NCBI RefSeq assembly: GCF_001940455.1
Contig: NZ_MKQR01000018.1
Span: forward strand, 220,439-284,438
Reading direction: 5' to 3'
Source of the DNA: Actinokineospora bangkokensis
Lineage (GTDB): Bacteria > Actinomycetota > Actinomycetes > Mycobacteriales > Pseudonocardiaceae
Length of the DNA: 64,000 nucleotides
Of the stretch, positions 1 through 64,000 are shown in pieces. Each line of letters begins with the position of its first letter. Position 1 is the stretch's first letter. The notes under the pieces were generated by a model. That model did no database searches, was not told the origin of the DNA, and saw nothing but the letters and a program-made list of their open reading frames with translations. A program made the position numbers and the translations under genes.

Positions 1-129
1 GCGGTGCCGGGTGGACACCTGGACCTCGACAACAGGTCGGTCGCGCCGGGCCGAGTACTGCAGCGGCTCTCCGAGCGCGAGCGCACCCTACTGATCCGCA
101 CTCGCCGCGCGCCCGACGACGGTGTTCAC

Positions 130-460
130 CAGAGCCGCGGCCGAGAGCACCGCCATGGCCAACTCCTACGCCGCCCGCCATGCCAGCAACCGAGTGGTAA
201 TTTCTGTCAGTTGAAACCGCGATCACATCGAGTTGACCGCCACCGACGACGGCACGGGGATACCCGATTGGTCATGCCCCACGTTTTCGTCCCCTTCTCC
301 AGCACCGGCGGCCCGGCAGAGCGACAGCGGCGCTACGGCCTCAGGTTGGCCATCGTCGCCGACATCGCCGCACACCACGGCGGGTCGGCGCGCGCATCCA
401 GTTCGATTTCGACGTCCAATTCACCCTGCGCCTGCCGACAGGTCCACCTCCGTCGTTCCG
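130..460 (+). pseudogene. decayed sensor histidine kinase, ATPase domain remnant
   Basis: Pieces of one HATPase_c domain can be read in order but in three different frames. Frame 2 from about 155 gives an N-box-like stretch (ANSYAARHAS) and then the G1 box DDGTGIP, with an in-frame TGA at 212-214 between them. Frame 1 from about 270 gives the F/G2 region (FVPFSSTGG, then GLRLAIVADIAAHHGG). Frame 3 at about 402-440 gives the last beta-strand (FDVQFTLRLP). The spacing and order match the C-terminal end of a two-component sensor kinase. At least two frameshifts and one stop separate the pieces, so it cannot make a working protein. The upstream part of the gene lies outside the window or is too decayed to recognise. 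Confidence 0.65.
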
Positions 461-1111
461 GGCCGCGGCCGGGGCGGCCACCGCCGGGTATCCGTCCCGG
501 CCGCCATGCGGGCTACCTTCCGAGCCACCATCGAATGATGACGACCCATCGTCGCGGCGATTGCACGACATGACCTCCCCGCGACGGGTTCACGGGAGAT
601 CATCTCCCTTTCCTCGGAAGCAAAAGCATACGGGATACCGACCCCACACCACCTCCGGTCGCTAGTCCAGACAATTTCTCACGACTAGCGCATCGACCAT
701 CTGACAAGAAGCCGATCCATCGGAACGAACGACTAGCCCGCCAATTTCCGGGCAAAGACTTCCCGGTCCTCGGGTTCCGAAACGTTTCTGCGCGCCAAAT
801 TACAGTCTCCGATCACCAGTCGGGCAAGGTAACCCCTTACCCCACACATCGACCGGTTGAAGCTAAGAATCGGTTCCTTCGCCGACAGCGCAATCCGCCC
901 CAAGCTCCAGCCCTCCTCTCTTCGAAAACTACCCGGCGAGTATCTGCGGACCACGATCCACCTCCCACACGACGTGGATCGACCAGCCTGGACCGCACCT
1001 CATCAGCCCGATTTCCGGGTTAAACTTTCTAGATTGCAACACTAGACCAGAAACCGACACTGGGATGGACGCGTTGGCGCTGGTCGCAGATGACGGCGAC
1101 CTCACAGCTAG
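461..1111. other. gene-poor, lower-GC stretch
   Basis: About 650 bases between the kinase remnant and the caspase gene in which I see no supportable gene. It is clearly less GC-rich than the rest of the window and broken by stops in all frames. Short open stretches lack ribosome-binding sites and recognisable motifs. It probably represents decayed accessory DNA. Confidence 0.4.
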
Positions 1112-3031
1112 TCAAATGTTGATCTCGGTGACCATACCGAAACCCACCGTTTTATCGTCTTGTCGGACCGTGAAACGGTCGCCAACTGCCATAGCTACCG
1201 ACGACACCAATCGAACGCCGACGCGCGAGGAAGATTTAGCGTCATCGGTGGGTAAGAATCGAATCAAGCCGGAGATTTCAACGCCATGAAAGTAGAAGTC
1301 AGCCCGTTTTGGGCGGTTGCCCGAAAGAAAGCAAACACAGCTATAGAAGTCGATGTGAGCGGCCACCGAACCTGATAGGGCGACAATTTGCGCACCCGCT
1401 ACGTCCCTACGACGTACGTCGCGGAAAAGCAGGGCGACGTTCTCGCCCGGGCCCGCCCTATTCATCAGTTTCCGATATTTGTCGACGCTTTCCACGACCG
1501 TAGGTACTGGTCGTTCACGCGTACCTACCAGTTCGACTGCCATGCCAGGATAGACACGGCCCTGCTGGATTTGCCCGGTGATCAAGACCCCTGAGTCGCT
1601 GGCTGGGATGCGGTTTTCGATCATGAGGCGAAACGGGAGGTTGGCCTCCCAATTCGGGTCCGGCACATGCTGTTCGAGCGTGGTTACCAGATCGCGCATG
1701 GATTGGACCCACCTTCGCTCGCCTTTCAGCGCACCCTCGGCGGATACACGCACCACGGGCGTCGCATGCCTGGAATAACCGTTGGCGTCCAGCAGATCAC
1801 GGATCATTAGCTCGACCAACTCGGTGAGTTCCTGGTCGATGGCGGTGTCGGCGAAGGTCAACGCGACCACGACGGACGGAACCCCAGCCTGCCGAGCGAG
1901 TTGGAGCTGGACAAAAGTCTCTGGGAGCGGTCCGTCCAAGGCGGAGACGGCAAGGATTACGGCATCCGGCCGGACCACGCCGGTAACCACATTCTTGACG
2001 TAGTCGGCATGGCTGCGAAAGACGACGTGGTCAAACCGGGTCCGGTCGGTCTCGTACCCGACGTGCGCGAGGCTGATCGAGAGACCGCGGTGGACGTCGT
2101 GCTGGTAGCCCGCACTGATCTCGTCGCGCGTGTCCTCGTCGTGCAGGACCTTGGTGATCGCCACGGTCAGCGTCGTCTTGCCGTGACCAGTCTGTCCCAG
2201 CACTGCAATGGTCATGAAGGGCCTGCGTCCGGTCGACGCGGTCGCGGGGAGAGCCAGCAACGCGGGCTCCGCCGATGTTGACTTTGGCGGGACAAATGCG
2301 GCGTTGCGGGCCAACGCCAACCGCAGGACGTTGTCGGTGCCGTACTGCTTCGGAGTAGGCCAGCCCTCCTCGCGCATACGACGGGCCAGGCGTTGGTAGA
2401 TGAACTCCAGGTTGAGCTCCGGCGGCCCCTCGGGCACGCCCTCGCGGAGTAGCGCCAACAACTCACCAGAGAACGCAGTGTGTTCGGCGCCGGGCGGTGC
2501 GAGCGCGACCATGTTCGCCGGGGTCGCTGCTAGCGTGTATGTGCCTCGCACACCGAACTGGCCCTGCATTAATGCGTCTTGATCGGCGAGGAACCCGTCG
2601 ACCGCGAGCCCGGAGAAGCAACAGTCGAGGATGAGGACCTTGGTGGTGGCGACGCTGTCCAGCAACTCGTCCCGAATCCACGCGAACGGCAGCGCGGAGT
2701 ACTGCGGGCGGGCCGGGTCGGTGGCAGACAGCCCCAGAAACAGCTCCTGCCGACGGGTGCCGATCAGCCCATGGCCGCTGTAGTAGATGAGCAGGACATC
2801 CTCGGCGCTCGCGGCCACGTCGGCCAGCTGCCGCGCCACACCGGCCTGGTCGACCTGGTTCTCGATTACCAAGCATCGGTCCGGCGCGAACGCCCCACGC
2901 TCTGGCTCGGTCAGTGCCGCCCGCAGCGCCGTGAGGTTGTTGGCAACCGACGGCAGATCCGGAAGCGCCATACTGTCGTAGCTGCTCGCACCGATGAGGA
3001 CGGCGTGCGAGCGGGACTTGTCGGGCAGCAT
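1112..3031 (-). CDS. EACC1-associated caspase fused to an EF-Tu-like GTPase module
   Basis: A 639-residue fusion. Residues 1-245 are a C14 caspase-like protease: catalytic His87 sits in YYSGHG and the cysteine in LDCCFSG (Cys138, possibly Cys137). A Pro/Ala/Ser-rich linker (about 246-270) leads to a near complete EF-Tu homologue (272-639) that aligns with E. coli EF-Tu through all three domains. P-loop GQTGHGKTT (279-287) and switch I core RGLSI (315-319) are kept. The DxxG motif (DCPGH in EF-Tu) is VFRSH, and NKCD is TFAD, so GTP hydrolysis and guanine specificity are probably lost. HADYVKN (341-347) and the C-terminal KTVGFG (Thr628, aligning with EF-Tu Thr382) are preserved. Caspases of this type are known as effectors in bacterial conflict systems. 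My inference is that the EF-Tu part acts as bait or sensor. The start lies 3 bases after the EACC1 stop, so the two are cotranscribed. GC content is below that of flanking genes. Confidence 0.9.
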   Translation of the reverse strand: MLPDKSRSHAVLIGASSYDSMALPDLPSVANNLTALRAALTEPERGAFAPDRCLVIENQVDQAGVARQLADVAASAEDVLLIYYSGHGLIGTRRQELFLGLSATDPARPQYSALPFAWIRDELLDSVATTKVLILDCCFSGLAVDGFLADQDALMQGQFGVRGTYTLAATPANMVALAPPGAEHTAFSGELLALLREGVPEGPPELNLEFIYQRLARRMREEGWPTPKQYGTDNVLRLALARNAAFVPPKSTSAEPALLALPATASTGRRPFMTIAVLGQTGHGKTTLTVAITKVLHDEDTRDEISAGYQHDVHRGLSISLAHVGYETDRTRFDHVVFRSHADYVKNVVTGVVRPDAVILAVSALDGPLPETFVQLQLARQAGVPSVVVALTFADTAIDQELTELVELMIRDLLDANGYSRHATPVVRVSAEGALKGERRWVQSMRDLVTTLEQHVPDPNWEANLPFRLMIENRIPASDSGVLITGQIQQGRVYPGMAVELVGTRERPVPTVVESVDKYRKLMNRAGPGENVALLFRDVRRRDVAGAQIVALSGSVAAHIDFYSCVCFLSGNRPKRADFYFHGVEISGLIRFLPTDDAKSSSRVGVRLVSSVAMAVGDRFTVRQDDKTVGFGMVTEINI

Positions 3032-3034
3032 CGG

Positions 3035-3388
3035 TCAGTCCTGGTCGTGGAGACTGGTTTCCAGGAGCTCGGTGAGTTCGCCGACGGACCTCAGGTGGTC
3101 ACCGGTGATCTCGACGCGAGTGCCATCCGGCCGCTCGACAGCCACAGTCACCGACCGCCGCGGCCTGGCGAGCCACACAGACAGCGATTTCGCCAAGACT
3201 GTCAGCACCCCGCCCGCTCCAGCGGCGACGATCAAGATGTCGATGGCACCACCCATCTCACCGGTAGCGGGCACCCTCGGAACCACCCGGACGCGGCCAC
3301 GCAGTTCGTCAGCCCGACGCAGCCACTCGTTGAGCGACGCCAGCGTGGCAGCCGAATCAGCACCATCAAAGATCAGACGAGTTTCCAC
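3035..3388 (-). CDS. effector-associated constant component EACC1-like protein
   Basis: About 117 residues. The N-terminal half is a small alpha/beta segment (LIFDGADSAATLASLNEWLR). A Gly/Ala-rich hydrophobic helix follows (GAIDILIVAAGAGGVLTVLA), and then a beta-rich tail, SVTVAVERPDGTRVEITGDH. This layout matches EACC1, the small constant adaptor found beside variable effectors (caspase, trypsin, TIR and others) in actinobacterial conflict systems. Its molecular role is unproven; membrane association or effector recruitment is inferred from the helix. I chose GTG at 3386-3388 because GGAGG lies 8 bases upstream. An in-frame ATG at 3413-3415 lacks a Shine-Dalgarno sequence and would add 9 residues. 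It is the first gene of the two-gene operon. Confidence 0.75.
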   Translation of the reverse strand: METRLIFDGADSAATLASLNEWLRRADELRGRVRVVPRVPATGEMGGAIDILIVAAGAGGVLTVLAKSLSVWLARPRRSVTVAVERPDGTRVEITGDHLRSVGELTELLETSLHDQD

Positions 3389-3569
3389 GCGCGCATCCTC
3401 CACAGCCTGTTCCATCGCTTGGAGGTCGGCAGACGGTGCACCAGTGTTACCCGAGTGAGAGCGCGGTCAACGCGCCGTAACCGTTGGCGAGCCAAGCGCC
3501 ATGGGCGGTGTCAAAGTCAGCACCGAACGTCGAGCCTAAGCCCACCAGGCTATCCTGTCGCTGGCCTGC

Positions 3570-3895
3570 TCAATCATCTGCCTCCGCAAACTCATTCTGA
3601 ACTGACCTCTTTGTCACCGCGCACGGGTCCTCCGCAGCTGCGGCGATATCGATGCCGGTGAAAGGCGATTCCCGCTCGTCCGCCAATTCGCGGTGCGTTT
3701 CACAGATGTGTTCGTCGAGCCGGGGCACCCTCGGACAAGCCAGTGGTAGAAGTTCGCCAACTGGACCACGCCCGGCTCGTAGTGCAGCGGGTGGACTTGG
3801 GCCTATTGTTGCTGCGCAGCGACCTGTCCCATGCAATCACGTAGCGTGACCACGTCGGGTCGACGGGCAGGGGCGGCTCGGGCTCGTAGGACATG
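3570..3895 (-). pseudogene. frameshifted remnant of an unknown gene
   Basis: Three successive stretches on the minus strand read like one protein in different frames. The first runs from ATG near 3894 (MSYEPEPPLPVDPTWSRYV). The second is about 3780-3720 (HYEPGVVQLANFYHWLVRG). The third is about 3725-3570 (PRLDEHICETHRELADERES, ending at the stop near 3570). Each has gene-like composition but none is complete. An 88-codon open frame (3570-3836) covers the last part and could instead be a small hypothetical protein. I do not recognise the family. It lies between the EACC1/caspase operon and tRNA-Pro, consistent with a decaying island edge. The 3389-3569 stretch beside it shows nothing. Confidence 0.3.
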
Positions 3896-3960
3896 TGCTC
3901 AACCTCAAGGTCAAGGTGGCACTGAGCGCTGCACTCGGTGTGGGAGCACGCATCAAGATC

Positions 3961-4004
3961 AAAAAAGTGGAGCCTCCGCAGGCTCTCACCTGCGAAGACT
4001 CCAC
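3961..4004 (-). terminator. Rho-independent terminator of tRNA-Pro
   Basis: On the minus strand, 6 bases after the tRNA 3' end, arms GTGGAG/CTCCAC enclose an inner stem CGCAGG/CCTGCG. Six T residues follow (A-tract 3961-3966 on the plus strand). This is a textbook intrinsic terminator. Confidence 0.8.
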
Positions 4005-4010
4005 TCAGCG

Positions 4011-4084
<74 letters not shown>

Positions 4085-4216
4085 CTGGTCAGAACTCACC
4101 GCGCAGTTGCTCTCGCGACTGCTCACACAGACTAGCGCACCCCTCACAGGGGCTCACAACCGGCCCCCGGGAGTGGGGCGCGTGCCCGGAGGCGGGGGGG
4201 CATAGCCTTGGTGACC

Positions 4217-5017
4217 ATGGAGACGGTGCAGGTCGGGGGTCGGGGGTTGACCTACGTGCGGCGGGGGCGGGGGGAGCCGTTGGTGCTGGTGCAGGGGATG
4301 GCGGGGCACCACGGGTTGTGGGGGGAGCGGTTCTTGGGGTTGTTGGCGGAGCGGTTCGACGTGGTGGCGTTCAACCACCGGGGGGTTGCTGGTGGGGGGC
4401 GGGTTGAGGAGCAGTTCTCCACCGCGGACCTGGCTCGGGACGCGGTGGGGGTGATGGACGCTCTGGGGGTGGGGAGCGCGCACGTGTTGGGGATCTCGCT
4501 GGGCGGGATGGTGGCCCAGGAGATGGCGATCCGGTTCCCGGAGCGGGTGCGGGCGTTGGTGTTGGGGTGCACCTACGCGGGGCCGGAGGGGGGTTCGCTG
4601 GACGCGCCGGGGCCGGGGCGGATGGCTCAGGCTGCGGCTGCTCGGGACGCGGTGGCGGCGATGCGGGTGGCGTTCGAGGTGAACCTGTCGCCGGGGTTTC
4701 GGGGGCGGGAGGGGGCGTTCCGGGAGTTCGTGGAGGTGGTGTTGGCGCAGAAGGTGCCCGCGGCGGTGATCGGGATGCAGATGCGGGCCGCGTTGGGGCA
4801 CGACGCCGTGGGGCGGTTGGGGCGGGTGGTGGCGCCGACGTTGGTGGTGCACGGGACCGAGGACGAGATGATCCGGGTGGACAACGGGCGGCACGTGGCG
4901 TCGTTGGTGCCCGGGGCTCGGTTGGAGGTGGTGGAGGGGGTCGGTCACCTGTTCTGGTGGGAGCAGCCCGAGGCGACCGCGCGGTTGGTCACTTCGTTCG
5001 TGGCTTCTTCCACTTGA
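4217..5017 (+). CDS. alpha/beta hydrolase
   Basis: About 266 residues with a complete alpha/beta-hydrolase fold. The nucleophile elbow is GISLGG near residue 95, the acid is in HGTEDEMI, and the catalytic His is in GVGHLFWWEQ near the C-terminus. An oxyanion-type motif follows the first strands (LVQGMAGHHGLW). It resembles the 3-oxoadipate enol-lactonase/haloperoxidase-like group of small esterases, but the substrate cannot be read from sequence. ATG 4217 is taken as start; in-frame GTG 4211 and TTG 4208 are alternatives, with a G-rich Shine-Dalgarno-like run around 4188-4200. It stands alone, convergent with der. Confidence 0.85.
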   Translation: METVQVGGRGLTYVRRGRGEPLVLVQGMAGHHGLWGERFLGLLAERFDVVAFNHRGVAGGGRVEEQFSTADLARDAVGVMDALGVGSAHVLGISLGGMVAQEMAIRFPERVRALVLGCTYAGPEGGSLDAPGPGRMAQAAAARDAVAAMRVAFEVNLSPGFRGREGAFREFVEVVLAQKVPAAVIGMQMRAALGHDAVGRLGRVVAPTLVVHGTEDEMIRVDNGRHVASLVPGARLEVVEGVGHLFWWEQPEATARLVTSFVASST

Positions 5018-5101
5018 TCAGCGCCGGGGCGCCCGGTGACCGAAGCCCCGGTGGAGCAGCGCGAGCCCGCCTCCGGGGAGCCTGGCTGACCGCCCGGTCG
5101 A

Positions 5102-6538
5102 TCACTTCTTCCGCTGCTTCTTCTCCCTGACCCGGACCGAGATGCGGACCGGGGAGCCCTGGAAGCCGAAGCGCTCGCGGAGCTTGCGCTCGATGAAGCG
5201 GCGGTAGCCCGCCTCCAGGAAGCCGGAGGTGAACAGGACGAACGTCGGCGGGCGGGTCTGGGCCTGGGTGGCGAAGAGGACCTTGGGCTGCTTGCCGCCG
5301 CGGACCGGGGGTGGGGTGGCGGCGATGAGGTCGGTGAGCCAGGAGTTGAGCTGGCCGGTGGGCACCCGGGTGTCCCAGGAGTCCAGGGCGCGGCGCAGGG
5401 CGGGGGCGAGCTTGCGCACGGCGCGGCCGGTGAGCGCGGAGACGTTGACGCGCTCGGCCCAGGGGACGCGGACCAGGCCGCGGTCGAGCTCCTTCTCCAG
5501 CTGGGTGCGGCGGTCCTCGTCGACCAGGTCCCACTTGTTGAAGGCCAGGACCAGGGCGCGGCCGGACTCCACGACCATGGTGAGCACGCGCAGGTCCTGC
5601 TCGGCGATGGGCTCGGCGGCGTCGATGAGCACGATGGCGACCTCGGCGGACTCGATGGCGGCCTTGGTGCGCAGGGAGGCGTAGTACTCCATGCCGCTGG
5701 CGAAGTTGACCCGCTTGCGCAGGCCCGCGGTGTCGACGAAGCGCCAGACCTGGTCGTCGAGCTCGACCAGGGAGTCGACCGGGTCGACGGTGGTGCCCGC
5801 GACCGAGTCGACCACCGAGCGGTCCTCGCCGGTGAGGCGGTTGAGCAGGCTGGACTTGCCCACGTTGGGCTTGCCGACCAGGGCGACCCGGCGGGGGCCG
5901 CCGCGGGCGCCGAAGACCTCGCGGGGGGTCTCGGGCAGGGCGGCGAGGATGGCGTCGAGCAGGTCGCCGGAGTTGCGCCCGTGCAGGGCGCTGACCGGGA
6001 AGGGCTCGCCCAGGCCCAGCGACCACAGCGCGGCGACGTCGGCGAGCAGGCGCTCGTCGTCGACCTTGTTCGCGACCAGCAGCACCGGGGTCTTCGAGCG
6101 GCGCAGCACCCGCGCGACGGCCTCGTCGGTGGCCGTGGCGCCGACGGTGGCGTCCACCACGACCAGCACCGCGTCGGCGTGCTGCATGGCGTACTCGGCC
6201 TGCGCGGCGATGGCGGCGGGCAGGCCCTCCAGGCCCGGCTCCCAGCCGCCGGTGTCCATCACGGTGAACCGGCGCCCGTTCCACAGCGCGTCGTAGGTGA
6301 CCCGGTCGCGGGTCACCCCCGGCACGTCCTGCACGACCGCCTCCCGGCGGCCCAGGATGCGGTTGACCAGCGTCGACTTGCCCACGTTGGGCCTGCCGAC
6401 GATGGCCAGCACCGGGACCTCGACGGCCTCGGGGGCGTCCTGGTCGCCGACGGCGAAGCCCTCCAGGGCCGCCCAGTCGGACTCGTCGCTCCAGGTGCCG
6501 TCGTAGGGCTCGGTGTCGCCGGTCGTGGTCTCGCTCAT
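5102..6538 (-). CDS. der: ribosome-assembly GTPase Der (EngA)
   Basis: 478 residues with two tandem GTPase domains. The first P-loop is GRPNVGKST (48-56), with DTGG and NKVD. The second is GKPNVGKSS (about 221), with DTAG and NKWD. A C-terminal KH-like domain ends in a basic tail (EKKQRKK). Der binds the 50S subunit during late ribosome assembly and is usually essential. The N-terminal 40 residues are the acidic extension common in actinobacteria. The ATG overlaps the stop of the upstream acyltransferase as ATGA, so it is the last gene of a cmk-plsC-der operon. Confidence 0.98.
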
Positions 6539-7206
6539 CGTCTCGCCTCGTCCTGCCGGGACGAGCGCTGCCCGTCCAGTTCGCGCACCAGGTCCGCGAG
6601 GCGGACCCGGATGGTCTCGGTGGCCGTGGTCAGGCCGGTGCGCCCCTTGCCGACCGCCAGGTCGAACGGGTCGCCGACCAGCAGGTCGACGACGGGGCGC
6701 AGGCGCCTGCGGGCGCCGGGGGGTCGGTGGGTGCCGCGGGTGGCCACCGGCAGCACCACCGCGCCGGTGGTGCGCACCAGCCAGGCGGCGCCCTGCTCGG
6801 CGGCGTCGACGTCGCCTGCGCCGCGGGTGCCCTCGGGGAAGACCCCGACGAGCCCGCCGCCGCGCAGCACCCGCACCGCCGCCATCAGCGGCGCCCGGTC
6901 CGGGGTGCCCCGGCGGACCGGGATCTGGCCCAGCCCGCGCAGCGCCCACCCGAGCGGGCCGGTGAACAGCTCGCTCTTGACCAGGAACACCGCGCGCCGC
7001 GGCAGCATTCCGAAGATGAGCTGCGGCTCCACCAGGGAGCTGTGGTTGGCGACCAGCACCACCGGCCCGGTGCGCGGCACCCGCTCCAGGTGGTGCCAGC
7101 GCACCCGGAAGGCGGGCCGGTGCACCAGCCGCCCGGCCACCCTGCCCAGCTCGTGCAGCCAGGGCTTGGCGCCGACCGGCAGGTCGAGCACCTGCTCGCG
7201 GCTCAC
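6535..7206 (-). CDS. 1-acyl-sn-glycerol-3-phosphate acyltransferase family protein
   Basis: 223 residues of the PlsC family. The block I motif is NHSSLVEP (an NHxSxxEP variant of the usual NHx4D), followed by FVKSELF-like and FPEGTR motifs typical of these membrane-associated enzymes. The family acylates lysophosphatidate in phospholipid synthesis. The missing Asp in block I makes the exact substrate uncertain. GTG start at 7206 overlaps the cmk stop (GTGA), and its own stop overlaps the der start. Placement between cmk and der is common in actinobacteria. Confidence 0.88.
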
Positions 7207-7931
7207 GCCCCCGCCGCCCCGGGCACCGCCGCGCCCAGGCCGCGCTCGCGCACGACCGCCAGCAGCCGCTCCAGCACGGCCTCGACGCCCAGGTCGGTGG
7301 TGTCGACCTCGATGGCGTCGACGGCCGGGCGCAGCGGGGACACCGCGCGGGTGGAGTCGAAGGTGTCCCGGCGCTCCACGTCCGCCCTGGTGGCGTCCAC
7401 AGTGGAGGTGCGACCCTCGCGGGCGTCCTGGGCCGAGCGGCGCGCGGCGCGGGCGTCGGCCGAGGCGGTGAGGTAGACCTTGAGCGGGGCGTCCGGGGCG
7501 ACCACGGTGCCGATGTCGCGGCCCTCGACGACGATGCCGCCGGAGCGGGCCCTGGTCTCGCTGATGACCAGGCGCTGGCGGGCCACGAGCAGGTCGCGCA
7601 CGCCCGCCACCGCCGAGACCGCCGACACCGCGGCGGTGACCTGCGGGCCGCGGATCTCGGCGCTGACGTCCTCGCCGCCGAGGGTGACCGCCCGGTCCGC
7701 CGGGTCGGTGCCGATGCCCAGGTCGACGCCCTCGGCCACGCGCAGCACCGCCGCGCCGTCGGCGGGGTCGGTCCCGGCGCGCAGCACGGCCAGGGTCACC
7801 GCCCGGTACATCGCGCCGGTGTCGAGGTAGCCCGCGCCGAGCGCCGACGCCAGGCCCCTGGCCACGGTGGACTTGCCCGTTCCCGACGGTCCGTCCATCG
7901 CCACGACCCCGCGCAGCTCGCCCTGTGCCAC
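7203..7931 (-). CDS. cmk: (d)CMP kinase
   Basis: 242 residues. The P-loop GPSGTGKST lies near the N-terminus, followed by [10 protein letters not shown], the strongly conserved CMP-binding GRDIGTVV, and the lid region ADARAARR. It phosphorylates CMP and dCMP to diphosphates in pyrimidine metabolism. GTG start 7929-7931 was chosen because GGAGGAGG lies about 7 bases upstream and translation begins just before the P-loop, as in homologues. It is the first gene of the overlapping cmk-plsC-der operon. Confidence 0.97.
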
Positions 7932-8061
7932 CGCTGCCCTCCTCCACTGCCGGTGCACGCGGGGGCCCATTCTGCCTGGCCCCCTCGGGCGGGGAACTGC
8001 GCGCCCCCGCCGGACGACCTGTGGGGGGACGTGAGCACCCGGACGCGGAGCGGAGTTCCCC

Positions 8062-8760
8062 ATGAGACGACGTGCATTCCTGCGGGGCGCCGCGGCGGCC
8101 GCGGCGGTGGGGCCGGCGGCGGCCACCCCGGCCGCGGCGCAGGCGGTGGCCCGGCCGCTGCGGGTGCAGGTGGTGCTGTTCGACGGGGTCGAGGAGCAGG
8201 ACTTCATCGGCCCGTACGAGGTGTTCTCCGCCGCGGGCATGCACGCCCCTGGCGGGCTGACCGTGACGTACGCGCGGTTGGCGGGCCCGGGGGTGGTGAC
8301 GGCGGCCTGGGGCACGAAGGTGCAGGTCGACGCGGGGTGGGCGCCCCGGGAGGCGGACGTCCTCGTCGTCCCCGGCGGCGGGTACGGCAGGCCGGACGGG
8401 CCCGGGATCTGGGCGGAGATCAAGGACGGCGCCCTGCCCAGGGCCCTGGCGGCGGCCCGCAGGCGCGGGCTGACGATGGCGTCGCTGTGCACGGGGGCGC
8501 TGCTGCTGTCCGCGGCGGGCATCACCCGGGGCAGGCCGTGCACGACCCACCACGGCGCGGTGGCCGACCTGCGCGCCCAGGGCGGTGTGGTCAAGGACGC
8601 CCGCGTCGTCGACGACGGCGACCTGGTGACGGCCGGGGGCATCACCAGCGGGTTGGACCTCGGGCTGCACCTGGTCAAGCGGGAACTGGGCGCGGACGCG
8701 GCCGTGCACGTGGAGACGATGCTGGAGTACCAGGCGCGGGGGACGGTGTGGACGCGGTAG
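8062..8760 (+). CDS. exported DJ-1/PfpI family protein
   Basis: 232 residues. The N-terminus MRRRAFLRGAAAAAAVG is a Tat-like signal with a short Arg-rich region and Ala cleavage site near residue 27. The rest is a class I glutamine-amidotransferase-like fold: VVLFDGVEEQDFIGPYEVF, VVPGGGYG, and the nucleophile elbow SLCTGALLL with its cysteine. This subgroup includes isonitrile hydratase-like and AraC-linked PfpI proteins, so activity on a small molecule is possible, but no substrate is shown. It is monocistronic and followed by the PhzF gene after 48 bases. Confidence 0.85.
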   Translation: MRRRAFLRGAAAAAAVGPAAATPAAAQAVARPLRVQVVLFDGVEEQDFIGPYEVFSAAGMHAPGGLTVTYARLAGPGVVTAAWGTKVQVDAGWAPREADVLVVPGGGYGRPDGPGIWAEIKDGALPRALAAARRRGLTMASLCTGALLLSAAGITRGRPCTTHHGAVADLRAQGGVVKDARVVDDGDLVTAGGITSGLDLGLHLVKRELGADAAVHVETMLEYQARGTVWTR

Positions 8761-8808
8761 GCGCGGAAATCGACTGATCGGCATCGTTTCGCCTGGTAGA
8801 ACGGGTTC

Positions 8809-9630
8809 ATGCAGCCGCTGACCTACACCGCGTTCACCACCGACCCCGCGGGCGGCAACCCCGCCGGTGTCGTCCTCGACGCCGCGGGCGCGCCCGAGGC
8901 GGACCTGCAGCGGGTGGCGGCGGCCGTCGGGTTCTCCGAGACCGCGTTCGTGGTCGGCGGGCAAGGCCGTGACCTGCGGATCCGGTACTTCTCGCCGTTG
9001 GCGGAGGTGCCGTTCTGCGGGCACGCCACCATCGCCACCGCGGTCGCCCACGCGCACGAGCACGGTGTGGGCGAGCTGCGCTTGCAGACGGCCGCGGGGC
9101 CGGTGGTGGTGACCTCCAGCGAGCGCGACGGGGTGGTGTCGGCCACGTTGGTGAGCGTGGAGCCCCGGTTGGCGCCGCTGGACGACGTGGAGCCGCTGCT
9201 GACCGCGTTGGGGTGGTCGGCCGCCGACCTGGACCCGGGGCTGCCGGTGCGGGTCGCCTACGCGGGGGCGTGGCACCCCGTGGTGGCCGCGCGCACCCGG
9301 GAGCGGTTGGCCGACCTGGAGTACGACTTCGACGCGCTGAGCGCGCTGATGGCCGAGCGCGGGTGGACGACGGTGGCCCTGGTGCACCGGGAATCCGCTG
9401 GGGTGTTCCACGCGCGCAACCCGTTCCCGCCGGGTGGTGTGGTGGAGGACCCGGCCACGGGCGCCGCCGCGGCCGCGCTCGGGGGGTACCTGCGGGAGTT
9501 GGGGTTGGTGGAGGTGCCCGCGCGGTTCGTGCTGCACCAGGGGCAGGACATGGGGCGGGCCGCGCTGATCGAGGTGTCCGTGGGGCCGGTGGGCGGCATC
9601 GCGGTGACCGGTGCCGCCGTGCCGCTGTGA
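8809..9630 (+). CDS. PhzF family isomerase/epimerase
   Basis: 273 residues across two DAP-epimerase-like halves. The first carries FTTDPAGGNPAGVVLD, GFSETAFV and PFCGHATIATA; the second carries AWHPVVAAR and DPATGAAAAALGGYL. These are the signatures of the PhzF family, named after the phenazine isomerase. Most genomic members have unknown substrates and no phenazine genes are visible here. An ATG start follows the PfpI gene by 48 bases, so cotranscription is possible. Confidence 0.92.
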   Translation: MQPLTYTAFTTDPAGGNPAGVVLDAAGAPEADLQRVAAAVGFSETAFVVGGQGRDLRIRYFSPLAEVPFCGHATIATAVAHAHEHGVGELRLQTAAGPVVVTSSERDGVVSATLVSVEPRLAPLDDVEPLLTALGWSAADLDPGLPVRVAYAGAWHPVVAARTRERLADLEYDFDALSALMAERGWTTVALVHRESAGVFHARNPFPPGGVVEDPATGAAAAALGGYLRELGLVEVPARFVLHQGQDMGRAALIEVSVGPVGGIAVTGAAVPL

Positions 9631-9632
9631 GG

Positions 9633-9677
9633 CGACCCGCCCGACCCGCCCGACCCGCCCGACCCGCCCGACCAGCC
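9633..9677. repeat. 9-bp tandem repeat (CGACCCGCC)
   Basis: Four perfect head-to-tail copies of CGACCCGCC followed by one variant copy (CGACCAGCC), directly after the PhzF stop. It is non-coding and could vary in copy number between strains. Confidence 0.85.
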
Positions 9678-9700
9678 GCGGCACCGGGCCGCGGTGGCGC

Positions 9701-9790
9701 TCAGCCGACGGCCAGGCCCAGCACGAAACCCATCAGGGTCAACAGGAAGCCCGAACGGACCAGCAGCGAGAACGTGGTGAACACCTGCAT
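9701..9790 (-). CDS. 29-residue hydrophobic small protein
   Basis: ATG at 9788-9790 is preceded by GAGGAG with a 7-base spacer, good Shine-Dalgarno placement. The product (MQVFTTFSLLVRSGFLL to the end FVLGLAVG) is almost entirely hydrophobic and would form one membrane helix with a central Arg. I do not recognise it. It could be a small membrane protein, a regulatory peptide or a toxin of a type I system. No antisense RNA or partner is evident. Confidence 0.5.
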   Translation of the reverse strand: MQVFTTFSLLVRSGFLLTLMGFVLGLAVG

Positions 9791-9998
9791 GGGGTGACTC
9801 CTCTGTCGGGCGGCCCGTCGCCGGTGCCGCTTGGGGGTGGTCCCAGTCTGGGCGGGCGTTGCCGCGGCCCGGAAGGGGTTTCCGGTGGGCTGTGGTTGCA
9901 CGCCACGGGCAACGCGCGCGGAACTGTCCGGCTTTTGTCGGGCGCAGCGGGCCGTCGCATGGGGCATGGTGGGTGGGATGGCGCTGGGAGGGAGTCCG

Positions 9999-11924
9999 AT
10001 GGGTGAGCGCGGGCCGGTGCAGGCGGCGGACGCGGTCGGCGACGACCCGGCCGTGGCCGTGCTGCGCAACGGTGTGCGCGACGGGCAGGTAGTCGTGCTG
10101 GCGAGGACGGCGGAGGGGATCGCCCTCGTCGAGCGGTGCGCGGACACCTTCCCGGGGCGTCTGGTGTGGACGACGCTGGTGGGCGGTGGCGAGCGGGGCG
10201 TCCGGGCGCGGATGGCGGCCGAGGTCGACCGGGCGGCGCGGGAGCTGCTGGGCGTCGACACCGGCGCGCTGCGGCCCGAGCAGGCGCGCGCGGTGCTGGC
10301 GGAGGGTTTGTCGGCGGCGGGAGAACCGGTGCTGTGGGTGGTGGACGGCGTCGAGGGGGCGTCGCCCGAGCTCGTCCTGCCCTCCCCCGCGGTGCAGACG
10401 ATCCTGATCGGACAGTGCGCGGAGCCGCCGTGGCCGGTGGCGCCGATCGCCGCGCCGCCCGGTGCGGCGAAGGACTGGGGGCAGGTGCGCGGTCACGCGC
10501 GGCTGGTGCTGGCCTTCGCGGCGCTGCTGGGCGCGGCGCCGTTCAGCGAGGACCTGGTCGTGGAGGGCTTGGCGGAGGTGCTGGGCGAGGCGGCGGGGGT
10601 GCTGGTCGCGCCCGCGCTGGGGGAACTGGCCCGCGCGGGCCTGGTGCGCGGTGGTCCCGCCGGGTGGCGCTTGGACGTCGAGGTCGGGCGCGCTGTTCGG
10701 CACGGGGCGGAGAAACCGCTGCTCGCCGCCCTGGCCGCGCGGGCTGCGTGGTTGGTCGAGCGCGCGCTGGGCCTCGACGATTCCCCGCGCTGGCAGGTGC
10801 ACGCGCACGCGTTGGCGGACAACCCGATGACCGCCCGCTCGCTGCGGTTGGCGCTGCTGCGGACGTTGGCGCGCGGGTACGGTTCGCGGGGTGCCCTGCT
10901 CGCCGCGCAGGCCGCGCGCGAGCAGGCCGTGGGGATCGGGGACGAGCTGGAGGACGCGCTGGCCGCCGCGCGGTTGGCCGTGGCGACGGGCGACACCGGC
11001 GGCGCGCTGCGGCACACGGCGCGCATCGTGGGCCGGGCGCGGGCCGACGCGGACGAGGTGTCGGAGTACCGGGCGCGGTTCCTGGCGGCCCAGGCCCACG
11101 ACCTGCGCGGCGCGCTGCCGCTGGCCGACCACGTCTTCCACGACCACCCGATCGTGGCCGCGCACGGACCGCACCCGTCGTGGGCGTCGGCGGCCGAGCG
11201 CGCGGCGTTCGACCTGGGACGGGCCCGCGCGGCGCGGCTGCGGGGGCGGTTCGCGGACGGGCTGGCGCTGGTGCGGTCCGCCGAGGGGGTGGAGGCCGAG
11301 GTGGAGCGGGCGCGGTTGCAGCTGCTGACCGGCGACCCCGCGGCCCGGGAGACCGCGCAGCGCGTCGTGGCGCGGCTGGAACCCCGGCACCACTCGGCGG
11401 TCGCGGCCGCGACGGTGGTCGCGCTGTCGGGAACGGTGTCCGTGGACGGGGTGCAGCGGCTGTCGGCCCGGGTCGCGCGGTGGTACGGCGATTCCGACGA
11501 GCTGACCGCGGAGCTGCGGGTCGGCCTGGGGATGGCGCTGCTGGGGCGGGACCGGCCGGTGGCCGCGCTGGACGTGCTGGTGGACGTGGCCAGGCGGGCG
11601 GGCGCGGGGTTGGGCGAGGAGCACCCGCTGGTGCTGCGGGCCCGGGTCGGGGCCGCGGCGGCGCTGGGCGCGGCCGGGGACTGGGCGGGCGCGGTGGAGC
11701 GGCTGACGGCGCTGCTGCCGCGGGTGGGGGCGGTGCTGGGGCGGGAGCACCCGGTGTCGCGGATCGCGGGAGTGGTGCTCGGGTACGGGTTGACACGTAC
11801 CGGGCGGGGCGCTGTGGGGCGGCGGATGTTGTGGCGGGGGTGGCGGCAGCTGCGCGCGTGCCCGGTGGAGTCGCGGCGGTGGCGGGGCATGGTGCTGCGC
11901 GGGTGGGCCCCCCGGTCCGGCTGA
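9999..11924 (+). CDS. TPR-repeat protein resembling the C-terminal half of NB-ARC/TPR regulators
   Basis: 641 residues. ATG 9999 is chosen because GGGAGGGAG sits just upstream. The N-terminal 200 residues have alternating strands and helices like a STAND NTPase (VVVLARTAEG, VLWVVDGVEG) but no P-loop, so nucleotide binding is doubtful. The rest is helical repeat. The last 150 residues show clear TPR units with the LGEEHPLVLRAR and LGREHPVSRIAG signatures seen in actinobacterial NB-ARC-TPR proteins. A scaffolding role is inferred; the partner is unknown. It converges with two unknown genes 7 bases away. Confidence 0.6.
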   Translation: MGERGPVQAADAVGDDPAVAVLRNGVRDGQVVVLARTAEGIALVERCADTFPGRLVWTTLVGGGERGVRARMAAEVDRAARELLGVDTGALRPEQARAVLAEGLSAAGEPVLWVVDGVEGASPELVLPSPAVQTILIGQCAEPPWPVAPIAAPPGAAKDWGQVRGHARLVLAFAALLGAAPFSEDLVVEGLAEVLGEAAGVLVAPALGELARAGLVRGGPAGWRLDVEVGRAVRHGAEKPLLAALAARAAWLVERALGLDDSPRWQVHAHALADNPMTARSLRLALLRTLARGYGSRGALLAAQAAREQAVGIGDELEDALAAARLAVATGDTGGALRHTARIVGRARADADEVSEYRARFLAAQAHDLRGALPLADHVFHDHPIVAAHGPHPSWASAAERAAFDLGRARAARLRGRFADGLALVRSAEGVEAEVERARLQLLTGDPAARETAQRVVARLEPRHHSAVAAATVVALSGTVSVDGVQRLSARVARWYGDSDELTAELRVGLGMALLGRDRPVAALDVLVDVARRAGAGLGEEHPLVLRARVGAAAALGAAGDWAGAVERLTALLPRVGAVLGREHPVSRIAGVVLGYGLTRTGRGAVGRRMLWRGWRQLRACPVESRRWRGMVLRGWAPRSG

Positions 11925-11931
11925 CCCGCGG

Positions 11932-12348
11932 TCAGACGACGCCGAGGTACCAGACCTCGGGGGGCGTGGTCGCGGCGAAGGGGCGGAAGGAGTGCGCGGG
12001 GACGCAGAGCGCCACCAGGACTTGCCCGGGGGCCAGCTGGACGCTGCGGTGGAAGGAGGCTTCGTCCTTGAAGCTCTGGACGACGAAGCGGAGGTCGTGC
12101 GTGCCCGGGGGCAGGTCGCGCCAGCGGGAGGCCGGGGTCATGGGGTCGGAGCCGCACAGGGTGCTCCGGCCGTCGAACACCGTGACGACGCGGTAGTACC
12201 GCGACAGGGTGTTCCTGGGCGGCACCCGGAACTTTGCGAAGTACAGGATGCCCGTGGCGCCCGCGCGCTGCTTGGCCCGGAGCTTGCGCCGCAGCAGGAA
12301 CGGCAGCCGCGTGCCGCTGAGGGGTCGGACCTCGTGTCGCAGGGGCAC
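11932..12348 (-). CDS. hypothetical protein, cotranscribed with 12353-13330
   Basis: 138 residues, GTG start 4 bases after the upstream gene's stop. The basic N-terminus (residues 1-30, rich in Arg and Lys) precedes an apparently beta-rich domain (YYRVVTVFDG, LPPGTHDLRFVVQSF, LAPGQVLVALCV). No signal peptide or known catalytic motif is visible. Tight coupling to the preceding gene suggests the two products act together. Function unknown. Confidence 0.6.
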   Translation of the reverse strand: MPLRHEVRPLSGTRLPFLLRRKLRAKQRAGATGILYFAKFRVPPRNTLSRYYRVVTVFDGRSTLCGSDPMTPASRWRDLPPGTHDLRFVVQSFKDEASFHRSVQLAPGQVLVALCVPAHSFRPFAATTPPEVWYLGVV

Positions 12349-12352
12349 CGGG

Positions 12353-13330
12353 TCAGTCGGCGTACTGCCAGAGCAGGCCGTAGGAGCGGTAGGGCTCCAG
12401 GTCCTCGAAGGTGTGGCTCGCCTCGCCGGAGGGGTCCAGGGCGAGGGTGGGGCGGGCCAGGGTGGGGTCGGCGGCCTCGATGGCCAGGTCGCCCTCGACG
12501 ACCTGGATGGTGGTGGGCAGCCTGGCGGGGTCGAACGTGATCTTCACGGTGAAGCGGTCGCAGGGGTAGGTGGGGGTGCACATGTAGAGCGGGGAGATGC
12601 GCTCCACTCGGACGCGGAACTGGAACTCGTGCTCGTCGCCCTCGGCGAGGGGGTGCGGGGGGCGCAGTGTGAAGGCGGCGCGGCTGGCGCTCAGCAGGTG
12701 CGGGTTGAGCACCTCGCCGCCTGCGACGGCGTCGATGCCCATGGTTTCGAGGGACAGCGGGCCGGGCGGCGTGCCGGGGGGCGGCACGACGGTCATCGAG
12801 TGCTCGATCTCGGCCAGGTCCGGGCGGTGGCTGACGATGGTGCGGGTCTCGGTGACCTCCACGCCATCGCCCTGGAGGATCAGGTCGGTGTTCAGCCTGG
12901 CGGTGTGCCAGGGCGGGCCGGGGCGGTGCCCGCGGCTCGCCGGGGCGGGCTCGGCGGCGCACTGGGCCAGCAGGTAGAGCGCGTTGTTGCTGCGGCGCTG
13001 GATGGTGCGGGTGTCGCGGTCGAACTTGCGCTCCAGCGGGCCCAGCCGGTCGGTGTAGCGCAGGCCGGGCTCGCTGTCGAAGCCCAGGGCCACCCTGGCG
13101 ATCTCGCGGTGCGGCTCCGGCAGGCGGTCGGTGAGGCCGGACAGCGCGCGCAGCACCCGCTCGCGGGCGGTCCACGACGTGTCGCCCGGCTGCACGCCGC
13201 ACACCTCGCGCAATCTGTCACCCAGATGGGCTACCACGTCGGTGTCATTGACCCCGAGGCCGCGGCGCAGCGCCCGCAGTTCCGCCTGGATCTCGCCCAC
13301 CCTGCCCTCGTCCACGCCCTGCGCAGTCAC
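12353..13330 (-). CDS. hypothetical protein with actinobacterial helical N-terminal domain and beta-rich C-terminal domain
   Basis: About 325 residues. GTG at 13328-13330 has GAGGGG 7 bases upstream; an in-frame GTG lies at 13345. Residues 1-120 form a helical region (VQPGDTSWTARERVLRALSG, KFDRDTRTIQRRSNNALYLL). I have seen this kind of segment in many actinobacterial proteins with diverse C-terminal parts; I cannot name the family with certainty. The C-terminal 200 residues look beta-rich and contain Cys pairs (MCTPTYPC). No membrane segment is visible. Function unknown. Confidence 0.6.
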   Translation of the reverse strand: MTAQGVDEGRVGEIQAELRALRRGLGVNDTDVVAHLGDRLREVCGVQPGDTSWTARERVLRALSGLTDRLPEPHREIARVALGFDSEPGLRYTDRLGPLERKFDRDTRTIQRRSNNALYLLAQCAAEPAPASRGHRPGPPWHTARLNTDLILQGDGVEVTETRTIVSHRPDLAEIEHSMTVVPPPGTPPGPLSLETMGIDAVAGGEVLNPHLLSASRAAFTLRPPHPLAEGDEHEFQFRVRVERISPLYMCTPTYPCDRFTVKITFDPARLPTTIQVVEGDLAIEAADPTLARPTLALDPSGEASHTFEDLEPYRSYGLLWQYAD

Positions 13331-13554
13331 GCACCCACCCCTCACCCGGCGTCAGGTCCCGGGAGTCTACCCCCCGCCGGTAGGGCGCACGGGCCTGTCC
13401 CACCCCGGTCACCGGTGTCGCGCGGAGCGGGAAACCAGCAGCTCAGCGGTGTTTCCCGGGGTGGAAACCCGCAGCAACGCGAAACGCCTTCCACAACCCC
13501 GGGGGCGGCAGCAGCATTGGTGTCACCAACCGGTTGGTCCACCGAAGCGGACTC

Positions 13555-13583
13555 CCCCGGCGCCCCTCGCGAAGGCGCCGGGG
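13555..13583 (+). promoter_or_regulatory. leader hairpin upstream of the 19-residue peptide gene
   Basis: Perfect 10-bp inverted repeat (CCCCGGCGCC/GGCGCCGGGG) with a 9-base loop, ending 16 bases before the AAGGAGG ribosome-binding site. It could stabilise the transcript or modulate initiation. Confidence 0.5.
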
Positions 13584-13607
13584 ACCGCACCACCCAAGGA
13601 GGACCTC

Positions 13608-13667
13608 ATGCACACGCACACCGCCATCGACCTGCTGAACCTGCTCATCGCCCTGCGGGTCGGCTGA
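13608..13667 (+). CDS. 19-residue small peptide
   Basis: ATG at 13608 follows AAGGAGG with 6 bases between, the best Shine-Dalgarno in this part of the window. The peptide, MHTHTAIDLLNLLIALRVG, is amphipathic with a His-rich start and a Leu/Ile core. The stop is followed after 6 bases by a 13-bp perfect hairpin. An intact signal, a tiny frame and a dedicated terminator argue for real expression. I know no family for it. It could be a leader-type, signalling or regulatory peptide. Confidence 0.6.
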   Translation: MHTHTAIDLLNLLIALRVG

Positions 13668-13673
13668 TCCGGC

Positions 13674-13706
13674 GGCACCCGCGGCGGGGAGAGCGCCGCG
13701 GGTGCC
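13674..13706 (+). terminator. hairpin terminator after the 19-residue peptide gene
   Basis: Arms GGCACCCGCGGCG and CGCCGCGGGTGCC pair perfectly (13 bp) around a 7-base purine-rich loop. There is no T-tract, as is usual for GC-rich actinobacteria. Confidence 0.7.
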
Positions 13707-13937
13707 ACCACCGGGGCTCCACCGTGGACGTTCCACACAGGACGCCACAGTGGGGCCCCGGCCCCTTTCCGGCACCTGGCACACCCACTGTCTGTAGAGG
13801 ATTTCACCATCGTGTGAAATGCGCGTCGGCGGGCTAACCCCCGGTGAGCGGGCCGCGATGGTCCGGGCGTGGCGAAGCGCTCGTCACGGCCGCGGCAGCG
13901 CCGCCGCCCCGGGTGGGCCCGACAGGAGATCCGCAGC

Positions 13938-14411
13938 ATGCAGTCGTCGACGAAGAAGCGAGTCGTGGTGGTCGGTGCGATCACCGCGGTGGTGGCGCTG
14001 GGCGGGGGCCTGGCCTACGCGTACTGGTCCTCGACCGGCACCGGCACCGGGTCGGCCACGACCGGCACCAGCACCGCGTTCCAGGTGACCAGCACCGCCG
14101 CCACCGGCGGGCCGCTGAGCCCCGGCGGTCCCAGCCAGACGGTCGCCTTCACCGTCACCAACCCCGGTACGGGGTCGCAGAACCTCAGCAGCGTGGTCGT
14201 CACCGTCGCCAACTCCGACGGCACGCCGTGGACGGCGGTGACCGGCTGCTCGGCCGCCGACTACACCGTGGGCACGCCCGCCATCACCTACGGGCAGATC
14301 GCGCCCGGCGGCTCGGCCAGCGGCACGGTGTCGATCACCATGAACAACCTCAGCACGAACCAGGACGGCTGCAAGAACGCCACCGTGCCGCTGCGCTTCG
14401 TCGCGAGCTAG
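13938..14411 (+). CDS. secreted surface protein with C-terminal domain shared with 15951-16490
   Basis: 157 residues. ATG 13938 has AGGAG upstream; reading on from an earlier in-frame codon would add an unlikely Arg-rich tail. MQSSTKKRVVVVG and a hydrophobic helix lead to AYAYWSSTGTGTG, resembling the exported head of SipW/TasA-type proteins. The mature part is Thr/Ser/Gly-rich and beta. Its last 60 residues (CSAADY to STNQDGCKNATVPLRFVAS) match the end of the third gene of this cluster (CDASDY to TDQDGCQGARVVLRY). The two conserved Cys may form a disulphide. A structural extracellular role is inferred. Confidence 0.7.
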   Translation: MQSSTKKRVVVVGAITAVVALGGGLAYAYWSSTGTGTGSATTGTSTAFQVTSTAATGGPLSPGGPSQTVAFTVTNPGTGSQNLSSVVVTVANSDGTPWTAVTGCSAADYTVGTPAITYGQIAPGGSASGTVSITMNNLSTNQDGCKNATVPLRFVAS

Positions 14412-14494
14412 GGCCTGTCCTGGGGGTGCGCGGCCGCGGGTGGTGGGCACCCGCGGCCGCGCGCCCGCGCACGAGGGTTGTCGGAAGGGATCGC

Positions 14495-15940
14495 ATGGGG
14501 CGGCACCACCTGGGGCGCACCGCGCCGCGGCGGCGCGTCCCCGGCCGGGTCAGCCGGGTGCCCGCGCTGGTCGGGGTGCTCGTCGGGCTGCTGCTGGCCG
14601 GGGTGGTCGCCACCCCGGCGATCGCCTTCTGGCGGGCCACCGGCACCGGGTCGGGCACCGGGAGCACCACGACGCTCAACCCGCCCACGGGGGTCACCGC
14701 GCCCGCGTCGAGCCCCACCACCGTCCCCGTGTCGTGGACGGCCTCCACCGGCATCCCCGCGCCCTCCGGCTACTACGTGCTGCGCACCTCCTCGGGGGGC
14801 ACCTCCGCCGCCTGCGGGTCCAGCGCCACCTCGCTCATCACCGGCACCTCGTGCAGCGACACCGGTGTCGCGGCAGGCACCTACACCTACCGGGTCGTCG
14901 CGGTGTACCGCTCCTGGACGGCCACGAGCGCGGCCAGCGGGTCGGTCACCGTCACGGCGGCGACGAAGCTGGCCTTCACGGTCCAGCCCACGAGCGCGGT
15001 CGCGACCCAGGCCATCTCCCCCTCGCCGCAGGTGACCGTGCAGGACTCGGCGGGCAACGCGGTGGCCGGTGCCGGGCGCACGATCACCGTCGCCCTCGGC
15101 ACCAACCCCGCGGCGGGCACGCTCTCCGGCACGGCCACGGCGACCACGAACGCGGCGGGCGTGGCCACCTTCGCCGGGCTGTCCATCGACAAGGCGGGCA
15201 CCGGGTACACCTTGACCGCCGCCAGCACCGGGCTCACCTCCGCGACCAGCTCGGCGTTCGCCATCACGGTGGGCGTCGCCAGCAAGCTCGCCTTCACCAC
15301 GTCGCCGGACACGTCGTTCACGGGGCGGGCCTTCTACACCCAGCCCGTCGTGACCGTGCAGGACGCGGGCGGCAACACCGTCACCTCCTCGACGGCGACG
15401 ATCACCCTCGCGCTCTCCCCCGCCACGGCCACCCTGGGCTGCACCACGAAGGCGGCGGTCGCGGGGGTCGCGGCCTTCACCGGGTGCTCGGTGAGCGCGG
15501 TCGGCACCTACTCCCTCACCGCCACCTCCGGCGCGCTGACGGCGGCGACGAGCGGGTCGTTCCAGGTGGTCGCGGCGCCCACGGCGCTGCTGTGGAGCGG
15601 CTACTCGGCCACGGTGTGCTCGGGCCCGACCGGCACCGCCGCGTCGCTCACCTACACCTTCTGCCTCAACGTCCTAGGCAACGGCACCTTCACCTCGCGG
15701 GTGCAGCTCAGCGACTCGGCGGGCAACGCGGTGGTCAACGTCGGTCCGGACATCACCGTCACCCTCACGACGGCGAACGGCACCGCGACCCCCACGACCT
15801 TGACCATCCCGCACGGCGCCTCGGTCACCTCCGCGACGACCTCGTTCACCCCCGTCTACCTGCTCAACACGTCCTCCACGGTGACGGCCGGGTCCACCGG
15901 CCTGGCGTCCGCGGTGGCCGCGCTGCGGTCACTGACCTGA
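14495..15940 (+). CDS. secreted repeat protein with fibronectin/Ig-like domains
   Basis: 481 residues, ATG after GGAAGGGA. An Arg-rich head and transmembrane signal (VPALVGVLVGLLLAGVVATP) precede the AFWRATGTGSGTGSTT junction, closely like the same region of 13938-14411. A fibronectin type III-like domain follows (PTGVTAPASSPTTVPVSWTA). Then come about three bacterial Ig-like repeats, each beginning with a KLAFT-like motif and carrying VTVQDSAGNAV-like strands. It has no catalytic motif and no sorting signal of its own. It is probably an adhesin or surface-layer filament component, cotranscribed with its neighbours (83 and 10 bases apart). Confidence 0.75.
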   Translation: MGRHHLGRTAPRRRVPGRVSRVPALVGVLVGLLLAGVVATPAIAFWRATGTGSGTGSTTTLNPPTGVTAPASSPTTVPVSWTASTGIPAPSGYYVLRTSSGGTSAACGSSATSLITGTSCSDTGVAAGTYTYRVVAVYRSWTATSAASGSVTVTAATKLAFTVQPTSAVATQAISPSPQVTVQDSAGNAVAGAGRTITVALGTNPAAGTLSGTATATTNAAGVATFAGLSIDKAGTGYTLTAASTGLTSATSSAFAITVGVASKLAFTTSPDTSFTGRAFYTQPVVTVQDAGGNTVTSSTATITLALSPATATLGCTTKAAVAGVAAFTGCSVSAVGTYSLTATSGALTAATSGSFQVVAAPTALLWSGYSATVCSGPTGTAASLTYTFCLNVLGNGTFTSRVQLSDSAGNAVVNVGPDITVTLTTANGTATPTTLTIPHGASVTSATTSFTPVYLLNTSSTVTAGSTGLASAVAALRSLT

Positions 15941-15950
15941 GGGGCTGCCG

Positions 15951-16490
15951 ATGACCTGCGACGGAACTCCCCCGCTGGCCGCCACCGGCGCACCGGTGGT
16001 GGCACTGCTGGCGCTGGGCCTGCTGGCCGTCGTCGCGGGGTGGGTCCTGGTGCGCACGGCCCGCGGGCGGGTGGCGGCGGCCCTGGTGCCGGTGCTGCTG
16101 CTGGGGGCGCTCGTGCTGCCGCGGCAACCGGCCTCGGCGGACCCGCGGTGCGCGCTGCGGGTGGACCAGACCTCGGTGAACGTGGACCTGCGGCCCGGCG
16201 CGGCCCCGCAGCCGATCACCGGCCGGGTCACCAACGACGCCGTGGAGGCCACCCGGGTGGCGGCGGTGACCGTTGCCGTGGTGGAGGTCGTCAAGGCGCC
16301 GGGGGCGGCGCCGGGGCCGTGCGACGCCTCGGACTACCTGCTGCTGGACCCGCGGATGCCGGTCGACCGCGAGCTGGCGCCGGGCGGGTCGGTGGAGTTC
16401 TCCGGCGCGCTGATCGGCTTCGCGGACAAGGACACCGACCAGGACGGCTGCCAGGGCGCGCGGGTCGTCCTGCGGTACACGACCTCCTGA
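15951..16490 (+). CDS. membrane-anchored surface protein with LAATG-like N-terminal motif
   Basis: 179 residues. The start is MTCDGTPPLAATGAPVV, followed by a transmembrane helix and RTARGR. That LAATG-helix-basic order is exactly a sortase-type sorting signal but sits at the N-terminus. A second hydrophobic segment (ALVPVLLLGALVLP) ends at an ASADP signal-peptidase-like site. The outer domain is the shared beta domain with QDGCQGARVVLRY. It begins 10 bases after the previous stop, so it belongs to the same transcript. Whether LAATG is ever processed is doubtful. Confidence 0.65.
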   Translation: MTCDGTPPLAATGAPVVALLALGLLAVVAGWVLVRTARGRVAAALVPVLLLGALVLPRQPASADPRCALRVDQTSVNVDLRPGAAPQPITGRVTNDAVEATRVAAVTVAVVEVVKAPGAAPGPCDASDYLLLDPRMPVDRELAPGGSVEFSGALIGFADKDTDQDGCQGARVVLRYTTS

Positions 16491-16643
16491 GCGGCGCCCA
16501 CGGCGGTCAGCCGCCGAGGGGGTCGAGCACCTGCGCGAACCTTGCAATCAGCCGCAGTTCGGGCAGGAAAGGGGGTTGGGTGAACCGCTGCGGTGACACG
16601 TGCGTACCGGAGAAAAAGGACAGCTGACAGGAGACCAGACACC

Positions 16644-17540
16644 ATGCACCGCCGCCTGCTCCCGGTCGCCCTCGCCGTGGCCGCGTCCCTCACCCTGACC
16701 GCCCTGCCCGCGTCGGCGCGCCCGGTGGTGCTGCCGACCGTGCTGGGCCTGCCGGACGGCTTCCAGCCCGAGGGCATCGCCATCGCGGGGACCACCGCCT
16801 ACTTCGGCTCGCGCGCCACCGGCGACATCCGCGCCGTCGACCTGGTGACCGGGCGCGGCCGGGCGCTGGCCGCAGGCCCCGGCACCCCGTCGCTGGGGTT
16901 GAAGGTCGACGGCGCGGGCGGGCTGTGGGTGGCCGGTGGCACCGGCGGCGACGCCAGGGTGATCAGCACGCGGACCGGCGCGACCCTCGCGTCCTACCGG
17001 TTCGCCGAGTCCGACACGTTCGTCAACGACGTCGTGCTGACCCGCGGCGGTGCGTGGTTCACCGACTCCCGCAAGGCGGTGCTGTACCGGGTGGACGGCG
17101 GTCGCGCGAGCACGCTGGCGCTGACCGGCGTCCCCATCGTGGCGGGCGGCACCAACCTCAACGGCATCGTGGAGAGCCCGGACGGCCGGTCGCTGCTGGC
17201 GGTGAACAGCGCGAACGGCACGCTCTACCGCATCGACCCCGCGACCGGCGCCGCCACCGCCGTCGACCTCGGCGGCGAGGTGCTGACCAACGGCGACGGG
17301 CTGTGGCGGGAGGGGCGCACGCTCTACGTCGCGCAGAACCGGCTCAACACCGTGGCCGAGTTCACCCTGTCCCGGGACGGCCGCGCGGGCGTGCTCCAGG
17401 GCAAGGTGACCTCGCCTGCCTTCGACGTGCCCACCACCATCGCGGCCTTCGGCAACCGCCTGTACCTGCCGAACGCGCGGTTCACCACGCCGCCGACCCC
17501 GCAGACCACCTACACCGCCAGCGCCATCCGCAAGCCCTGA
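16644..17540 (+). CDS. secreted SMP-30/gluconolactonase-like beta-propeller protein
   Basis: 298 residues. A Sec signal peptide (MHRRLLPVALAVAASLTLTA, cleavage near ASA-R) precedes a six-bladed propeller: repeated strands such as GFQPEGIAIAG, GLKVDGAGGLWVAGG, LNGIVESPDGRSLLAVNS and LTNGDGLWREGRTLYVAQN. These match the SMP-30/NHL-like group; the NGDGL motif is typical of the metal or substrate face. The enzymatic substrate is unknown. ATG 16644 is supported by AGGAG 10 bases upstream. It ends at a bidirectional terminator facing the convergent oxidase gene. Confidence 0.75.
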   Translation: MHRRLLPVALAVAASLTLTALPASARPVVLPTVLGLPDGFQPEGIAIAGTTAYFGSRATGDIRAVDLVTGRGRALAAGPGTPSLGLKVDGAGGLWVAGGTGGDARVISTRTGATLASYRFAESDTFVNDVVLTRGGAWFTDSRKAVLYRVDGGRASTLALTGVPIVAGGTNLNGIVESPDGRSLLAVNSANGTLYRIDPATGAATAVDLGGEVLTNGDGLWREGRTLYVAQNRLNTVAEFTLSRDGRAGVLQGKVTSPAFDVPTTIAAFGNRLYLPNARFTTPPTPQTTYTASAIRKP

Positions 17541-17547
17541 CGCCGGG

Positions 17548-17581
17548 CGCGGGTCGGCTCACCGCGGTGGGCCGACCCGCG
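17548..17581. terminator. bidirectional hairpin terminator
   Basis: CGCGGGTCGGCTCACC pairs with GGTGGGCCGACCCGCG around a 2-base loop (one G-T pair). It lies between convergent genes ending at 17540 and 17594. Confidence 0.75.
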
Positions 17582-17593
17582 CGGAACCCGCTG

Positions 17594-18850
17594 TCAGGCC
17601 AGGGTTTCCCGGGTGATCTCGGCGGTGGAGGCGACCCCGGACAGGCCCATGGTGAGGTCGAACTCCGCCAGGACGTTGCCCACCACGTCCGCCACGCCCG
17701 CGCTGCCGCCGATCGCGAGGCCGTAGATGTGCGGGCGCCCCAGGGTGACCGCGTCCGCGCCCAGGGCGAGGGCCTTGAACACGTCCGCCCCGGTGCGCAC
17801 GCCGCTGTCGAGCAGCAGCGGGTACTCGGGGCCGACGGCCTCGCGCACGTCGACGAGGGCGTCCAGCGACGCCACCGACCCGTCCACCTGGCGCCCGCCG
17901 TGGTTGGACACCATGACCGCGTCGACGCCGAGGTCGACGGCGCGGCGGGCGTCGTCGGGGTGCAGGACCCCCTTGAGCACCACCGGCAACCGGGTGCGCT
18001 CGCGCAGGGTCGCGATGTGGTCCCAGGTCAGCGCGGGGTTGGAGTAGACGTCCAGGAACGCCTCCACCGCCGCGCGCGGCACCGGGGAGCGCAGGTTGTC
18101 CAGCAGGCCGCCGGGGTGCTCGCGGCTGATCGACAGCAGCGTGCGCACCGCCGCCGGGGTGATCCGCACGTCGCGGGCCGGGCCGCCCGCGCGGGCGCGG
18201 GCCAGCTCCAGGAAGCGCGGGTCGGAGGTGTACTGGGCGATGCCGATGCCCTGGGAGAACGGCAGGCTGCCCAGGTTGAGGTCCTGCGGGCGCCAGCCGA
18301 GCATCGTGGTGTCGAGGGTGACCACCACCGCGCCCGCGCCGATCGCGGCCGCGCGGGCGAGGAAGCTGTCGACCAGGTCCTCGTCGCGGCTCCAGTAGAG
18401 CTGGAACCAGCGGGCGGCGTCGCCCATCGCCGCCGCGGTGCGCTCCATGGGGCTGCTGCCCTGGCAGGAAAGGATGTAGGGCACCCCGGCCGCGGCGGCG
18501 CCGCGGCCGATGAGGACGTCGGCGTCGCGGGCGACCAGGCCCGCCGCGCCCACCGGGGCGAGCAGCAGCGGCGTGGGCAGGGTCCGGCCGAGCAGGGTCA
18601 CCGACATGTCCCGCTCGGTGACGTCGCGCAGCATCCTCGGCACGATCCGGTGGCGCTCGAACGCGGCCCGGTTGGCCGACATCGTCGCGCCCTCCCCGGC
18701 GCCGCCCTCGACGTACGCCCACGCCTTGCGCGACATCCGGCGGTGGGCGGCGGCGCGCAGGGCGGCGGCATCGGTGGGCACCCGCGGGCGGGCGCCGGAG
18801 ACCCCGGCCCGGTAGATCGCCTCTTGCCGCAACCGGCCCAGTCCGGACAT
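17594..18850 (-). CDS. FMN-dependent alpha-hydroxy-acid oxidase, lactate 2-monooxygenase-like
   Basis: 418 residues with a TIM-barrel flavoprotein signature. Early motifs are KAWAYVEGGAGEGATMSAN and LLAPVGAAGL. The active-site segment VSNHGGRQVDGS contains the catalytic His and Arg, and phosphate-binding SGVRTGADVFKALALGA follows. The extended N-terminus (LGRLRQEAIYRAG) fits lactate 2-monooxygenase (lactate to acetate, CO2 and water) better than lactate dehydrogenase. ATG 18850 starts at the MSGLGRLRQ head. It follows the FAD dehydrogenase by 62 bases on the same strand, so the two may be one operon. Confidence 0.88.
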   Translation of the reverse strand: MSGLGRLRQEAIYRAGVSGARPRVPTDAAALRAAAHRRMSRKAWAYVEGGAGEGATMSANRAAFERHRIVPRMLRDVTERDMSVTLLGRTLPTPLLLAPVGAAGLVARDADVLIGRGAAAAGVPYILSCQGSSPMERTAAAMGDAARWFQLYWSRDEDLVDSFLARAAAIGAGAVVVTLDTTMLGWRPQDLNLGSLPFSQGIGIAQYTSDPRFLELARARAGGPARDVRITPAAVRTLLSISREHPGGLLDNLRSPVPRAAVEAFLDVYSNPALTWDHIATLRERTRLPVVLKGVLHPDDARRAVDLGVDAVMVSNHGGRQVDGSVASLDALVDVREAVGPEYPLLLDSGVRTGADVFKALALGADAVTLGRPHIYGLAIGGSAGVADVVGNVLAEFDLTMGLSGVASTAEITRETLA

Positions 18851-18912
18851 GCGCACTCCTGTCGTGTCGGCCCGCCGTCGCACCCGGCGGGAGCGTAACC
18901 CCGGTCGGGCCC

Positions 18913-20574
18913 TCAGACCGCCGCCGCGGCGCCGCGGCCCGCGGCGCGCCCGGAGAACAGGCAGCCGCCGAGGAAGGTGCCCTCCAGCGACCGGTGGCCG
19001 TGCACCCCGCCGCCGCCGAAGCCCGCGACCTCGCCCGCGGCGAACAGCCCGGGGAGGGGGCCGTCGGCGCCCAGGACGCGGCCGTCGAGGTCGGTCTGGA
19101 GGCCGCCGAGGGTCTTGCGGGTGAGGATGGTGAGCCGCACCGCGATGAGCGGGCCCGCGGCCGGGTCGAGGATGCGGTGCGGGGCGGCCACCCTGGCCAG
19201 CTTGTCGCTGAGCGCGCGGCGGGCGTTGTGGATCGCCATCACCTGCAGGTCCTTGGTGTAGGGGTTGTCCACCTCCCGGTCGCGCGCCTCGATCTGCCTG
19301 CGCAGGTCGTCGAGGTCGATCAGCGGCTCGGCGGTGAGCTTGTTCATGCCCGCCACCAGTTCGGTGAGGGTGTCGGCGACGACGAAGTCCTCCCCGTTGC
19401 GCTTGAACGCCTCCACCGGGGCCGGGGCGCCGGGGCGCACCCGCGACAGCATGAGCTTGATGTCCTTGCCGGTCAGGTCGGGGTTCTGCTCGGAGCCGGA
19501 GAGCGCGAACTCCTTCTCGATGATCTTCTGGGTGAGCACCAGCCAGGAGTGGTCGTACCCGGAGCGGCCGATAGCGGCGAGGGTGGACAGCGTGTCGAAG
19601 CCGGGGAAGTCGGGCGCGCCGAAGCGCTTGCCCCGCGCGTCGAACCACAGCGACGAGGGGCCGGGCAGGATGCGGATGCCGTGCCGGGCCCAGATCGGGT
19701 CCCAGTTGCGGATGCCCTCGGTGTAGTGCCACATGCGGTCGCGGTTGACGACCCGGCCGCCCGCGTCCTCGGTGATCGCCAGCATGCGGCCGTCGACGTG
19801 CTCGGGCACCCCGGAGATGAGGGTGCGCGGCGCCGGGCCCAGCGCGGCGGGCCAGTTGCGCCGGACGGCGTCGTGGTCGGCGCCGATGCCCCCGGAGGTC
19901 ACCAGGACGGCGCCCGCGGTCAGCTCGAAGGAGCCCGTCTCGACCCGGGAGCTGCGCTCGCCGCGGCGGGCCCCGCTGGGCTCCAGCACCGCGCCGCGCA
20001 CGCCGGTGACCGCTCCCCCGGTCTTGACCAGGCCGTCGACCCGGTGGCGGAACCGCAGGTCGACCTTGCCCTCGGCGGCGGCGGCGCGCACCTGGGCGAC
20101 GAACGGGGCGAGCAGGCCGGGACCGGTGCCCCAGGTGATGTGGAAGCGGGGCACGGAGTTGCCGTGGCCGTCGGCGAGCCCGCCGCCGCGCTCGGCCCAG
20201 CCGACCAGCGGCACCCAGCGCACCCCCAGGCCGTGCAGCCAGGCCCGCTTCTCCCCCGCGGCGAAGTCGACGTAGGCGCGCGCCCAGCGCAGGCCCCAGT
20301 GGTCCTGGCCCGCCGGGTCGTCGGGGTCGCGGTCGAAGCCCGCCGAGCCCAGCCAGTCCTGCCAGGCCAGCTCGCGGGAGTCGCGGATGCGCATGCGCCG
20401 CTGCTCGGGGGAGTCGACGAGGAACAGCCCGCCGAAGGACCAGTGCGCCTGGCCGCCGAGGCCGCTCTCGGGCTCCTGGTCGACGACCACGACCCGCTTG
20501 CCCGCCCGCACCAGCTCGGCGGTCGCCACCAGCCCGGCGAGCCCGGCCCCCACCACGATCACATCGGCGTCCAT
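18913..20574 (-). CDS. FAD-binding dehydrogenase (KstD/fumarate-reductase flavoprotein family)
   Basis: 553 residues. The Rossmann motif VIVVGAGLAGLVATAELV with VVVVDQEPE starts at residue 5. Later come GGLFLVDSPEQRRM, VLVTSGGIGADHDAVRRNWP and the C-terminal FAD loop AGEVAGFGGGGVHGHRSLEG. This is the FAD-binding dehydrogenase group related to 3-ketosteroid Delta1-dehydrogenase and fumarate reductase; the exact substrate is unknown. ATG 20574 places the Rossmann motif at the usual distance from the N-terminus. No steroid cluster is visible around it. Confidence 0.88.
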   Translation of the reverse strand: MDADVIVVGAGLAGLVATAELVRAGKRVVVVDQEPESGLGGQAHWSFGGLFLVDSPEQRRMRIRDSRELAWQDWLGSAGFDRDPDDPAGQDHWGLRWARAYVDFAAGEKRAWLHGLGVRWVPLVGWAERGGGLADGHGNSVPRFHITWGTGPGLLAPFVAQVRAAAAEGKVDLRFRHRVDGLVKTGGAVTGVRGAVLEPSGARRGERSSRVETGSFELTAGAVLVTSGGIGADHDAVRRNWPAALGPAPRTLISGVPEHVDGRMLAITEDAGGRVVNRDRMWHYTEGIRNWDPIWARHGIRILPGPSSLWFDARGKRFGAPDFPGFDTLSTLAAIGRSGYDHSWLVLTQKIIEKEFALSGSEQNPDLTGKDIKLMLSRVRPGAPAPVEAFKRNGEDFVVADTLTELVAGMNKLTAEPLIDLDDLRRQIEARDREVDNPYTKDLQVMAIHNARRALSDKLARVAAPHRILDPAAGPLIAVRLTILTRKTLGGLQTDLDGRVLGADGPLPGLFAAGEVAGFGGGGVHGHRSLEGTFLGGCLFSGRAAGRGAAAAV

Positions 20575-20715
20575 CCCCCCAGCCTGCCGGCCGGGGCGTG
20601 ATCCGCCCGTTTCCCCGGGCGCGGCGCCCGGCCCGGAGGAGCTCACACCAGCACGAGCGCGCTGGTGCTGTCGATCGTCGTCAGCGCCACGTCATCTCCC
20701 GGGGCGGTGCGGGGG

Positions 20716-21159
20716 TCACCGGGTGAGGCGGTCCAGGAGTCCCAGCGCGGTGACGACGGTGGCGCGTTCGTCGGGGGTGAACCGGTCCTGCAGGGCGCGC
20801 GCCAGCCACTCCTCGCGCTCGGCGCGGCTGCCCAGGACGAACTCGTGCGCCGCGGCGCTGAGCCGCACCACCTGCCTGCGCCCGTCGTCGGGGTCCGGGG
20901 AGCGGGTCACCAGCCCCGCGGACTCCAGGCCCGCGAGCAGGGTCGCCATGGACTGCGGGCGGACCCGCTCGGCGGCGGCCAGCGCGCTGGCGCTGGAGGG
21001 GCCGTCCATGAGCCTGCTGAGCACCGAGGTCTGCGACGGGGTCAGCTCGTGGCCCGCCGCGACCTCCTTGAGCCTGCGGCGCAGCCTGCTGACCAGGGCG
21101 CGCAGCTCCCGGGCCGCCCGGACGGCCTCGGGGGATATCTCCTGTCCCACGCCGACCAC
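20716..21159 (-). CDS. MarR family transcriptional regulator
   Basis: 147 residues with a winged-helix fold. LTPSQTSVLSRLMD and ASALAAAERVRPQSMATLL form the helix-turn-helix, and DPDDGRRQVVRLS is the wing. Helices at both ends provide dimerisation. It lies 87 bases downstream of the flavin reductase on the same strand and could regulate the flavin reductase/ABC/monooxygenase region, but no operator palindrome was found. Confidence 0.92.
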   Translation of the reverse strand: MVGVGQEISPEAVRAARELRALVSRLRRRLKEVAAGHELTPSQTSVLSRLMDGPSSASALAAAERVRPQSMATLLAGLESAGLVTRSPDPDDGRRQVVRLSAAAHEFVLGSRAEREEWLARALQDRFTPDERATVVTALGLLDRLTR

Positions 21160-21246
21160 CCTAGGGCCGTCAGCCTGGACTGTCCAGTCTTGGCTGTCGA
21201 GTTCTCCGGCGCGCGAACCCCGGGGTCCGGGTCCTGCGTGGAGCGC

Positions 21247-21729
21247 TCAGCCGATGCCGTAGGAGCCGCGGTGGAACACCAGCGGCGCCTTGGTGGGGTC
21301 GGCGGCCAGGTCGAGCACGTGGCCGACGGCGATGGTGTGGTCGCCGCCGTCATACTCGTTCCACAGCTCGCAGTCCAGCCAGGCGCAGGTGCCTTCGAGC
21401 AGCGGGGCGCCGCCAGGGCCGGGGCGCCAGGCGACGCCGGCGAACTTGTCGGTGCCGCTGCGCGCGAACGCCGCCGAGACGTCGCGCTGGTCCTCGGCCA
21501 GGACGTTGACGCCGAGCTTGCCGATGCCCCGGATGACCGGCCAGGTGGTCGAGGTGCGCGCCGGGGAGAAGCTCACCAGCGGCGGGTCCAGCGACAGCGA
21601 GGCGAAGGACTGGCAGGTGAAGCCGACCGGGCCCGCCGGGGTGGTGGCGGTGATCACCACGATCCCGGACGCGAAGTGCCCCAGCACCTCGCGCATGCGG
21701 ATCGACGCCACCGGGACCGGTGCCTGCAC
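21247..21729 (-). CDS. flavin reductase family protein
   Basis: 160 residues of the FMN-binding split-barrel type: MREVLGHFASGIVVITA, GFTCQSFASLSLDPPLVSF, KLGVNVLAEDQ and GDHTIAVGHVL. These proteins use NAD(P)H to supply reduced flavin to partner monooxygenases. I chose GTG 21727-21729 since GGAGG lies 6 bases upstream. It is divergent from the ABC importer/monooxygenase operon that begins at 21968, which holds two flavin-dependent monooxygenases likely to need its product. Confidence 0.9.
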   Translation of the reverse strand: MQAPVPVASIRMREVLGHFASGIVVITATTPAGPVGFTCQSFASLSLDPPLVSFSPARTSTTWPVIRGIGKLGVNVLAEDQRDVSAAFARSGTDKFAGVAWRPGPGGAPLLEGTCAWLDCELWNEYDGGDHTIAVGHVLDLAADPTKAPLVFHRGSYGIG

Positions 21730-21967
21730 CTGGAGCCTCCTCACGCTCGCGACCAGCGGGCCGCGCACCGTCCACAGTGCACCGGACAGCCGTCGGCCCG
21801 CCGTCCAGCATGCCCCCGGGCACGCGGTTTGTCCACGCTCCCGGATGGTGGGCGCCCGGTCCCACGTCAAGCTCTACCGCAGAGTGGGAAGGGGTCCGGA
21901 CCTGCGCCGATCGGGGTTAGCGTCCGTCCGGTCCACACCCAGAACCCCCTCCCCAGGAGTGAGCGCC

Positions 21968-23581
21968 GTGCGCCAACGCAGCTCCCCCGCCCTGCTCGCA
22001 GCCACCGCTGCCGCCTCCGCACTGCTGCTGTCGGCGTGCGGCTCGGCGGGCACCGCGGCCACCGCCGACGCGGGTCCGCCGCGCCCCGGCGGCACCCTGC
22101 GGCTGGGCATCTCCTCCAACCCCGACTGCCTCGACCCGCAGCAGGTCGGCACCAACGCCGCGCTCAACGTCGGCAGGCAGGTCGTCGACTCGCTCACCGA
22201 CCAGGACCCCACCAGCGGGGAGATCAAGCCCTGGCTGGCGGAGAAGTGGGAGGTGTCCCCGGACGCGAAGGCGTTCACCTTCCACCTGCGCCAGGGCGTC
22301 ACCTTCTCCGACGGCAGCCCGCTGGACGCCGCCGCGGTCAAGGCCAGCTTCGACGGGATCAAGGCCCTCGGCGCCAAGGCGCTGCTCGGGGCCGGCTACC
22401 TGGCCGCCTACCAGGGCGCCGCGGTGGTCGACCCGCGCACGGTGACGATCACCTTCAGCGCCCCGAGCGCGCAGTTCCTCCAGGCCAGCTCCACCATGAG
22501 CCTGGGCGTGCTGGCCCCCTCGGCGTTCACCCGCTCGGCCGAGCAGCGCTGCCGGGGCGAGGGCCTGATCGGCTCCGGGCCGTTCACCGTGGCGAGCTTC
22601 ACCCCGAACCGGGAGGTCGTGCTCGCCAAGCGGGCGGGCTACGCCTGGGGCTCGGGCCTGTGGGGCCACCAGGGCGAGGCCTACCTGGACAAGGTGTCGT
22701 TCCAGGTCGTGCCCGAGCCGGGCGTGCGCACCGGCAGCCTGGCCTCCGGGCAGCTCGACGCGATCACCGACGTCCAGCCGGTCGACGAGCCGCAGTTCAC
22801 CAGCGGCGGGTTCACCGAGCCCACCCGGCCCAACCCCGGCATCGTGTTCAACCTGACCGCCAACACCACCCGCGGCGTGCTGACCGACGTCGCCGTGCGC
22901 CAGGCGGTGTCCAAGGGCATCGACCGCGCCGAGGTCACCTCCACGGTGCTGACCGCCAACTACAAGGCGGCCACCAGCGTGCTGGGCTCGGCCACGCCCT
23001 TCCACACCGACCTGTCCAAGGAGCTGGCCTACGACCCCGACGGCGCGCGCAAGGCGCTCGACGCCGCGGGCTGGGTGCCCGGCGCGGACGGCATCCGCGC
23101 CAAGGGCGGGCAGCGGTTGGCCGCGGGCGTGGTGTTCTCCCCGGTGTTCAACCAGAACCAGAGCGTGCTGGAGCTGATCCAGCAGCAGCTGCGCCGCATC
23201 GGCTTCGACCTCAGGATCGACCTGCGCACGACCGCGGAGTCGTTGCAGGTCCAGCAGTCCGGGCAGTACGACTTCCTCTGGTACAACACCACCCGCGCCG
23301 ACCCGGACATCCTGCGCCAGCTGTTCTCCACCAAGGCGGGCAACCGCGCCAAGATCGCCCCGGGTGAGCTCGACACCGCGCTCGACGCCCAGGCCGCCAC
23401 CGTCGACGCCGCCCAGCGCGGGCCCGCGGCGGAGCGGGCCCAGCGCCTCATCGTCGAGCAGGCGTACGCGATCCCGGTGTTCGAGCTGACCCAGGTGCTC
23501 GGCGTCGGGCCGAAGGCGCACGGCATCGAGTTCGAGGCGTCGTCGCGGCTGCGGCTGTTCGACGCCTGGGTGTCGCCGTGA
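21968..23581 (+). CDS. ABC transporter substrate-binding lipoprotein (family 5)
   Basis: 537 residues. A lipobox LLLSACG near residue 25 marks a lipoprotein. The mature part is an SBP_bac_5 protein: GGTLRLGISSNPDCLDPQQV, WEVSPDAKAFTFHLRQGVTFSDG, IGSGPFTVASF and AVRQAVSKGIDR. Such proteins deliver peptides, nickel chelates or small organic molecules to Dpp/Opp-type importers. GTG 21968 has AGGAG 8 bases upstream. It is the first gene of a six-gene operon, with its stop overlapping the first permease start. Confidence 0.92.
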   Translation: MRQRSSPALLAATAAASALLLSACGSAGTAATADAGPPRPGGTLRLGISSNPDCLDPQQVGTNAALNVGRQVVDSLTDQDPTSGEIKPWLAEKWEVSPDAKAFTFHLRQGVTFSDGSPLDAAAVKASFDGIKALGAKALLGAGYLAAYQGAAVVDPRTVTITFSAPSAQFLQASSTMSLGVLAPSAFTRSAEQRCRGEGLIGSGPFTVASFTPNREVVLAKRAGYAWGSGLWGHQGEAYLDKVSFQVVPEPGVRTGSLASGQLDAITDVQPVDEPQFTSGGFTEPTRPNPGIVFNLTANTTRGVLTDVAVRQAVSKGIDRAEVTSTVLTANYKAATSVLGSATPFHTDLSKELAYDPDGARKALDAAGWVPGADGIRAKGGQRLAAGVVFSPVFNQNQSVLELIQQQLRRIGFDLRIDLRTTAESLQVQQSGQYDFLWYNTTRADPDILRQLFSTKAGNRAKIAPGELDTALDAQAATVDAAQRGPAAERAQRLIVEQAYAIPVFELTQVLGVGPKAHGIEFEASSRLRLFDAWVSP

Positions 23582-24546
23582 GCCACGCCCTCCCGGCGGG
23601 GCGGGTGCTGCGCAGGCTCGGGCAGGCGGTGGTGGTGCTGTGGGCGGCGTTCACGCTGTCGTTCGCGGTGCTCTACCTGCTGCCCGGCGACGCGGTGCTC
23701 ACCAAGCTCGGCGCGGGCGACGCGGGGGTCACCGCGTCGCCCGCGGAGCTGGCCGCCGTCCGCGCCGAGTACGGGTTGGACGACCCGGTGCTGGTGCAGT
23801 ACGGCAAGCGCTTGCTGGCCGCGCTGCGCGGGGACTTCGGCACGTCGGTGACCACCGGCGACGACGCCACGCACATGGTGCTCGCCGCGCTGCCGCCGAC
23901 CCTGGCGGTGACCGGGCTGGCGCTGGTGCTGGCGGTGCTGCTCGGCGGCGGCGTCGCGGTCGCGGGCACCTACACCCGGCGCCGGTGGCTGGCCGACCTG
24001 CTGCTCTCGCTGCCCCCGCTGGGCACGGCGCTGCCGACGTTCTGGGTGGGCCTGGTGCTGATCCAGGTGTTCTCCTTCCAGCTGCGGCTGCTGCCCGCGC
24101 TGGGCTCCGACGGGTTCGACGCGCTGCTGCTGCCCGCGGTGACCCTGGCCCTGCCCACCGGGGCGGTGGTGGCGCAGGTGCTGGCCAAGAGCCTGCGCAC
24201 CCAACTGGCCGAACCGCACGTCGACGTGGTGCTGGCCAAGGGCGCCAGCCGGGCGCGAGTCCACTTCGGACACGCGCTGCGCGGCGCCGCGCTGCCCGCG
24301 CTGACCCTGGTCGGGGTGGTGGCGGGCAACCTGCTCGCCGGGTCGGTGGTCACCGAGGTGGTGTTCTCCCGCGACGGGGTCGGTCGGGTCACCGCGACCG
24401 CCGTCGCCGCGCAGGACACCCCGGTGGTGCAGGCCGTCGTGGTGCTGGCGGCGTTCTTCTTCGTGGTGGTGAACCTGGCCGTGGACCTGCTCTACCCGGT
24501 GCTGGACCCGCGGCTGGTCGAGCGGCGGGAGGTGGCCCGTGGTTGA
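23578..24546 (+). CDS. ABC transporter permease (DppB type)
   Basis: 322 residues with six predicted membrane helices and the DppB-like head (AFTLSFAVLYLLPGDAV). The EAA loop lies in LAKGASRARVHFGHALRGAALP. The GTG start overlaps the SBP stop (GTGA), so the genes are translationally coupled. It forms half of the channel with the next gene. Confidence 0.92.
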   Translation: MSHALPAGRVLRRLGQAVVVLWAAFTLSFAVLYLLPGDAVLTKLGAGDAGVTASPAELAAVRAEYGLDDPVLVQYGKRLLAALRGDFGTSVTTGDDATHMVLAALPPTLAVTGLALVLAVLLGGGVAVAGTYTRRRWLADLLLSLPPLGTALPTFWVGLVLIQVFSFQLRLLPALGSDGFDALLLPAVTLALPTGAVVAQVLAKSLRTQLAEPHVDVVLAKGASRARVHFGHALRGAALPALTLVGVVAGNLLAGSVVTEVVFSRDGVGRVTATAVAAQDTPVVQAVVVLAAFFFVVVNLAVDLLYPVLDPRLVERREVARG

Positions 24547-25363
24547 CGTGCGCGCGCGGTCGGTGGTGCGGCGCCCCGGGTTGGCGCTGTCGGTGGCCGT
24601 GCTGGTGCTGGTGCTCCTCGCCGCGGTGCTGCCGGGGCTGTTCACCGACCAGGACCCGCTGGCCGGGGTGCCCGCCGAGCGGCTGCGGGGCCCGTCGTGG
24701 GAGCACTGGTTCGGCACCGACGAGACCGGCCGCGACCTGTTCACCCGGGTCGTGCACGGCACCGGCCTGTCGCTGCGGGCGACCGCGCTGGCGGTGGCGG
24801 TGGCCCTGCTGGCCGGGTCCGCGCTCGGGCTGCTCGCCGGGTTCCGCGGCGGGTGGCTGGACTCGGTGCTGATGCGGGTGGTCGACGTGCTCCAGGCGAT
24901 CCCGGCGATCCTGCTGTCGCTGGCCCTGGTCACCGCGCTGGGCTTCGGCACGACGAACGTGGCCGTCGCGGTCGGGGTGTCCAACCTCGCCGCGTTCGCC
25001 CGGCTGATGCGGGCCGAGGTGCTGCGGGTGAGGTCCGGGGTGTTCGTCGAGGCGGCGCGGGCGGGCGGCGTGCGGTGGGGCGGGGTGCTGGGCAGGCACG
25101 TGCTGCCGCACGCGCTCGGGCCGGTGCTGGTGCTGGCCGCGCTCACCTTCGGCACCGCGGTGCTGGAGGTCTCGGCGCTGAGCTTCCTGGGCTTCGGGGC
25201 CACCCCGCCGACGCCAGAGTGGGGCGCGCTGGTGGCGGGCGGGCGCAGCTTCCTGGCCTCGGCGTGGTGGCTGACCACCTTCCCCGGGCTGGTGGTGGCC
25301 GTGGTGGTGCTGGCGGCGAACCGGGTGGGCCGGGCGCTGGACGACGAGCGGAGGACGGCGTGA
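24539..25363 (+). CDS. ABC transporter permease (DppC type)
   Basis: 274 residues, six helices. The DppC-like features are HWFGTDETGRDLFTRVVHG and the EAA loop EAARAGGVRWGGVLGRHVLPH, with SALSFLGFGATPPTPEWG near the C-terminus. It overlaps the preceding permease by 8 bases and the following ATPase by 4, all one operon. Confidence 0.92.
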   Translation: MVDVRARSVVRRPGLALSVAVLVLVLLAAVLPGLFTDQDPLAGVPAERLRGPSWEHWFGTDETGRDLFTRVVHGTGLSLRATALAVAVALLAGSALGLLAGFRGGWLDSVLMRVVDVLQAIPAILLSLALVTALGFGTTNVAVAVGVSNLAAFARLMRAEVLRVRSGVFVEAARAGGVRWGGVLGRHVLPHALGPVLVLAALTFGTAVLEVSALSFLGFGATPPTPEWGALVAGGRSFLASAWWLTTFPGLVVAVVVLAANRVGRALDDERRTA

Positions 25364-26937
25364 GCGAGCTGCTGCGGATCGAGGACCTGCACGTGTCCTA
25401 CCACCGCGACCTCCCCGCGGTGCGCGGGGTCGACCTGGCCGTGCGGCCGGGGCAGGTGGTCGCCGTGGTGGGCGAGTCCGGCTCGGGCAAGTCCACCACC
25501 GCGCACGCGGCCATCGGGCTGCTGCCGCGCGGCGGGCGGGTCGACGCCGGGCGGATCACCTTCGCGGGCCGCGACATCACCCACCTCGGGGAGAAGCAGT
25601 GGCGGGGCGTGCGCGGCACCGGCATCGCGCTGGTCCCGCAGGACCCCACCGTGTCGCTCGACCCGCTCAAGCGGGTGGGCGAGCAGGTGGCCGAGGTGCT
25701 GCGCATCCACCGCCTCGCCCCGCGCGAGCGGCTGCGCGCGGCCACCGCCGAGCTGCTGGAGCGGGCCGGGGTGGACGAGCCGCTGCGGCGGGCCCGGCAG
25801 TACCCGCACGAGCTCTCCGGCGGCCTGCGCCAGCGGGTGCTCATCGCGGTGGCGCTGGCGGGCGCCCCCCGGCTGATCATCGCCGACGAGCCCACCAGCG
25901 CGCTGGACGTCACCGTGCAGCGCGGCATCCTCGACCACCTGCGCGGCCTGGCCGACGCGGGCACCGCGCTGCTGCTCATCACCCACGACCTCGGCATCGC
26001 CGCCGACCGGGCCGACCACGTCGTCGTGATGTCCGACGGGCGGGTCGTCGAGCAGGGGCCCACCCGCGGGGTGCTCGGCGCGCCCGCCCACGACTACACC
26101 CGGGCGCTGCTGGCGGCCGCGCCGAGCCTGTCCGGCGAGCCGCTGCGCCCGCGCCGGGCCCCCGGGCCGGAGGTGCTGCTGGAGGTCAGCGGGCTGGGCA
26201 AGTCCTTCGGCGGGCGGGCCGCGGTCACCGACGTGTCGTTCACCCTCACCCGCGGCCGCACGCTGGCGCTGGTCGGGGAGTCCGGCTCGGGCAAGACCAC
26301 CACCGCGCGCATCGCCGTGGGCCTGGAGACCCCCGACACCGGCACGGTCACCTTCGACGGCACCGACGTCACCGCCGCCCCGGCCCGGCGGCTGCGCGAG
26401 CTGCGCAGGCGGTTCCAGCTCGTCTACCAGAACCCCTACGCCTCGCTCGACCCGAAGTTCACCATCGCGGAGGTCATCACCGAGCCGCTGCGCGCGTTCG
26501 GGGTGGGCGACCGGGCGGGCAGGCGGGCGCGGGCGGCGGAGCTGCTCGACGAGGTGGCGCTGCCGGCGACCGCGCTCGACCGCAAGCCCGCCGAGCTCTC
26601 CGGCGGGCAGCGCCAGCGGGTCGCCATCGCCAGGGCGCTGGCGCTGCGGCCGGACCTGGTGGTGCTCGACGAGCCGGTGTCGGCGCTGGACGTGTCCGTG
26701 CAGGCGCAGATCCTCGACCTGCTGGTGCGGTTGCAGGACGAGCACGGGCTGACCTACCTGTTCATCACCCACGACCTCGCCGTGGTGCGGCAGGTCGCCG
26801 ACGAGGTCGCGGTGCTGCGGCGCGGGCGGCTGGTCGAGCACGGGCCCGCCGACGACGTGCTCACCGCCCCGACCGCGGACTACACCCGCGAGCTGCTGGC
26901 CGCCATCCCCGGCACGGCCGTCACCACGGCGCCGTGA
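25360..26937 (+). CDS. dual ABC transporter ATPase (DppD-DppF fusion)
   Basis: 525 residues containing two complete nucleotide-binding domains. The first has Walker A GESGSGKST, signature LSGGLRQRV and Walker B LIIADEPTSALD. The second has GESGSGKTT, LSGGQRQRV and LVVLDEPVSALD. Both keep the H-loop (ITHDL). The fusion replaces the usual DppD and DppF pair. The GTG start overlaps the permease stop. Confidence 0.94.
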   Translation: MSELLRIEDLHVSYHRDLPAVRGVDLAVRPGQVVAVVGESGSGKSTTAHAAIGLLPRGGRVDAGRITFAGRDITHLGEKQWRGVRGTGIALVPQDPTVSLDPLKRVGEQVAEVLRIHRLAPRERLRAATAELLERAGVDEPLRRARQYPHELSGGLRQRVLIAVALAGAPRLIIADEPTSALDVTVQRGILDHLRGLADAGTALLLITHDLGIAADRADHVVVMSDGRVVEQGPTRGVLGAPAHDYTRALLAAAPSLSGEPLRPRRAPGPEVLLEVSGLGKSFGGRAAVTDVSFTLTRGRTLALVGESGSGKTTTARIAVGLETPDTGTVTFDGTDVTAAPARRLRELRRRFQLVYQNPYASLDPKFTIAEVITEPLRAFGVGDRAGRRARAAELLDEVALPATALDRKPAELSGGQRQRVAIARALALRPDLVVLDEPVSALDVSVQAQILDLLVRLQDEHGLTYLFITHDLAVVRQVADEVAVLRRGRLVEHGPADDVLTAPTADYTRELLAAIPGTAVTTAP

Positions 26938-26951
26938 CCCCGGCGCCCCTG

Positions 26952-26996
26952 ACCCCTACAACCCTCACCCCTACAACCCTCACCCCGACAGCCCTG
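26952..26996. repeat. 15-bp tandem repeat between ATPase and monooxygenase genes
   Basis: Two identical copies of ACCCCTACAACCCTC followed by one diverged copy. It lies in the 216-base gap before the first monooxygenase gene, which shows no terminator of note. Confidence 0.7.
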
Positions 26997-27153
26997 GCAC
27001 CAGAACCCTGACCGGCGCCCGGACCACCAGGCCCTGCCGCGGGCGAGCCGCTTTATTCCCGCCCGGCGCCCCCGTCCCAGTCCCTGGCTGACCGGGCGGG
27101 TGGTTCGCCGATCGGCGCACAATCGGGGGTGACCCCCGGAAGGAGATCCCGCC

Positions 27154-28275
27154 ATGACCCGAGGACAAGGGCCACACCTCGCCGTCGCGCTGGACGGCGC
27201 GGGGTGGCACCCCGCCGCGTGGCGGGAGCCGGACGCCCGGCCCGCCGAGCTGTTCACCGCCCGGTACTGGACCGACCTGGTGCTGGAGGCGCAGGCCGCG
27301 CTGCTCGACTTCGTCACCATCGAGGACACCCTGGCCCTGCAGCAGGGCGGGTCCCCCGAGGCCACCGACCGGGTGCGCGGGCGGCTGGACGCGGTGCTCA
27401 TCGCCGCCAGGGTCGCCCCGGTCACCTCCGGCATCGGCCTGGTGCCCACCATCGTCACCACGCACACCGAGCCGTTCCACATCTCCAAGGCGATCGCGAC
27501 CCTGGACTACGTCAGCACCGGGCGCGCGGGCGTGCGGGTGCGGGTGGGCCGCCCGCACGAGTACCCCCACTTCGGCCGCCGCGACCCCGAGCAGGACCGC
27601 ACGGACCTGTTCGCCGAGGCCGCCGACTACGTCGAGGTCGTGCGCAGGCTGTGGGACAGCTGGGAGGACGACGCGGAGATCCGCGACGTGGCCACCGGCC
27701 GGTTCGTCGACCGGGACAAGCTGCACTACATCGACTTCGAGGGCGAGCACTTCTCGGTCAAGGGCCCGTCGATCACCCCGCGCCCGCCGCAGGGGCAGCC
27801 GCTGGTGACGGCCCTGGCCCACCAGGAGGTCCCGTTCCGGTTCGCGGAGCAGGCCGCCGACCTCGCCTACGTCACCCCGACCGACCGCGGCGACGCCGAG
27901 CGGATCGTGCAGCGGCTCTCCGCCCTGCCGCACGTGTTCGCCGACCTGGTGGTGTTCCTCGACCAGGAGCCCGGTGCCGCCGCCGACCGGCTGGCCCGGC
28001 TGGACGAGGCGGTCGGCAAGCCCTACGCCTCCGACGCGCACGTGTTCACCGGCACCCCGGCCGAGCTGGCCGACCTGCTGCTGGACTGGCACGCCGCGGG
28101 CGTCACCGGGTTCCGGCTGCGGCCGGGCGCGGTCCCGCACGACCTGGTGGCCATCACCCGGGGCCTGGTGCCGGAGCTGCGCGGGCGCGGGGCGTTCCGC
28201 ACCGCCTACTCCGCCCCCACCCTGCGCGGGCTGCTCGGCCTGCCCCGCCCCGCCAACCGCTACGCGACGGTCTGA
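27154..28275 (+). CDS. LLM-class flavin-dependent oxidoreductase
   Basis: 373 residues of the bacterial luciferase-like TIM barrel: LDFVTIEDTLALQ, IAARVAPVTSGIGLVPTIVT and ISKAIATLDYVSTGRAGVRV are the characteristic strands. These enzymes oxidise carbon-sulphur, carbon-nitrogen or carbonyl substrates with FMNH2 and oxygen. GGAAGGAG precedes the ATG. Position downstream of the importer and next to a second family member suggests both work on the imported compound. Confidence 0.9.
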   Translation: MTRGQGPHLAVALDGAGWHPAAWREPDARPAELFTARYWTDLVLEAQAALLDFVTIEDTLALQQGGSPEATDRVRGRLDAVLIAARVAPVTSGIGLVPTIVTTHTEPFHISKAIATLDYVSTGRAGVRVRVGRPHEYPHFGRRDPEQDRTDLFAEAADYVEVVRRLWDSWEDDAEIRDVATGRFVDRDKLHYIDFEGEHFSVKGPSITPRPPQGQPLVTALAHQEVPFRFAEQAADLAYVTPTDRGDAERIVQRLSALPHVFADLVVFLDQEPGAAADRLARLDEAVGKPYASDAHVFTGTPAELADLLLDWHAAGVTGFRLRPGAVPHDLVAITRGLVPELRGRGAFRTAYSAPTLRGLLGLPRPANRYATV

Positions 28276-28285
28276 GGAGGACCCG

Positions 28286-29623
28286 GTGAGCAAGCCGTTG
28301 AAGCAGATCCACCTGGCCGCCCACTTCCCCGGGGTGAACAACACGACCGTGTGGTCGGACCCGGAGGCGGGCAGCCACATCGACTTCAGCTCGTTCGTGC
28401 GGCTGGCCCAGACCGCCGAGCGGGCCAAGTTCGACCTGTTCTTCCTGGCCGAGGGCCTGCGGCTGCGCGAGCAGGGCGGGCAGATCTACGACCTCGACGT
28501 CGTCGGCCGCCCCGACACCTTCACCGTGCTCGCCGCGCTGGCCGCGGTCACCGAGCGGCTGGGGCTGGCGGGCACGATCAACTCCACGTTCAACGAGCCG
28601 TTCGAGGTGGCCCGCCAGTTCGCCTCGCTGGACCACCTGTCCGCGGGCCGGGCGGCGTGGAACGTGGTCACCTCCTGGGACGCCTTCACCGGGGAGAACT
28701 TCCGCCGCGGCGGCTTCCTGCCCAAGGAGCAGCGCTACGAGCGCGCGGAGACCTTCATGCGCACCACCTGGGAGCTGTTCGACTCCTGGAAGGGCGACGA
28801 GGTGGTGGCCGACAAGGAGTCCGGGGTCTTCCTGTCCGACCCGGGCGCGGGCACCTTCGCCCACCACGACCACCACTTCGACATCTCCGGCCGCTTCACC
28901 GTCCCGCGCAGCCCGCAGGGCCGCCCGGTGATCCTGCAGGCGGGCGACTCCGACGAGGGCCGCGAGTTCGCCGCCGCCACCGCCGACGCCATCTTCTCCC
29001 GGCACGGCACCCTGGAGGCGGGCCAGGCGTTCTACCGCGACGTCAAGGGCAGGCTGGCCAAGCACGGTCGCCAGGAGCACCAGCTCAAGATCCTGCCCGC
29101 GGCCACCTTCGTGCTCGCCGACACCGACGCCGAGGCCGTGGACAAGGCCGCCGAGGTGCGCAAGCAGCAGGTGAGCCCGGCGACGGCGATCAAGTTCCTG
29201 GAGCAGCTGTGGAACACCGACCTGTCCGCGCACGACCCGGACGGGCCGCTGCCCGCGTTCGACCCGGTGGTCAGCGATGACCTGATCTCCAAGGGCCGGG
29301 CCAGCGTCCGGATGTACCGCGACCCGGTGGCGACGGCGAACGAGTGGCGCGAGCTGGCCGCGGCCAAGGGGTTGAGCAGCCGCGAGGTCGTCATCGAGCA
29401 GACCGGGCGGCAGAACTTCATCGGGTCCGCGGCCACCGTGGCCGACCAGATCAACGCGCTGGTGCAGGCGGACGCCGCGGACGGGTTCATCCTGGTGCCG
29501 CACGTGACCCCCGGCGGGCTGGACCGCTTCGCCGACGAGGTCGTGCCGCTGTTGCAGGAGAAGGGCGTGTTCCGCACCGAGTACACCGGCAGCACGCTGC
29601 GGGAGCACTTGGCGCTGGATTGA
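28286..29623 (+). CDS. NtaA/SnaA/DmoA family FMN-dependent monooxygenase
   Basis: 445 residues. Characteristic motifs of this longer LLM subgroup are FDLFFLAEGLRLRE, EPFEVARQFASLDHLSAGRA, AWNVVTSWD, ENFRRGGF and QAGDSDEGREFAA. Members include nitrilotriacetate, dibenzothiophene-sulphone and dimethylsulphide monooxygenases, all supplied with FMNH2 by a separate reductase. GTG 28286 is preceded by GAGGAGG and follows the previous stop by 10 bases. A stem-loop ends the operon at 29645. Confidence 0.92.
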   Translation: MSKPLKQIHLAAHFPGVNNTTVWSDPEAGSHIDFSSFVRLAQTAERAKFDLFFLAEGLRLREQGGQIYDLDVVGRPDTFTVLAALAAVTERLGLAGTINSTFNEPFEVARQFASLDHLSAGRAAWNVVTSWDAFTGENFRRGGFLPKEQRYERAETFMRTTWELFDSWKGDEVVADKESGVFLSDPGAGTFAHHDHHFDISGRFTVPRSPQGRPVILQAGDSDEGREFAAATADAIFSRHGTLEAGQAFYRDVKGRLAKHGRQEHQLKILPAATFVLADTDAEAVDKAAEVRKQQVSPATAIKFLEQLWNTDLSAHDPDGPLPAFDPVVSDDLISKGRASVRMYRDPVATANEWRELAAAKGLSSREVVIEQTGRQNFIGSAATVADQINALVQADAADGFILVPHVTPGGLDRFADEVVPLLQEKGVFRTEYTGSTLREHLALD

Positions 29624-29644
29624 GCCCGGGTCGTGGCCCGGGGT

Positions 29645-29689
29645 GAGGGGGCGGTGGCGGGGGCGGTGGCGTCGCGCCACCGCCCCCTC
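29645..29689 (+). terminator. hairpin terminator of the ABC/monooxygenase operon
   Basis: GAGGGGGCGGTGGC pairs with GCCACCGCCCCCTC (14 bp). The 5' arm is partly duplicated (GGGGCGGTGGC twice), so alternative pairings exist. Confidence 0.65.
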
Positions 29690-29770
29690 GCCGTCTTGCC
29701 GGGGCCGCGACCGACCGGCTTGGAGCCGGGCCACCCCGCGTCGTATCGTGCGGCCGAGGAGGTGGGTCGG

Positions 29771-31207
29771 GTGATCCGGGTCGACGGCAGGACGTTGCGG
29801 TGCGCGGACGTGGTGCGCGCGGCGGGGTCCGAGGGGCCACTGTGGATCGACGTCTCCACCGCGGCGGTGCGCGCCGCCGAGCAGGCCTGGAAGCTGGCCG
29901 GTGAGCTGTCCACCCGGCGGGTGATCTACGGGCGCACCACCGGGGTCGGGGCGAACAAGGACGACGCGGTCGACGACTCCGCCGAGCACGGCTCGCGGAT
30001 CCTGCGCAGCCACGCGGGCGGCGCCGGGGAGCTGATGCCCGCCGGTCAGGTGCGCGGGATGCTGCTCATCCGGCTCAACCAGCTCCTCGCCGCGCGGTCG
30101 GGGGTGGCGCCGGACCTCATCTCGGCGCTGGCGCAGGCGGTGGGCACCGGGTCGCTGCCGGTGGTGCACTCGGTGGGGGCCATCGGCACCGGCGACCTCA
30201 CCGCCCTGGCGGAGACGGCGCTGGCGCTGACCGGGGAGCGGCCGTGGCAGCGCGGCGGGGTGCCGCCGGTGGCGATCCAGGCCGGGGACGCGCTGGGGTT
30301 CCTCAGCAGCAACGCGGCCACGCTGGCGGAGGCGACGCTGGCGGCGATGGAGTTCGACACGCTGTGCCGGGCGGCGAACGCGGTGGCGGCGCTGAGCTAC
30401 GTGGCCCTCGACGGCAACCCGGAGGCCTACGCGGCACCGGTGCACGAGGCGCGCCCGCACGCCGGGCAGGTCGCGTGCGCGGCGCAGGTGCGGCGGCTGC
30501 TGGGGCTGCACTCGGCGCCCAAGCCGGGGCGGCGGATCCAGGACCCGTTCGGGCTGCGGGCGTTCCCGCAGGTGCAGGGGCCCGCGGTGGACGCGGTGCA
30601 CTACCTGCGCGACGTGCTGGCCATCGAGATCAACGCGGGCACGGAGAACCCGCTGATCTCCACCGTCCACTCCGACGCCTACCACCACGCCCACTTCCAC
30701 ACCGCCTACGTCTCCACCGCGCTCGACCAGGCCAGGGCGACGCTGCACCAGTCGGCCGAGCTGTCGGTGGCGCGCCTGGGCGACCTGCTGGAACCGGACT
30801 TCACCGGCCTGCGCGCGTTCCTGGCGGCGGGCCCGCCGGGCAGCAGCGGGCTGATGATCCTGGAGTACGTGGCCCACGACGCGCTGGCCGGGCTGCGGGC
30901 GGCGGCGCTGCCCTCGACCCTGGGGTCGGCGGTGATCTCGCGGGGCATGGAGGACCACGCCAGCTTCTCCACCCAGTCGGCGCGGGCGGCGACCGCGGCC
31001 GCGGCGGGCTACCGGCAGGTGCTCGCCTGCGAGCTGCTGGCCGCCGTGCGCGCGCTGCGGCTGCGGCAGGCGGACCTGGTGGACCTGCCCGTGCGCGCGG
31101 CGTTCGAGCTGGCGGACGAGGCGCTGGACCCCGGCCTCGACGACCGGCCGCTCACCGCCGACATCGCCAGGGCCGCCGCCCTGCTGGACGCGCTCGCGGC
31201 GGTGTAG
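29771..31207 (+). CDS. histidine/aromatic ammonia-lyase family protein with altered MIO motif
   Basis: 478 residues, all-helical HAL/PAL fold. The active-site Tyr loop is IYGRTTGVGAN (canonical YGxNTGFG), and later motifs include YVALDGNPEAY, GRRIQDPFGLRAFPQVQGP and GTENPL. The position of the Ala-Ser-Gly triad that cyclises to MIO reads SVGAIGTGDL (134-143): the serine before GDL is Thr140, or two residues are inserted. A normal MIO may therefore not form. GTG 29771 has GAGGAGG upstream. It follows a terminator, so it is a separate unit. Whether it is an active lyase, a mutase or something else is open. Confidence 0.8.
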   Translation: MIRVDGRTLRCADVVRAAGSEGPLWIDVSTAAVRAAEQAWKLAGELSTRRVIYGRTTGVGANKDDAVDDSAEHGSRILRSHAGGAGELMPAGQVRGMLLIRLNQLLAARSGVAPDLISALAQAVGTGSLPVVHSVGAIGTGDLTALAETALALTGERPWQRGGVPPVAIQAGDALGFLSSNAATLAEATLAAMEFDTLCRAANAVAALSYVALDGNPEAYAAPVHEARPHAGQVACAAQVRRLLGLHSAPKPGRRIQDPFGLRAFPQVQGPAVDAVHYLRDVLAIEINAGTENPLISTVHSDAYHHAHFHTAYVSTALDQARATLHQSAELSVARLGDLLEPDFTGLRAFLAAGPPGSSGLMILEYVAHDALAGLRAAALPSTLGSAVISRGMEDHASFSTQSARAATAAAAGYRQVLACELLAAVRALRLRQADLVDLPVRAAFELADEALDPGLDDRPLTADIARAAALLDALAAV

Positions 31208-31308
31208 CCGCGACCCGGGTGCCGGGCAGCCTGGGTGCACGGCACCCTGGTTGGCCGTGGCGGTCCGCAGAACACTCGGTGGCGACGGGAACCGAGGAGG
31301 AGGACCCC

Positions 31309-32001
31309 ATGTCCGGCAAGGTAGTCCTGATCACCGGCGCGAGCAGCGGCATCGGCGCGGCCACCGCCGAGCGGCTCGTGGCCGACGGCCACCGGGTGCA
31401 CGCCGCCGCCCGCCGGGTGCAGCGGATCCCGGCGGGCACCGCCCACCGGCTCGACGTGCGCGACCGCGAGGCGTTCGCCGCGGTGGTCGAGGAGGTGGTC
31501 TCCCAGGAGGGGCGCATCGACGTGCTCGTCAACAACGCGGGCGTGATGCCGCTGTCGCGCCTGGAGGCGGGCCTGGTCGACGAGTGGGAGCGGATGGTCG
31601 ACGTCAACGTCAAGGGCGTGCTGTGGGGCATCGCGGCCGTGCTGCCGCGGATGCGCGCCCAGGGCGGCGGCCACATCGTCAACGTCGCCTCGATCGGGGC
31701 GCACCAGGTCGTGCCCACGGGGGCGGTGTACTGCGCCACGAAGTACGCGGTGCGGGCCCTGTCCGACGGCTTGCGCCAAGAGGTCGACGACGTGCGGGTG
31801 ACGACGATCTCGCCGGGGGTGGTGGAGTCGGAGCTGGCGGACAGCATCACCGACCCGGAGGCGAAGGCGGGCATGGGGACCTACCGCGCGACGGCGCTGC
31901 CCGCGTCCGCCATCGCGGCCGCGATCTCCTACGCGGTGGGCCAGCCCGAGGAGGTGGACGTCAACGAGATCGTCGTGCGCCCCACCGCTTCGGCGCACTG
32001 A
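31309..32001 (+). CDS. short-chain dehydrogenase/reductase
   Basis: 230 residues. The cofactor motif is TGASSGIG, with the NNAG strand (VLVNNAGVMPL), catalytic Ser in NVASIGA and YxxxK in YCATK. Arg residues after the second strand (AAARRVQRI) favour NADP. The family acts on many alcohols and ketones; this variant resembles the clavulanate-dehydrogenase-like group common in soil actinobacteria. GAGGAGGAGG precedes ATG 31309. It ends at a strong bidirectional terminator. Confidence 0.93.
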   Translation: MSGKVVLITGASSGIGAATAERLVADGHRVHAAARRVQRIPAGTAHRLDVRDREAFAAVVEEVVSQEGRIDVLVNNAGVMPLSRLEAGLVDEWERMVDVNVKGVLWGIAAVLPRMRAQGGGHIVNVASIGAHQVVPTGAVYCATKYAVRALSDGLRQEVDDVRVTTISPGVVESELADSITDPEAKAGMGTYRATALPASAIAAAISYAVGQPEEVDVNEIVVRPTASAH

Positions 32002-32052
32002 CGGCGGGGGCGTGCTCCTCGCCGGGTATCGGCGCACACTGCGGAAGCCAGG

Positions 32053-32087
32053 CGTCCGGGCCACCCCGCGGCGGGGTGGCCCGGACG
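32053..32087. terminator. bidirectional hairpin terminator
   Basis: CGTCCGGGCCACCCC pairs perfectly with GGGGTGGCCCGGACG around GCGGC, between the convergent SDR and M1 peptidase genes. Confidence 0.85.
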
Positions 32088-32090
32088 GGA

Positions 32091-33575
32091 TCAGTGCTGG
32101 GTGTGGTTGCGGCGGATCTGGTCGTAGGAGGCGGGCTTGGCCGCGGCGCGCAGGGTGGTGGTGCCGTTCGGGCCGACCGCGGGCTTGCCCTTGGTGTAGA
32201 GCCAGGTTTGGAACAGCCCGTCCAACTGCTTGCCGGAAACCTTCTCCGCCAAGGCGATGAACTGCGCGATGCGCCCGGTGCTCCCCGCCCGCTGCTTCTG
32301 CCACTGCTGGAGGGTCGCGAAGAACGCGTCGTCCCCGACGGCCTTGCGCAGCGCGTGCAGGGTCAGGGCGCCGCGGTCGTAGACGGCGCCGTCGAACTGG
32401 TTGTCCGCGCCGGGGTCGGCGGGCAGCACCTGCCAGAACGGGTCGTCGGCGGGGATGGAGTCATAGGTGTACTGGGCCAGCTCGTCCGCGGTGCCCTCAC
32501 CGATGTGCTCCGACCACAGGTACTCGGCGTAGCTGGCGAAGCCCTCGTTGAGCCAGATGTCGCTCCAGCGGCCCAGCGACACGTTGTCGCCGAACCACTG
32601 GTGGGCGTTCTCGTGCGCGATCAGCGTGGTGTTGGCGCCCGCGGCGAAGTTCACCGCGCCGTAGACCGGGCGGGTCTGGTTCTCCAGGGAGAAGCGGATG
32701 CCGGTGGTGACGACCCCGCCCTGGGCCTCGAACGGGTACGGGCCGAACTTGGTGGCCAGGAACGCGTTGATCTCCGGGGTGCGCTCGACGCTGGCCTTGG
32801 CCGCGCCCAGCGAGTCACCGAGGTCCGCGCCGTAGGCGGTGATGAACGGCTTGCCGTCGGGGGTGGTCGAGCGCAGCAGCTCGAACCTGCCCACCTCCAG
32901 GGAGGTCAGGTACGTCGCCTGCGGCTTGGTGCTGCGCCACGACCAGCGCGTCCAGCCGGGCCGGTTCTTGGTGGTGCGCACCAGGGTCCCGTTCGACAGC
33001 GCGGCCACGTCGTCGGGCACCTCGACCGACACGTCGTAGGTGGCCTTGTCGGTGGGGTGGTCGTTGCCCGGGAACCACCACGCCGAGGACTGCGGCTCGT
33101 CGACGGCCAGGGCGCCGTCGGGGGTCTTCTTCCACGCGGTGAGGCCGTCGATGACCGCCGTGGACGGGGTGTCGGCGTAGCGCACGACGATGGTGGTCTG
33201 CGCGCCCTTGGCCAGCGGCTTCGCCGGGGTGACCACGAGTTCGCCGTGCCCGCCCCGGTTCGGGGTGAACGCGGCGGGGGCGTTGTCGACGAGCACCTGC
33301 GAGGGGCGCAGGCCGAAGTCGAGGTCGAACCGCGACAGGTCCTGGGTCGCCGTCGCGGTGATCGTCGTGGTGCCCGAGAGCAGGTCGGTCGCGGGCTGGT
33401 AGCTCAGCCGGATGTCGTAGTGCGCCACGTCGTAGCCGCCGTTGCCCGCGTACGGGTAGTACGGGTCCCCGACTCCCGACGCGCCCGGCGCCGGTGCCGC
33501 CTGGGCCACCGAGCCGGTCGTCACCAGCGCCGCGACCGCCGCCGCCACCGCTGCCGTTCTCCCGCTCACCCGCAT
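32091..33575 (-). CDS. secreted M1 family metallopeptidase
   Basis: 494 residues. A signal peptide (MRVSGRTAAVAAAVAALV, cleavage at AQA-A) precedes a beta-saddle domain and a gluzincin catalytic domain: HENAHQWFGDN supplies HExxH, and NEGFASYAEYLW supplies the downstream Glu. The exopeptidase GxMEN-type loop is IRFSLENQTRP. The C-terminal helical domain of large M1 enzymes is short here. It probably acts as a secreted aminopeptidase. ATG 33575 has GGGAGGGG upstream. Confidence 0.9.
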   Translation of the reverse strand: MRVSGRTAAVAAAVAALVTTGSVAQAAPAPGASGVGDPYYPYAGNGGYDVAHYDIRLSYQPATDLLSGTTTITATATQDLSRFDLDFGLRPSQVLVDNAPAAFTPNRGGHGELVVTPAKPLAKGAQTTIVVRYADTPSTAVIDGLTAWKKTPDGALAVDEPQSSAWWFPGNDHPTDKATYDVSVEVPDDVAALSNGTLVRTTKNRPGWTRWSWRSTKPQATYLTSLEVGRFELLRSTTPDGKPFITAYGADLGDSLGAAKASVERTPEINAFLATKFGPYPFEAQGGVVTTGIRFSLENQTRPVYGAVNFAAGANTTLIAHENAHQWFGDNVSLGRWSDIWLNEGFASYAEYLWSEHIGEGTADELAQYTYDSIPADDPFWQVLPADPGADNQFDGAVYDRGALTLHALRKAVGDDAFFATLQQWQKQRAGSTGRIAQFIALAEKVSGKQLDGLFQTWLYTKGKPAVGPNGTTTLRAAAKPASYDQIRRNHTQH

Positions 33576-33688
33576 CTGGTTCCCCTCCCGTGGTTCGTCG
33601 ACGACGGCGAACGTATCCGGAAAAGTCCCACCGGCGTACTGGCGAAAGTGGGTTCTCACGGACCGGGAACCGGACAGGGAAAGGGAAA

Positions 33689-33719
33689 ACGCCCGGGGGG
33701 TGCGCAACTCCCCGGGCGT
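33689..33719 (-). terminator. Rho-independent terminator of the snapalysin gene
   Basis: ACGCCCGGGG/CCCCGGGCGT stem. On the minus strand it is followed by TTTTCCC, 16 bases after the gene's stop. Confidence 0.75.
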
Positions 33720-33734
33720 CCTCGGCGGCTGGGC

Positions 33735-34292
33735 TCAGCCCGCGTGGTCGTAGATGCGCACCTGCGGGCCCGCGGCCCGGAAGCCGTACGCCCACAGGTC
33801 GTCCACCTCGGCGACCTCGGCGGAGTTGGGGTAGGCGTTGGTGCACGAGGTGCCGGGGCCGCCACCGGACATCAGCTCCGAGCACGGGCCGGAGTAGTGG
33901 TCGGGCAGGCCGAGCGCGTGGCCGGTCTCGTGCGCGGTGATGCGCACGGTGTTGTACTGCTCGGCCTGGGTGTAGTCGATGAAGATGGTCCCGCTGCCGT
34001 GCCCGTCGGTCTGGGCGTAGGAGCCGGAGGGGTCGTTGCCCTCGGTGTAGGTCAGGGTGGCCCGCGAGGAGTCCTCCACCAGCTGCACGTTGGACACCGA
34101 GCTGTTCCAGTTCTGCGCGCCCTGGCGGATCTGCGAGGCGAACGAGGGCGCCCCGGAGGCGTCGTAGTACACGGTGGTGACGGCCTCGGCGGCGGGCGGG
34201 GCGACGGGGGCGGCGGCGGCCTGGCCCGCGCCGAGCGGGGCCAGGACGAGGGCGAGGCCGACGGCACCGGAGACGAGCGACTTCCTGGACAT
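33735..34292 (-). CDS. snapalysin family secreted zinc protease (M7)
   Basis: 185 residues. The signal is [20 protein letters not shown], followed by an Ala/Pro propeptide and a small metzincin-like catalytic domain. [17 protein letters not shown] contains HExxHxxGxxD, and CSELMSGG and SCTNAYPN are the snapalysin Cys-containing motifs. The family is the smallest known secreted protease group of Streptomyces and relatives. Start 34292 has AAGGAG upstream. The LysR activator often divergent from this gene in Streptomyces is absent here. Confidence 0.93.
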
Positions 34293-34436
34293 GGTGGGAC
34301 TCCTTGCCAAGGGGGAGGAACCGGCCCACCCAACGTAAGGAGCCCGCCGCGGCGCTCGTAACCGACTTTCGTACTGTCCGACAGCTGGTAAATTCCCAAC
34401 CATCGCTCGCCCTTGACCGGCCTCGCCCGACCCCGC

Positions 34437-34826
34437 TCAGCCCGGCTGCTCGTCGAGGTACCGCTGGTAGGCGGCGGCGTCGAGCAGCGCGTCCACGTCA
34501 CGCGCCGCGGTGGGCCGGACCTGGGCGATCCAGGCGTCGTAGGGGTCCTCGTTGATCAGCTCCGGCATGCCCTCCAACTCCGGGTTGACGGCCACCACCG
34601 TGCCCGCGAACGGCATGAACAGGTCGCTGACGGACTTCACCGACTCGACGTTGCCCAGGGCCTCCTCGGCGTCGAGCGCCTTGCCGACAGTGGGCACGTC
34701 GACGAACACGATGTCGCCCAGGTTCCGCTGGGCGTAGTCGGTGACGCCGACGAGGGCGAGGCCGTCCTCGACCCGCACCCACTCGTGCTCCTTGGTGTAC
34801 TTCAGGTCCTCCGGCACGCGCGCCAC
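34437..34826 (-). CDS. gcvH: glycine cleavage system H protein
   Basis: 129 residues. YTKEHEWVR opens the fold, GVTDYAQRNLGDIVFVDVP is conserved, and the lipoylated Lys is in VESVKSVSDL. GcvH shuttles the aminomethyl group between GcvP, GcvT and dihydrolipoamide dehydrogenase. GTG 34826 follows GGAGGGAG. No other gcv gene is nearby, and no glycine riboswitch is seen in the leader. Confidence 0.97.
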   Translation of the reverse strand: MARVPEDLKYTKEHEWVRVEDGLALVGVTDYAQRNLGDIVFVDVPTVGKALDAEEALGNVESVKSVSDLFMPFAGTVVAVNPELEGMPELINEDPYDAWIAQVRPTAARDVDALLDAAAYQRYLDEQPG

Positions 34827-35017
34827 GGCGCTCCCTCCAGTGAGCTGGTCCGAACACCGTCGATCCTGCGGCACCCCCCGGTGCCCGCGCGATGGGCTTC
34901 ACCCGAAGGTGCACGCCGCCCGATCGGCGGATTTCCCTGGTGGCACAGCGTGTCCGGGGCTGCGCCAACGGGGTGAAGGCGGCGCGGCGGGCGAGCGCCG
35001 CCGGCTAGCCTGGGGCC

Positions 35018-35845
35018 ATGGCTGCCACCGCCGCGGGCTGGGTGAGCGCGTTCGCGCTGGTCGTCGTGGGACCGCTGCTGCTGCACGCCTACGACCACTC
35101 CCGGGCGCGGGCGCTGGGGTTGCGCGTCGCCCTGGGCGACGAGTGGAGCCCGTTCTCGGCCGGGCTGCTCACCGGCGGGCCCCGGCGCGCGGTCGACGCG
35201 GTGATCACCGGGTTGGTGGAGCGCGGAGTCCTCGCCGCTCGCGCGGGGGTGCTCACCCGCGTCACCGCCGGGCGTTCGCTGTGGGGGCTCGAACGCGCGG
35301 TGGTGGAGTCGGTGGGGCGCGGCGCGCGGTTGTCGGACCTGCGGCTGTCCGCGGTGCTGGCGGACAAGCGGCCGTTCCTCGTCGTCTACGGCACGTTCCA
35401 GGAGCGCGGGCTGGTGGTGGCGGGCGGGTGGCGCCGCTTCGCGGGCACCGCGGTGTGGTCGGTGCTGCTGTGCGGCGGCGCCGTGGCGCTGCTGGTCGTC
35501 CTGTCCGGTGTGGACACCATCGGCGGAGTCGGCCCGGCGGCGGGGTTGTTGGCGTTGCTGGTCGTCCCGGTGGTGCTGCTCGCGCTGCGGCCGGGCAGGT
35601 TGGGCGACGACCCGCGCACCGCCCTGGGGCACGCGGTGTCGCGCAACCTCGTCGAGCGCGCCACCACCTCGCTGGCCGACACCGTCGGCGTCGGCGGCCT
35701 GGCCGCCCTCCCGGACGCGGACCTGGTCCTGGCGATCCTCGACGTCGAGCCCGACGGCACCTGGGGCCCGTCGACCCGCGGCACCGCCAACGACCTCACC
35801 GAGCTGAACTGGCTGGGCACCGAGCTGATCCACAGCCGCACCTGA
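35018..35845 (+). CDS. TIGR04222-like membrane protein
   Basis: 275 residues. An N-terminal helix (AGWVSAFALVVVGPLLLHAY) leads to the conserved LLTGGPRRAVDAVITGLVERG segment of the TIGR04222 domain. A two-helix hairpin follows (SVLLCGGAVALLVVLSG, AAGLLALLVVPVVLLAL). The C-terminal 70 residues are cytoplasmic or external without motifs. The function of this actinobacterial family is unknown. It ends before a large hairpin facing the nuclease gene. Confidence 0.8.
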   Translation: MAATAAGWVSAFALVVVGPLLLHAYDHSRARALGLRVALGDEWSPFSAGLLTGGPRRAVDAVITGLVERGVLAARAGVLTRVTAGRSLWGLERAVVESVGRGARLSDLRLSAVLADKRPFLVVYGTFQERGLVVAGGWRRFAGTAVWSVLLCGGAVALLVVLSGVDTIGGVGPAAGLLALLVVPVVLLALRPGRLGDDPRTALGHAVSRNLVERATTSLADTVGVGGLAALPDADLVLAILDVEPDGTWGPSTRGTANDLTELNWLGTELIHSRT

Positions 35846-35884
35846 CCCGCGAGCGCCTGCCCCGCGAGCACCTGCCCCGAAACG

Positions 35885-35921
35885 GGTCCGGCCCCGGTGC
35901 TGGGTGCACCGGGGCCGGACC
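35885..35921. terminator. bidirectional hairpin terminator
   Basis: Perfect 16-bp stem (GGTCCGGCCCCGGTGC/GCACCGGGGCCGGACC) with a 5-base loop, between the convergent TIGR04222 and nuclease genes. Confidence 0.9.
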
Positions 35922-35941
35922 GCGTCACGCTGGGCCGTGCG

Positions 35942-38900
35942 CTACTTCAGGGTCACCTCGACGGGGACCACCAGGTCGGGCGCGCCCGGGGTGGTCATGC
36001 GGATCGAGAGGGTCTCCTGCCCCTTCGGGGTCGCCTTCGTCTGCCAGGGGTGGACGAAGGAGTTGGTGAGCACGTCGAACTTCGGCGTCACCGGGCCGAA
36101 GGGCTGCACGCCGGTGCCCGAGACCTTGACCCGGCCGGTGGCCAGGTACAGGGCCGAGGCCAGCACCGAGGCGGGCTTGCCCGCCGCGTCGAGCAGCTGG
36201 AACCGCACCGGCACCACCTGGCCCGCGGTGACCGAGGCGCCCGGGGAGAGCACCTTGACCGCGTACCGCACCACCTGGGTCAGGCTCGCGCTGCTGGGCA
36301 CCGACCCCTGGTAGGCCGCGACCACCTGGTGCGCGCCGAGGGTCAGCGTCACCGGTGCCGACTGCGCCGAGCCACCGCTGAGCGGCACGGGGGCGCCCAG
36401 CGGCTTGCCGTCCACGGTGAACTGCACCGACCCGGTGGTCGCGCCGGTCACCGCGGCGGTGAAGCGGACGGGGCCGCCGATGACCGACGGGTTCGCCGAG
36501 GAGGTCAGCTGCACCGACGTGGTGGCCTGGGCCACGACGATGGTGTAGCCGCGGCTGGTGCTCGACACCGCGTTCGACGCCGTCACCGTGAAGGCGAACG
36601 ACCCCGCGGTGGTCGGGGTGCCGGTGACCACGCCCCCGGTCGTCATCGACAGGCCCGGGGGCAGGCTGCCCGCCGAGACGGTCAGCGCCACCGGCTCGCC
36701 GCCGGTGTGCGCGACGGTGGCGCTGTAGGCCACGCCCGTGGTGCCGCCCGGCAGGGTGCCGGACAGGCCGACGGGGTCGATGCCGGTGTAGGACGCCGTG
36801 CCCGTGCCGCCCACCAGGTTCGCGTCACCGCTGTAGGTGGCGGTCACCTGGTGCGCGCCCTGGGCGCCCACCACGGTCAGCGCGGCCGTGCCGCCGGTGC
36901 CGACCGTCGCGGTGCCCAGGGTCGTCGCGCCCTCGGTGAAGGTCACCGAGCCGGTCGGGGTGACCGGGCCGGTGACCGTGGCGGTCAGGGTGACCCCGCC
37001 GCCGGTGGCCACCTGGCCGGGGGACGCGACGACCGAGACCGCCGAGGAGCCCTTGTCCACGTGCACCGACGTGGCGTACTCGGTGCTGCCGAACTGGTTG
37101 GTGGCCACGACGGTGAAGGGGAAGTCCCCCGCCGCCGTCGGGACGCCCACCAGCACACCGGAGGAGTTGAGCTGCACGCCCGGGGGCAGGGTGCCCACGG
37201 CGGTCAGCTGCGCGGGGCGGCTGGTGGTGAAGGCGAAGCTGTACGCCGCGCCCACCGTCCCCGCGCTCGGCGTGCCCGACACGGTCGCGGGCGCGCCCAG
37301 GTCCAGCCCGACCAGGACCGGGTCGTGGTCGCTGGTGCGGAACCGGTCGGCCGCGTAGAGCGACTGCACCTGGCCGGGGGTCTTGAAGTTGGTGTTGTAG
37401 TCGAGCACCGAGGGCTCGTCGGCGTTGTGGTGCGCCTCGCCCGCCCCGGTCACCTGCGACACCAGCGACGCCGAGGCGAGGGTGTGGTCGAGGTAGCCCC
37501 ACTGGCCGTCGAACACGTAGGAGTAGGTGTCGTTGCCCTGGTACTTCTTGGCCAGGTTGGTGTACCCGGCCGACTCCAGCGCGGCGATGGGGTCCTCACC
37601 GGCGTAGGAGTTCAGGTCGCCGACGATCAGCACGTCCGGGTCACCGGCGCCGGGGACGACGGTGGCGCCGATCCAGGAGGCGAGCTCCTGGGCCTGCTGG
37701 GTGCGCCGGGCGTTCCAGCAGCTCTGCCCGTCGCCTTGGTCGGTGTCCGGGCCCGAGGTCGGGCAGGAGCCCTTGGACTTGAAGTGGTTGGCCACCACGG
37801 TGAACCGCGCGCCCTGCGGCGTGGTGAACGCCTGGGCGACCGGGCGCCGCTCGAACACCGCGTTGCGGTCGACGAACGTGCCGCCCGCCACCGGGGTCAC
37901 CCTGGCGGGCCGGTACAGCACGCCCGCCTTGATCGCGTCGGTGCCCGCCACGTCGACCACGCCGGTGGCGGCGTCGACGTCGATGAACGCCCAGGCCCCC
38001 GGGCCGTCGACGGCGTTGAGGGCGTTCACCAGGGCCTGGATGGCGCTGGCGCTGCCGTAGCCGTCGTTCTCGATCTCCATGATGCCGGTGACGTCGGCGT
38101 CGAGGAACCGCAGCGACGCGACCTCCTTGGCCAGCTGGCGCTGGTACTCGGTGTCGTTCTCCGCGCCGCGGCAGTCGGTGGTGGCGCCCTGGGTGCCGAG
38201 CTTGCAGCCGGTGTAGGTGTTGAAGAAGTTCAGCAGGTTCGCCCCCGCCACCTTCACCCCGCCGGTGCCCACGTCGGGGATCGACGTCGGGCGCTGGTTC
38301 ACCGGGTCGAACACCGCCGAGCCGCCCAGCGCGCCGATCGGGCGCAGCCGGTAGGCGTTGGGGGAGGCCGCGTTGCCGCCCCAGGTGTAGGTCAGCACGC
38401 CGGTGGCGCCGGTGACGGTGTCGCCGCCGCGCAGGGTGTTGGCCGCCGACAGCGGCTGCCCGCCCCGGCCGAAGACGATCGGGTCGGGGTTCTGCGCCTG
38501 GTCGGCGTCGTCGATGACGAGCTTGCTGAGGTTGTTGGCGCTCTGCTTGGCCGCCACCGCGGCCTGGTCGGTGGCGCGGATGACCGAGGTGGGCTGCATG
38601 AGCTTGCCCCCGGCGGAGACCACGACCTGCCCGAACCGGCCGAGCTGGAAGTGCTCGGTGACGGTCAGGGTCTGGGCGAAGCGGACCAGCATGCCCTCGT
38701 AGCGCTCCAGGGTGGTGGCGTCGGCGACCGGCAGGGCCACCTCCACCGGGGTGACCGCGCCCTGGGTGCCGCAGCCGGCCACGCCCGAGGCGGACGCGGT
38801 GATCTGGGTCTGGCCCTGGTACTCGCTGACCGGGCCGGTGACCTCGACGACCTGGCCGTTGGCGACGAGGTTGGCGCCGTTGTCGAAGACGAACACGCCG

Positions 38901-41776
38901 TCGGAGGTGGCGGCGTCGCCGTCCCCGGCGTCCTGCAGGTAGAAGCCGCGCAGCGCGGGCTGCGCGCCCTCGTAGTCGGCCACGACGGTGCCGCGCACGG
39001 TCACGGTCTGCCCCGACTTCGGGCTGGTGTCCGTGGTGCCCTGCACCGAGCCGATGCTGCTCACCGCGCCGGAGCACGCGGGCGGGGCGCCCACGGTCAC
39101 CGGTGCGCTGATGCTCTTGCGCTGGGCCGTCGGCAGCTCCTTGGCGATGGTGCCGTCGCCGTAGAAGACGGTGTCGCCGGAGTCGGCCAGCACCTGCACC
39201 GACGAGGCGTCGGTCAGCTGGTCGGGCAGCGCCACGATGGCCTCGGGCTTGCCGGTGGCGGCGATGGCGTCCAGGGAGCCCGCGCGCACCACGGGGGCGT
39301 GCGCGGCGTCGCCGTCCCAGCTGTAGAGCTTGAACTCGCCCGCGGCACCGGTGCCCGCGTCGGACGGGCCCGCGATGACCAGGTACTGGTTCGCGGCGTT
39401 CTTGCGGATCTCCCGCACGCCCCGGCCGCCGAGGTCCCAGCGCAGCGCGGTGCCGAAGGTGGCGGTGACGCCGGTGGTGGGGTTGGCCGCCACGAGCGCC
39501 GCCGGGTTGGTCAGCGGCACGACGACGGCCTTGCCGTCGGCGGTCAGCGGGCCGCGCAGGGCCAGCAGCAGGCTGCCGTCCGGGGCGAACTCCGCGCCCT
39601 CCAGGTTGAACCCGGTGGGGGTGCCCGCGGTGCCGTCGCCCTCGGGGGCGCGGGCCGCGGCGGCGGCCAGGCCCAGGGCGGCGCCGTTGGCGTCGTCCCA
39701 GGCGATGAGGTCGTCGCGCAGGTTCTGGTAGCTGCCGCCCAGCGCCAGGGTCGCGGTGGTGCCGCTGCCGGTGACGGTGGTGGTGAACAGCTCCTGGCGG
39801 TTCAGGCGGGTCTTGGCCGAGGAGTTCTGGCCCTGCGAGCCCAGCCAGTAGACCGTGGCGCCCTGGCGGGCGGCGGCCTCGATGTCGATCTCGCGGGTGA
39901 GGTCGGTGTCGCGCAGCGCCAGGCCCGCGGCGCGCAGGTCGAGCTGCTGCGCCGGGTAGCGGGAGTGGTCGCGGTCGTAGACGCGCAGCACGTTGGTCTC
40001 GTCGTCGGCGACGACCATCGCGCCGCCGCCGAGGTCGACGGCGGTGGAGGCGTCGCTGGCGCCGTAGTGGTTGTGCGTGCCCGCGGGCAGCGCCGCCGAC
40101 ACCGAGACGGTGATGTCCGTGCTGGCGGTCGCGCTGCCGTCGGACACCGTGATGGTCAGCGTGGCGCGGCCGACGCCGACGGCGGTGGGCACGACGGTGC
40201 GGGTGGCGCCCTCACCGGTGGTGGTGCCGGTGGCCACGGCCGGGTTCGAGCTGGTGACCGTGGTGGTCAGGCCTGCGTCGGAGGTCTGGTCGTCGTGCAC
40301 CTGCACCGTGCGGGCGGCGGGCGGGTTGTCCGGGTCGCCCGCGGTCAGGGCGATCTCGGGCACCGGGACCGGGCCGATGGTGGGCGGGGTGTTCGGCGCC
40401 GCGGAGACGGTGACGGCCGCGGTGCGGCTGTCGGCGCTGCCCGCGGAGTTGGTCACGCGCACCCAGTAGGAGGTGCTCGCGGTCAGCGCCGGGCTGGTGA
40501 AGGAGGCGCTGTCGGCACCGGCGACCGGGGTGGCGGTGTCGCCCGCGGTGCCCTGGTACCACTGGTAGGTCAGCGGCGCGGTGCCGGTGGCGGTGACCGA
40601 CAGGGTGGCGGTGCCGCCCGAGGCGATGGTCACGTCCTGCGGCTGCCCGGTGATCTCCGGGGCGACCACCGGCGGGGTGCTCGCCGCGGGGGCGAACGCC
40701 ACACCGCGCAGGGCGGTGTTGGTGGCGCCGGTGACCAGGTTGGTGCCGGTCGCGGCGATCGGGGCGTTGAACGCGGCGGTGTCGTCGACCTTGACCAGCG
40801 TGCCCGCGCCCGCGGTGGTGACCGCGAACAGGGTCACGCCGGTCGGGGTCACCTGGCCGGTCAGCCCGCGCGCGGCGCTGCCGTTGGGGCGGAAGGAGCC
40901 CCGCGCCGTCCACGACGTGCCGTCGGAGGAGAACTTCAGCACGCCGCCGGAGGCCGAGGTGTCGTCGGCGACGTAGAGGGTGTCCACACCGGGCACGGTC
41001 GCGTCGCGGTCGAGCGCGACGACCCCGTACGGGCTCGCGCTCGGGGCGACCAGCACCGGGGTCTGGCCGGAGGTGGTGGCCTGCGGCACCGAGTAGACAC
41101 CGGTCGTGCCCGAGCCGGTGGAGAAGAACAGCTGGCCCCCCGCGGCGGTGACCGCGCGGATGTTGGTGGGCGTCGCGGCGAGCTGGGTGGAGGCGCCGCC
41201 GCCCGCGGGGACGTACCGCAGGCCGCTGGTGCCGCCCACGGCCCAGTACCCGGAGCCGTCGGCCGAGGTGGCGCCGCGGACGTTGTTGCCGCTGAACGCG
41301 TCGGTGACCGCGGTGGAGGTGTCCAGGGCGCCGTCACCGCCCACCTTGGCCAGCACGCGGTTGACCGCCGCGCTGGTGGAGGTCGCGACCGACGCGGTGC
41401 CCGCGGCGGCGTCGTAGCCCGCCAGGGTGAGGTAGCGCCCGTCCTGCGACAGCGACAGCGACCCCTCGGAGGTCGCGCTGCCGCTGACCAGCAGCCTGCG
41501 GTTGGCGCCGCTGCCCTCGGTCGGCAGCGGGACGGACCGCACGAGGGTGCCCGCGGCGGTGTACTCGTCGAGGAACGCGGCGGTGGCGGCGTTGCTCAGC
41601 GCGGCCCCGCCGGTGCCGACGCGCAGCACGACCACGTCACCGGGGGTGAACGGGTCGGCGGCCGCGGGGGAGGCGGCCAGCGCGGTGGTCGTGGGCAGGA
41701 CCGCGGCGGCGACCACCGCGGCCACCAGCGGCCTCGGCGGTCCGGACCGGCGGGCCCGGGTTCGGTGCAGTCGCAA
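35942..41776 (-). CDS. ExeM/NucH family secreted endonuclease, multidomain
   Basis: 1944 residues, the longest gene here. A signal peptide (about 1-40, AAADP) is followed by a propeller-like region (45-365), Ig-like domains (369-460, 460-560) and a second propeller-like region (563-890). An OB-fold/lamin-tail-like segment (898-1160) precedes the endonuclease/exonuclease/phosphatase domain (about 1168-1495). Catalytic motifs there are [26 protein letters not shown] and TSDHDPV. Putative-Ig and Big-type domains (1495-1840) and a C-terminal strand-rich domain follow, without an LPxTG signal. It probably degrades extracellular DNA for nutrient or biofilm functions. The plus strand of the same region is stop-poor because of GC bias and is not coding. 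Confidence 0.92.
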
Positions 41777-41903
41777 GGGGGCTCCAAGCGCAGGGTTGCT
41801 GGTGCCACCCGGACGGGTGTCACCGCATGGTGCGATCGCACCCCCTCCGGGGCGCGTTACCGCCCCGGGCCCACTTACACCCGGTTGTCACCAGGAGTTT
41901 CGC

Positions 41904-42302
41904 TCATCCTTGCTGTCCGGGGTGGGGCGGTTGCTGCGGGTGGTGGGACGGCTGCTGCGGGTACCCGTGCGGACCGGTCGGCGGGCCGGGGTTCCAGGGC
42001 GCCTGCGGCGGCTGCGCGGCACCGGTGCCCGGGGCCGCGGCGGAGCGGGGCGCGAACGCGGCGGCGGCCACCATCCAGCCCACCCCGGCGATCGCGGTGA
42101 TCTGGGCGAAGGTCGAGGCCACCGGGAAGTCGTCGAGGTTCGGCGAGTCCTCGGCCGCCACCACCGCGCGCAGGTTGGCCGTGGAGGTCGACGGCGCCGG
42201 GGCGTCGCCGCCGATGTTGAGGGTGCCGAACACCAACCAGGCCATCGAGGCCAGGAAGCAGAACGCCCCGAGCAGGAAGCAGGTGATGCGCATGGCGGCC
42301 AC
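41904..42302 (-). CDS. small membrane protein with Pro/Gln-rich tail
   Basis: 132 residues. Two predicted helices (CFLLGAFCFLASMAWLVFG and AQITAIAGVGWMVAAAAFA) enclose a 40-residue external loop, and the C-terminal 45 residues are rich in Pro, Gln, Gly and His. GTG 42302 or ATG 42293 may start it. It follows the kinase gene by 21 bases, so it may be cotranscribed. Function unknown. Confidence 0.65.
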   Translation of the reverse strand: MAAMRITCFLLGAFCFLASMAWLVFGTLNIGGDAPAPSTSTANLRAVVAAEDSPNLDDFPVASTFAQITAIAGVGWMVAAAAFAPRSAAAPGTGAAQPPQAPWNPGPPTGPHGYPQQPSHHPQQPPHPGQQG

Positions 42303-42323
42303 CCTGGCACACCACGCCCCGGC

Positions 42324-43979
42324 TCACGGGGAGAACGCCACCACCGCCACCAGCAGCGCCAGGACGACCAGGGCGGTCACCGGCCAGAGCCAGGCCCGCG
42401 CCCGCGGCGGGGCGGGCGCGGCGGCGGGCGGGGTCTCGGGCGGCTCCTCGACCGGCGCCGCGGGCGGGTCGACCGGCGGCGGCGCGGGGCGCGCGGGCCG
42501 GACCGGGTCGGTGGCCTGGCGCGGCAGCGGGACCTCGACGAACCCCTCCCGGTCGGAGAAGGGCGCCAGCCGGTAGGCGACCTCGGCGGCCGTGGGCCGC
42601 GCGCCGGGGTCCTTGCCCAGGCAGGACGCCACCACCGACCACACCGGGTCGGGGAGGCCGCCCGGCCGCGCCGGGGCCCGGTGCAGGTGGGCGTGGAACA
42701 GCTCCGAGGTCGTGCCGGTGAACGGCGGCGCACCGGTGAACGCCTCGTAGGCCAGCACGCCCAGGGAGTACACGTCGGCGGGCGGCCCGGCGGGCGCGCC
42801 CGCGATGACCTCCGGGGCCACGTGCGATGGCGTGCACACCAGCTCGGCCGCCGGGGCGACCCGGCGGGCGATGCCCAGGTCGGCCAGCAGCGGCGCGCCC
42901 GCCCGGGTGAGCAGGACGTTCTCCGGCTTGACGTCGCGGTGCACCACCCCGGCGCCGTGCACCGCGGCCAGCGCCCCCGCGAGCTGGGCCAGCAGCGTGG
43001 CCGCCGCGCGCAGCGGCAGCGGCCGCCCGCGCAGCAATCGCCGCAGCGTGCCGCCGTCGACGCGGTCCATGACGACGCCGAGCTGCCCCGGTTCGCCCGG
43101 GACGTCGTGGAACCGCACCAGGTTCGGGTGCTCCACGCCGATGAGGACACCCGCGTCGCGGCGCAGCCGCTCGGTGGCGGCCGCGCCGAGGTCGGGCCGG
43201 AACAGCTTCACCGCGACCCGCGCCCCGTCGCCGCGCTTGCCCGCCAGGACCACCCCGGTGGTGCCGCGGCCGATCACCTCGCCGAGCCGGTAGCCGCCGC
43301 CGAAGGCGCGCGGGGCGTCCACACCGGACAACCCGGCCACCACCGCGGTGGTGAGCGCGCGGACGCTGGGCGGCCGGTCGGCGGGGTCGGCGGCGAGCCC
43401 GGCGCGCAGCGCCGCCACCGCCGTGCGCGGGATGTCCGCGCGCGGGAACACCGCGGTCGGCGGGCCGCCGGTGAGCAGCCACCACAGCCGCGACGCGCAC
43501 GCGTGGACCTGGGCGGCCTCGCCCCACGGGCCGCCCTCCGGCGGGGCGTGCGCCTCGTCGCCGGGCAGGGCGGGCAGCGGGGTGCCCAGCGCCAGGTCGT
43601 CCACCCGGGACCCGAACAGCGGCGGCACCGGGCACCGCACCCCGCGCTCGACCAGCAGCGACACCCCGGCGCCCAGCGCGTTCGCGGCGGCAGCGGCCAC
43701 CTCGCGGGTCACCGGCCCGTCCGCCCCCAGCGGCGCGCCCCGGCGGGGCACGGCGAAGCAGACGCGGCCGTCGACGACCTCGGCGCCCAGCAGCGGCGCC
43801 ACCACGCGGCCGTCGACGCCGGTCAGCCCCGCGGCGATGGAGTTGGCGCTGCGCAGCAGCGCGCCCGCCTCGACCTCGGCGGTGACCACGACGGCGGTGA
43901 CGGGCTCGCCCGCGAGGGCGCCCGCGACCTCGACGACCGGGCCACCCCGCCCGACCGCGCCCACGCGCAAGTTGCCCAT
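42324..43979 (-). CDS. Ser/Thr protein kinase with N-terminal pseudokinase-like segment
   Basis: 551 residues from ATG 43979. The active kinase domain spans about 230-495: GRGTTGVVLAG (Gly loop), VAVKLF (Lys), HRDVKPENVLL (catalytic loop), ADLGIA (DLG in place of DFG), VAPEV and DVYSLGVLAYEAFTG. A Pro-rich juxtamembrane stretch and one transmembrane helix (VTALVVLALLVAVVAF) end it. Residues about 85-215 read like a degenerate kinase C-lobe: ALGAGVSLLVERGV, CASRLWWLLTGG and LAADPADRPPSVRALTTAV. They lack the catalytic HRD and DFG. No extracellular sensor follows the helix, so the upstream pseudo-domain may regulate activity. Confidence 0.9.
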   Translation of the reverse strand: MGNLRVGAVGRGGPVVEVAGALAGEPVTAVVVTAEVEAGALLRSANSIAAGLTGVDGRVVAPLLGAEVVDGRVCFAVPRRGAPLGADGPVTREVAAAAANALGAGVSLLVERGVRCPVPPLFGSRVDDLALGTPLPALPGDEAHAPPEGGPWGEAAQVHACASRLWWLLTGGPPTAVFPRADIPRTAVAALRAGLAADPADRPPSVRALTTAVVAGLSGVDAPRAFGGGYRLGEVIGRGTTGVVLAGKRGDGARVAVKLFRPDLGAAATERLRRDAGVLIGVEHPNLVRFHDVPGEPGQLGVVMDRVDGGTLRRLLRGRPLPLRAAATLLAQLAGALAAVHGAGVVHRDVKPENVLLTRAGAPLLADLGIARRVAPAAELVCTPSHVAPEVIAGAPAGPPADVYSLGVLAYEAFTGAPPFTGTTSELFHAHLHRAPARPGGLPDPVWSVVASCLGKDPGARPTAAEVAYRLAPFSDREGFVEVPLPRQATDPVRPARPAPPPVDPPAAPVEEPPETPPAAAPAPPRARAWLWPVTALVVLALLVAVVAFSP

Positions 43980-44063
43980 CGCACCCCCCACCGACCGCGG
44001 CTGAGCGTACCCGAGCGGCTGCGCCCGGTGATCCCCTTCGCCCGGGGTGGTCGTGCGCGGGCT

Positions 44064-44573
44064 CTAGTCCTCCGCGATTCGGGAGTTCTCCGCAGTCTGG
44101 GAGTTCTCCACGGTGCGGGCGAGGATGCCCAGGGTCGCGCGCAGGCCCGCCTCCGGGATGATCGGGAAGTTGACCCGCCCCCGGTAGCGCTCGTCGATCT
44201 CGCTCCAGTCGTAGTAGGAGGTCACCGCCGTGGCCCCCGGGGTGGTCTCCGAGGGGGCCAGGCGGTAGCCGTAGAGGTGGCGGATCGGCGGCTTGATGGT
44301 GCCCTCGATCGTCCACTCGACCTCGGCGTCGCGGGTGAAGCGGGTGATGACGACGGTGACGTCGTACTTGCCCATGGGCAGGTCGTTGAGCGACTCGCGG
44401 TCCATGTGGACGACGAACCGCGAGCCGACGCCGGTGACGCGGTCGCCCTCGGCGGACTGGAGCATCCCGGAGCTGTCGATCGCGACGTGGCCGTTCGGGT
44501 CGGTGAGGACGGCGAAGACCTCCGCCGGGGTGGCGGCGATGTCGCGGGAGACCTCGAAGCGCTCAGCTGTCAT
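44064..44573 (-). CDS. SRPBCC family protein
   Basis: 169 residues of the START/polyketide-cyclase-like fold: EVSRDIAATPAEVFAVLTDP is the usual first strand and helix, and YDVTVVITRF and TAVTSYYDWSEID follow. The C-terminal helix (LRATLGILARTVEN) covers the cavity. The family binds hydrophobic ligands; no ligand can be assigned. It stands between the kinase and sigma factor genes on the same strand. Confidence 0.85.
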   Translation of the reverse strand: MTAERFEVSRDIAATPAEVFAVLTDPNGHVAIDSSGMLQSAEGDRVTGVGSRFVVHMDRESLNDLPMGKYDVTVVITRFTRDAEVEWTIEGTIKPPIRHLYGYRLAPSETTPGATAVTSYYDWSEIDERYRGRVNFPIIPEAGLRATLGILARTVENSQTAENSRIAED

Positions 44574-44611
44574 GCCGGCAGCCTAGGCGTGCTCGTCGAG
44601 AGGGGCGGGCG

Positions 44612-45178
44612 TCAGCCGGAGCCGGTGCGGCGGGCGGGGGTGCCCTGCTGGAGGTCGTCGCGGGCCCTGGCCACCCGGGAGCGGACGGTCCCGATCGGGC
44701 AGTCGCAGATCGCGGCGGCCTCGGCGTAGGAGAAGCCGAGCAGCTGGGTGAGCACGAGGGCCTCGCGGCGCTCGGGGGCCAGCGCGTCGAGCAGCACCTG
44801 CACCTCCACGACGTCCTCGAAGCCGGAGGTGCTGTCGTGGGTGCGCGCCTGGCGCTGCTCCACGGTGCTGACCCAGTCGTCGGTGCTGGCCCGGCGGGGG
44901 CGGGACATGGCGGTGCGCACGTTGTCGACCACGACGCGGCGGGCGATGGACAGCAGCCAGGTGCGGGCGGTGGCGCGCGCGGCGAAGCGCGGCAGGCTGG
45001 GCAGCGCGCGCAGGTAGGTCTCCTGCGTCAGGTCGTCGGCGAGGTCCACCGCGGCGAGGTGCGCGGTGAACTGCCACACGTCGCGCTGGGTGGCGCGCAC
45101 GAACTTCTCCAGCGCGCGGCGGTCACCCTTGCCCGCGGCCAGCGCCCAGGCGGTGATGTCCTCGTCGAGTGGTCGCAC
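44612..45178 (-). CDS. ECF sigma factor (SigC-like)
   Basis: 188 residues. Region 2 contains [26 protein letters not shown], and [15 protein letters not shown] follows. Region 4 is [35 protein letters not shown], a clear helix-turn-helix. GTG 45178 has no Shine-Dalgarno sequence. It is divergent from a zinc-finger protein gene 64 bases away, an arrangement like SigC/anti-sigma pairs of actinobacteria. The two probably form a sigma/anti-sigma unit. Confidence 0.92.
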
Positions 45179-45242
45179 AAGTGTGCAGGGTAACCGAACG
45201 GGCAAGGGGAACTTTGCGGGCCGGTTGGGCGACAATACCGAT

Positions 45243-45962
45243 ATGGAGTGCCTGACCTGCCGCGAAGCACTGTCGGCGCGGCTCGACGGGGAGGACGAGC
45301 CGGTCCCCGCCGAGCGCACCGACGAGCACCTCGCCGGGTGCCCGGCGTGCCGCGACTGGCAGGCCAGGGCGGTCGCCGGGGCGCGCCTGCTGCGGGTGCG
45401 CCCGGCCGCGCGGGTGCCCGACCTCACCGACCGCGTCCTGGCCGAGGCCGCCGTGCCGCCGCGCACCCGCGACCTGCTGCCGCGCGGCCTGCTCGGGGTG
45501 GTGGCGGTGGCGCAGCTGGGGCTGGCGCTGAGCCAGGTGTTCGGGTCCTCCGGGCACGGCGCGCACCCCGAGGCCACCCACCTGTTCAACGAGAGCACCG
45601 CGTGGAACCTGGCCCTGGGCATCGGCTTCTACTGGACCGCCTGGCGCCCGCGCACCGCGGGCAGCGCGCTGCCCATCCTCACCGGGTTCGTGCTGGTGCT
45701 GCTGGCCTACTCCGCCCACGACCTGCTCACCGGCGCCGCCCCGGTCGGCCGGGTGCTGGGGCACGGGCTGGTGGTGGCGGGCCTGGTGCTGATGTTCGTG
45801 CTGCACCGGTCGCAGCGCGGGCCCACCCCGGGGACCACGGCCACCGAGGACGACGAGCGGCCGATCGGCGCGGACCTCACCGGTGACCCGGAGGCCGCGG
45901 CGGGCACCACCGCCCGCACCGGCAGGCACCTGCGCCCCGCCGGGCGCCACCGGGCCGCCTGA
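45243..45962 (+). CDS. zf-HC2 putative anti-sigma factor, membrane protein
   Basis: 239 residues. The N-terminal zinc-binding anti-sigma domain is visible as CLTC near residue 3 and HLAGCPAC near residue 29. Helices follow ([59 protein letters not shown]) and a charged tail. A ZAS-like site holds or releases the divergent ECF sigma factor. ATG 45243 has no clear Shine-Dalgarno; a GGAAC-N17-CGAC-like ECF promoter lies just upstream, so a near-leaderless transcript is possible. Confidence 0.85.
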
Positions 45963-46033
45963 GCCGCCTGAGCCAATCCGGCACGACGAGCTGACGCCGT
46001 CCCCCTCGGGGAGCACGACCTAGCCTGGCGGGC

Positions 46034-47155
46034 ATGGACGACCCGCTCGACCGCGCCCGCCGCGTCGCCGACGAGGTGCTGTTCCCCGACGCCGACGCCG
46101 TCGACCGGACCGGGGTGGTGCCCGAGCGGCACTGGGCGGCGCTGGCCCGGGCGGGCCTCTACGGCCTGGCGGTCCGCGAGGACGTCCCGCCACCGGTGTT
46201 CCACGAGGTCGTCGAGCTGCTGGTCGGCGGGTGCCTGTCGACCGGGTTCACCTGGTTGCAGCACCACTCCGCGCTCCGGGCGCTCGACGCGACCGCCAAC
46301 GCCGGGCTGCGCTCGCGCTACCTCGACGACGCGGCCGCGGGCCGGGTGCGCGGCGGCGTGGTGCTGGCGGGGGCGCTCGCGGACCCGCCGCGGCTGCGCG
46401 CCGAGCGGGTCGACGGCGGGTGGTCGTTCACCGGCGACGGTCCGTTCGTCAGCGGGTGGGGGATCGTCGACGTGCTCCGCGTGTCCGGCATCGCCAGTGG
46501 GTCCGGCGCAGACAGCGGGTCCGGCGCAGAAAGTGGGTCCGGCGCAGACGGTGGGTCCGCGGTGCACGTGCTCGTCGGGGCCCGCGAGGCGGCCGGGTTG
46601 GCGGCCACCCCGCTGGACCTGGTGGCGGCGCGGGCCACCAGGACGGTCCGGCTGGTCTTCGACGGGTTCCGCGTGGGCGACGAGGCCGTGCTGTCGGTGG
46701 GCGGCGCGGCGGGGTTCCGCGGCGGGCAGGCGCCCGGCGCCCGGGTCAACGGTGCGATCGCCCTGGGCGTCGCGCGCCGGTGCGCCCGGCAGCTCGACGA
46801 GCTGGGCGAACCCGGGGCGGCGGCGGGGATCCGCGCCCAGGTCGACCGGGTGCGCGCCGACCTGGACGCCGCCGCCGACGACTACCCGGGGGTGCTGGCC
46901 GTGCGGGCGCGGGGGGCGGCGCTCGCGCACCGCGCGGCGGGGGCCGTGGTGGTGGCCGAGGGCGGGCGCGGGATCACCGCGGGCGGGCACGGGGCCCGGC
47001 TGCTGCGCGAGGCGGCGTTCGCGATGGTCGCCGCGGGCAGGCCCGCCCTGCGCTCGGCGCTGCTGGCGGACCTGTCCGGGGCGGGCGCTCAGGCCGCGGC
47101 GCCGAACGCCTCGACGACCTGCGCCGAGGTCAGCGGCAGGGAGAACATCGGGTAG
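46034..47155 (+). CDS. acyl-CoA dehydrogenase-like protein with internal repeat insertion
   Basis: 373 residues. The N-terminal helical part (EVVELLVGGCLSTGFTWLQH) and the central beta region (GGVVLAGALADPP, GWSFTGDGPFVSGWGIVD, ATRTVRLVFDGFRVG) fit the acyl-CoA dehydrogenase fold. The C-terminal helices are divergent and lack a clear catalytic Glu, so it may be a DszC/HpaB-like flavin enzyme. An 18-base tandem repeat (46496-46559) inserts SGSGAD units into the central domain. Its 3' end overlaps the convergent hydrolase gene by 67 bases. Confidence 0.75.
   Translation: MDDPLDRARRVADEVLFPDADAVDRTGVVPERHWAALARAGLYGLAVREDVPPPVFHEVVELLVGGCLSTGFTWLQHHSALRALDATANAGLRSRYLDDAAAGRVRGGVVLAGALADPPRLRAERVDGGWSFTGDGPFVSGWGIVDVLRVSGIASGSGADSGSGAESGSGADGGSAVHVLVGAREAAGLAATPLDLVAARATRTVRLVFDGFRVGDEAVLSVGGAAGFRGGQAPGARVNGAIALGVARRCARQLDELGEPGAAAGIRAQVDRVRADLDAAADDYPGVLAVRARGAALAHRAAGAVVVAEGGRGITAGGHGARLLREAAFAMVAAGRPALRSALLADLSGAGAQAAAPNASTTCAEVSGRENIG
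46496..46559 (+). repeat. 18-bp in-frame tandem repeat
   Basis: Three copies of an 18-base unit (AGTGGGTCCGGCGCAGAC and variants) plus a partial fourth, in frame inside the acyl-CoA dehydrogenase-like gene. They encode SGSGAD-type units. They look like a recent slippage expansion in a surface loop. Confidence 0.9.
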
Positions 47156-47712
47156 TCGTGCGCGATCGCGTTGTCGTGCTCGGCCTGGGAGGTGGCGGCC
47201 ACGCAGTCGGTGAGGGTGATGACCCGGTAGCCGTTCTCGTAGCCGGTGCGCATGGTCGACTCCACGCAGCAGTTGGTGAGGAAACCGCCGAGCACGATCG
47301 TGCCGATCCCCTTGCCGCGCAGGATGAAGTCCAGGTTGGTGCTGGCGAAGGTGTCCAGGCCGCGCTTGCCCTCCACCACGATGTCGCCCTCGCGCGGGGC
47401 CAGCTCGTCGACGATCGCCGCGCCCCACCCGCCCTTGACGAAGGCACCGCCGTCGACCACGCCCTTGAGGATCCCGTACGGGTGGCGCGACAGCTCGCCG
47501 TAGCCCTCGGCGAAGGCGATCGGGGCGTGCATCACCACCGCCCCGGCCGCGCGCGCGGCCTCCACCACCGCCTTGGTGTTGGCCAGCATCCCGGTCGAGC
47601 CCATCACCCCGGCCACGGCGTCGTGCAGCACGCCGCCCGGGGAGGTGAAGTCGTTCTGGTACTCGATCAGCACGACCGCCGTCGTCGCCGGGTCCAGCTC
47701 CACCGCGCCCAT
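47089..47712 (-). CDS. isochorismatase-like cysteine hydrolase
   Basis: 207 residues. The fold is seen in VVLIEYQNDFTSPGG (catalytic Asp), GKRGLDTFASTNLD and the nucleophile segment GGFLTNCCVESTMRTGYENGY, with its cysteine. The family hydrolyses amides or enol ethers (nicotinamidase, carbamoylase, isochorismatase). ATG 47712 has GGGAGG upstream. No siderophore genes are near, so isochorismate is not a safe substrate. Confidence 0.92.
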   Translation of the reverse strand: MGAVELDPATTAVVLIEYQNDFTSPGGVLHDAVAGVMGSTGMLANTKAVVEAARAAGAVVMHAPIAFAEGYGELSRHPYGILKGVVDGGAFVKGGWGAAIVDELAPREGDIVVEGKRGLDTFASTNLDFILRGKGIGTIVLGGFLTNCCVESTMRTGYENGYRVITLTDCVAATSQAEHDNAIAHDYPMFSLPLTSAQVVEAFGAAA

Positions 47713-47817
47713 CGCAGACCTCCCGTGTCCGGCGCGGGCGCCCTGCCCGCCCGCCGCCATCCTGCCCGCGCGGGCGACCGCTGACGATCACCCGACCGAG
47801 GCAGCCCCGGACGCGGG

Positions 47818-47847
47818 CCGGCCCCGCCCACGGGTGGGCGGGGCCGG
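47818..47847. terminator. hairpin terminator
   Basis: CCGGCCCCGCCCA pairs perfectly with TGGGCGGGGCCGG around a 4-base loop, just after the stop of the minus-strand gene at 47862. Confidence 0.8.
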
Positions 47848-47861
47848 TCGCGGGGGTCGGG

Positions 47862-48470
47862 TCAGCAGGCCGCGACGAGCTCGTTGGCCGCGGCGTTGAT
47901 CCGGTTCTGGTCGCCGGACTGGGCCGCGGCGATGAAGGTGCGCGCCGCGGCGCGGCACTTGGCCGCGGCCGAGGCGTCGGACTCGGCCTTCTCCTTGGCG
48001 TCGGTGGCGGTCTTGAGCTCGCCCTCGGCCTTCTCCTTGTCCTGCACCGCCGCGTCGCGGGCGCTGTTGGCCTTGGACACGTCCTGGCTGGCGGTGTCGT
48101 ACTTGGCGCTGAGGTCGTCGCGCTCGCCCTTGGCGCCGAGCCAGAGGAAGGCGAACACCGCGGCCGCGGCGAGGAGCACCACGGCGGCGGCGGACAGGCC
48201 GACCAGCAGGCCCTTGCCGCCCTTGGTCGCCGGGGCGCCGCCCTGCGGGCCGCCGACCGCGGGCTGGGCGCCGGTCTGCGGGTACTGCCCGGTCGGCTGC
48301 GCGCCGGTCTGCGGGTACTGGGCCGTCGGCTGCGGGCCGGTGGCCGGGTGCTGGCCCGCGGGCTGCTGGCCCGCCTGGCCACCGGATCCCTGGTCCCAGG
48401 CGGGGAAGCCACCGGACCCGGGGTTGGGGTTGTAGGCGCCCCCGGGGTTCTGGCCGTACGGCGTCGTCAT
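47862..48470 (-). CDS. Pro/Gln-rich membrane protein with coiled coil
   Basis: 202 residues. The N-terminal 80 residues are disordered, with repeats of the type TGAQPTGQYPQ. One transmembrane helix (LLVGLSAAAVVLLAAAAVFAF) follows. The outer part is a coiled coil (about 120-165, Lys/Asp/Glu/Ala-rich), ending in a small domain with two Cys (AKCRAAA and the terminal ELVAAC). Type II membrane topology is inferred. Function unknown. Confidence 0.7.
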   Translation of the reverse strand: MTTPYGQNPGGAYNPNPGSGGFPAWDQGSGGQAGQQPAGQHPATGPQPTAQYPQTGAQPTGQYPQTGAQPAVGGPQGGAPATKGGKGLLVGLSAAAVVLLAAAAVFAFLWLGAKGERDDLSAKYDTASQDVSKANSARDAAVQDKEKAEGELKTATDAKEKAESDASAAAKCRAAARTFIAAAQSGDQNRINAAANELVAAC

Positions 48471-48920
48471 GGTGTGGAGTCCCTCCCGGAATCGCGCACA
48501 GGTCCACCCGAAGCATGGGCGGGGGGCACCGGTGCGTGAGCGTCGAACCCCGGCGACCACCCGATCGGACCAATCAGGACAAGTGTGCCGTGCGGGCGGC
48601 TGTCAACCGCACCCGGGTGGGCGCGGCGGGCCGCGCAACACCGCGGCAATGGGGCGGCCACCGCCCGGGGAATGCCGAGCAGGGCAGCACCCCGGGAAAG
48701 CGCCCCGGCGCGTTCGGGAATACCGGGAAAAAGACACAGCGACCCGGGCCCGGCGCGCGCGCATTCCCACCCGTTGCCATATCCGCAGCGTGTTCTCGCA
48801 GGTCCAGGGCTTCTCCCCCGGTCGGCCGATGCCCCCGGGGGCACCGTTGCGCCTAACCTCCTACGGGTGTGGCGAACCCTGCACCGCCACGCACTCCCTG
48901 CGAAAGAACGGAAACCACGC
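48471..48920. promoter_or_regulatory. divergent intergenic region
   Basis: 450 bases between the divergent membrane-protein and protease genes, so it must hold both promoters. I see several short inverted GC-rich repeats but no promoter or operator I can name, and no small gene with a good ribosome-binding site. Confidence 0.4.
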
Positions 48921-50096
<1,176 letters not shown>

Positions 50097-50136
50097 CGCG
50101 GCGCACCCGCTGACCGGCGGGAGCTGAAGACGGCAA

Positions 50137-50169
50137 CGGACCCCGGCGCTTCCCCGGCGCCGGGGTCCG
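50137..50169 (+). terminator. hairpin terminator of the subtilisin gene
   Basis: CGGACCCCGGCGC and GCGCCGGGGTCCG form a perfect 13-bp stem with a 7-base loop, about 40 bases after the stop. Confidence 0.85.
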
Positions 50170-50230
50170 TCGTCTCTGGGGGGCGGGTAACCCCAGTGGG
50201 GTTGGTCCAGGCTCTGCCGGACCGGGTCGA

Positions 50231-50566
50231 CTAGACCGGGGGCAGTGCCCCGGGCAGCCCACCGTCCTCGGGCTGTGGGCGCGCGCTCGCGGGGGCGGCG
50301 GGCAATGGGTTGCCGACGAAGAGCACCGCGGCGGCGGCGACCATGCCGGTGAAGACGACCAGCGGCGCGGAGGCCAGCAGCCCGACGACCGAGGCGACCA
50401 GCGCGACCCCGGCGAGCGCGACGCGGGCGGGCCCGGGCAGCGCGCCCACGACCGGCTCCTCGGCGAACGCCGCGGCCATGTCCGGGTCCTCGCTGCGGAA
50501 GCGCTGCTCGATCTCCGCGAGCGCCCGCTGCTCATGCCAGGTCAGTCGTCTGGGGTCCACCGCCAC
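50231..50566 (-). CDS. DUF3040 family membrane protein
   Basis: About 111 residues. LTWHEQRALAEIEQRF is the DUF3040 head, followed by two hydrophobic helices (VALAGVALVASVVGLL and LVVFTGMVAAAAVLFVG) and a Pro-rich tail. GTG 50566 is taken; GTG 50560 has better spacing from GGAGG. Function of the family is unknown. The 260 bases upstream show no further gene. Confidence 0.85.
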   Translation of the reverse strand: MAVDPRRLTWHEQRALAEIEQRFRSEDPDMAAAFAEEPVVGALPGPARVALAGVALVASVVGLLASAPLVVFTGMVAAAAVLFVGNPLPAAPASARPQPEDGGLPGALPPV

Positions 50567-50832
50567 ACCACCTCCGTGCCATGCCGTCCGGTATCCACAT
50601 GCCCAACCCAGAACGGGATGAAACACGGTCCCTCCCGAAGACATCACACCGGCGGACACCCGCGGGCCCCGGCCGGTGGGCACCGGTGCCGTGACGGGAC
50701 GTTACCCCTTCATCACGCGAATCTGAACAGCCTTCGAGAATCCCGTTACGCGAGTCCCGCTGACCCGCGCGGGTTACCCACCGTTCGGCCTAACCCCCAC
50801 GCGCGCGGGCTCGCCCTACCTGCGCCGACGGG

Positions 50833-52068
50833 TCACCGAGCCGCTGGGTGCACGGGCTCGTGCACGTGCTTGCGCAGGCCGGGGGTGCATGCGGCGACCG
50901 CCAAGACCGCCGCCACGCACAGCGCGCCGCCGCTGACCAACGCCGTCGTCCCCGAGGTGGCGCTCGCCACCAGACCGGCCCGCATGTTCCCGACCTCCGG
51001 CCCCGCGAACCCCACCGCCAACTCCGCGGCCCCCACCCGGCCCATCAGCTCGTCGGGGGTGTTCAGCTGCACGATGGCGTTGCGCGACACCACCGACGCG
51101 GTGTCCGCCGCACCCGCGACCACGAGCAGCGCCAACCCCGCCCACGGGTTCGCCACCAGCCCGAACAGCAGCAGCGCCACACCCCACGACAGCGACCCGA
51201 CCAGCATCACGACGCCCTGCCGGGGCAGCGACGTGAACGTCCCCGACAGCGCGGACGCCACCACCCCGCCCACGGCGACCGCGGACAGGAACAGCCCCAG
51301 CGTGCGCGGGTCGTCGCCGAACCGCTCGGCGTTGACCAGCGGGAACAGGCTCACCGGCATCGACAGCACGGTGGCGGCGAGGTCGGTGACCAGCGCGCCG
51401 CGCACCGTCGCGTGGCCCACCAGGAACCGCAGCCCGTCGAGCACCCCGCCGAGCCCGGCCCTGGCGGGCTCACCCCCGGGCAGCATCGCGGGCAGCCCGA
51501 ACGCGCCGAGGAACGCCGCGCTGAACGACGCCGCGTCCAGGGCGTAGCAGCCGACGACCCCGGTGAAGCCGATGAGCACCCCGCCGACCGCCGGACCCGC
51601 GAGCATGGCCACCTGCCCGGTGATCCGCTGCAACGCCAACCCCGCGGCCAGCTGCTCGGGCGGCAGCAGCCGGGGCAGGAACGTGCGCGCCGCGGGCCCG
51701 CCACCGGCGATGAAGCACGCCTGCACGGCCACGATCACCAACACCACGCCGATCGGCGCGCCCAGCACCGCCTGCACCACGAGCAGCACCGCGCACGCCG
51801 CCTGCCCGACGAGCGTCCACAAGTAGAAGCGCCTGCGGTCGACCCGGTCCACCAGCGCGCCCGCGAACGGGCCGAGGAACACCATCGGCAACCCCTGCGC
51901 CAGGCCGACCGCGCCCGTCCACACCGTCGACCCGGTGTCCCGCCAGACCTGGTACATCACCGCGACCAGGGTCAGCTGCGAGCCGAACGCGGAGAACGAC
52001 CGCCCCACCCACAGCGCGCGGAACGCCCGCGAGGCGCGCAGCGGCCGCAGGTCGACCATCACCCCCAT
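50833..52068 (-). CDS. MFS transporter, enterobactin-exporter-like
   Basis: 411 residues with 10-12 predicted helices. FRALWVGRSFSAFGSQLTLVA and the A-motif-like loop GALVDRVDRRRFYLW mark the MFS3/EntS-type exporters. ATG 52068 (alternative ATG 52059) overlaps the end of the MarR gene, giving translational coupling. The product is probably a drug or metabolite efflux pump under control of that regulator. Confidence 0.92.
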   Translation of the reverse strand: MGVMVDLRPLRASRAFRALWVGRSFSAFGSQLTLVAVMYQVWRDTGSTVWTGAVGLAQGLPMVFLGPFAGALVDRVDRRRFYLWTLVGQAACAVLLVVQAVLGAPIGVVLVIVAVQACFIAGGGPAARTFLPRLLPPEQLAAGLALQRITGQVAMLAGPAVGGVLIGFTGVVGCYALDAASFSAAFLGAFGLPAMLPGGEPARAGLGGVLDGLRFLVGHATVRGALVTDLAATVLSMPVSLFPLVNAERFGDDPRTLGLFLSAVAVGGVVASALSGTFTSLPRQGVVMLVGSLSWGVALLLFGLVANPWAGLALLVVAGAADTASVVSRNAIVQLNTPDELMGRVGAAELAVGFAGPEVGNMRAGLVASATSGTTALVSGGALCVAAVLAVAACTPGLRKHVHEPVHPAAR

Positions 52069-52574
52069 TCCGGGTCCTCGGCCAACCGCGCGGAGATCCG
52101 CTCGTGGAAGCCGCGCCGGGCCAGCGCGGCCCGCAGGTCGTCCACCACCCGCGACAGCGGGTAGGGCACCTCGGCCTCCAGCTCGGCGAGGGCGGCCTCG
52201 GTGGCGCGCCACTCGGCGGCCAGCGCCCCGACCACCCCGCGCGCCTTCGCGGTGAGGGTGACGCGCTTGCTGCGCGCGTCGGGCCCGGGGACGGTGCGCA
52301 CGAGCCCGGCCTCGCGCATGGCCTTGACCTTCTGGCTCAGCGCGGAGTGCGTGCGCTGCACGGACGCGGCCAGCTCGGTGATCGTCATGGGGCCCTGCGC
52401 GTGCAGCCGGATCAGCTCCATGACGAAGCTCGGCTTGAGCCCGGGCAGCCCCCGGTCGGCGTAGAGGCGCGCGATGTCGGCGTCCATGTCCTGCTGGAGC
52501 AGCCGCAGCGAGCGCCAGCGGCTCTGCCCGGTGGGGTCCTCGGGCACGGGGTCCTGACCTGCGTCTTCGGGCAC
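52059..52574 (-). CDS. MarR family transcriptional regulator of the efflux gene
   Basis: 171 residues. The helix-turn-helix is MTITELAASVQRTHSALSQKV and the wing PDARSKRVTLT. GTG 52574 is preferred because the operator palindrome ends 10 bases upstream and codons further upstream would run through it. There is no Shine-Dalgarno sequence, suggesting a leaderless message. It is the first gene of a two-gene operon with the MFS exporter. Confidence 0.88.
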   Translation of the reverse strand: MPEDAGQDPVPEDPTGQSRWRSLRLLQQDMDADIARLYADRGLPGLKPSFVMELIRLHAQGPMTITELAASVQRTHSALSQKVKAMREAGLVRTVPGPDARSKRVTLTAKARGVVGALAAEWRATEAALAELEAEVPYPLSRVVDDLRAALARRGFHERISARLAEDPEWG

Positions 52575-52583
52575 AGGGGGAAT

Positions 52584-52613
52584 CGTAACAGCACTTGCAT
52601 AAGTGCTGTTACG
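52584..52613 (-). promoter_or_regulatory. MarR operator, perfect 13-4-13 palindrome
   Basis: CGTAACAGCACTT and AAGTGCTGTTACG are perfect inverted repeats around GCAT. The minus strand contains a -10-like TACGAT at the gene-proximal end, so bound MarR would block the promoter. Autorepression relieved by a ligand is the expected control. Confidence 0.8.
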
Positions 52614-52774
52614 ACGTGGCCGGGTCGCCCCAGGGCACACTCACCGTTGCCACTGCACCGGGTGTCACCGGTGCGTGCGGGTGGCCAACGGACCGGTTGT
52701 CCGCGCGGGAAGGCACTGGATACGCCGGTTCACTCGATGGTGTGGCGGGCTGGCGTAGGCCAAGTGGGTGACCC

Positions 52775-53767
52775 ATGCTGTGCGCCATGAAGGTGCGTGC
52801 GGTGGGCGTGTTCGCCCGGGTGTTGCTCGCCGTGGGGGCGCTGGCCGTGGTGGCGGCCCTGGCCCTGGGCTGGGTGCTGACGTCGGCGTTCACCGGTGGC
52901 CTGGCCACCCTGCCCGGCGGTTCGCTCGACGGGCTGGCCAACCGCCCGGCCGAGGAGCCGGGCGACCCGCTGACGGTCCTGCTCATCGGCACCGACAGCC
53001 GCGCCGACGAACCCGAGGACGGCGGGGTCACCGGCCAGCGCGCCGACGCGATGATGGTGCTGCGGGTGGCCCCGGACTCCTCCCGCGCCGACCTGATCTC
53101 GCTGCCCCGCGACTCCTGGGTGGACCTGCCCGGCCACGGCCAGGCCAAGGCCAACGCCGCCCTGGCCCTGGGCGGGGTCCCGCTGACCACGCAGCTGGTG
53201 GAGACCCTGACCGGCTGGCGGGTCGACCACGTGGCCGTCGTCGACTTCACCGCCGTCCGCGAGATCACCACCCAGCTCGGCGGCGTGGAGGTCGACAACT
53301 ACACCAACGCCCCCGACCCCCGCACCGGTCGCGGCTTCCCCGCGGGCAAGCTCACCCTCGCGGGCGACGACGCCCTGGAGTTCGTCCGCCAGCGCTACGG
53401 CCTGCCCAACGGCGACCTCGACCGCATCGACCGCCAGCAGCAGCTCATCAAGGGCATCGTCGCCAAGACCCTCACCGGCGACACCCTCGCCAACCCCAAC
53501 CGCCTCCGCCTCATCCTCTCCGCCCTCGGCACCCACGCCACCGTCGACGCCGACCTCGCGGGCCCCGCCTTCAACCGCGTCGCCGCCCAGATCGCCGCCG
53601 TCCCCGGCACCGCAAGGACCTTCTACACCGCCCCGACCCTCGGCCCCGGCCGCTCCCCCGACGGCCAGTCCTACCTGGTCCTGGACACCACAGCCCTCAA
53701 GGCCGCCTGCGCCGACATCGCCGCGGGCCGCACCCCCACCCTCCCCAACAAAGCCCCCACCCCCTGA
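52775..53767 (+). CDS. LytR-CpsA-Psr (LCP) family protein
   Basis: 330 residues. An N-terminal membrane anchor (VFARVLLAVGALAVVAALAL) precedes the LCP domain: VLLIGTDSRADEPEDG, RADAMMVLRV, LISLPRDSWVDLPG, VVDFTAVREITTQLGGVEV and FVRQRYGLPNGDLDRIDRQ, with the conserved Arg and Asp. LCP enzymes attach glycopolymers such as arabinogalactan or teichoic-type chains to peptidoglycan. ATG 52787 is an alternative start. No LytR_C extension. Confidence 0.94.
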   Translation: MLCAMKVRAVGVFARVLLAVGALAVVAALALGWVLTSAFTGGLATLPGGSLDGLANRPAEEPGDPLTVLLIGTDSRADEPEDGGVTGQRADAMMVLRVAPDSSRADLISLPRDSWVDLPGHGQAKANAALALGGVPLTTQLVETLTGWRVDHVAVVDFTAVREITTQLGGVEVDNYTNAPDPRTGRGFPAGKLTLAGDDALEFVRQRYGLPNGDLDRIDRQQQLIKGIVAKTLTGDTLANPNRLRLILSALGTHATVDADLAGPAFNRVAAQIAAVPGTARTFYTAPTLGPGRSPDGQSYLVLDTTALKAACADIAAGRTPTLPNKAPTP

Positions 53768-53967
53768 CCCGACCAGCTGCCCGCACACGGGAGCACAACG
53801 ATGGTTCTGTGTTCTGTTCAGGCGAAGGTGGCGGGTGTTCGGGGTAGTTGGCGGGGCGGTGTTCAGGACAGGGGGCGGGGTCGGCGGAATGCGCCGCCGT
53901 GCGGAACCTCGGTCTGGCTGCTCGGGGGTGCGCCCGCGTCGTCGGGCAGGTGAGGGGTGCAGCGACG

Positions 53968-54005
53968 GCGCAGGGCCCCGCAGTCGTGCCTGCGGGGCCC
54001 TGCGC
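53968..54005. terminator. bidirectional hairpin terminator
   Basis: GCGCAGGGCCCCGCAG/CTGCGGGGCCCTGCGC, a perfect 16-bp stem with a 6-base loop, between convergent LCP and inhibitor genes. The remaining bases 53768-53967 show nothing else. Confidence 0.85.
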
Positions 54006-54019
54006 CACTCGTCTCGTGC

Positions 54020-54502
54020 TCAGTCGACCAGGATGCGAACAGCTCGGTTGTCCCAGCCGTCGCCCAGCTCGGACAGTCGGGGCCAGTCGCCCTCGACCTC
54101 GGTGGAGCGGCCCCCGCTGGGGCCGACCAGCACCCAGTTGCAGTGGCCGGTGTCGACCTTGCGGACCGACGACACCCACCGCGCGCCGTTGAGCAGGGGG
54201 ATGTCGAAGCCGTAGTCGGCCGGGGAGAAGTCGGACTCCGCGGTGCACCCGCCGCCCGGCTTGAAGTACTGGATGCCGACGCCGGTGTAGCCGGGGTTCT
54301 CCCACACCGTGACCACGTGGGTGTTCGCGGCGGCGATCCGCTCCGCCTCGGCGTTGTCGGCGGTGCACCGCGCTCCCCCGCCTGCGAGCAGCAGGCACGT
54401 CGTGCCCCCCGCGCTTGCCGCGTTGGCCGGGGCCCAGGCCAACGCCACCGCTGCCACCGCCGTGGCGGTGGCAGCCATGGCTTGCGTCCATGCTCGGTTC
54501 AC
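54020..54502 (-). CDS. secreted peptidase-inhibitor I36-like protein
   Basis: 160 residues. A signal peptide (AMAATATAVAAVALAWAPA, cleavage near ANA-A) precedes a compact beta-rich domain with VTVWENPGYTGVGIQYF, FDIPLLNGARWVSSV and CNWVLVGP. The Cys pattern is compatible with two disulphides. The layout resembles the SMI/I36 beta-gamma-crystallin-like inhibitors of Streptomyces metalloproteases. GTG 54502 is chosen because GAGGAG lies about 5 bases upstream. A target among the secreted proteases here is possible but unproven. Confidence 0.75.
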   Translation of the reverse strand: MNRAWTQAMAATATAVAAVALAWAPANAASAGGTTCLLLAGGGARCTADNAEAERIAAANTHVVTVWENPGYTGVGIQYFKPGGGCTAESDFSPADYGFDIPLLNGARWVSSVRKVDTGHCNWVLVGPSGGRSTEVEGDWPRLSELGDGWDNRAVRILVD

Positions 54503-55118
54503 GTGCACTCCTCAACAGTGGTGCACCGATCCCGGCCGGTGCGCGGTCCTGTCACCGCTGCGCGGCCGCACAACCATCACCCACCCAGGCAGCCGGCGCA
54601 GCGGACCAGGCCAGAACAACCGCAACGGCTGCCGACCACATGGACTCACCCGACCGACATCGCGCCGACCACAGAGCCCGCCAACCAGGTCCGAGCCAGA
54701 CCCTCGCCACCTTCCAGCGCAACGAACAGCGGGCCCTGTCGAGCACAAGCACCTACCCGGGCACGCCCGAAGAAACCCGGATATCCGCTTTGCCCAACCA
54801 CCCACGCTCCCGCAGGCGTACCCCGCCCAAGGGGACCCCTTGTTTTCACGTTACCGCTGGTCAGCGCGGTCAAGAAGACCCCCAACCCGACCTGTGCACA
54901 ACCCGGCGCCCTGTGGACAACCCAGCCGCGCACCAGCCAGCCGCCCCGTGAACAAGTCAAGCCGGCGCCCTCGTGACCAAGCCAGGTCGAGCCAGCACCC
55001 CGCGAGCAAGCCCCCCAACTCCCGCTGAACGCCACCCCACAGCCCGGTGACCGAGGCCCACTCACCCCAGAGGATGATCAACGCCCGGTCAGCAGTCCCC
55101 GAGCCCGCAGGTGGTCCG
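54503..55118. other. non-coding region with diverged repeats and DnaA-box-like sites
   Basis: About 600 bases with no credible gene; open frames are repeat-derived and lack ribosome-binding sites. It contains TTGTGCACA-like (54893-54901) and TTGTCCACA (54912-54920, both on the minus strand) 9-mers, resembling DnaA boxes. Around 54940-55015 are diverged copies of an approximately 23-base unit ending in CAAG. Composition differs from flanking genes. Confidence 0.45.
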
Positions 55119-56003
55119 ATGCGCGAGATCGAGATGGTGGTGCCCGACGACAACGGCTTCCCGGGCACCCTGGTGCTCCCCGACGGCCCGGGCCCGCACC
55201 CGGCCGCCCTCCTGCTGTGGGCGGGGCGCGCCGACCGCGACGGCGACCTGCGCGCGGGCGCCCTCGGCCTGGGCGGGGCCATCGCGGGCGCGCTCGCGGG
55301 CGCGGGGGTCGCCTCGTTCCGCTACGACCGCCGCTGCGGGTCGGACGAGGCCTGGCGGGCGCTGGGGTTCTACGACCACCGCGCCACCGCCCGGGCAGCC
55401 CTGGGCGCGCTGGCCGAGCACCCGGAGGTCGGGCCGGTCGGCGTCCTGGGCCACAGCGAGGGCGCCCTGCACGCCGCGGGGTTGGCCGCCGACGACCCGC
55501 GCGTGTGCGCCGCGGTCCTGCTCGCCTGCCCGGCCCGCACCGGCAAGCAGGTCTACCTCGACAGCGCCCGCCACTGGACCCCCGCCGACCTGCCCCGGGC
55601 CCAGCGCCTGCGCAACCGCCTGCTCCGCCGCACCCCCGAGGACCAGGTGCGCCGCACCGTGTCCCGGGCGGAGGCGGGCGACCCCCGGGTCAGCAAGCTC
55701 CTGCGCGAGTACGTCCGCCACGACCCCCGCGACGACCTGGCCAGGATCACCGTCCCCGTCTTGGCGCTGACCGGCGAGAAGGACATCACCATCCCGCAGG
55801 CGGACCTGGCCACCATCACGTCCCTCGTCCCCGCCCCCGTGCGCGCCCACCGGGTCCCCGACCTCACCCACCTGCTGCGCCGCGACCCCGGCACCCCCAC
55901 CCGGGAGGACTTCCGCAGGCAGCTGTCCGAGCCGGTCGACGGCGAGGTCCTGGCCGACGTCGCCGAGTGGGTCGCGAACGCCCTGTCCCCCGCCGTCCGC
56001 TGA
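55119..56003 (+). CDS. alpha/beta hydrolase (dienelactone hydrolase-like)
   Basis: 294 residues. EMVVPDDNGFPGTLVLPDG opens the domain. ASFRYDRRCGSD is the oxyanion region, VGVLGHSEGALHAAG the nucleophile elbow, LALTGEKDITIP the acid loop, and VPDLTHLL carries the His. It resembles the S9/DLH-like acyl hydrolases. The substrate is unknown. ATG 55119 has AGGTGG upstream; an earlier ATG at 55047 would add 24 residues without homology. Confidence 0.85.
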   Translation: MREIEMVVPDDNGFPGTLVLPDGPGPHPAALLLWAGRADRDGDLRAGALGLGGAIAGALAGAGVASFRYDRRCGSDEAWRALGFYDHRATARAALGALAEHPEVGPVGVLGHSEGALHAAGLAADDPRVCAAVLLACPARTGKQVYLDSARHWTPADLPRAQRLRNRLLRRTPEDQVRRTVSRAEAGDPRVSKLLREYVRHDPRDDLARITVPVLALTGEKDITIPQADLATITSLVPAPVRAHRVPDLTHLLRRDPGTPTREDFRRQLSEPVDGEVLADVAEWVANALSPAVR

Positions 56004-56101
56004 CCACCTGACCGCCCACCGGTCCCAGCAGGTGGACCGCGCGACCCGGGTGCCGGGGCGCGACCTACTGTCGAGGGGGAGGCGGTGGAGGGAGGGGCGC
56101 A

Positions 56102-57994
56102 GTGGACCAGCGGGTGTCCGTGGCCGTGGTGGGGGCGGGGCCGAGCGGTGTCGGGCTGGTGGAGCGGATCGCGGCGAGCGCGCCGGAGCTGTTCCCCACC
56201 GGCCACCTGACCGTGCACCTGGTGGACCCGCACCCGCCGGGGGCGGGGCGGGTGTGGCGCTACGACCAGTCGCCGCTGCTGTGGATGAACTCGATGCCCG
56301 AGGACGTCACGATGTTCCTCGACGAGTCGGTGACCGCCGAGGGCCCGGTGCGGCCGGGGCCGACGCTGGCGGCGTGGGCGGCGCGGGTGCGCGGGTCGGG
56401 CGGCGACGGGGTGCCCGAGGACCTGCGCGAGGAGTTCGCGGCCAGCACGCCGACGAAGTTCCCCAGCCGCCGGTTGCAGAGCGCCTACCTGGACTGGTTC
56501 TTCCGCGACGCGCTGGCCGCGCTGCCGTCCAACGTGGACGTCGTGGTGCACGAGGACACCGCCGTGGACGTCACCGGCGGGCACGGCGGCCCGCAGTCGG
56601 TGTGGCTGGCCGAGGGCGCCGAGCCGCTGGTGGTCGACGTCGTGGTGATGGCCGTGGGCCACCTGGACGTCGCGCCGACCCCCGGGCAGCTGGCGCTGGC
56701 GGAGTACGCCGCCGAGCACGACCTGCGCTACGTGCCGCCCGCCTACACCTCCGACATCGACCTGTCCGCGCTGCAACCGGGCGAGGACGTGCTGGTGCGC
56801 GGCTTCGGCCTGGCGTTCATCGACCTGATGGCCCTGGTCACCGAGGGCCGCGGCGGCCGGTTCGAGCAGGTCGACGGCACGCTGGTGTACCACCCGTCCG
56901 GCAAGGAACCGCACCTGCACATCGGGTCCCGCCGCGGCGTGCCCTACCACGCCAAGCCCGGGTACCGGTTGCAGGGCGAGTTCGCGGGCCCGCCGCGCTT
57001 CTTCGACGTGGCGGCGGTGGAGCGGCTGACCGCGCGCGAGGAGCGGGTGGACTTCTGGCGGGACATGTGGCCGCTGGTCGCCAAGGACGTGGCCTGGTGC
57101 TACTACACCGAGCTGTACTCCGCGCACGGCGAGCGGACGGCGCTGCCGTTCGAGGAGTTCGAGCGCCGCTTCGCCGCCGCCGACTGGGGTTCGGCCGAGC
57201 TGCGCGCGCTGGTCGTCGAGGCCGTGCCCGCCGAGGAGGACCGCTTCGACCCCGAGCGGCTGGACAAGCCGCTGGCGGGCCTGACCTTCGCCGACGAGGC
57301 CGAGCTGACCGAGCACCTGCACGCCTACGTCCGCGCCGACATCGCCCGCCGCGCCGACCCCGCCCACAGCGCGGACATGGGCGCGTTCCTGGGCCTGCTG
57401 TTCGCCTTCGCCCAGATCGCGCGGGTCGTCGCCTCCGGCCGCCTCACCGACGACGCCCTCATCGACGACGTCGACACCTGGTGGTTCGGCTTCTTCTCCT
57501 ACTTCGCCAGCGGCCCCCCGGCCCCGCGCCTGGAGCAGCTGCTCGCCCTGTCCCGCGCGGGCGTCGTCTCCTTCGTCGGCCCGGACATGTGGGTCCGCGC
57601 CGACGGCGGCCGCTTCACCGCGGGCAGCCCCGCCGTCCCCGGCGAGCGCACCGCCACCGCCCTGGTCGAGGCCCGCCTCCCCCGCCCCAGCGTCGCCCGC
57701 GCCACCGACCCCCTCATCGTCGCCCTGCGCGACCGCGGCGAACTGGTCGAGGAGTCCCTGCCCGGCGGCCGCACCACCGGCCGCATCACCACCCGCACCT
57801 CCGGCGCCCTCGTCGAACGGGACGGCACCGCCCACCCCCGCCGCATCGCCCTCGGCCCCCACACCAGCATCCGAGCCGCGGCCGCCTTCTCCCGCCCGCA
57901 CACCAACGCCCCCGGCTTCCGCCGCAATGACCGCGTCGCCCGCACCATCCTCCGCACCCTCCACGCGGGCGGCCCCATCACCATCGACACCTGA
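56102..57994 (+). CDS. FAD/NAD(P)-binding protein
   Basis: 630 residues. The N-terminus carries AVVGAGPSGVGLVERIA, a Rossmann fold with GxGxxG. The FAD/NAD(P)-binding domain 9 features follow: PHPPGAGRVWRYDQSPLLWMN, VVMAVGHLD and VLVRGFGLAFIDL. The C-terminal third is helical without motif. The family is widespread but uncharacterised and may act as a flavoprotein oxidoreductase. GTG 56102 has GGAGGGAGGGG upstream. Confidence 0.88.
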   Translation: MDQRVSVAVVGAGPSGVGLVERIAASAPELFPTGHLTVHLVDPHPPGAGRVWRYDQSPLLWMNSMPEDVTMFLDESVTAEGPVRPGPTLAAWAARVRGSGGDGVPEDLREEFAASTPTKFPSRRLQSAYLDWFFRDALAALPSNVDVVVHEDTAVDVTGGHGGPQSVWLAEGAEPLVVDVVVMAVGHLDVAPTPGQLALAEYAAEHDLRYVPPAYTSDIDLSALQPGEDVLVRGFGLAFIDLMALVTEGRGGRFEQVDGTLVYHPSGKEPHLHIGSRRGVPYHAKPGYRLQGEFAGPPRFFDVAAVERLTAREERVDFWRDMWPLVAKDVAWCYYTELYSAHGERTALPFEEFERRFAAADWGSAELRALVVEAVPAEEDRFDPERLDKPLAGLTFADEAELTEHLHAYVRADIARRADPAHSADMGAFLGLLFAFAQIARVVASGRLTDDALIDDVDTWWFGFFSYFASGPPAPRLEQLLALSRAGVVSFVGPDMWVRADGGRFTAGSPAVPGERTATALVEARLPRPSVARATDPLIVALRDRGELVEESLPGGRTTGRITTRTSGALVERDGTAHPRRIALGPHTSIRAAAAFSRPHTNAPGFRRNDRVARTILRTLHAGGPITIDT

Positions 57995-58022
57995 CGGTCC
58001 CGGCGCGACCACCGGGGGCGGG

Positions 58023-58706
58023 TTAGTCCAGTGTGGAGGGTAGGCCGAAGGCGGCGTGGACGGCGGGGTCCATGAAGGCCGCGATCTCCACCGCCAAGCC
58101 GTCCCGCGAGCGGACGCGCACCAGTGCCTCCAGCTCACCCTCCTGGTAGCACGCGAACGCGGTGGTCCCGTTGGCCGGGACCTCCGCCACTTCCCACTCG
58201 CCCGTGAACACCCGCGAGGCCGTGTAGGCCAGGACCGCTTCCCTGCCGGACACCACCTCGTCCTCCGGCGGGGTCACCAGCACCACGTCCTCGGCGAGCA
58301 CCGACGACAGGTCCCCGTTCTCCCACGCTTCCGCGAAGCCCTCCGGCGGCGGTACCGGCGTGCCGGCAGCGACCTGGGAGGCCAACCGCTCAGCGAAGGG
58401 AAGCCGCTGCAACGCCGCCACCGCCTCCACGTCCACGTCCCCGGGCCACGGGTCCGGGTGGGGGCGCGGCTCGCCCGCCCGCTCGGCGCACACCTCGTCC
58501 GCCAGGGCGAGCAGCCACCCGCGCACGTCCTCTGGGCTGCCTGCCACCTCGTCGAACGCGCGCTGGAGCACTTCCGCCAGCGCGTCCTCCGCGTCCACGA
58601 CCGAGGCCAGCAGCAGGTAGCACCGGGTGGCCACGGCGTCCCGGTGGGGGGACACGAGGTCGGCGAAGGCGGTGGGGTCGCCGTCGCGGGCGGGGGAGGT
58701 GGTCAC
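58023..58706 (-). CDS. SigG/ECF-like protein with SnoaL domain but no region 4
   Basis: 227 residues. The first 75 residues resemble sigma region 2 (AFADLVSPHRDAVATRCYLL, EDVRGWLLALADEVCAER). A linker contains VAALQRLPFAERLA, which looks like only the first helix of region 4. Then a SnoaL-like domain runs to the end: FAEAWENGDLSSVLAEDVVL, VSGREAVLAYTASRVF. SigG- and ECF41-type sigma factors have this C-terminal domain, but here the DNA-binding region 4 is missing. It starts 10 bases after the sigF stop, so it is the third gene of the rsbW-sigF operon. It may regulate rather than initiate transcription. Confidence 0.65.
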   Translation of the reverse strand: MTTSPARDGDPTAFADLVSPHRDAVATRCYLLLASVVDAEDALAEVLQRAFDEVAGSPEDVRGWLLALADEVCAERAGEPRPHPDPWPGDVDVEAVAALQRLPFAERLASQVAAGTPVPPPEGFAEAWENGDLSSVLAEDVVLVTPPEDEVVSGREAVLAYTASRVFTGEWEVAEVPANGTTAFACYQEGELEALVRVRSRDGLAVEIAAFMDPAVHAAFGLPSTLD

Positions 58707-58716
58707 CCGGGGAAGC

Positions 58717-59496
58717 TTAGAGCTCGGAGCCGAGTTTGCCGCGCAGGCGGGAGAGGGTCTGGGCGAGCAGGCGGGAGACGTGCATCTGGGACAGGCCGAC
58801 GCGCTGGGCGATCTGGGACTGGGTCATGTTGCCGTAGAAGCGCAGGGTGAGGATGGTGCGCTCGCGCTCGGGGAGAGCGGCGACCAGCGGGCGCAGGGCC
58901 TCGTGGTACTCGACCTTCTCCAGCTCGGGGTCCTCGGCGCCCAGGGAGCGGACCAGCGGGCTCTCGGTCTCGCCGTCCTCGCGGGACTCGTCGACCGAGA
59001 CCGCCTGGTAGGCCTGCCCGACCTCCAGGCCCTCGTAGACGTCGTCGACCGGGAGGTCGAGGTGGCGGGCGAGCTCGGAGGGGGTGGGGGCGCGGCCCAG
59101 GCGCTGGAACAGCTCGCCGGTGGCGGCGCTGATCTCCAGGTGCAGCTCCTTGAGCCTGCGCGGCACCCGGATCGACCAGCTGGTGTCGCGGAAGTACCGG
59201 CGCACCTCGCCCATGATCGTCGGGATGGCGAAGGACAGGAAGTCGGTGCCGCGGGTGGGGTCGAACCGGTCCACGGCGTTGATCACGCCGAGGGTGGCGA
59301 CCTGGCGCAGGTCCTCGGTGGCCTGGCCGCGGTTGGCGAAGCGGATGGCGATGTGGTCGGCCAGCGGCAGGTGCCCGGTGACCAGCTCGTCGCGCAGGGC
59401 GGCGCGCTCGTCGGGGTCGGCGGACTCGGCGAGCCGGTGGAACAGCGGGACGAGGTGGTCGTACTCGGTGGACCGGGTGCGTTCGGTGGTGGGCAT
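58717..59496 (-). CDS. sigF: SigB/SigF-type stress sigma factor
   Basis: 259 residues with regions 2 to 4. Region 2 is HLPLADHIAIRFANRGQATEDLRQVATLGV, and DTSWSIRVPRRLKELHLEI is region 3. Region 4 is ERTILTLRFYGNMTQSQIAQRVGLSQMHVSRLL. This is the group 3 SigF family controlling stress or development. Its ATG overlaps the stop of the RsbW-like gene (ATGA), the usual coupling of a sigma factor with its anti-sigma factor. Confidence 0.95.
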   Translation of the reverse strand: MPTTERTRSTEYDHLVPLFHRLAESADPDERAALRDELVTGHLPLADHIAIRFANRGQATEDLRQVATLGVINAVDRFDPTRGTDFLSFAIPTIMGEVRRYFRDTSWSIRVPRRLKELHLEISAATGELFQRLGRAPTPSELARHLDLPVDDVYEGLEVGQAYQAVSVDESREDGETESPLVRSLGAEDPELEKVEYHEALRPLVAALPERERTILTLRFYGNMTQSQIAQRVGLSQMHVSRLLAQTLSRLRGKLGSEL

Positions 59497-59879
59497 CAGA
59501 CGTCCCCGCGTCGTTTGGTCAGGCTGAGCACCAGCCGGCCCCCCGCCACCTCGGAGGTCACGGTGTCGGCCAGCACGGACATGATCTCCCAGCTCAGCGT
59601 GTCGTGGTCCGGGCCGTCCCCGGGGTCGGCGTCCACGCTGCCCCGCACGGCCATCCGGCCCCGACCCGAGTCGAGCTGGCAGGCCAGCAGGCAGCCGGGG
59701 CGGGCGTGGGTGATCAGCGTGGAGCACATCTCGTCGACGGCCAGGCGGACGTCGGCGATGTCGTCGACGGTGAAGTCCTCGACCATCGCCAGGCTCGCCG
59801 CGACCGACCGCACGACCGGCAGCAGCGCCTGGTCGGCGTCGAACTCCACCCGAACCCGTCTGCCCTGCACAGGCACCAT
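59496..59879 (-). CDS. RsbW-like anti-sigma factor (HATPase)
   Basis: 127 residues of the GHKL ATPase fold. The N-box reads VDEMCSTLITHA: the Glu is present but the Asn that normally binds magnesium is Thr. ATP binding or kinase activity may be altered, as in some mycobacterial-type SigF antagonists. ATG 59879 has GGAGGTGG upstream. It is the first gene of the operon with sigF. Confidence 0.88.
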   Translation of the reverse strand: MVPVQGRRVRVEFDADQALLPVVRSVAASLAMVEDFTVDDIADVRLAVDEMCSTLITHARPGCLLACQLDSGRGRMAVRGSVDADPGDGPDHDTLSWEIMSVLADTVTSEVAGGRLVLSLTKRRGDV

Positions 59880-59905
59880 CAGCTGACCACCTCCGTGCGG
59901 GCCGA

Positions 59906-59930
59906 GTACCCGACCCCTCCCCGGGGAAAC
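59906..59930 (-). promoter_or_regulatory. SigF-type promoter of the rsbW-sigF operon
   Basis: On the minus strand GTTT (59927-59930), a 15-base spacer, then GGGTAC (59906-59911) match the actinobacterial SigB/SigF consensus GTTT-N15-17-GGGTAT. It ends 27 bases before the ATG at 59879, implying autoregulation. Confidence 0.6.
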
Positions 59931-59979
59931 CTCCCCCGGTCCGCCGTCGGGCGGACCCGGGTGCGAGGAGGTGCGATCG

Positions 59980-60597
59980 GTGGTGGAACGGCCGGTGGGG
60001 GCGCAGGAGTGGGTGCCCGGGGACGGTGGCCTGGACGAGCTGCGGGCGGCGATCGGGGGCTGCCGGGGGTGCGGCCTGTTCGAGCACGCCACGCAGCCGG
60101 TGTTCGGGCGGGGGCCCGCGGCGGCGCGGGTGGTGGTGGTCGGGGAGCAGCCGGGCGACCACGAGGACGTCGACGGGGAGCCGTTCACCGGCCCCGCGGG
60201 CAAGCTGCTGGACCGGGCGTTGGTGGAGGTGGGCCTGGACCGGGGCGAGCTGTACCTGACGAACGCGGTGAAGCACTTCCGGTTCCGCAGGCAGGGAAAG
60301 CGGCGCATCCACGAGACGCCCCGGCGCAGCGAGGTGGTGGCCTGCACGCCGTGGTTGGCCGCCGAGCTGGACCGGTTGTCCCCGGAGACGGTGGTGTGCC
60401 TGGGGGCGACGGCGGCCAAGGCGGTGCTCGGGCCGTCGTTCAAGCTCACCGAGCACCGGGGCGAGGAACTGCGCCCCGACGACGGGTTGGCGGCGGGATT
60501 GCGGGTGGTCACGACCGTCCACCCGTCGGCGGTATTGCGCGCACCCGACCGGGACAGCGCTTATGCCGACTTCGTCGCGGACCTCAAGGTGGTGTGA
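59980..60597 (+). CDS. UdgX family uracil-DNA glycosylase
   Basis: 205 residues. GEQPGDHED (54-62) and PFTGPAG are the family 4-like motifs. KRRIHETP (107-114) is the UdgX-specific loop whose His (His111) forms a covalent bond to the abasic deoxyribose. TTVHPSAVLR is motif 2, and C-R-G-C plus further Cys provide the Fe-S ligands. UdgX traps itself on uracil sites in DNA. GTG 59980 has GAGGAGG upstream (59971 would overlap it). Divergent from the SigF operon. Confidence 0.93.
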   Translation: MVERPVGAQEWVPGDGGLDELRAAIGGCRGCGLFEHATQPVFGRGPAAARVVVVGEQPGDHEDVDGEPFTGPAGKLLDRALVEVGLDRGELYLTNAVKHFRFRRQGKRRIHETPRRSEVVACTPWLAAELDRLSPETVVCLGATAAKAVLGPSFKLTEHRGEELRPDDGLAAGLRVVTTVHPSAVLRAPDRDSAYADFVADLKVV

Positions 60598-60625
60598 GCG
60601 GGTCCGGGTACCGCCCCTTACCGGG

Positions 60626-61843
60626 CTATTCCGGGCAATGCAGGTAGAAGCTGGTGATGCCCCGGTCGTCGAGGACGCGCACCATGTCCGGGCGGCCGTG
60701 CACGAACATCTCCGGTTCCACCCGCATGCGGTGCTTCCCGGTCTTCGCGGAACGGGAGAGCACGCCGATCCCGTGGTAGGGCAGCAACCGCGCGCTGAAC
60801 TTGTACTCGGGCATCAGGCGCAGCCCCAGCACCGGGATCGGCTTGGTGTGGATGGTGGCGCGGATGGCCCCCGGGAAGGCCAGCTCCTCCCACCGCAGGT
60901 CGGTGGCGGCCAGCTTCATCGCCCGGTACTCGTCCAGCGCCCAGCGCGAGCGCTCCCGGATGCCGTCGCCCAGGCCCGCCTCGCCCGCACCCAGGAAGGT
61001 CGACCGCAGCTCGTCGTAGCTCAGGCCGAGCTTGCGGATGTCGATGCTGGCCATCATGCTGCCCAGCCACCGGTCGTGCTCGGCGCCGGTGATCCCGTCG
61101 GCGCAGCGGTCGCGGCGCAGCGCGCGGAACCAGGCGTCGAACCGCTCCTGGAACCGCGGCACCACCGGTCGCAGCACGTCGGACATGTCGTGCAGGACCA
61201 CCCGCCCGGCCAGGCCCAGCGCCTCGACCCGCCCGCGCAGCTCGGCGACGTAGTTGACCGCCTCCACCGAGGTCACGCCGAAGGGCGGGCTGTAGAAGGT
61301 GCTGTCGGAGATGACGTGCACGACCGCGCCGGGCGCGTGCACCCTGCCCAGCAGCTCCGCGAAGCGGCCCAGGTGCAGCAGGGCGACGTCCTCGGCGGCG
61401 GTGGCGGCGGTGAGGTCGAAGCGCTTGACCGGGTTGCCGATCACGCAGAACGCGGGCAGCACCACCGCCAGCGGCCGGCCCGCGCGCACCGCGTCGACCA
61501 CCCGCGCCCGCCACGGGGAGTCGGCGGCGGCGAAGGCGGCGCGGGAGTTGAACTGGAAGGCGCGGTGGTTGAGCAGGGCCAGCACCCGCTCCACCGGGTC
61601 GTCGTCGCGGTGCAGCCGCGCGAACCGCTCCCAGCAGAACCGCGGCGACTCCGCCGACCCCAGCACCAGGGCGCGCAGGTCCGCGTCCAGCTCCCTGGTG
61701 CGCCCGGCGCGGTCGAGCGGGTCCGCCTCGGGCCATTCCGAGGGGCGGTACAGACCGGAATCGGTAATGGCTTCCCCGTGCGCGGCGACCGCCGCGTAAC
61801 CGTCGTTCCGGGTTCCTCTGCGGGCCAGGGTCTGCACGGGCAC
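60626..61843 (-). CDS. isonitrile (isocyanide) synthase, PvcA/DIT1 family
   Basis: About 405 residues from GTG 61843, which has GGGGGGA 6 bases upstream; an in-frame GTG at 61981 is the longest alternative. LPAFCVIGNPVKRFDL (about 129) and VHVISDSTFYSPPFGV (about 178) match the PvcA-family blocks, and LLPYHGIGVLS and IRATIHTKPIPVLGLRL lie in the C-terminal half. The family makes L-tyrosine/L-tryptophan isonitriles from the amino acid and ribulose-5-phosphate. No PvcB-like Fe/alpha-ketoglutarate dioxygenase or NRPS is nearby. A TetR gene lies upstream on the same strand. Confidence 0.82.
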   Translation of the reverse strand: MPVQTLARRGTRNDGYAAVAAHGEAITDSGLYRPSEWPEADPLDRAGRTRELDADLRALVLGSAESPRFCWERFARLHRDDDPVERVLALLNHRAFQFNSRAAFAAADSPWRARVVDAVRAGRPLAVVLPAFCVIGNPVKRFDLTAATAAEDVALLHLGRFAELLGRVHAPGAVVHVISDSTFYSPPFGVTSVEAVNYVAELRGRVEALGLAGRVVLHDMSDVLRPVVPRFQERFDAWFRALRRDRCADGITGAEHDRWLGSMMASIDIRKLGLSYDELRSTFLGAGEAGLGDGIRERSRWALDEYRAMKLAATDLRWEELAFPGAIRATIHTKPIPVLGLRLMPEYKFSARLLPYHGIGVLSRSAKTGKHRMRVEPEMFVHGRPDMVRVLDDRGITSFYLHCPE

Positions 61844-62017
61844 GGAAATTCCCCCCGGATTGACGTCGTCGACAATGGGCGGCGCGGTGAATTGCCACCA
61901 CCTTCCGGGCCACGAGCAGGTCGTGTCAAGCGCCGGAAAGTTCCCGTCCGCTTTTCGCGAATCGGGTGAGCAAGTCACCACCGGGGTTCTATCACGCCGG
62001 GAGCCGGGCCGCGGCGG

Positions 62018-62683
62018 TCAGCGGCGGGTCTCGAACAGGATCAGCGCGGTGTCGGTGAACATGCCCTCCAGGTCGGGCAGGCCGGGCGCGCCCGCGGTGT
62101 AGAGGCGGTGGCGGATGCGCTCGGCGGTGCCGCCGATGTAGAGGTCGAAGGTCTGCGGGGCGACCTCGCGCACCGCCGGGTCGGCGGCGCGGGCGCGGTC
62201 GTGCAGGGTGCGGAAGATGCCCGCGAAGGCCGCGTTGACCGCGCTGGTGCGCCTGGCCAGCTCCGGCCCGGCGCGCAGCGTCTCGATGTAGAGCGACCAC
62301 GCCGCGTCCGGGTGCCCGGCCAGCGCGGCGAGGAACGCCCGCCAGGACAGCCGGATCCGGCTCGCCCAGTCGTGCTTGGCCACCGGGTCGAGCGCGTCGC
62401 GCAGCGAGGAGCTGACCTCGGCGACGGCGGCGTCGAAGGCCGCCAGGAAGCAGGCCTGCTTGTCGTCGAAGTGCTCGTAGAAGGTCCGCCGGGACACCTC
62501 GGCGCGCACCACGAGGTCGTTGACGGTGGCGTCCGGGTAGCCCTTGGCCGCCACGACGTGCAGCACGGCCTCGATCAGCCTGCCCCGCTGCGAGGCCGCG
62601 ATGTCCTCGCGGCTGAGCCCGTGCCTGCCGCGGGGGAGCTGCCGCGGGCTGCGACCGGCCTGCCCGGAATTCACGCGGGCCAC
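62018..62683 (-). CDS. TetR family transcriptional regulator
   Basis: 221 residues. The helix-turn-helix is VNDLVVRAEVSRRTFYEHFDDKQACF, preceded by IEAVLHVVAAKGYPDATV. The C-terminal ligand domain is helical (ALAGHPDAAWSLYIETL). GTG 62683 has GGAGGGG 7 bases upstream. It lies upstream of the isonitrile synthase in the same direction, with 174 bases between, and may control it or itself. Confidence 0.92.
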   Translation of the reverse strand: MARVNSGQAGRSPRQLPRGRHGLSREDIAASQRGRLIEAVLHVVAAKGYPDATVNDLVVRAEVSRRTFYEHFDDKQACFLAAFDAAVAEVSSSLRDALDPVAKHDWASRIRLSWRAFLAALAGHPDAAWSLYIETLRAGPELARRTSAVNAAFAGIFRTLHDRARAADPAVREVAPQTFDLYIGGTAERIRHRLYTAGAPGLPDLEGMFTDTALILFETRR

Positions 62684-62868
62684 GTTATCACCCCTCCACA
62701 GGCCCCCGGCGAAATGTCGTCGGCCCACCCACAACCGCCGATTCCACAATTGCGCCGGGCACCGCCGGTGTGGTTGTCTCTGCTCTGGGTACGGTCGTGT
62801 TCCCAAGCGGGCCGCACCACCGGCACACCCCCGGGGCTGGGGAAACGGGTCCACACGCCTCGGGTACG

Positions 62869-62906
62869 GGTCGGGGCCCCACCGCCGCACCGGTGGGGCC
62901 CCGACC
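62869..62906 (-). terminator. hairpin terminator of htpG
   Basis: GGTCGGGGCCCCACCG/CGGTGGGGCCCCGACC, a perfect 16-bp stem with a 6-base loop, 23 bases beyond the htpG stop. Confidence 0.85.
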
Positions 62907-62929
62907 TCCCGCCCGAGGGCGGTGCGCAC

Positions 62930-64000
62930 CTACGACGGCAACGACCCCCGCAACCGCCCCGACACCAGGCGGATGAACCGGGCCGAGTCGGGCAGCTCGC
63001 CGCCCTCGGCCAGCACCGCGAGGTCGTGCAGGAGCGACGCGGTCTCGGCCAACCCCTCGTCCTCGGGCCGGGCCTCGTGCGCGGCGCGCAGCGACGACAC
63101 CAGCTCGTGGTCGGGGTTGAGCTCCAGGATCCGCTTGACCTTGGGCAGCTCGTGGCCCATCGCCCGGTACATCTTCTCCAGGTTGGGCGCGAGGTCGTCG
63201 GCGTCGCCGACCACGCAGGCGGGCGAGGTGGTCAGGCGGCTGGAGAGCCGGACCTCCTTGACGGTGTCCTTGAGCGCCTCGGACATCCAGCCCAGGAAGT
63301 CCTTGAACTGCTCCTGCTTCTGCTCGTCCTTGGCCTCGTCCAGGTCGACCTGGCCCTTGGCGATCGACTGGAACTTCTTCCCGTCGAACTCCGGCACCGC
63401 GTCCACCCACATCTCGTCGATGGGGTCGGTGAGCACCAGCACCTCGTAGCCCTTGGCCCGGAACGCCTCCAGGTGCGGGGAGTTCTCGATGACCGCCCGG
63501 TTGTCGCCGGTCATGTAGTAGATGTGCTGCTGGCCGTCCTTCATCCGCTCGACGTAGCCGCGCAGCGAGGTCTGCTGCTCGGGGTCGAGGGTGGAGTCGA
63601 ACGAGCAGATCTCCAGGATCGCGTCGCGGTTGTCGGCGTCCTGGACCAGGCCCTCCTTGACCGCCTTGCCGAACTCCGACCAGAACGTCTTGTACTTCTC
63701 CGCGTCCTGCCCGCGCAGCTCCTTGACCGTGGCGAGCACCTTCTTGACCAGGCGGCGGCGGATGAGCTGGATCTGCCGGTCCTGCTGCAGGGTCTCGCGG
63801 GAGACGTTGAGCGAGAGGTCGGCGGCGTCCACCACGCCCTTGACGAAGCGCAGGTACTCCGGGATGAGCGACTCGCAGTCGTCCATGATGAACACGCGCT
63901 TGACGTAGAGCTGGATGCCCCGGTTGGCGTCGCGCATGAACAGGTCGAGCGGGGCGTGCGAGGGGATGAACAGCAGCGCCTGGTACTCGAAGGTGCCCTC
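62930..64000 (-). CDS. htpG: molecular chaperone HtpG (Hsp90), 5' end outside window
   Basis: 356 residues of the C-terminal part. It enters at EGTFEYQALLFIPSHAP and continues through QLYVKRVFIMDDCESLIPEY, the middle-domain NVSRETLQQDRQI and FWSEFGKAVKEG, to the dimerisation domain ending SGRLRGSLPS. The N-terminal ATPase domain lies beyond 64000. Hsp90 proteins assist folding of stress-sensitive clients. Confidence 0.97.
   Translation of the reverse strand, partial: EGTFEYQALLFIPSHAPLDLFMRDANRGIQLYVKRVFIMDDCESLIPEYLRFVKGVVDAADLSLNVSRETLQQDRQIQLIRRRLVKKVLATVKELRGQDAEKYKTFWSEFGKAVKEGLVQDADNRDAILEICSFDSTLDPEQQTSLRGYVERMKDGQQHIYYMTGDNRAVIENSPHLEAFRAKGYEVLVLTDPIDEMWVDAVPEFDGKKFQSIAKGQVDLDEAKDEQKQEQFKDFLGWMSEALKDTVKEVRLSSRLTTSPACVVGDADDLAPNLEKMYRAMGHELPKVKRILELNPDHELVSSLRAAHEARPEDEGLAETASLLHDLAVLAEGGELPDSARFIRLVSGRLRGSLPS

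Follow-up and report, generated by a model that had tools for sequence, protein, structure and literature searches.

A Rare and Very Distant Relative of Isonitrile-Forming Enzymes in Actinokineospora bangkokensis

The 64,000-nucleotide stretch of Actinokineospora bangkokensis DNA analyzed here (the window) encodes a member of the DIT1/PvcA superfamily (table 1), which is a very distant relative of the isonitrile-forming enzymes and belongs to a rare lineage. Our preferred reading, which we hold tentatively and with slightly less than even confidence, is that of a solitary member of a deep DIT1/PvcA branch that has kept the C1 chemistry of the superfamily: the enzyme would combine an amino-acid-like amine with one carbon from a sugar phosphate (e.g., ribulose 5-phosphate) into an isonitrile or N-formyl compound, probably not from Tyr or Trp, and would be expressed from its own promoter rather than via the adjoining TetR gene. 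To our knowledge, few types of isonitrile synthase have been characterized, and only a handful of substrates (Tyr, Trp, and Val) are known for them. A deep branch that has the core residues and lacks a lysine otherwise invariant would test which residues this chemistry needs.

Table 1. Features of the Enzyme Locus (Window Coordinates)
Feature	Position	Strand	Remarks
DIT1/PvcA-superfamily enzyme gene	60626..61843	-	405 aa counted from the GTG codon at 61843; open frame extends to 61981
26-bp conserved element, candidate promoter or operator	61920..61945	-	GGGAACTTTCCGGCGCTTGACACGAC; contains TTGACA; 24/26 positions identical in three species
Second conserved block	61965..61995	-	GTGATAGA...GCTCACC; upstream of enzyme; differs in A. 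pegani by substitutions and a gap of 1 nt
TetR-family regulator gene, 221 aa	62018..62683	-	PF00440 TetR_N, 42.4 bits (cutoff 24); only match
Degenerate palindrome, candidate TetR operator	62786..62805	.	upstream of TetR; 3 mismatches to TGGAAAC-N6-GTTTCCA
htpG-like gene, C-terminal part	62930..64000	-	PF00183 HSP90, 353 bits

Identity and Predicted Fold of the Enzyme

PF05141 (DIT1_PvcA) is the sole Pfam match of the reading frame (41.2 bits, E-value 1.9e-10, cutoff 26.4), the match being limited to residues 163–271 of the 451-aa reading, and the enzyme gene is the only one in the 7.45-Mb genome to match this family at an E-value of 0.001 or below. Searches against PDB sequences returned PvcA (3e59, E-value 5.9e-7) and PIsnA (9dh4/9dhm, E-value 1.7e-4) and nothing else significant. 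Because the Pfam score is above the cutoff and the PDB matches are PvcA and PIsnA, the assignment to the PvcA/DIT1 family made in an earlier, sequence-only reading of this DNA is correct at the superfamily level. Translation likely starts at the GTG codon, which is preceded by GGGGGGAATTTCC, and a comparable layout is found in two congeners. The reading frame is open in three congeneric species, with 65–76% protein identity. Nei–Gojobori (NG86) dN/dS values among congeners, which are rough at the GC content of these genomes, were 0.47–0.53 for the enzyme, 0.38–0.51 for TetR, 0.23–0.32 for htpG, 0.62 for a neighboring hydrolase and 0.20 for SigF. Roughly, a ratio of about 0.5 would argue against free decay, yet gives no sign of strong constraint. 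The gene is more than a chance open reading frame, because it is open in three species, shows these dN/dS values and has kept an upstream element (see below).

Profile and structure comparisons lead to the same relatives. Alignment by hhalign of a profile of the enzyme lineage with one built from 14 canonical members gave a probability of 98.8% (E-value 8.2e-17, columns 111–378). The template-free AF2 model of the enzyme is weak (pLDDT 57; 53 for a second model). Using the first of these weak models, all eight chains retrieved by Foldseek at an E-value of 0.001 or below were PvcA or PIsnA (E-value 1e-6), and VIA-align placed PvcA/PIsnA at Z 12.4 (rmsd 4.4, 234 aligned residues), 11.7 and 11.1, the next entry being a tyrosyl-tRNA synthetase at Z 7.3. 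As far as a weak model can indicate, the enzyme is thus predicted to have a PvcA-type fold, with PvcA and PIsnA as best matches.

The fold also resembles those of class I tyrosyl-tRNA synthetases and cyclodipeptide synthases, which raises the alternative that the enzyme carries out another reaction on the same scaffold, its changed pocket having perhaps lost the C1 chemistry. This we consider unlikely. Tyrosyl-tRNA synthetases (Z 5–7) and cyclodipeptide synthases (Z near 5) do follow PvcA in the VIA-align list, residues invariant in canonical enzymes are lost, and the neighbors of lineage genes are varied (e.g., SDR and MDR-type genes, named from reading, flanking the enzyme gene at locus L060). 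On the other hand, PvcA and PIsnA score 4–5 Z units higher, values under 8 may reflect a mere common arrangement, and the core residues described below are kept.

Phylogenetic Position and Putative Active-Site Residues

A total of 57 open reading frames matched the lineage profile; once duplicates, long fusions (>560 aa) and fragments (<270 aa) had been dropped, 34 alignment rows remained, all of which were used in the tree. The canonical set comprises the 26 rows left when the enzyme lineage, the divergent sequence L056 and the rows of a sister subfamily are set aside, and 14 of these 26 went into the canonical profile (A3). E-values from this profile are 1e-121 for 3e59 and about 1e-112 for PIsnA, which places the solved PvcA/PIsnA enzymes with the canonical clade. 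In the tree, the query, its two congeners, a Nocardia sequence (L017) and L056 are set apart by a branch with 100/100 support that spans some 3.6 changes per column (2.75 + 0.86 on either side of the midpoint root). Long branches drew a warning from the tree program; L056 is one of them, its placement is unsure, and without it the grouping of the four lineage rows has a support of only 76/26.

All four lineage rows retain E151, D180, Y198, R328, H332, P355 and H357. Six of these (E151, D180, Y198, R328, H332 and H357) form a Glu/Asp/Tyr/Arg/His/His core present in 25–26 of the 26 canonical rows, and we infer that they are catalytic. Other positions have changed. The lysine of the FPxKSPN motif, found in 26/26 canonical rows, is an isoleucine in 4/4 lineage rows in the MAFFT alignment, and hhalign likewise places no lysine there. 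The Asp of PDxxE (26/26 canonical rows) and the Gln of IHPQP (25/26) are among the further residues replaced; the sister rows, too, carry a Lys in place of this Gln. K140 falls on the canonical NPxK lysine according to hhalign and one column off according to MAFFT. Key PvcA active-site residues are thus missing in part, since many clade-invariant residues, including the FPxKSPN lysine, have changed, and kept in part, as regards the Glu/Asp/Tyr/Arg/His/His core. Because the lysine invariant in the canonical set is lost, the chemistry of the enzyme may differ.

The suggestion that the gene directs synthesis of a simple aromatic isonitrile is not supported: a long branch separates the enzyme from the clade of the solved Tyr/Trp enzymes, and many residues invariant in that clade are altered. 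It is probably not an ordinary Tyr/Trp isonitrile synthase, and the residue changes suggest that its substrate may be other than Tyr or Trp. Its score against NF045653 (L-tyrosine isonitrile synthase) is 20.9 bits, below the equivalog cutoff of 600, a cutoff that alone says little because one canonical example also misses it at 283 bits. PF05141 membership and the PvcA-like fold speak for a rival reading, in which an ordinary Tyr/Trp isonitrile synthase is under the control of the TetR next to it and has its tailoring enzymes encoded elsewhere. We hold this to be very improbable, given the position of the enzyme far outside the canonical clade, the loss of the canonical Lys, Asp and Gln motifs and an NF045653 score so much lower than that of the canonical example; its regulatory side is taken up with the TetR gene below.

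Distribution of the Lineage

In samples drawn from larger groups of genomes, the enzyme lineage is rare. Three of 16 Actinokineospora genomes carry the gene, the window's own included. The enzyme of Nocardia sp. CDC159 is 54% identical and was the sole strong match among 128 genomes of that genus, where a second match reached an E-value of 9e-11. A plasmid copy in Moraxella osloensis is split by an IS5-family element. Decayed copies occur in 3 of 221 genomes of a genus with small genomes, probably Corynebacterium (G290, G1188 and G1199), and the sister subfamily in four more. A sample of 397 genomes from the order gave matches at 1e-5 in 15 of them: the three Actinokineospora, G290, three of the sister type (G146, G246 and G397) and eight weaker ones (E-values of 3e-9 to 7e-6). 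No relative was detected in the viral contigs searched, and no paper describing the lineage was found within the openly licensed PMC literature.

Acidithiobacillus ferrivorans harbors an N-terminal fragment of a lineage gene, and a search of 229 genomes of its class returned this known fragment only. Genes for a chorismate-binding/aminotransferase protein, a GATase, AurF, EamA and an FMN reductase lie directly before the fragment (L018:4472-10363). The PabAB/AurF/EamA/FMN-reductase genes were considered as pathway partners and dropped, as the arrangement was seen once, beside an N-terminal fragment.

Gene Neighborhood and the MFS Transporter Link

The sequence-only reading had described the gene as lacking the usual PvcB-type or NRPS partner, and this stands for the 39 window open reading frames scanned against Pfam, none of which encodes an NRPS or a PvcB-type Fe/2OG dioxygenase; eight of the 39 matched no family at the thresholds applied, and the frame is probably wrong in some of these. 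The gene at window positions 59971-60597 (+) encodes a UdgX-family uracil-DNA-binding protein (TIGR03914, 244 bits, cutoff 190) containing a KRRIH stretch, which we take to be the UdgX hallmark. Elsewhere in the window, a luciferase-like monooxygenase gene is followed by a gene of the aromatic amino acid lyase family (27974-31207, +), and the start of the window, which is lower in GC (61%), holds an open reading frame (1112-3031, -) that combines caspase-like (Peptidase_C14) and EF-Tu-type GTP-binding domains.

Nine lineage loci have an identifiable 3' end, and at five of them an MFS gene lies directly downstream of the enzyme gene; those without it are the three Actinokineospora loci and L060. 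In Nocardia, the MFS gene overlaps the 3' end of the enzyme gene by 8 nt, and its product shares only 25% identity with the MFS protein of G290. The MFS proteins encoded directly after the enzyme in Moraxella, G290 and G1188 share 42–56% identity with one another, and in G1199 a remnant yields a 34-residue match. In these relatives (Nocardia, Moraxella and the decayed small-genome copies), the MFS protein would move the product. Because no MFS gene is adjacent in Actinokineospora, the product there may stay in the cell or use an unlinked transporter. A dedicated MFS gene elsewhere in the carrier genomes was not found, the best matches reaching 26–28% identity as against 36–42% in three non-carriers. 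The window's own MFS gene (50833-52071) was rejected as the missing partner, as comparison with the MFS of Nocardia showed no significant similarity.

The sister subfamily of 417-aa proteins (L038, L040, L105 and L106, with L039 as more distant kin) resembles the enzyme in its PF05141 match, its length and an HxK in place of HPQ, but is 19–26% identical to it and lies on the opposite side of the 100/100 branch. An MFS gene is directly downstream at all four of its loci, the enzyme gene of L106 being split. At L038 (8210-11445), the PvcA-like gene stands between HAD hydrolase and MFS genes; at L039 (7747-14030), an AMP-binding ligase gene is upstream and HAD-like (by reading) and MFS genes are downstream.

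A broader scenario would see in these loci a new bacterial branch, ancestrally a two-gene unit of enzyme and MFS that mobile DNA carried between Actinobacteria and Proteobacteria. It would export a small isonitrile or formyl compound derived from a non-aromatic amino acid and made by an active site without the canonical first lysine; we regard it as possible, although we lean against it. The pair of enzyme and transporter is small enough for expression and assay.

Alternatively, the Actinokineospora gene may be a relic that is losing its function since its transporter partner is gone. The absence from the carriers of an adjacent MFS gene and of a close MFS relative, the broken copies in other lineages and the dN/dS of about 0.5 would fit such an explanation, which we nevertheless find very unlikely: the frame is open in 3/3 species with its core motifs kept, the 26-bp element upstream is retained and the dN/dS is similar to those of TetR and of the neighboring hydrolase.

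Upstream DNA and the TetR Gene

The 26-bp element upstream of the enzyme gene occurs once, allowing up to three mismatches, in each of the three carriers and is absent from the 13 other genomes of the genus; the reversed pattern, used as a control, gave zero matches. It is found upstream of the enzyme whether or not TetR lies at the locus. In A. spheciospongiae it is non-coding, because the enzyme's reading frame has a stop codon within it, and in A. pegani it lies within an imperfect inverted repeat. As judged from this conservation, the element may be a promoter or an operator. A role as a regulon signal was rejected, as the element is found only at the enzyme gene across the 16 genomes of the genus.

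In two of the three carriers, the window's genome and A. spheciospongiae, the TetR gene is directly upstream of the enzyme gene and shares its orientation. This arrangement is what had suggested regulation of the enzyme by TetR, and it also counts in favor of the TetR-controlled Tyr/Trp synthase considered above. The linkage is not conserved. In A. pegani, TetR and the enzyme are on separate contigs (C126 and C64), and the enzyme gene directly follows htpG; TetR stands between htpG and the enzyme in the window, and the gene of a secreted-looking protein together with TetR in A. spheciospongiae. TetR orthologs (60–77% identity) are present in five other genomes of the genus, including three without the enzyme (G001, G010 and G013). 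In 5/5 other genomes, TetR adjoins the gene of the secreted-looking protein, of about 200 aa and with an N-terminus resembling a secretion signal (L084, L085, L086, L087 and L096:10721-11323); this gene is divergent from TetR in L096, L084, L085 and L086 and convergent in L087. It was not found in the final 19 kb of the window, on the TetR flank.

The palindrome TGGAAAC-N6-GTTTCCA, a candidate TetR operator, has one match in the window as against 0.52 expected by chance, which is weak alone. Upstream of TetR, it has no mismatch in A. pegani, three in both the window and A. spheciospongiae and four in each of three more distant genomes. The best palindromes upstream of the enzyme have six mismatches in the window and four in both A. 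spheciospongiae and A. pegani, a level of four or fewer being reached in 15 of 2,000 random 200-bp stretches; the two 4-mismatch palindromes, which might be held to favor TetR control in these congeners, are in different places. TetR was rejected as the regulator of the enzyme on linkage, although it might still bind near the enzyme in the congeners, and the proposed control by the upstream TetR is not borne out: the regulator is tied to the secreted-protein gene and occurs without the enzyme. It is probably a bystander at this locus, and in the simplest reading of the linkage it would serve the secreted-protein gene, missing from its flank in the window. The case illustrates that adjacency is not regulation.

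Comparison with Known Systems

The fungal Dit1 proteins and isocyanide synthases carry the same Pfam family name as the enzyme and are likened to it here by that name, not by sequence; the tree rows include no Dit1 sequence. Dit1 has been reported to yield formyl tyrosine (PMC7345447), which would suit a Dit1-like, N-formylating enzyme whose product is an N-formyl amino acid, with the isonitrile absent or an intermediate only. MFS genes are reported from roughly 60% of the isocyanide-synthase clusters of fungi (PMC10153163), which would also suit such an enzyme and parallels the MFS neighbors of the bacterial relatives described above. Against it, a later report describes a stable isonitrile product from a fungus with a Dit1-like protein (PMC13005658), and we judge that a purely formylating enzyme is not likely. 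A P450 partner, as in the fungal Dit1 systems, was not seen at the enzyme locus among the open reading frames scanned.

Whereas Pvc/Isn-type clusters hold a PvcB-type gene, none was found near the enzyme among the 39 window frames scanned. In comparison with PvcA of Pseudomonas aeruginosa (3e59) and PIsnA (9dh4 and 9dhm), which are Tyr/Trp isonitrile synthases, the enzyme is only 14–20% identical in structural alignments and has the Lys of FPxKSPN, the Asp of PDxxE and the Gln of IHPQP all replaced, whereas the predicted fold and the core residues are common to both.
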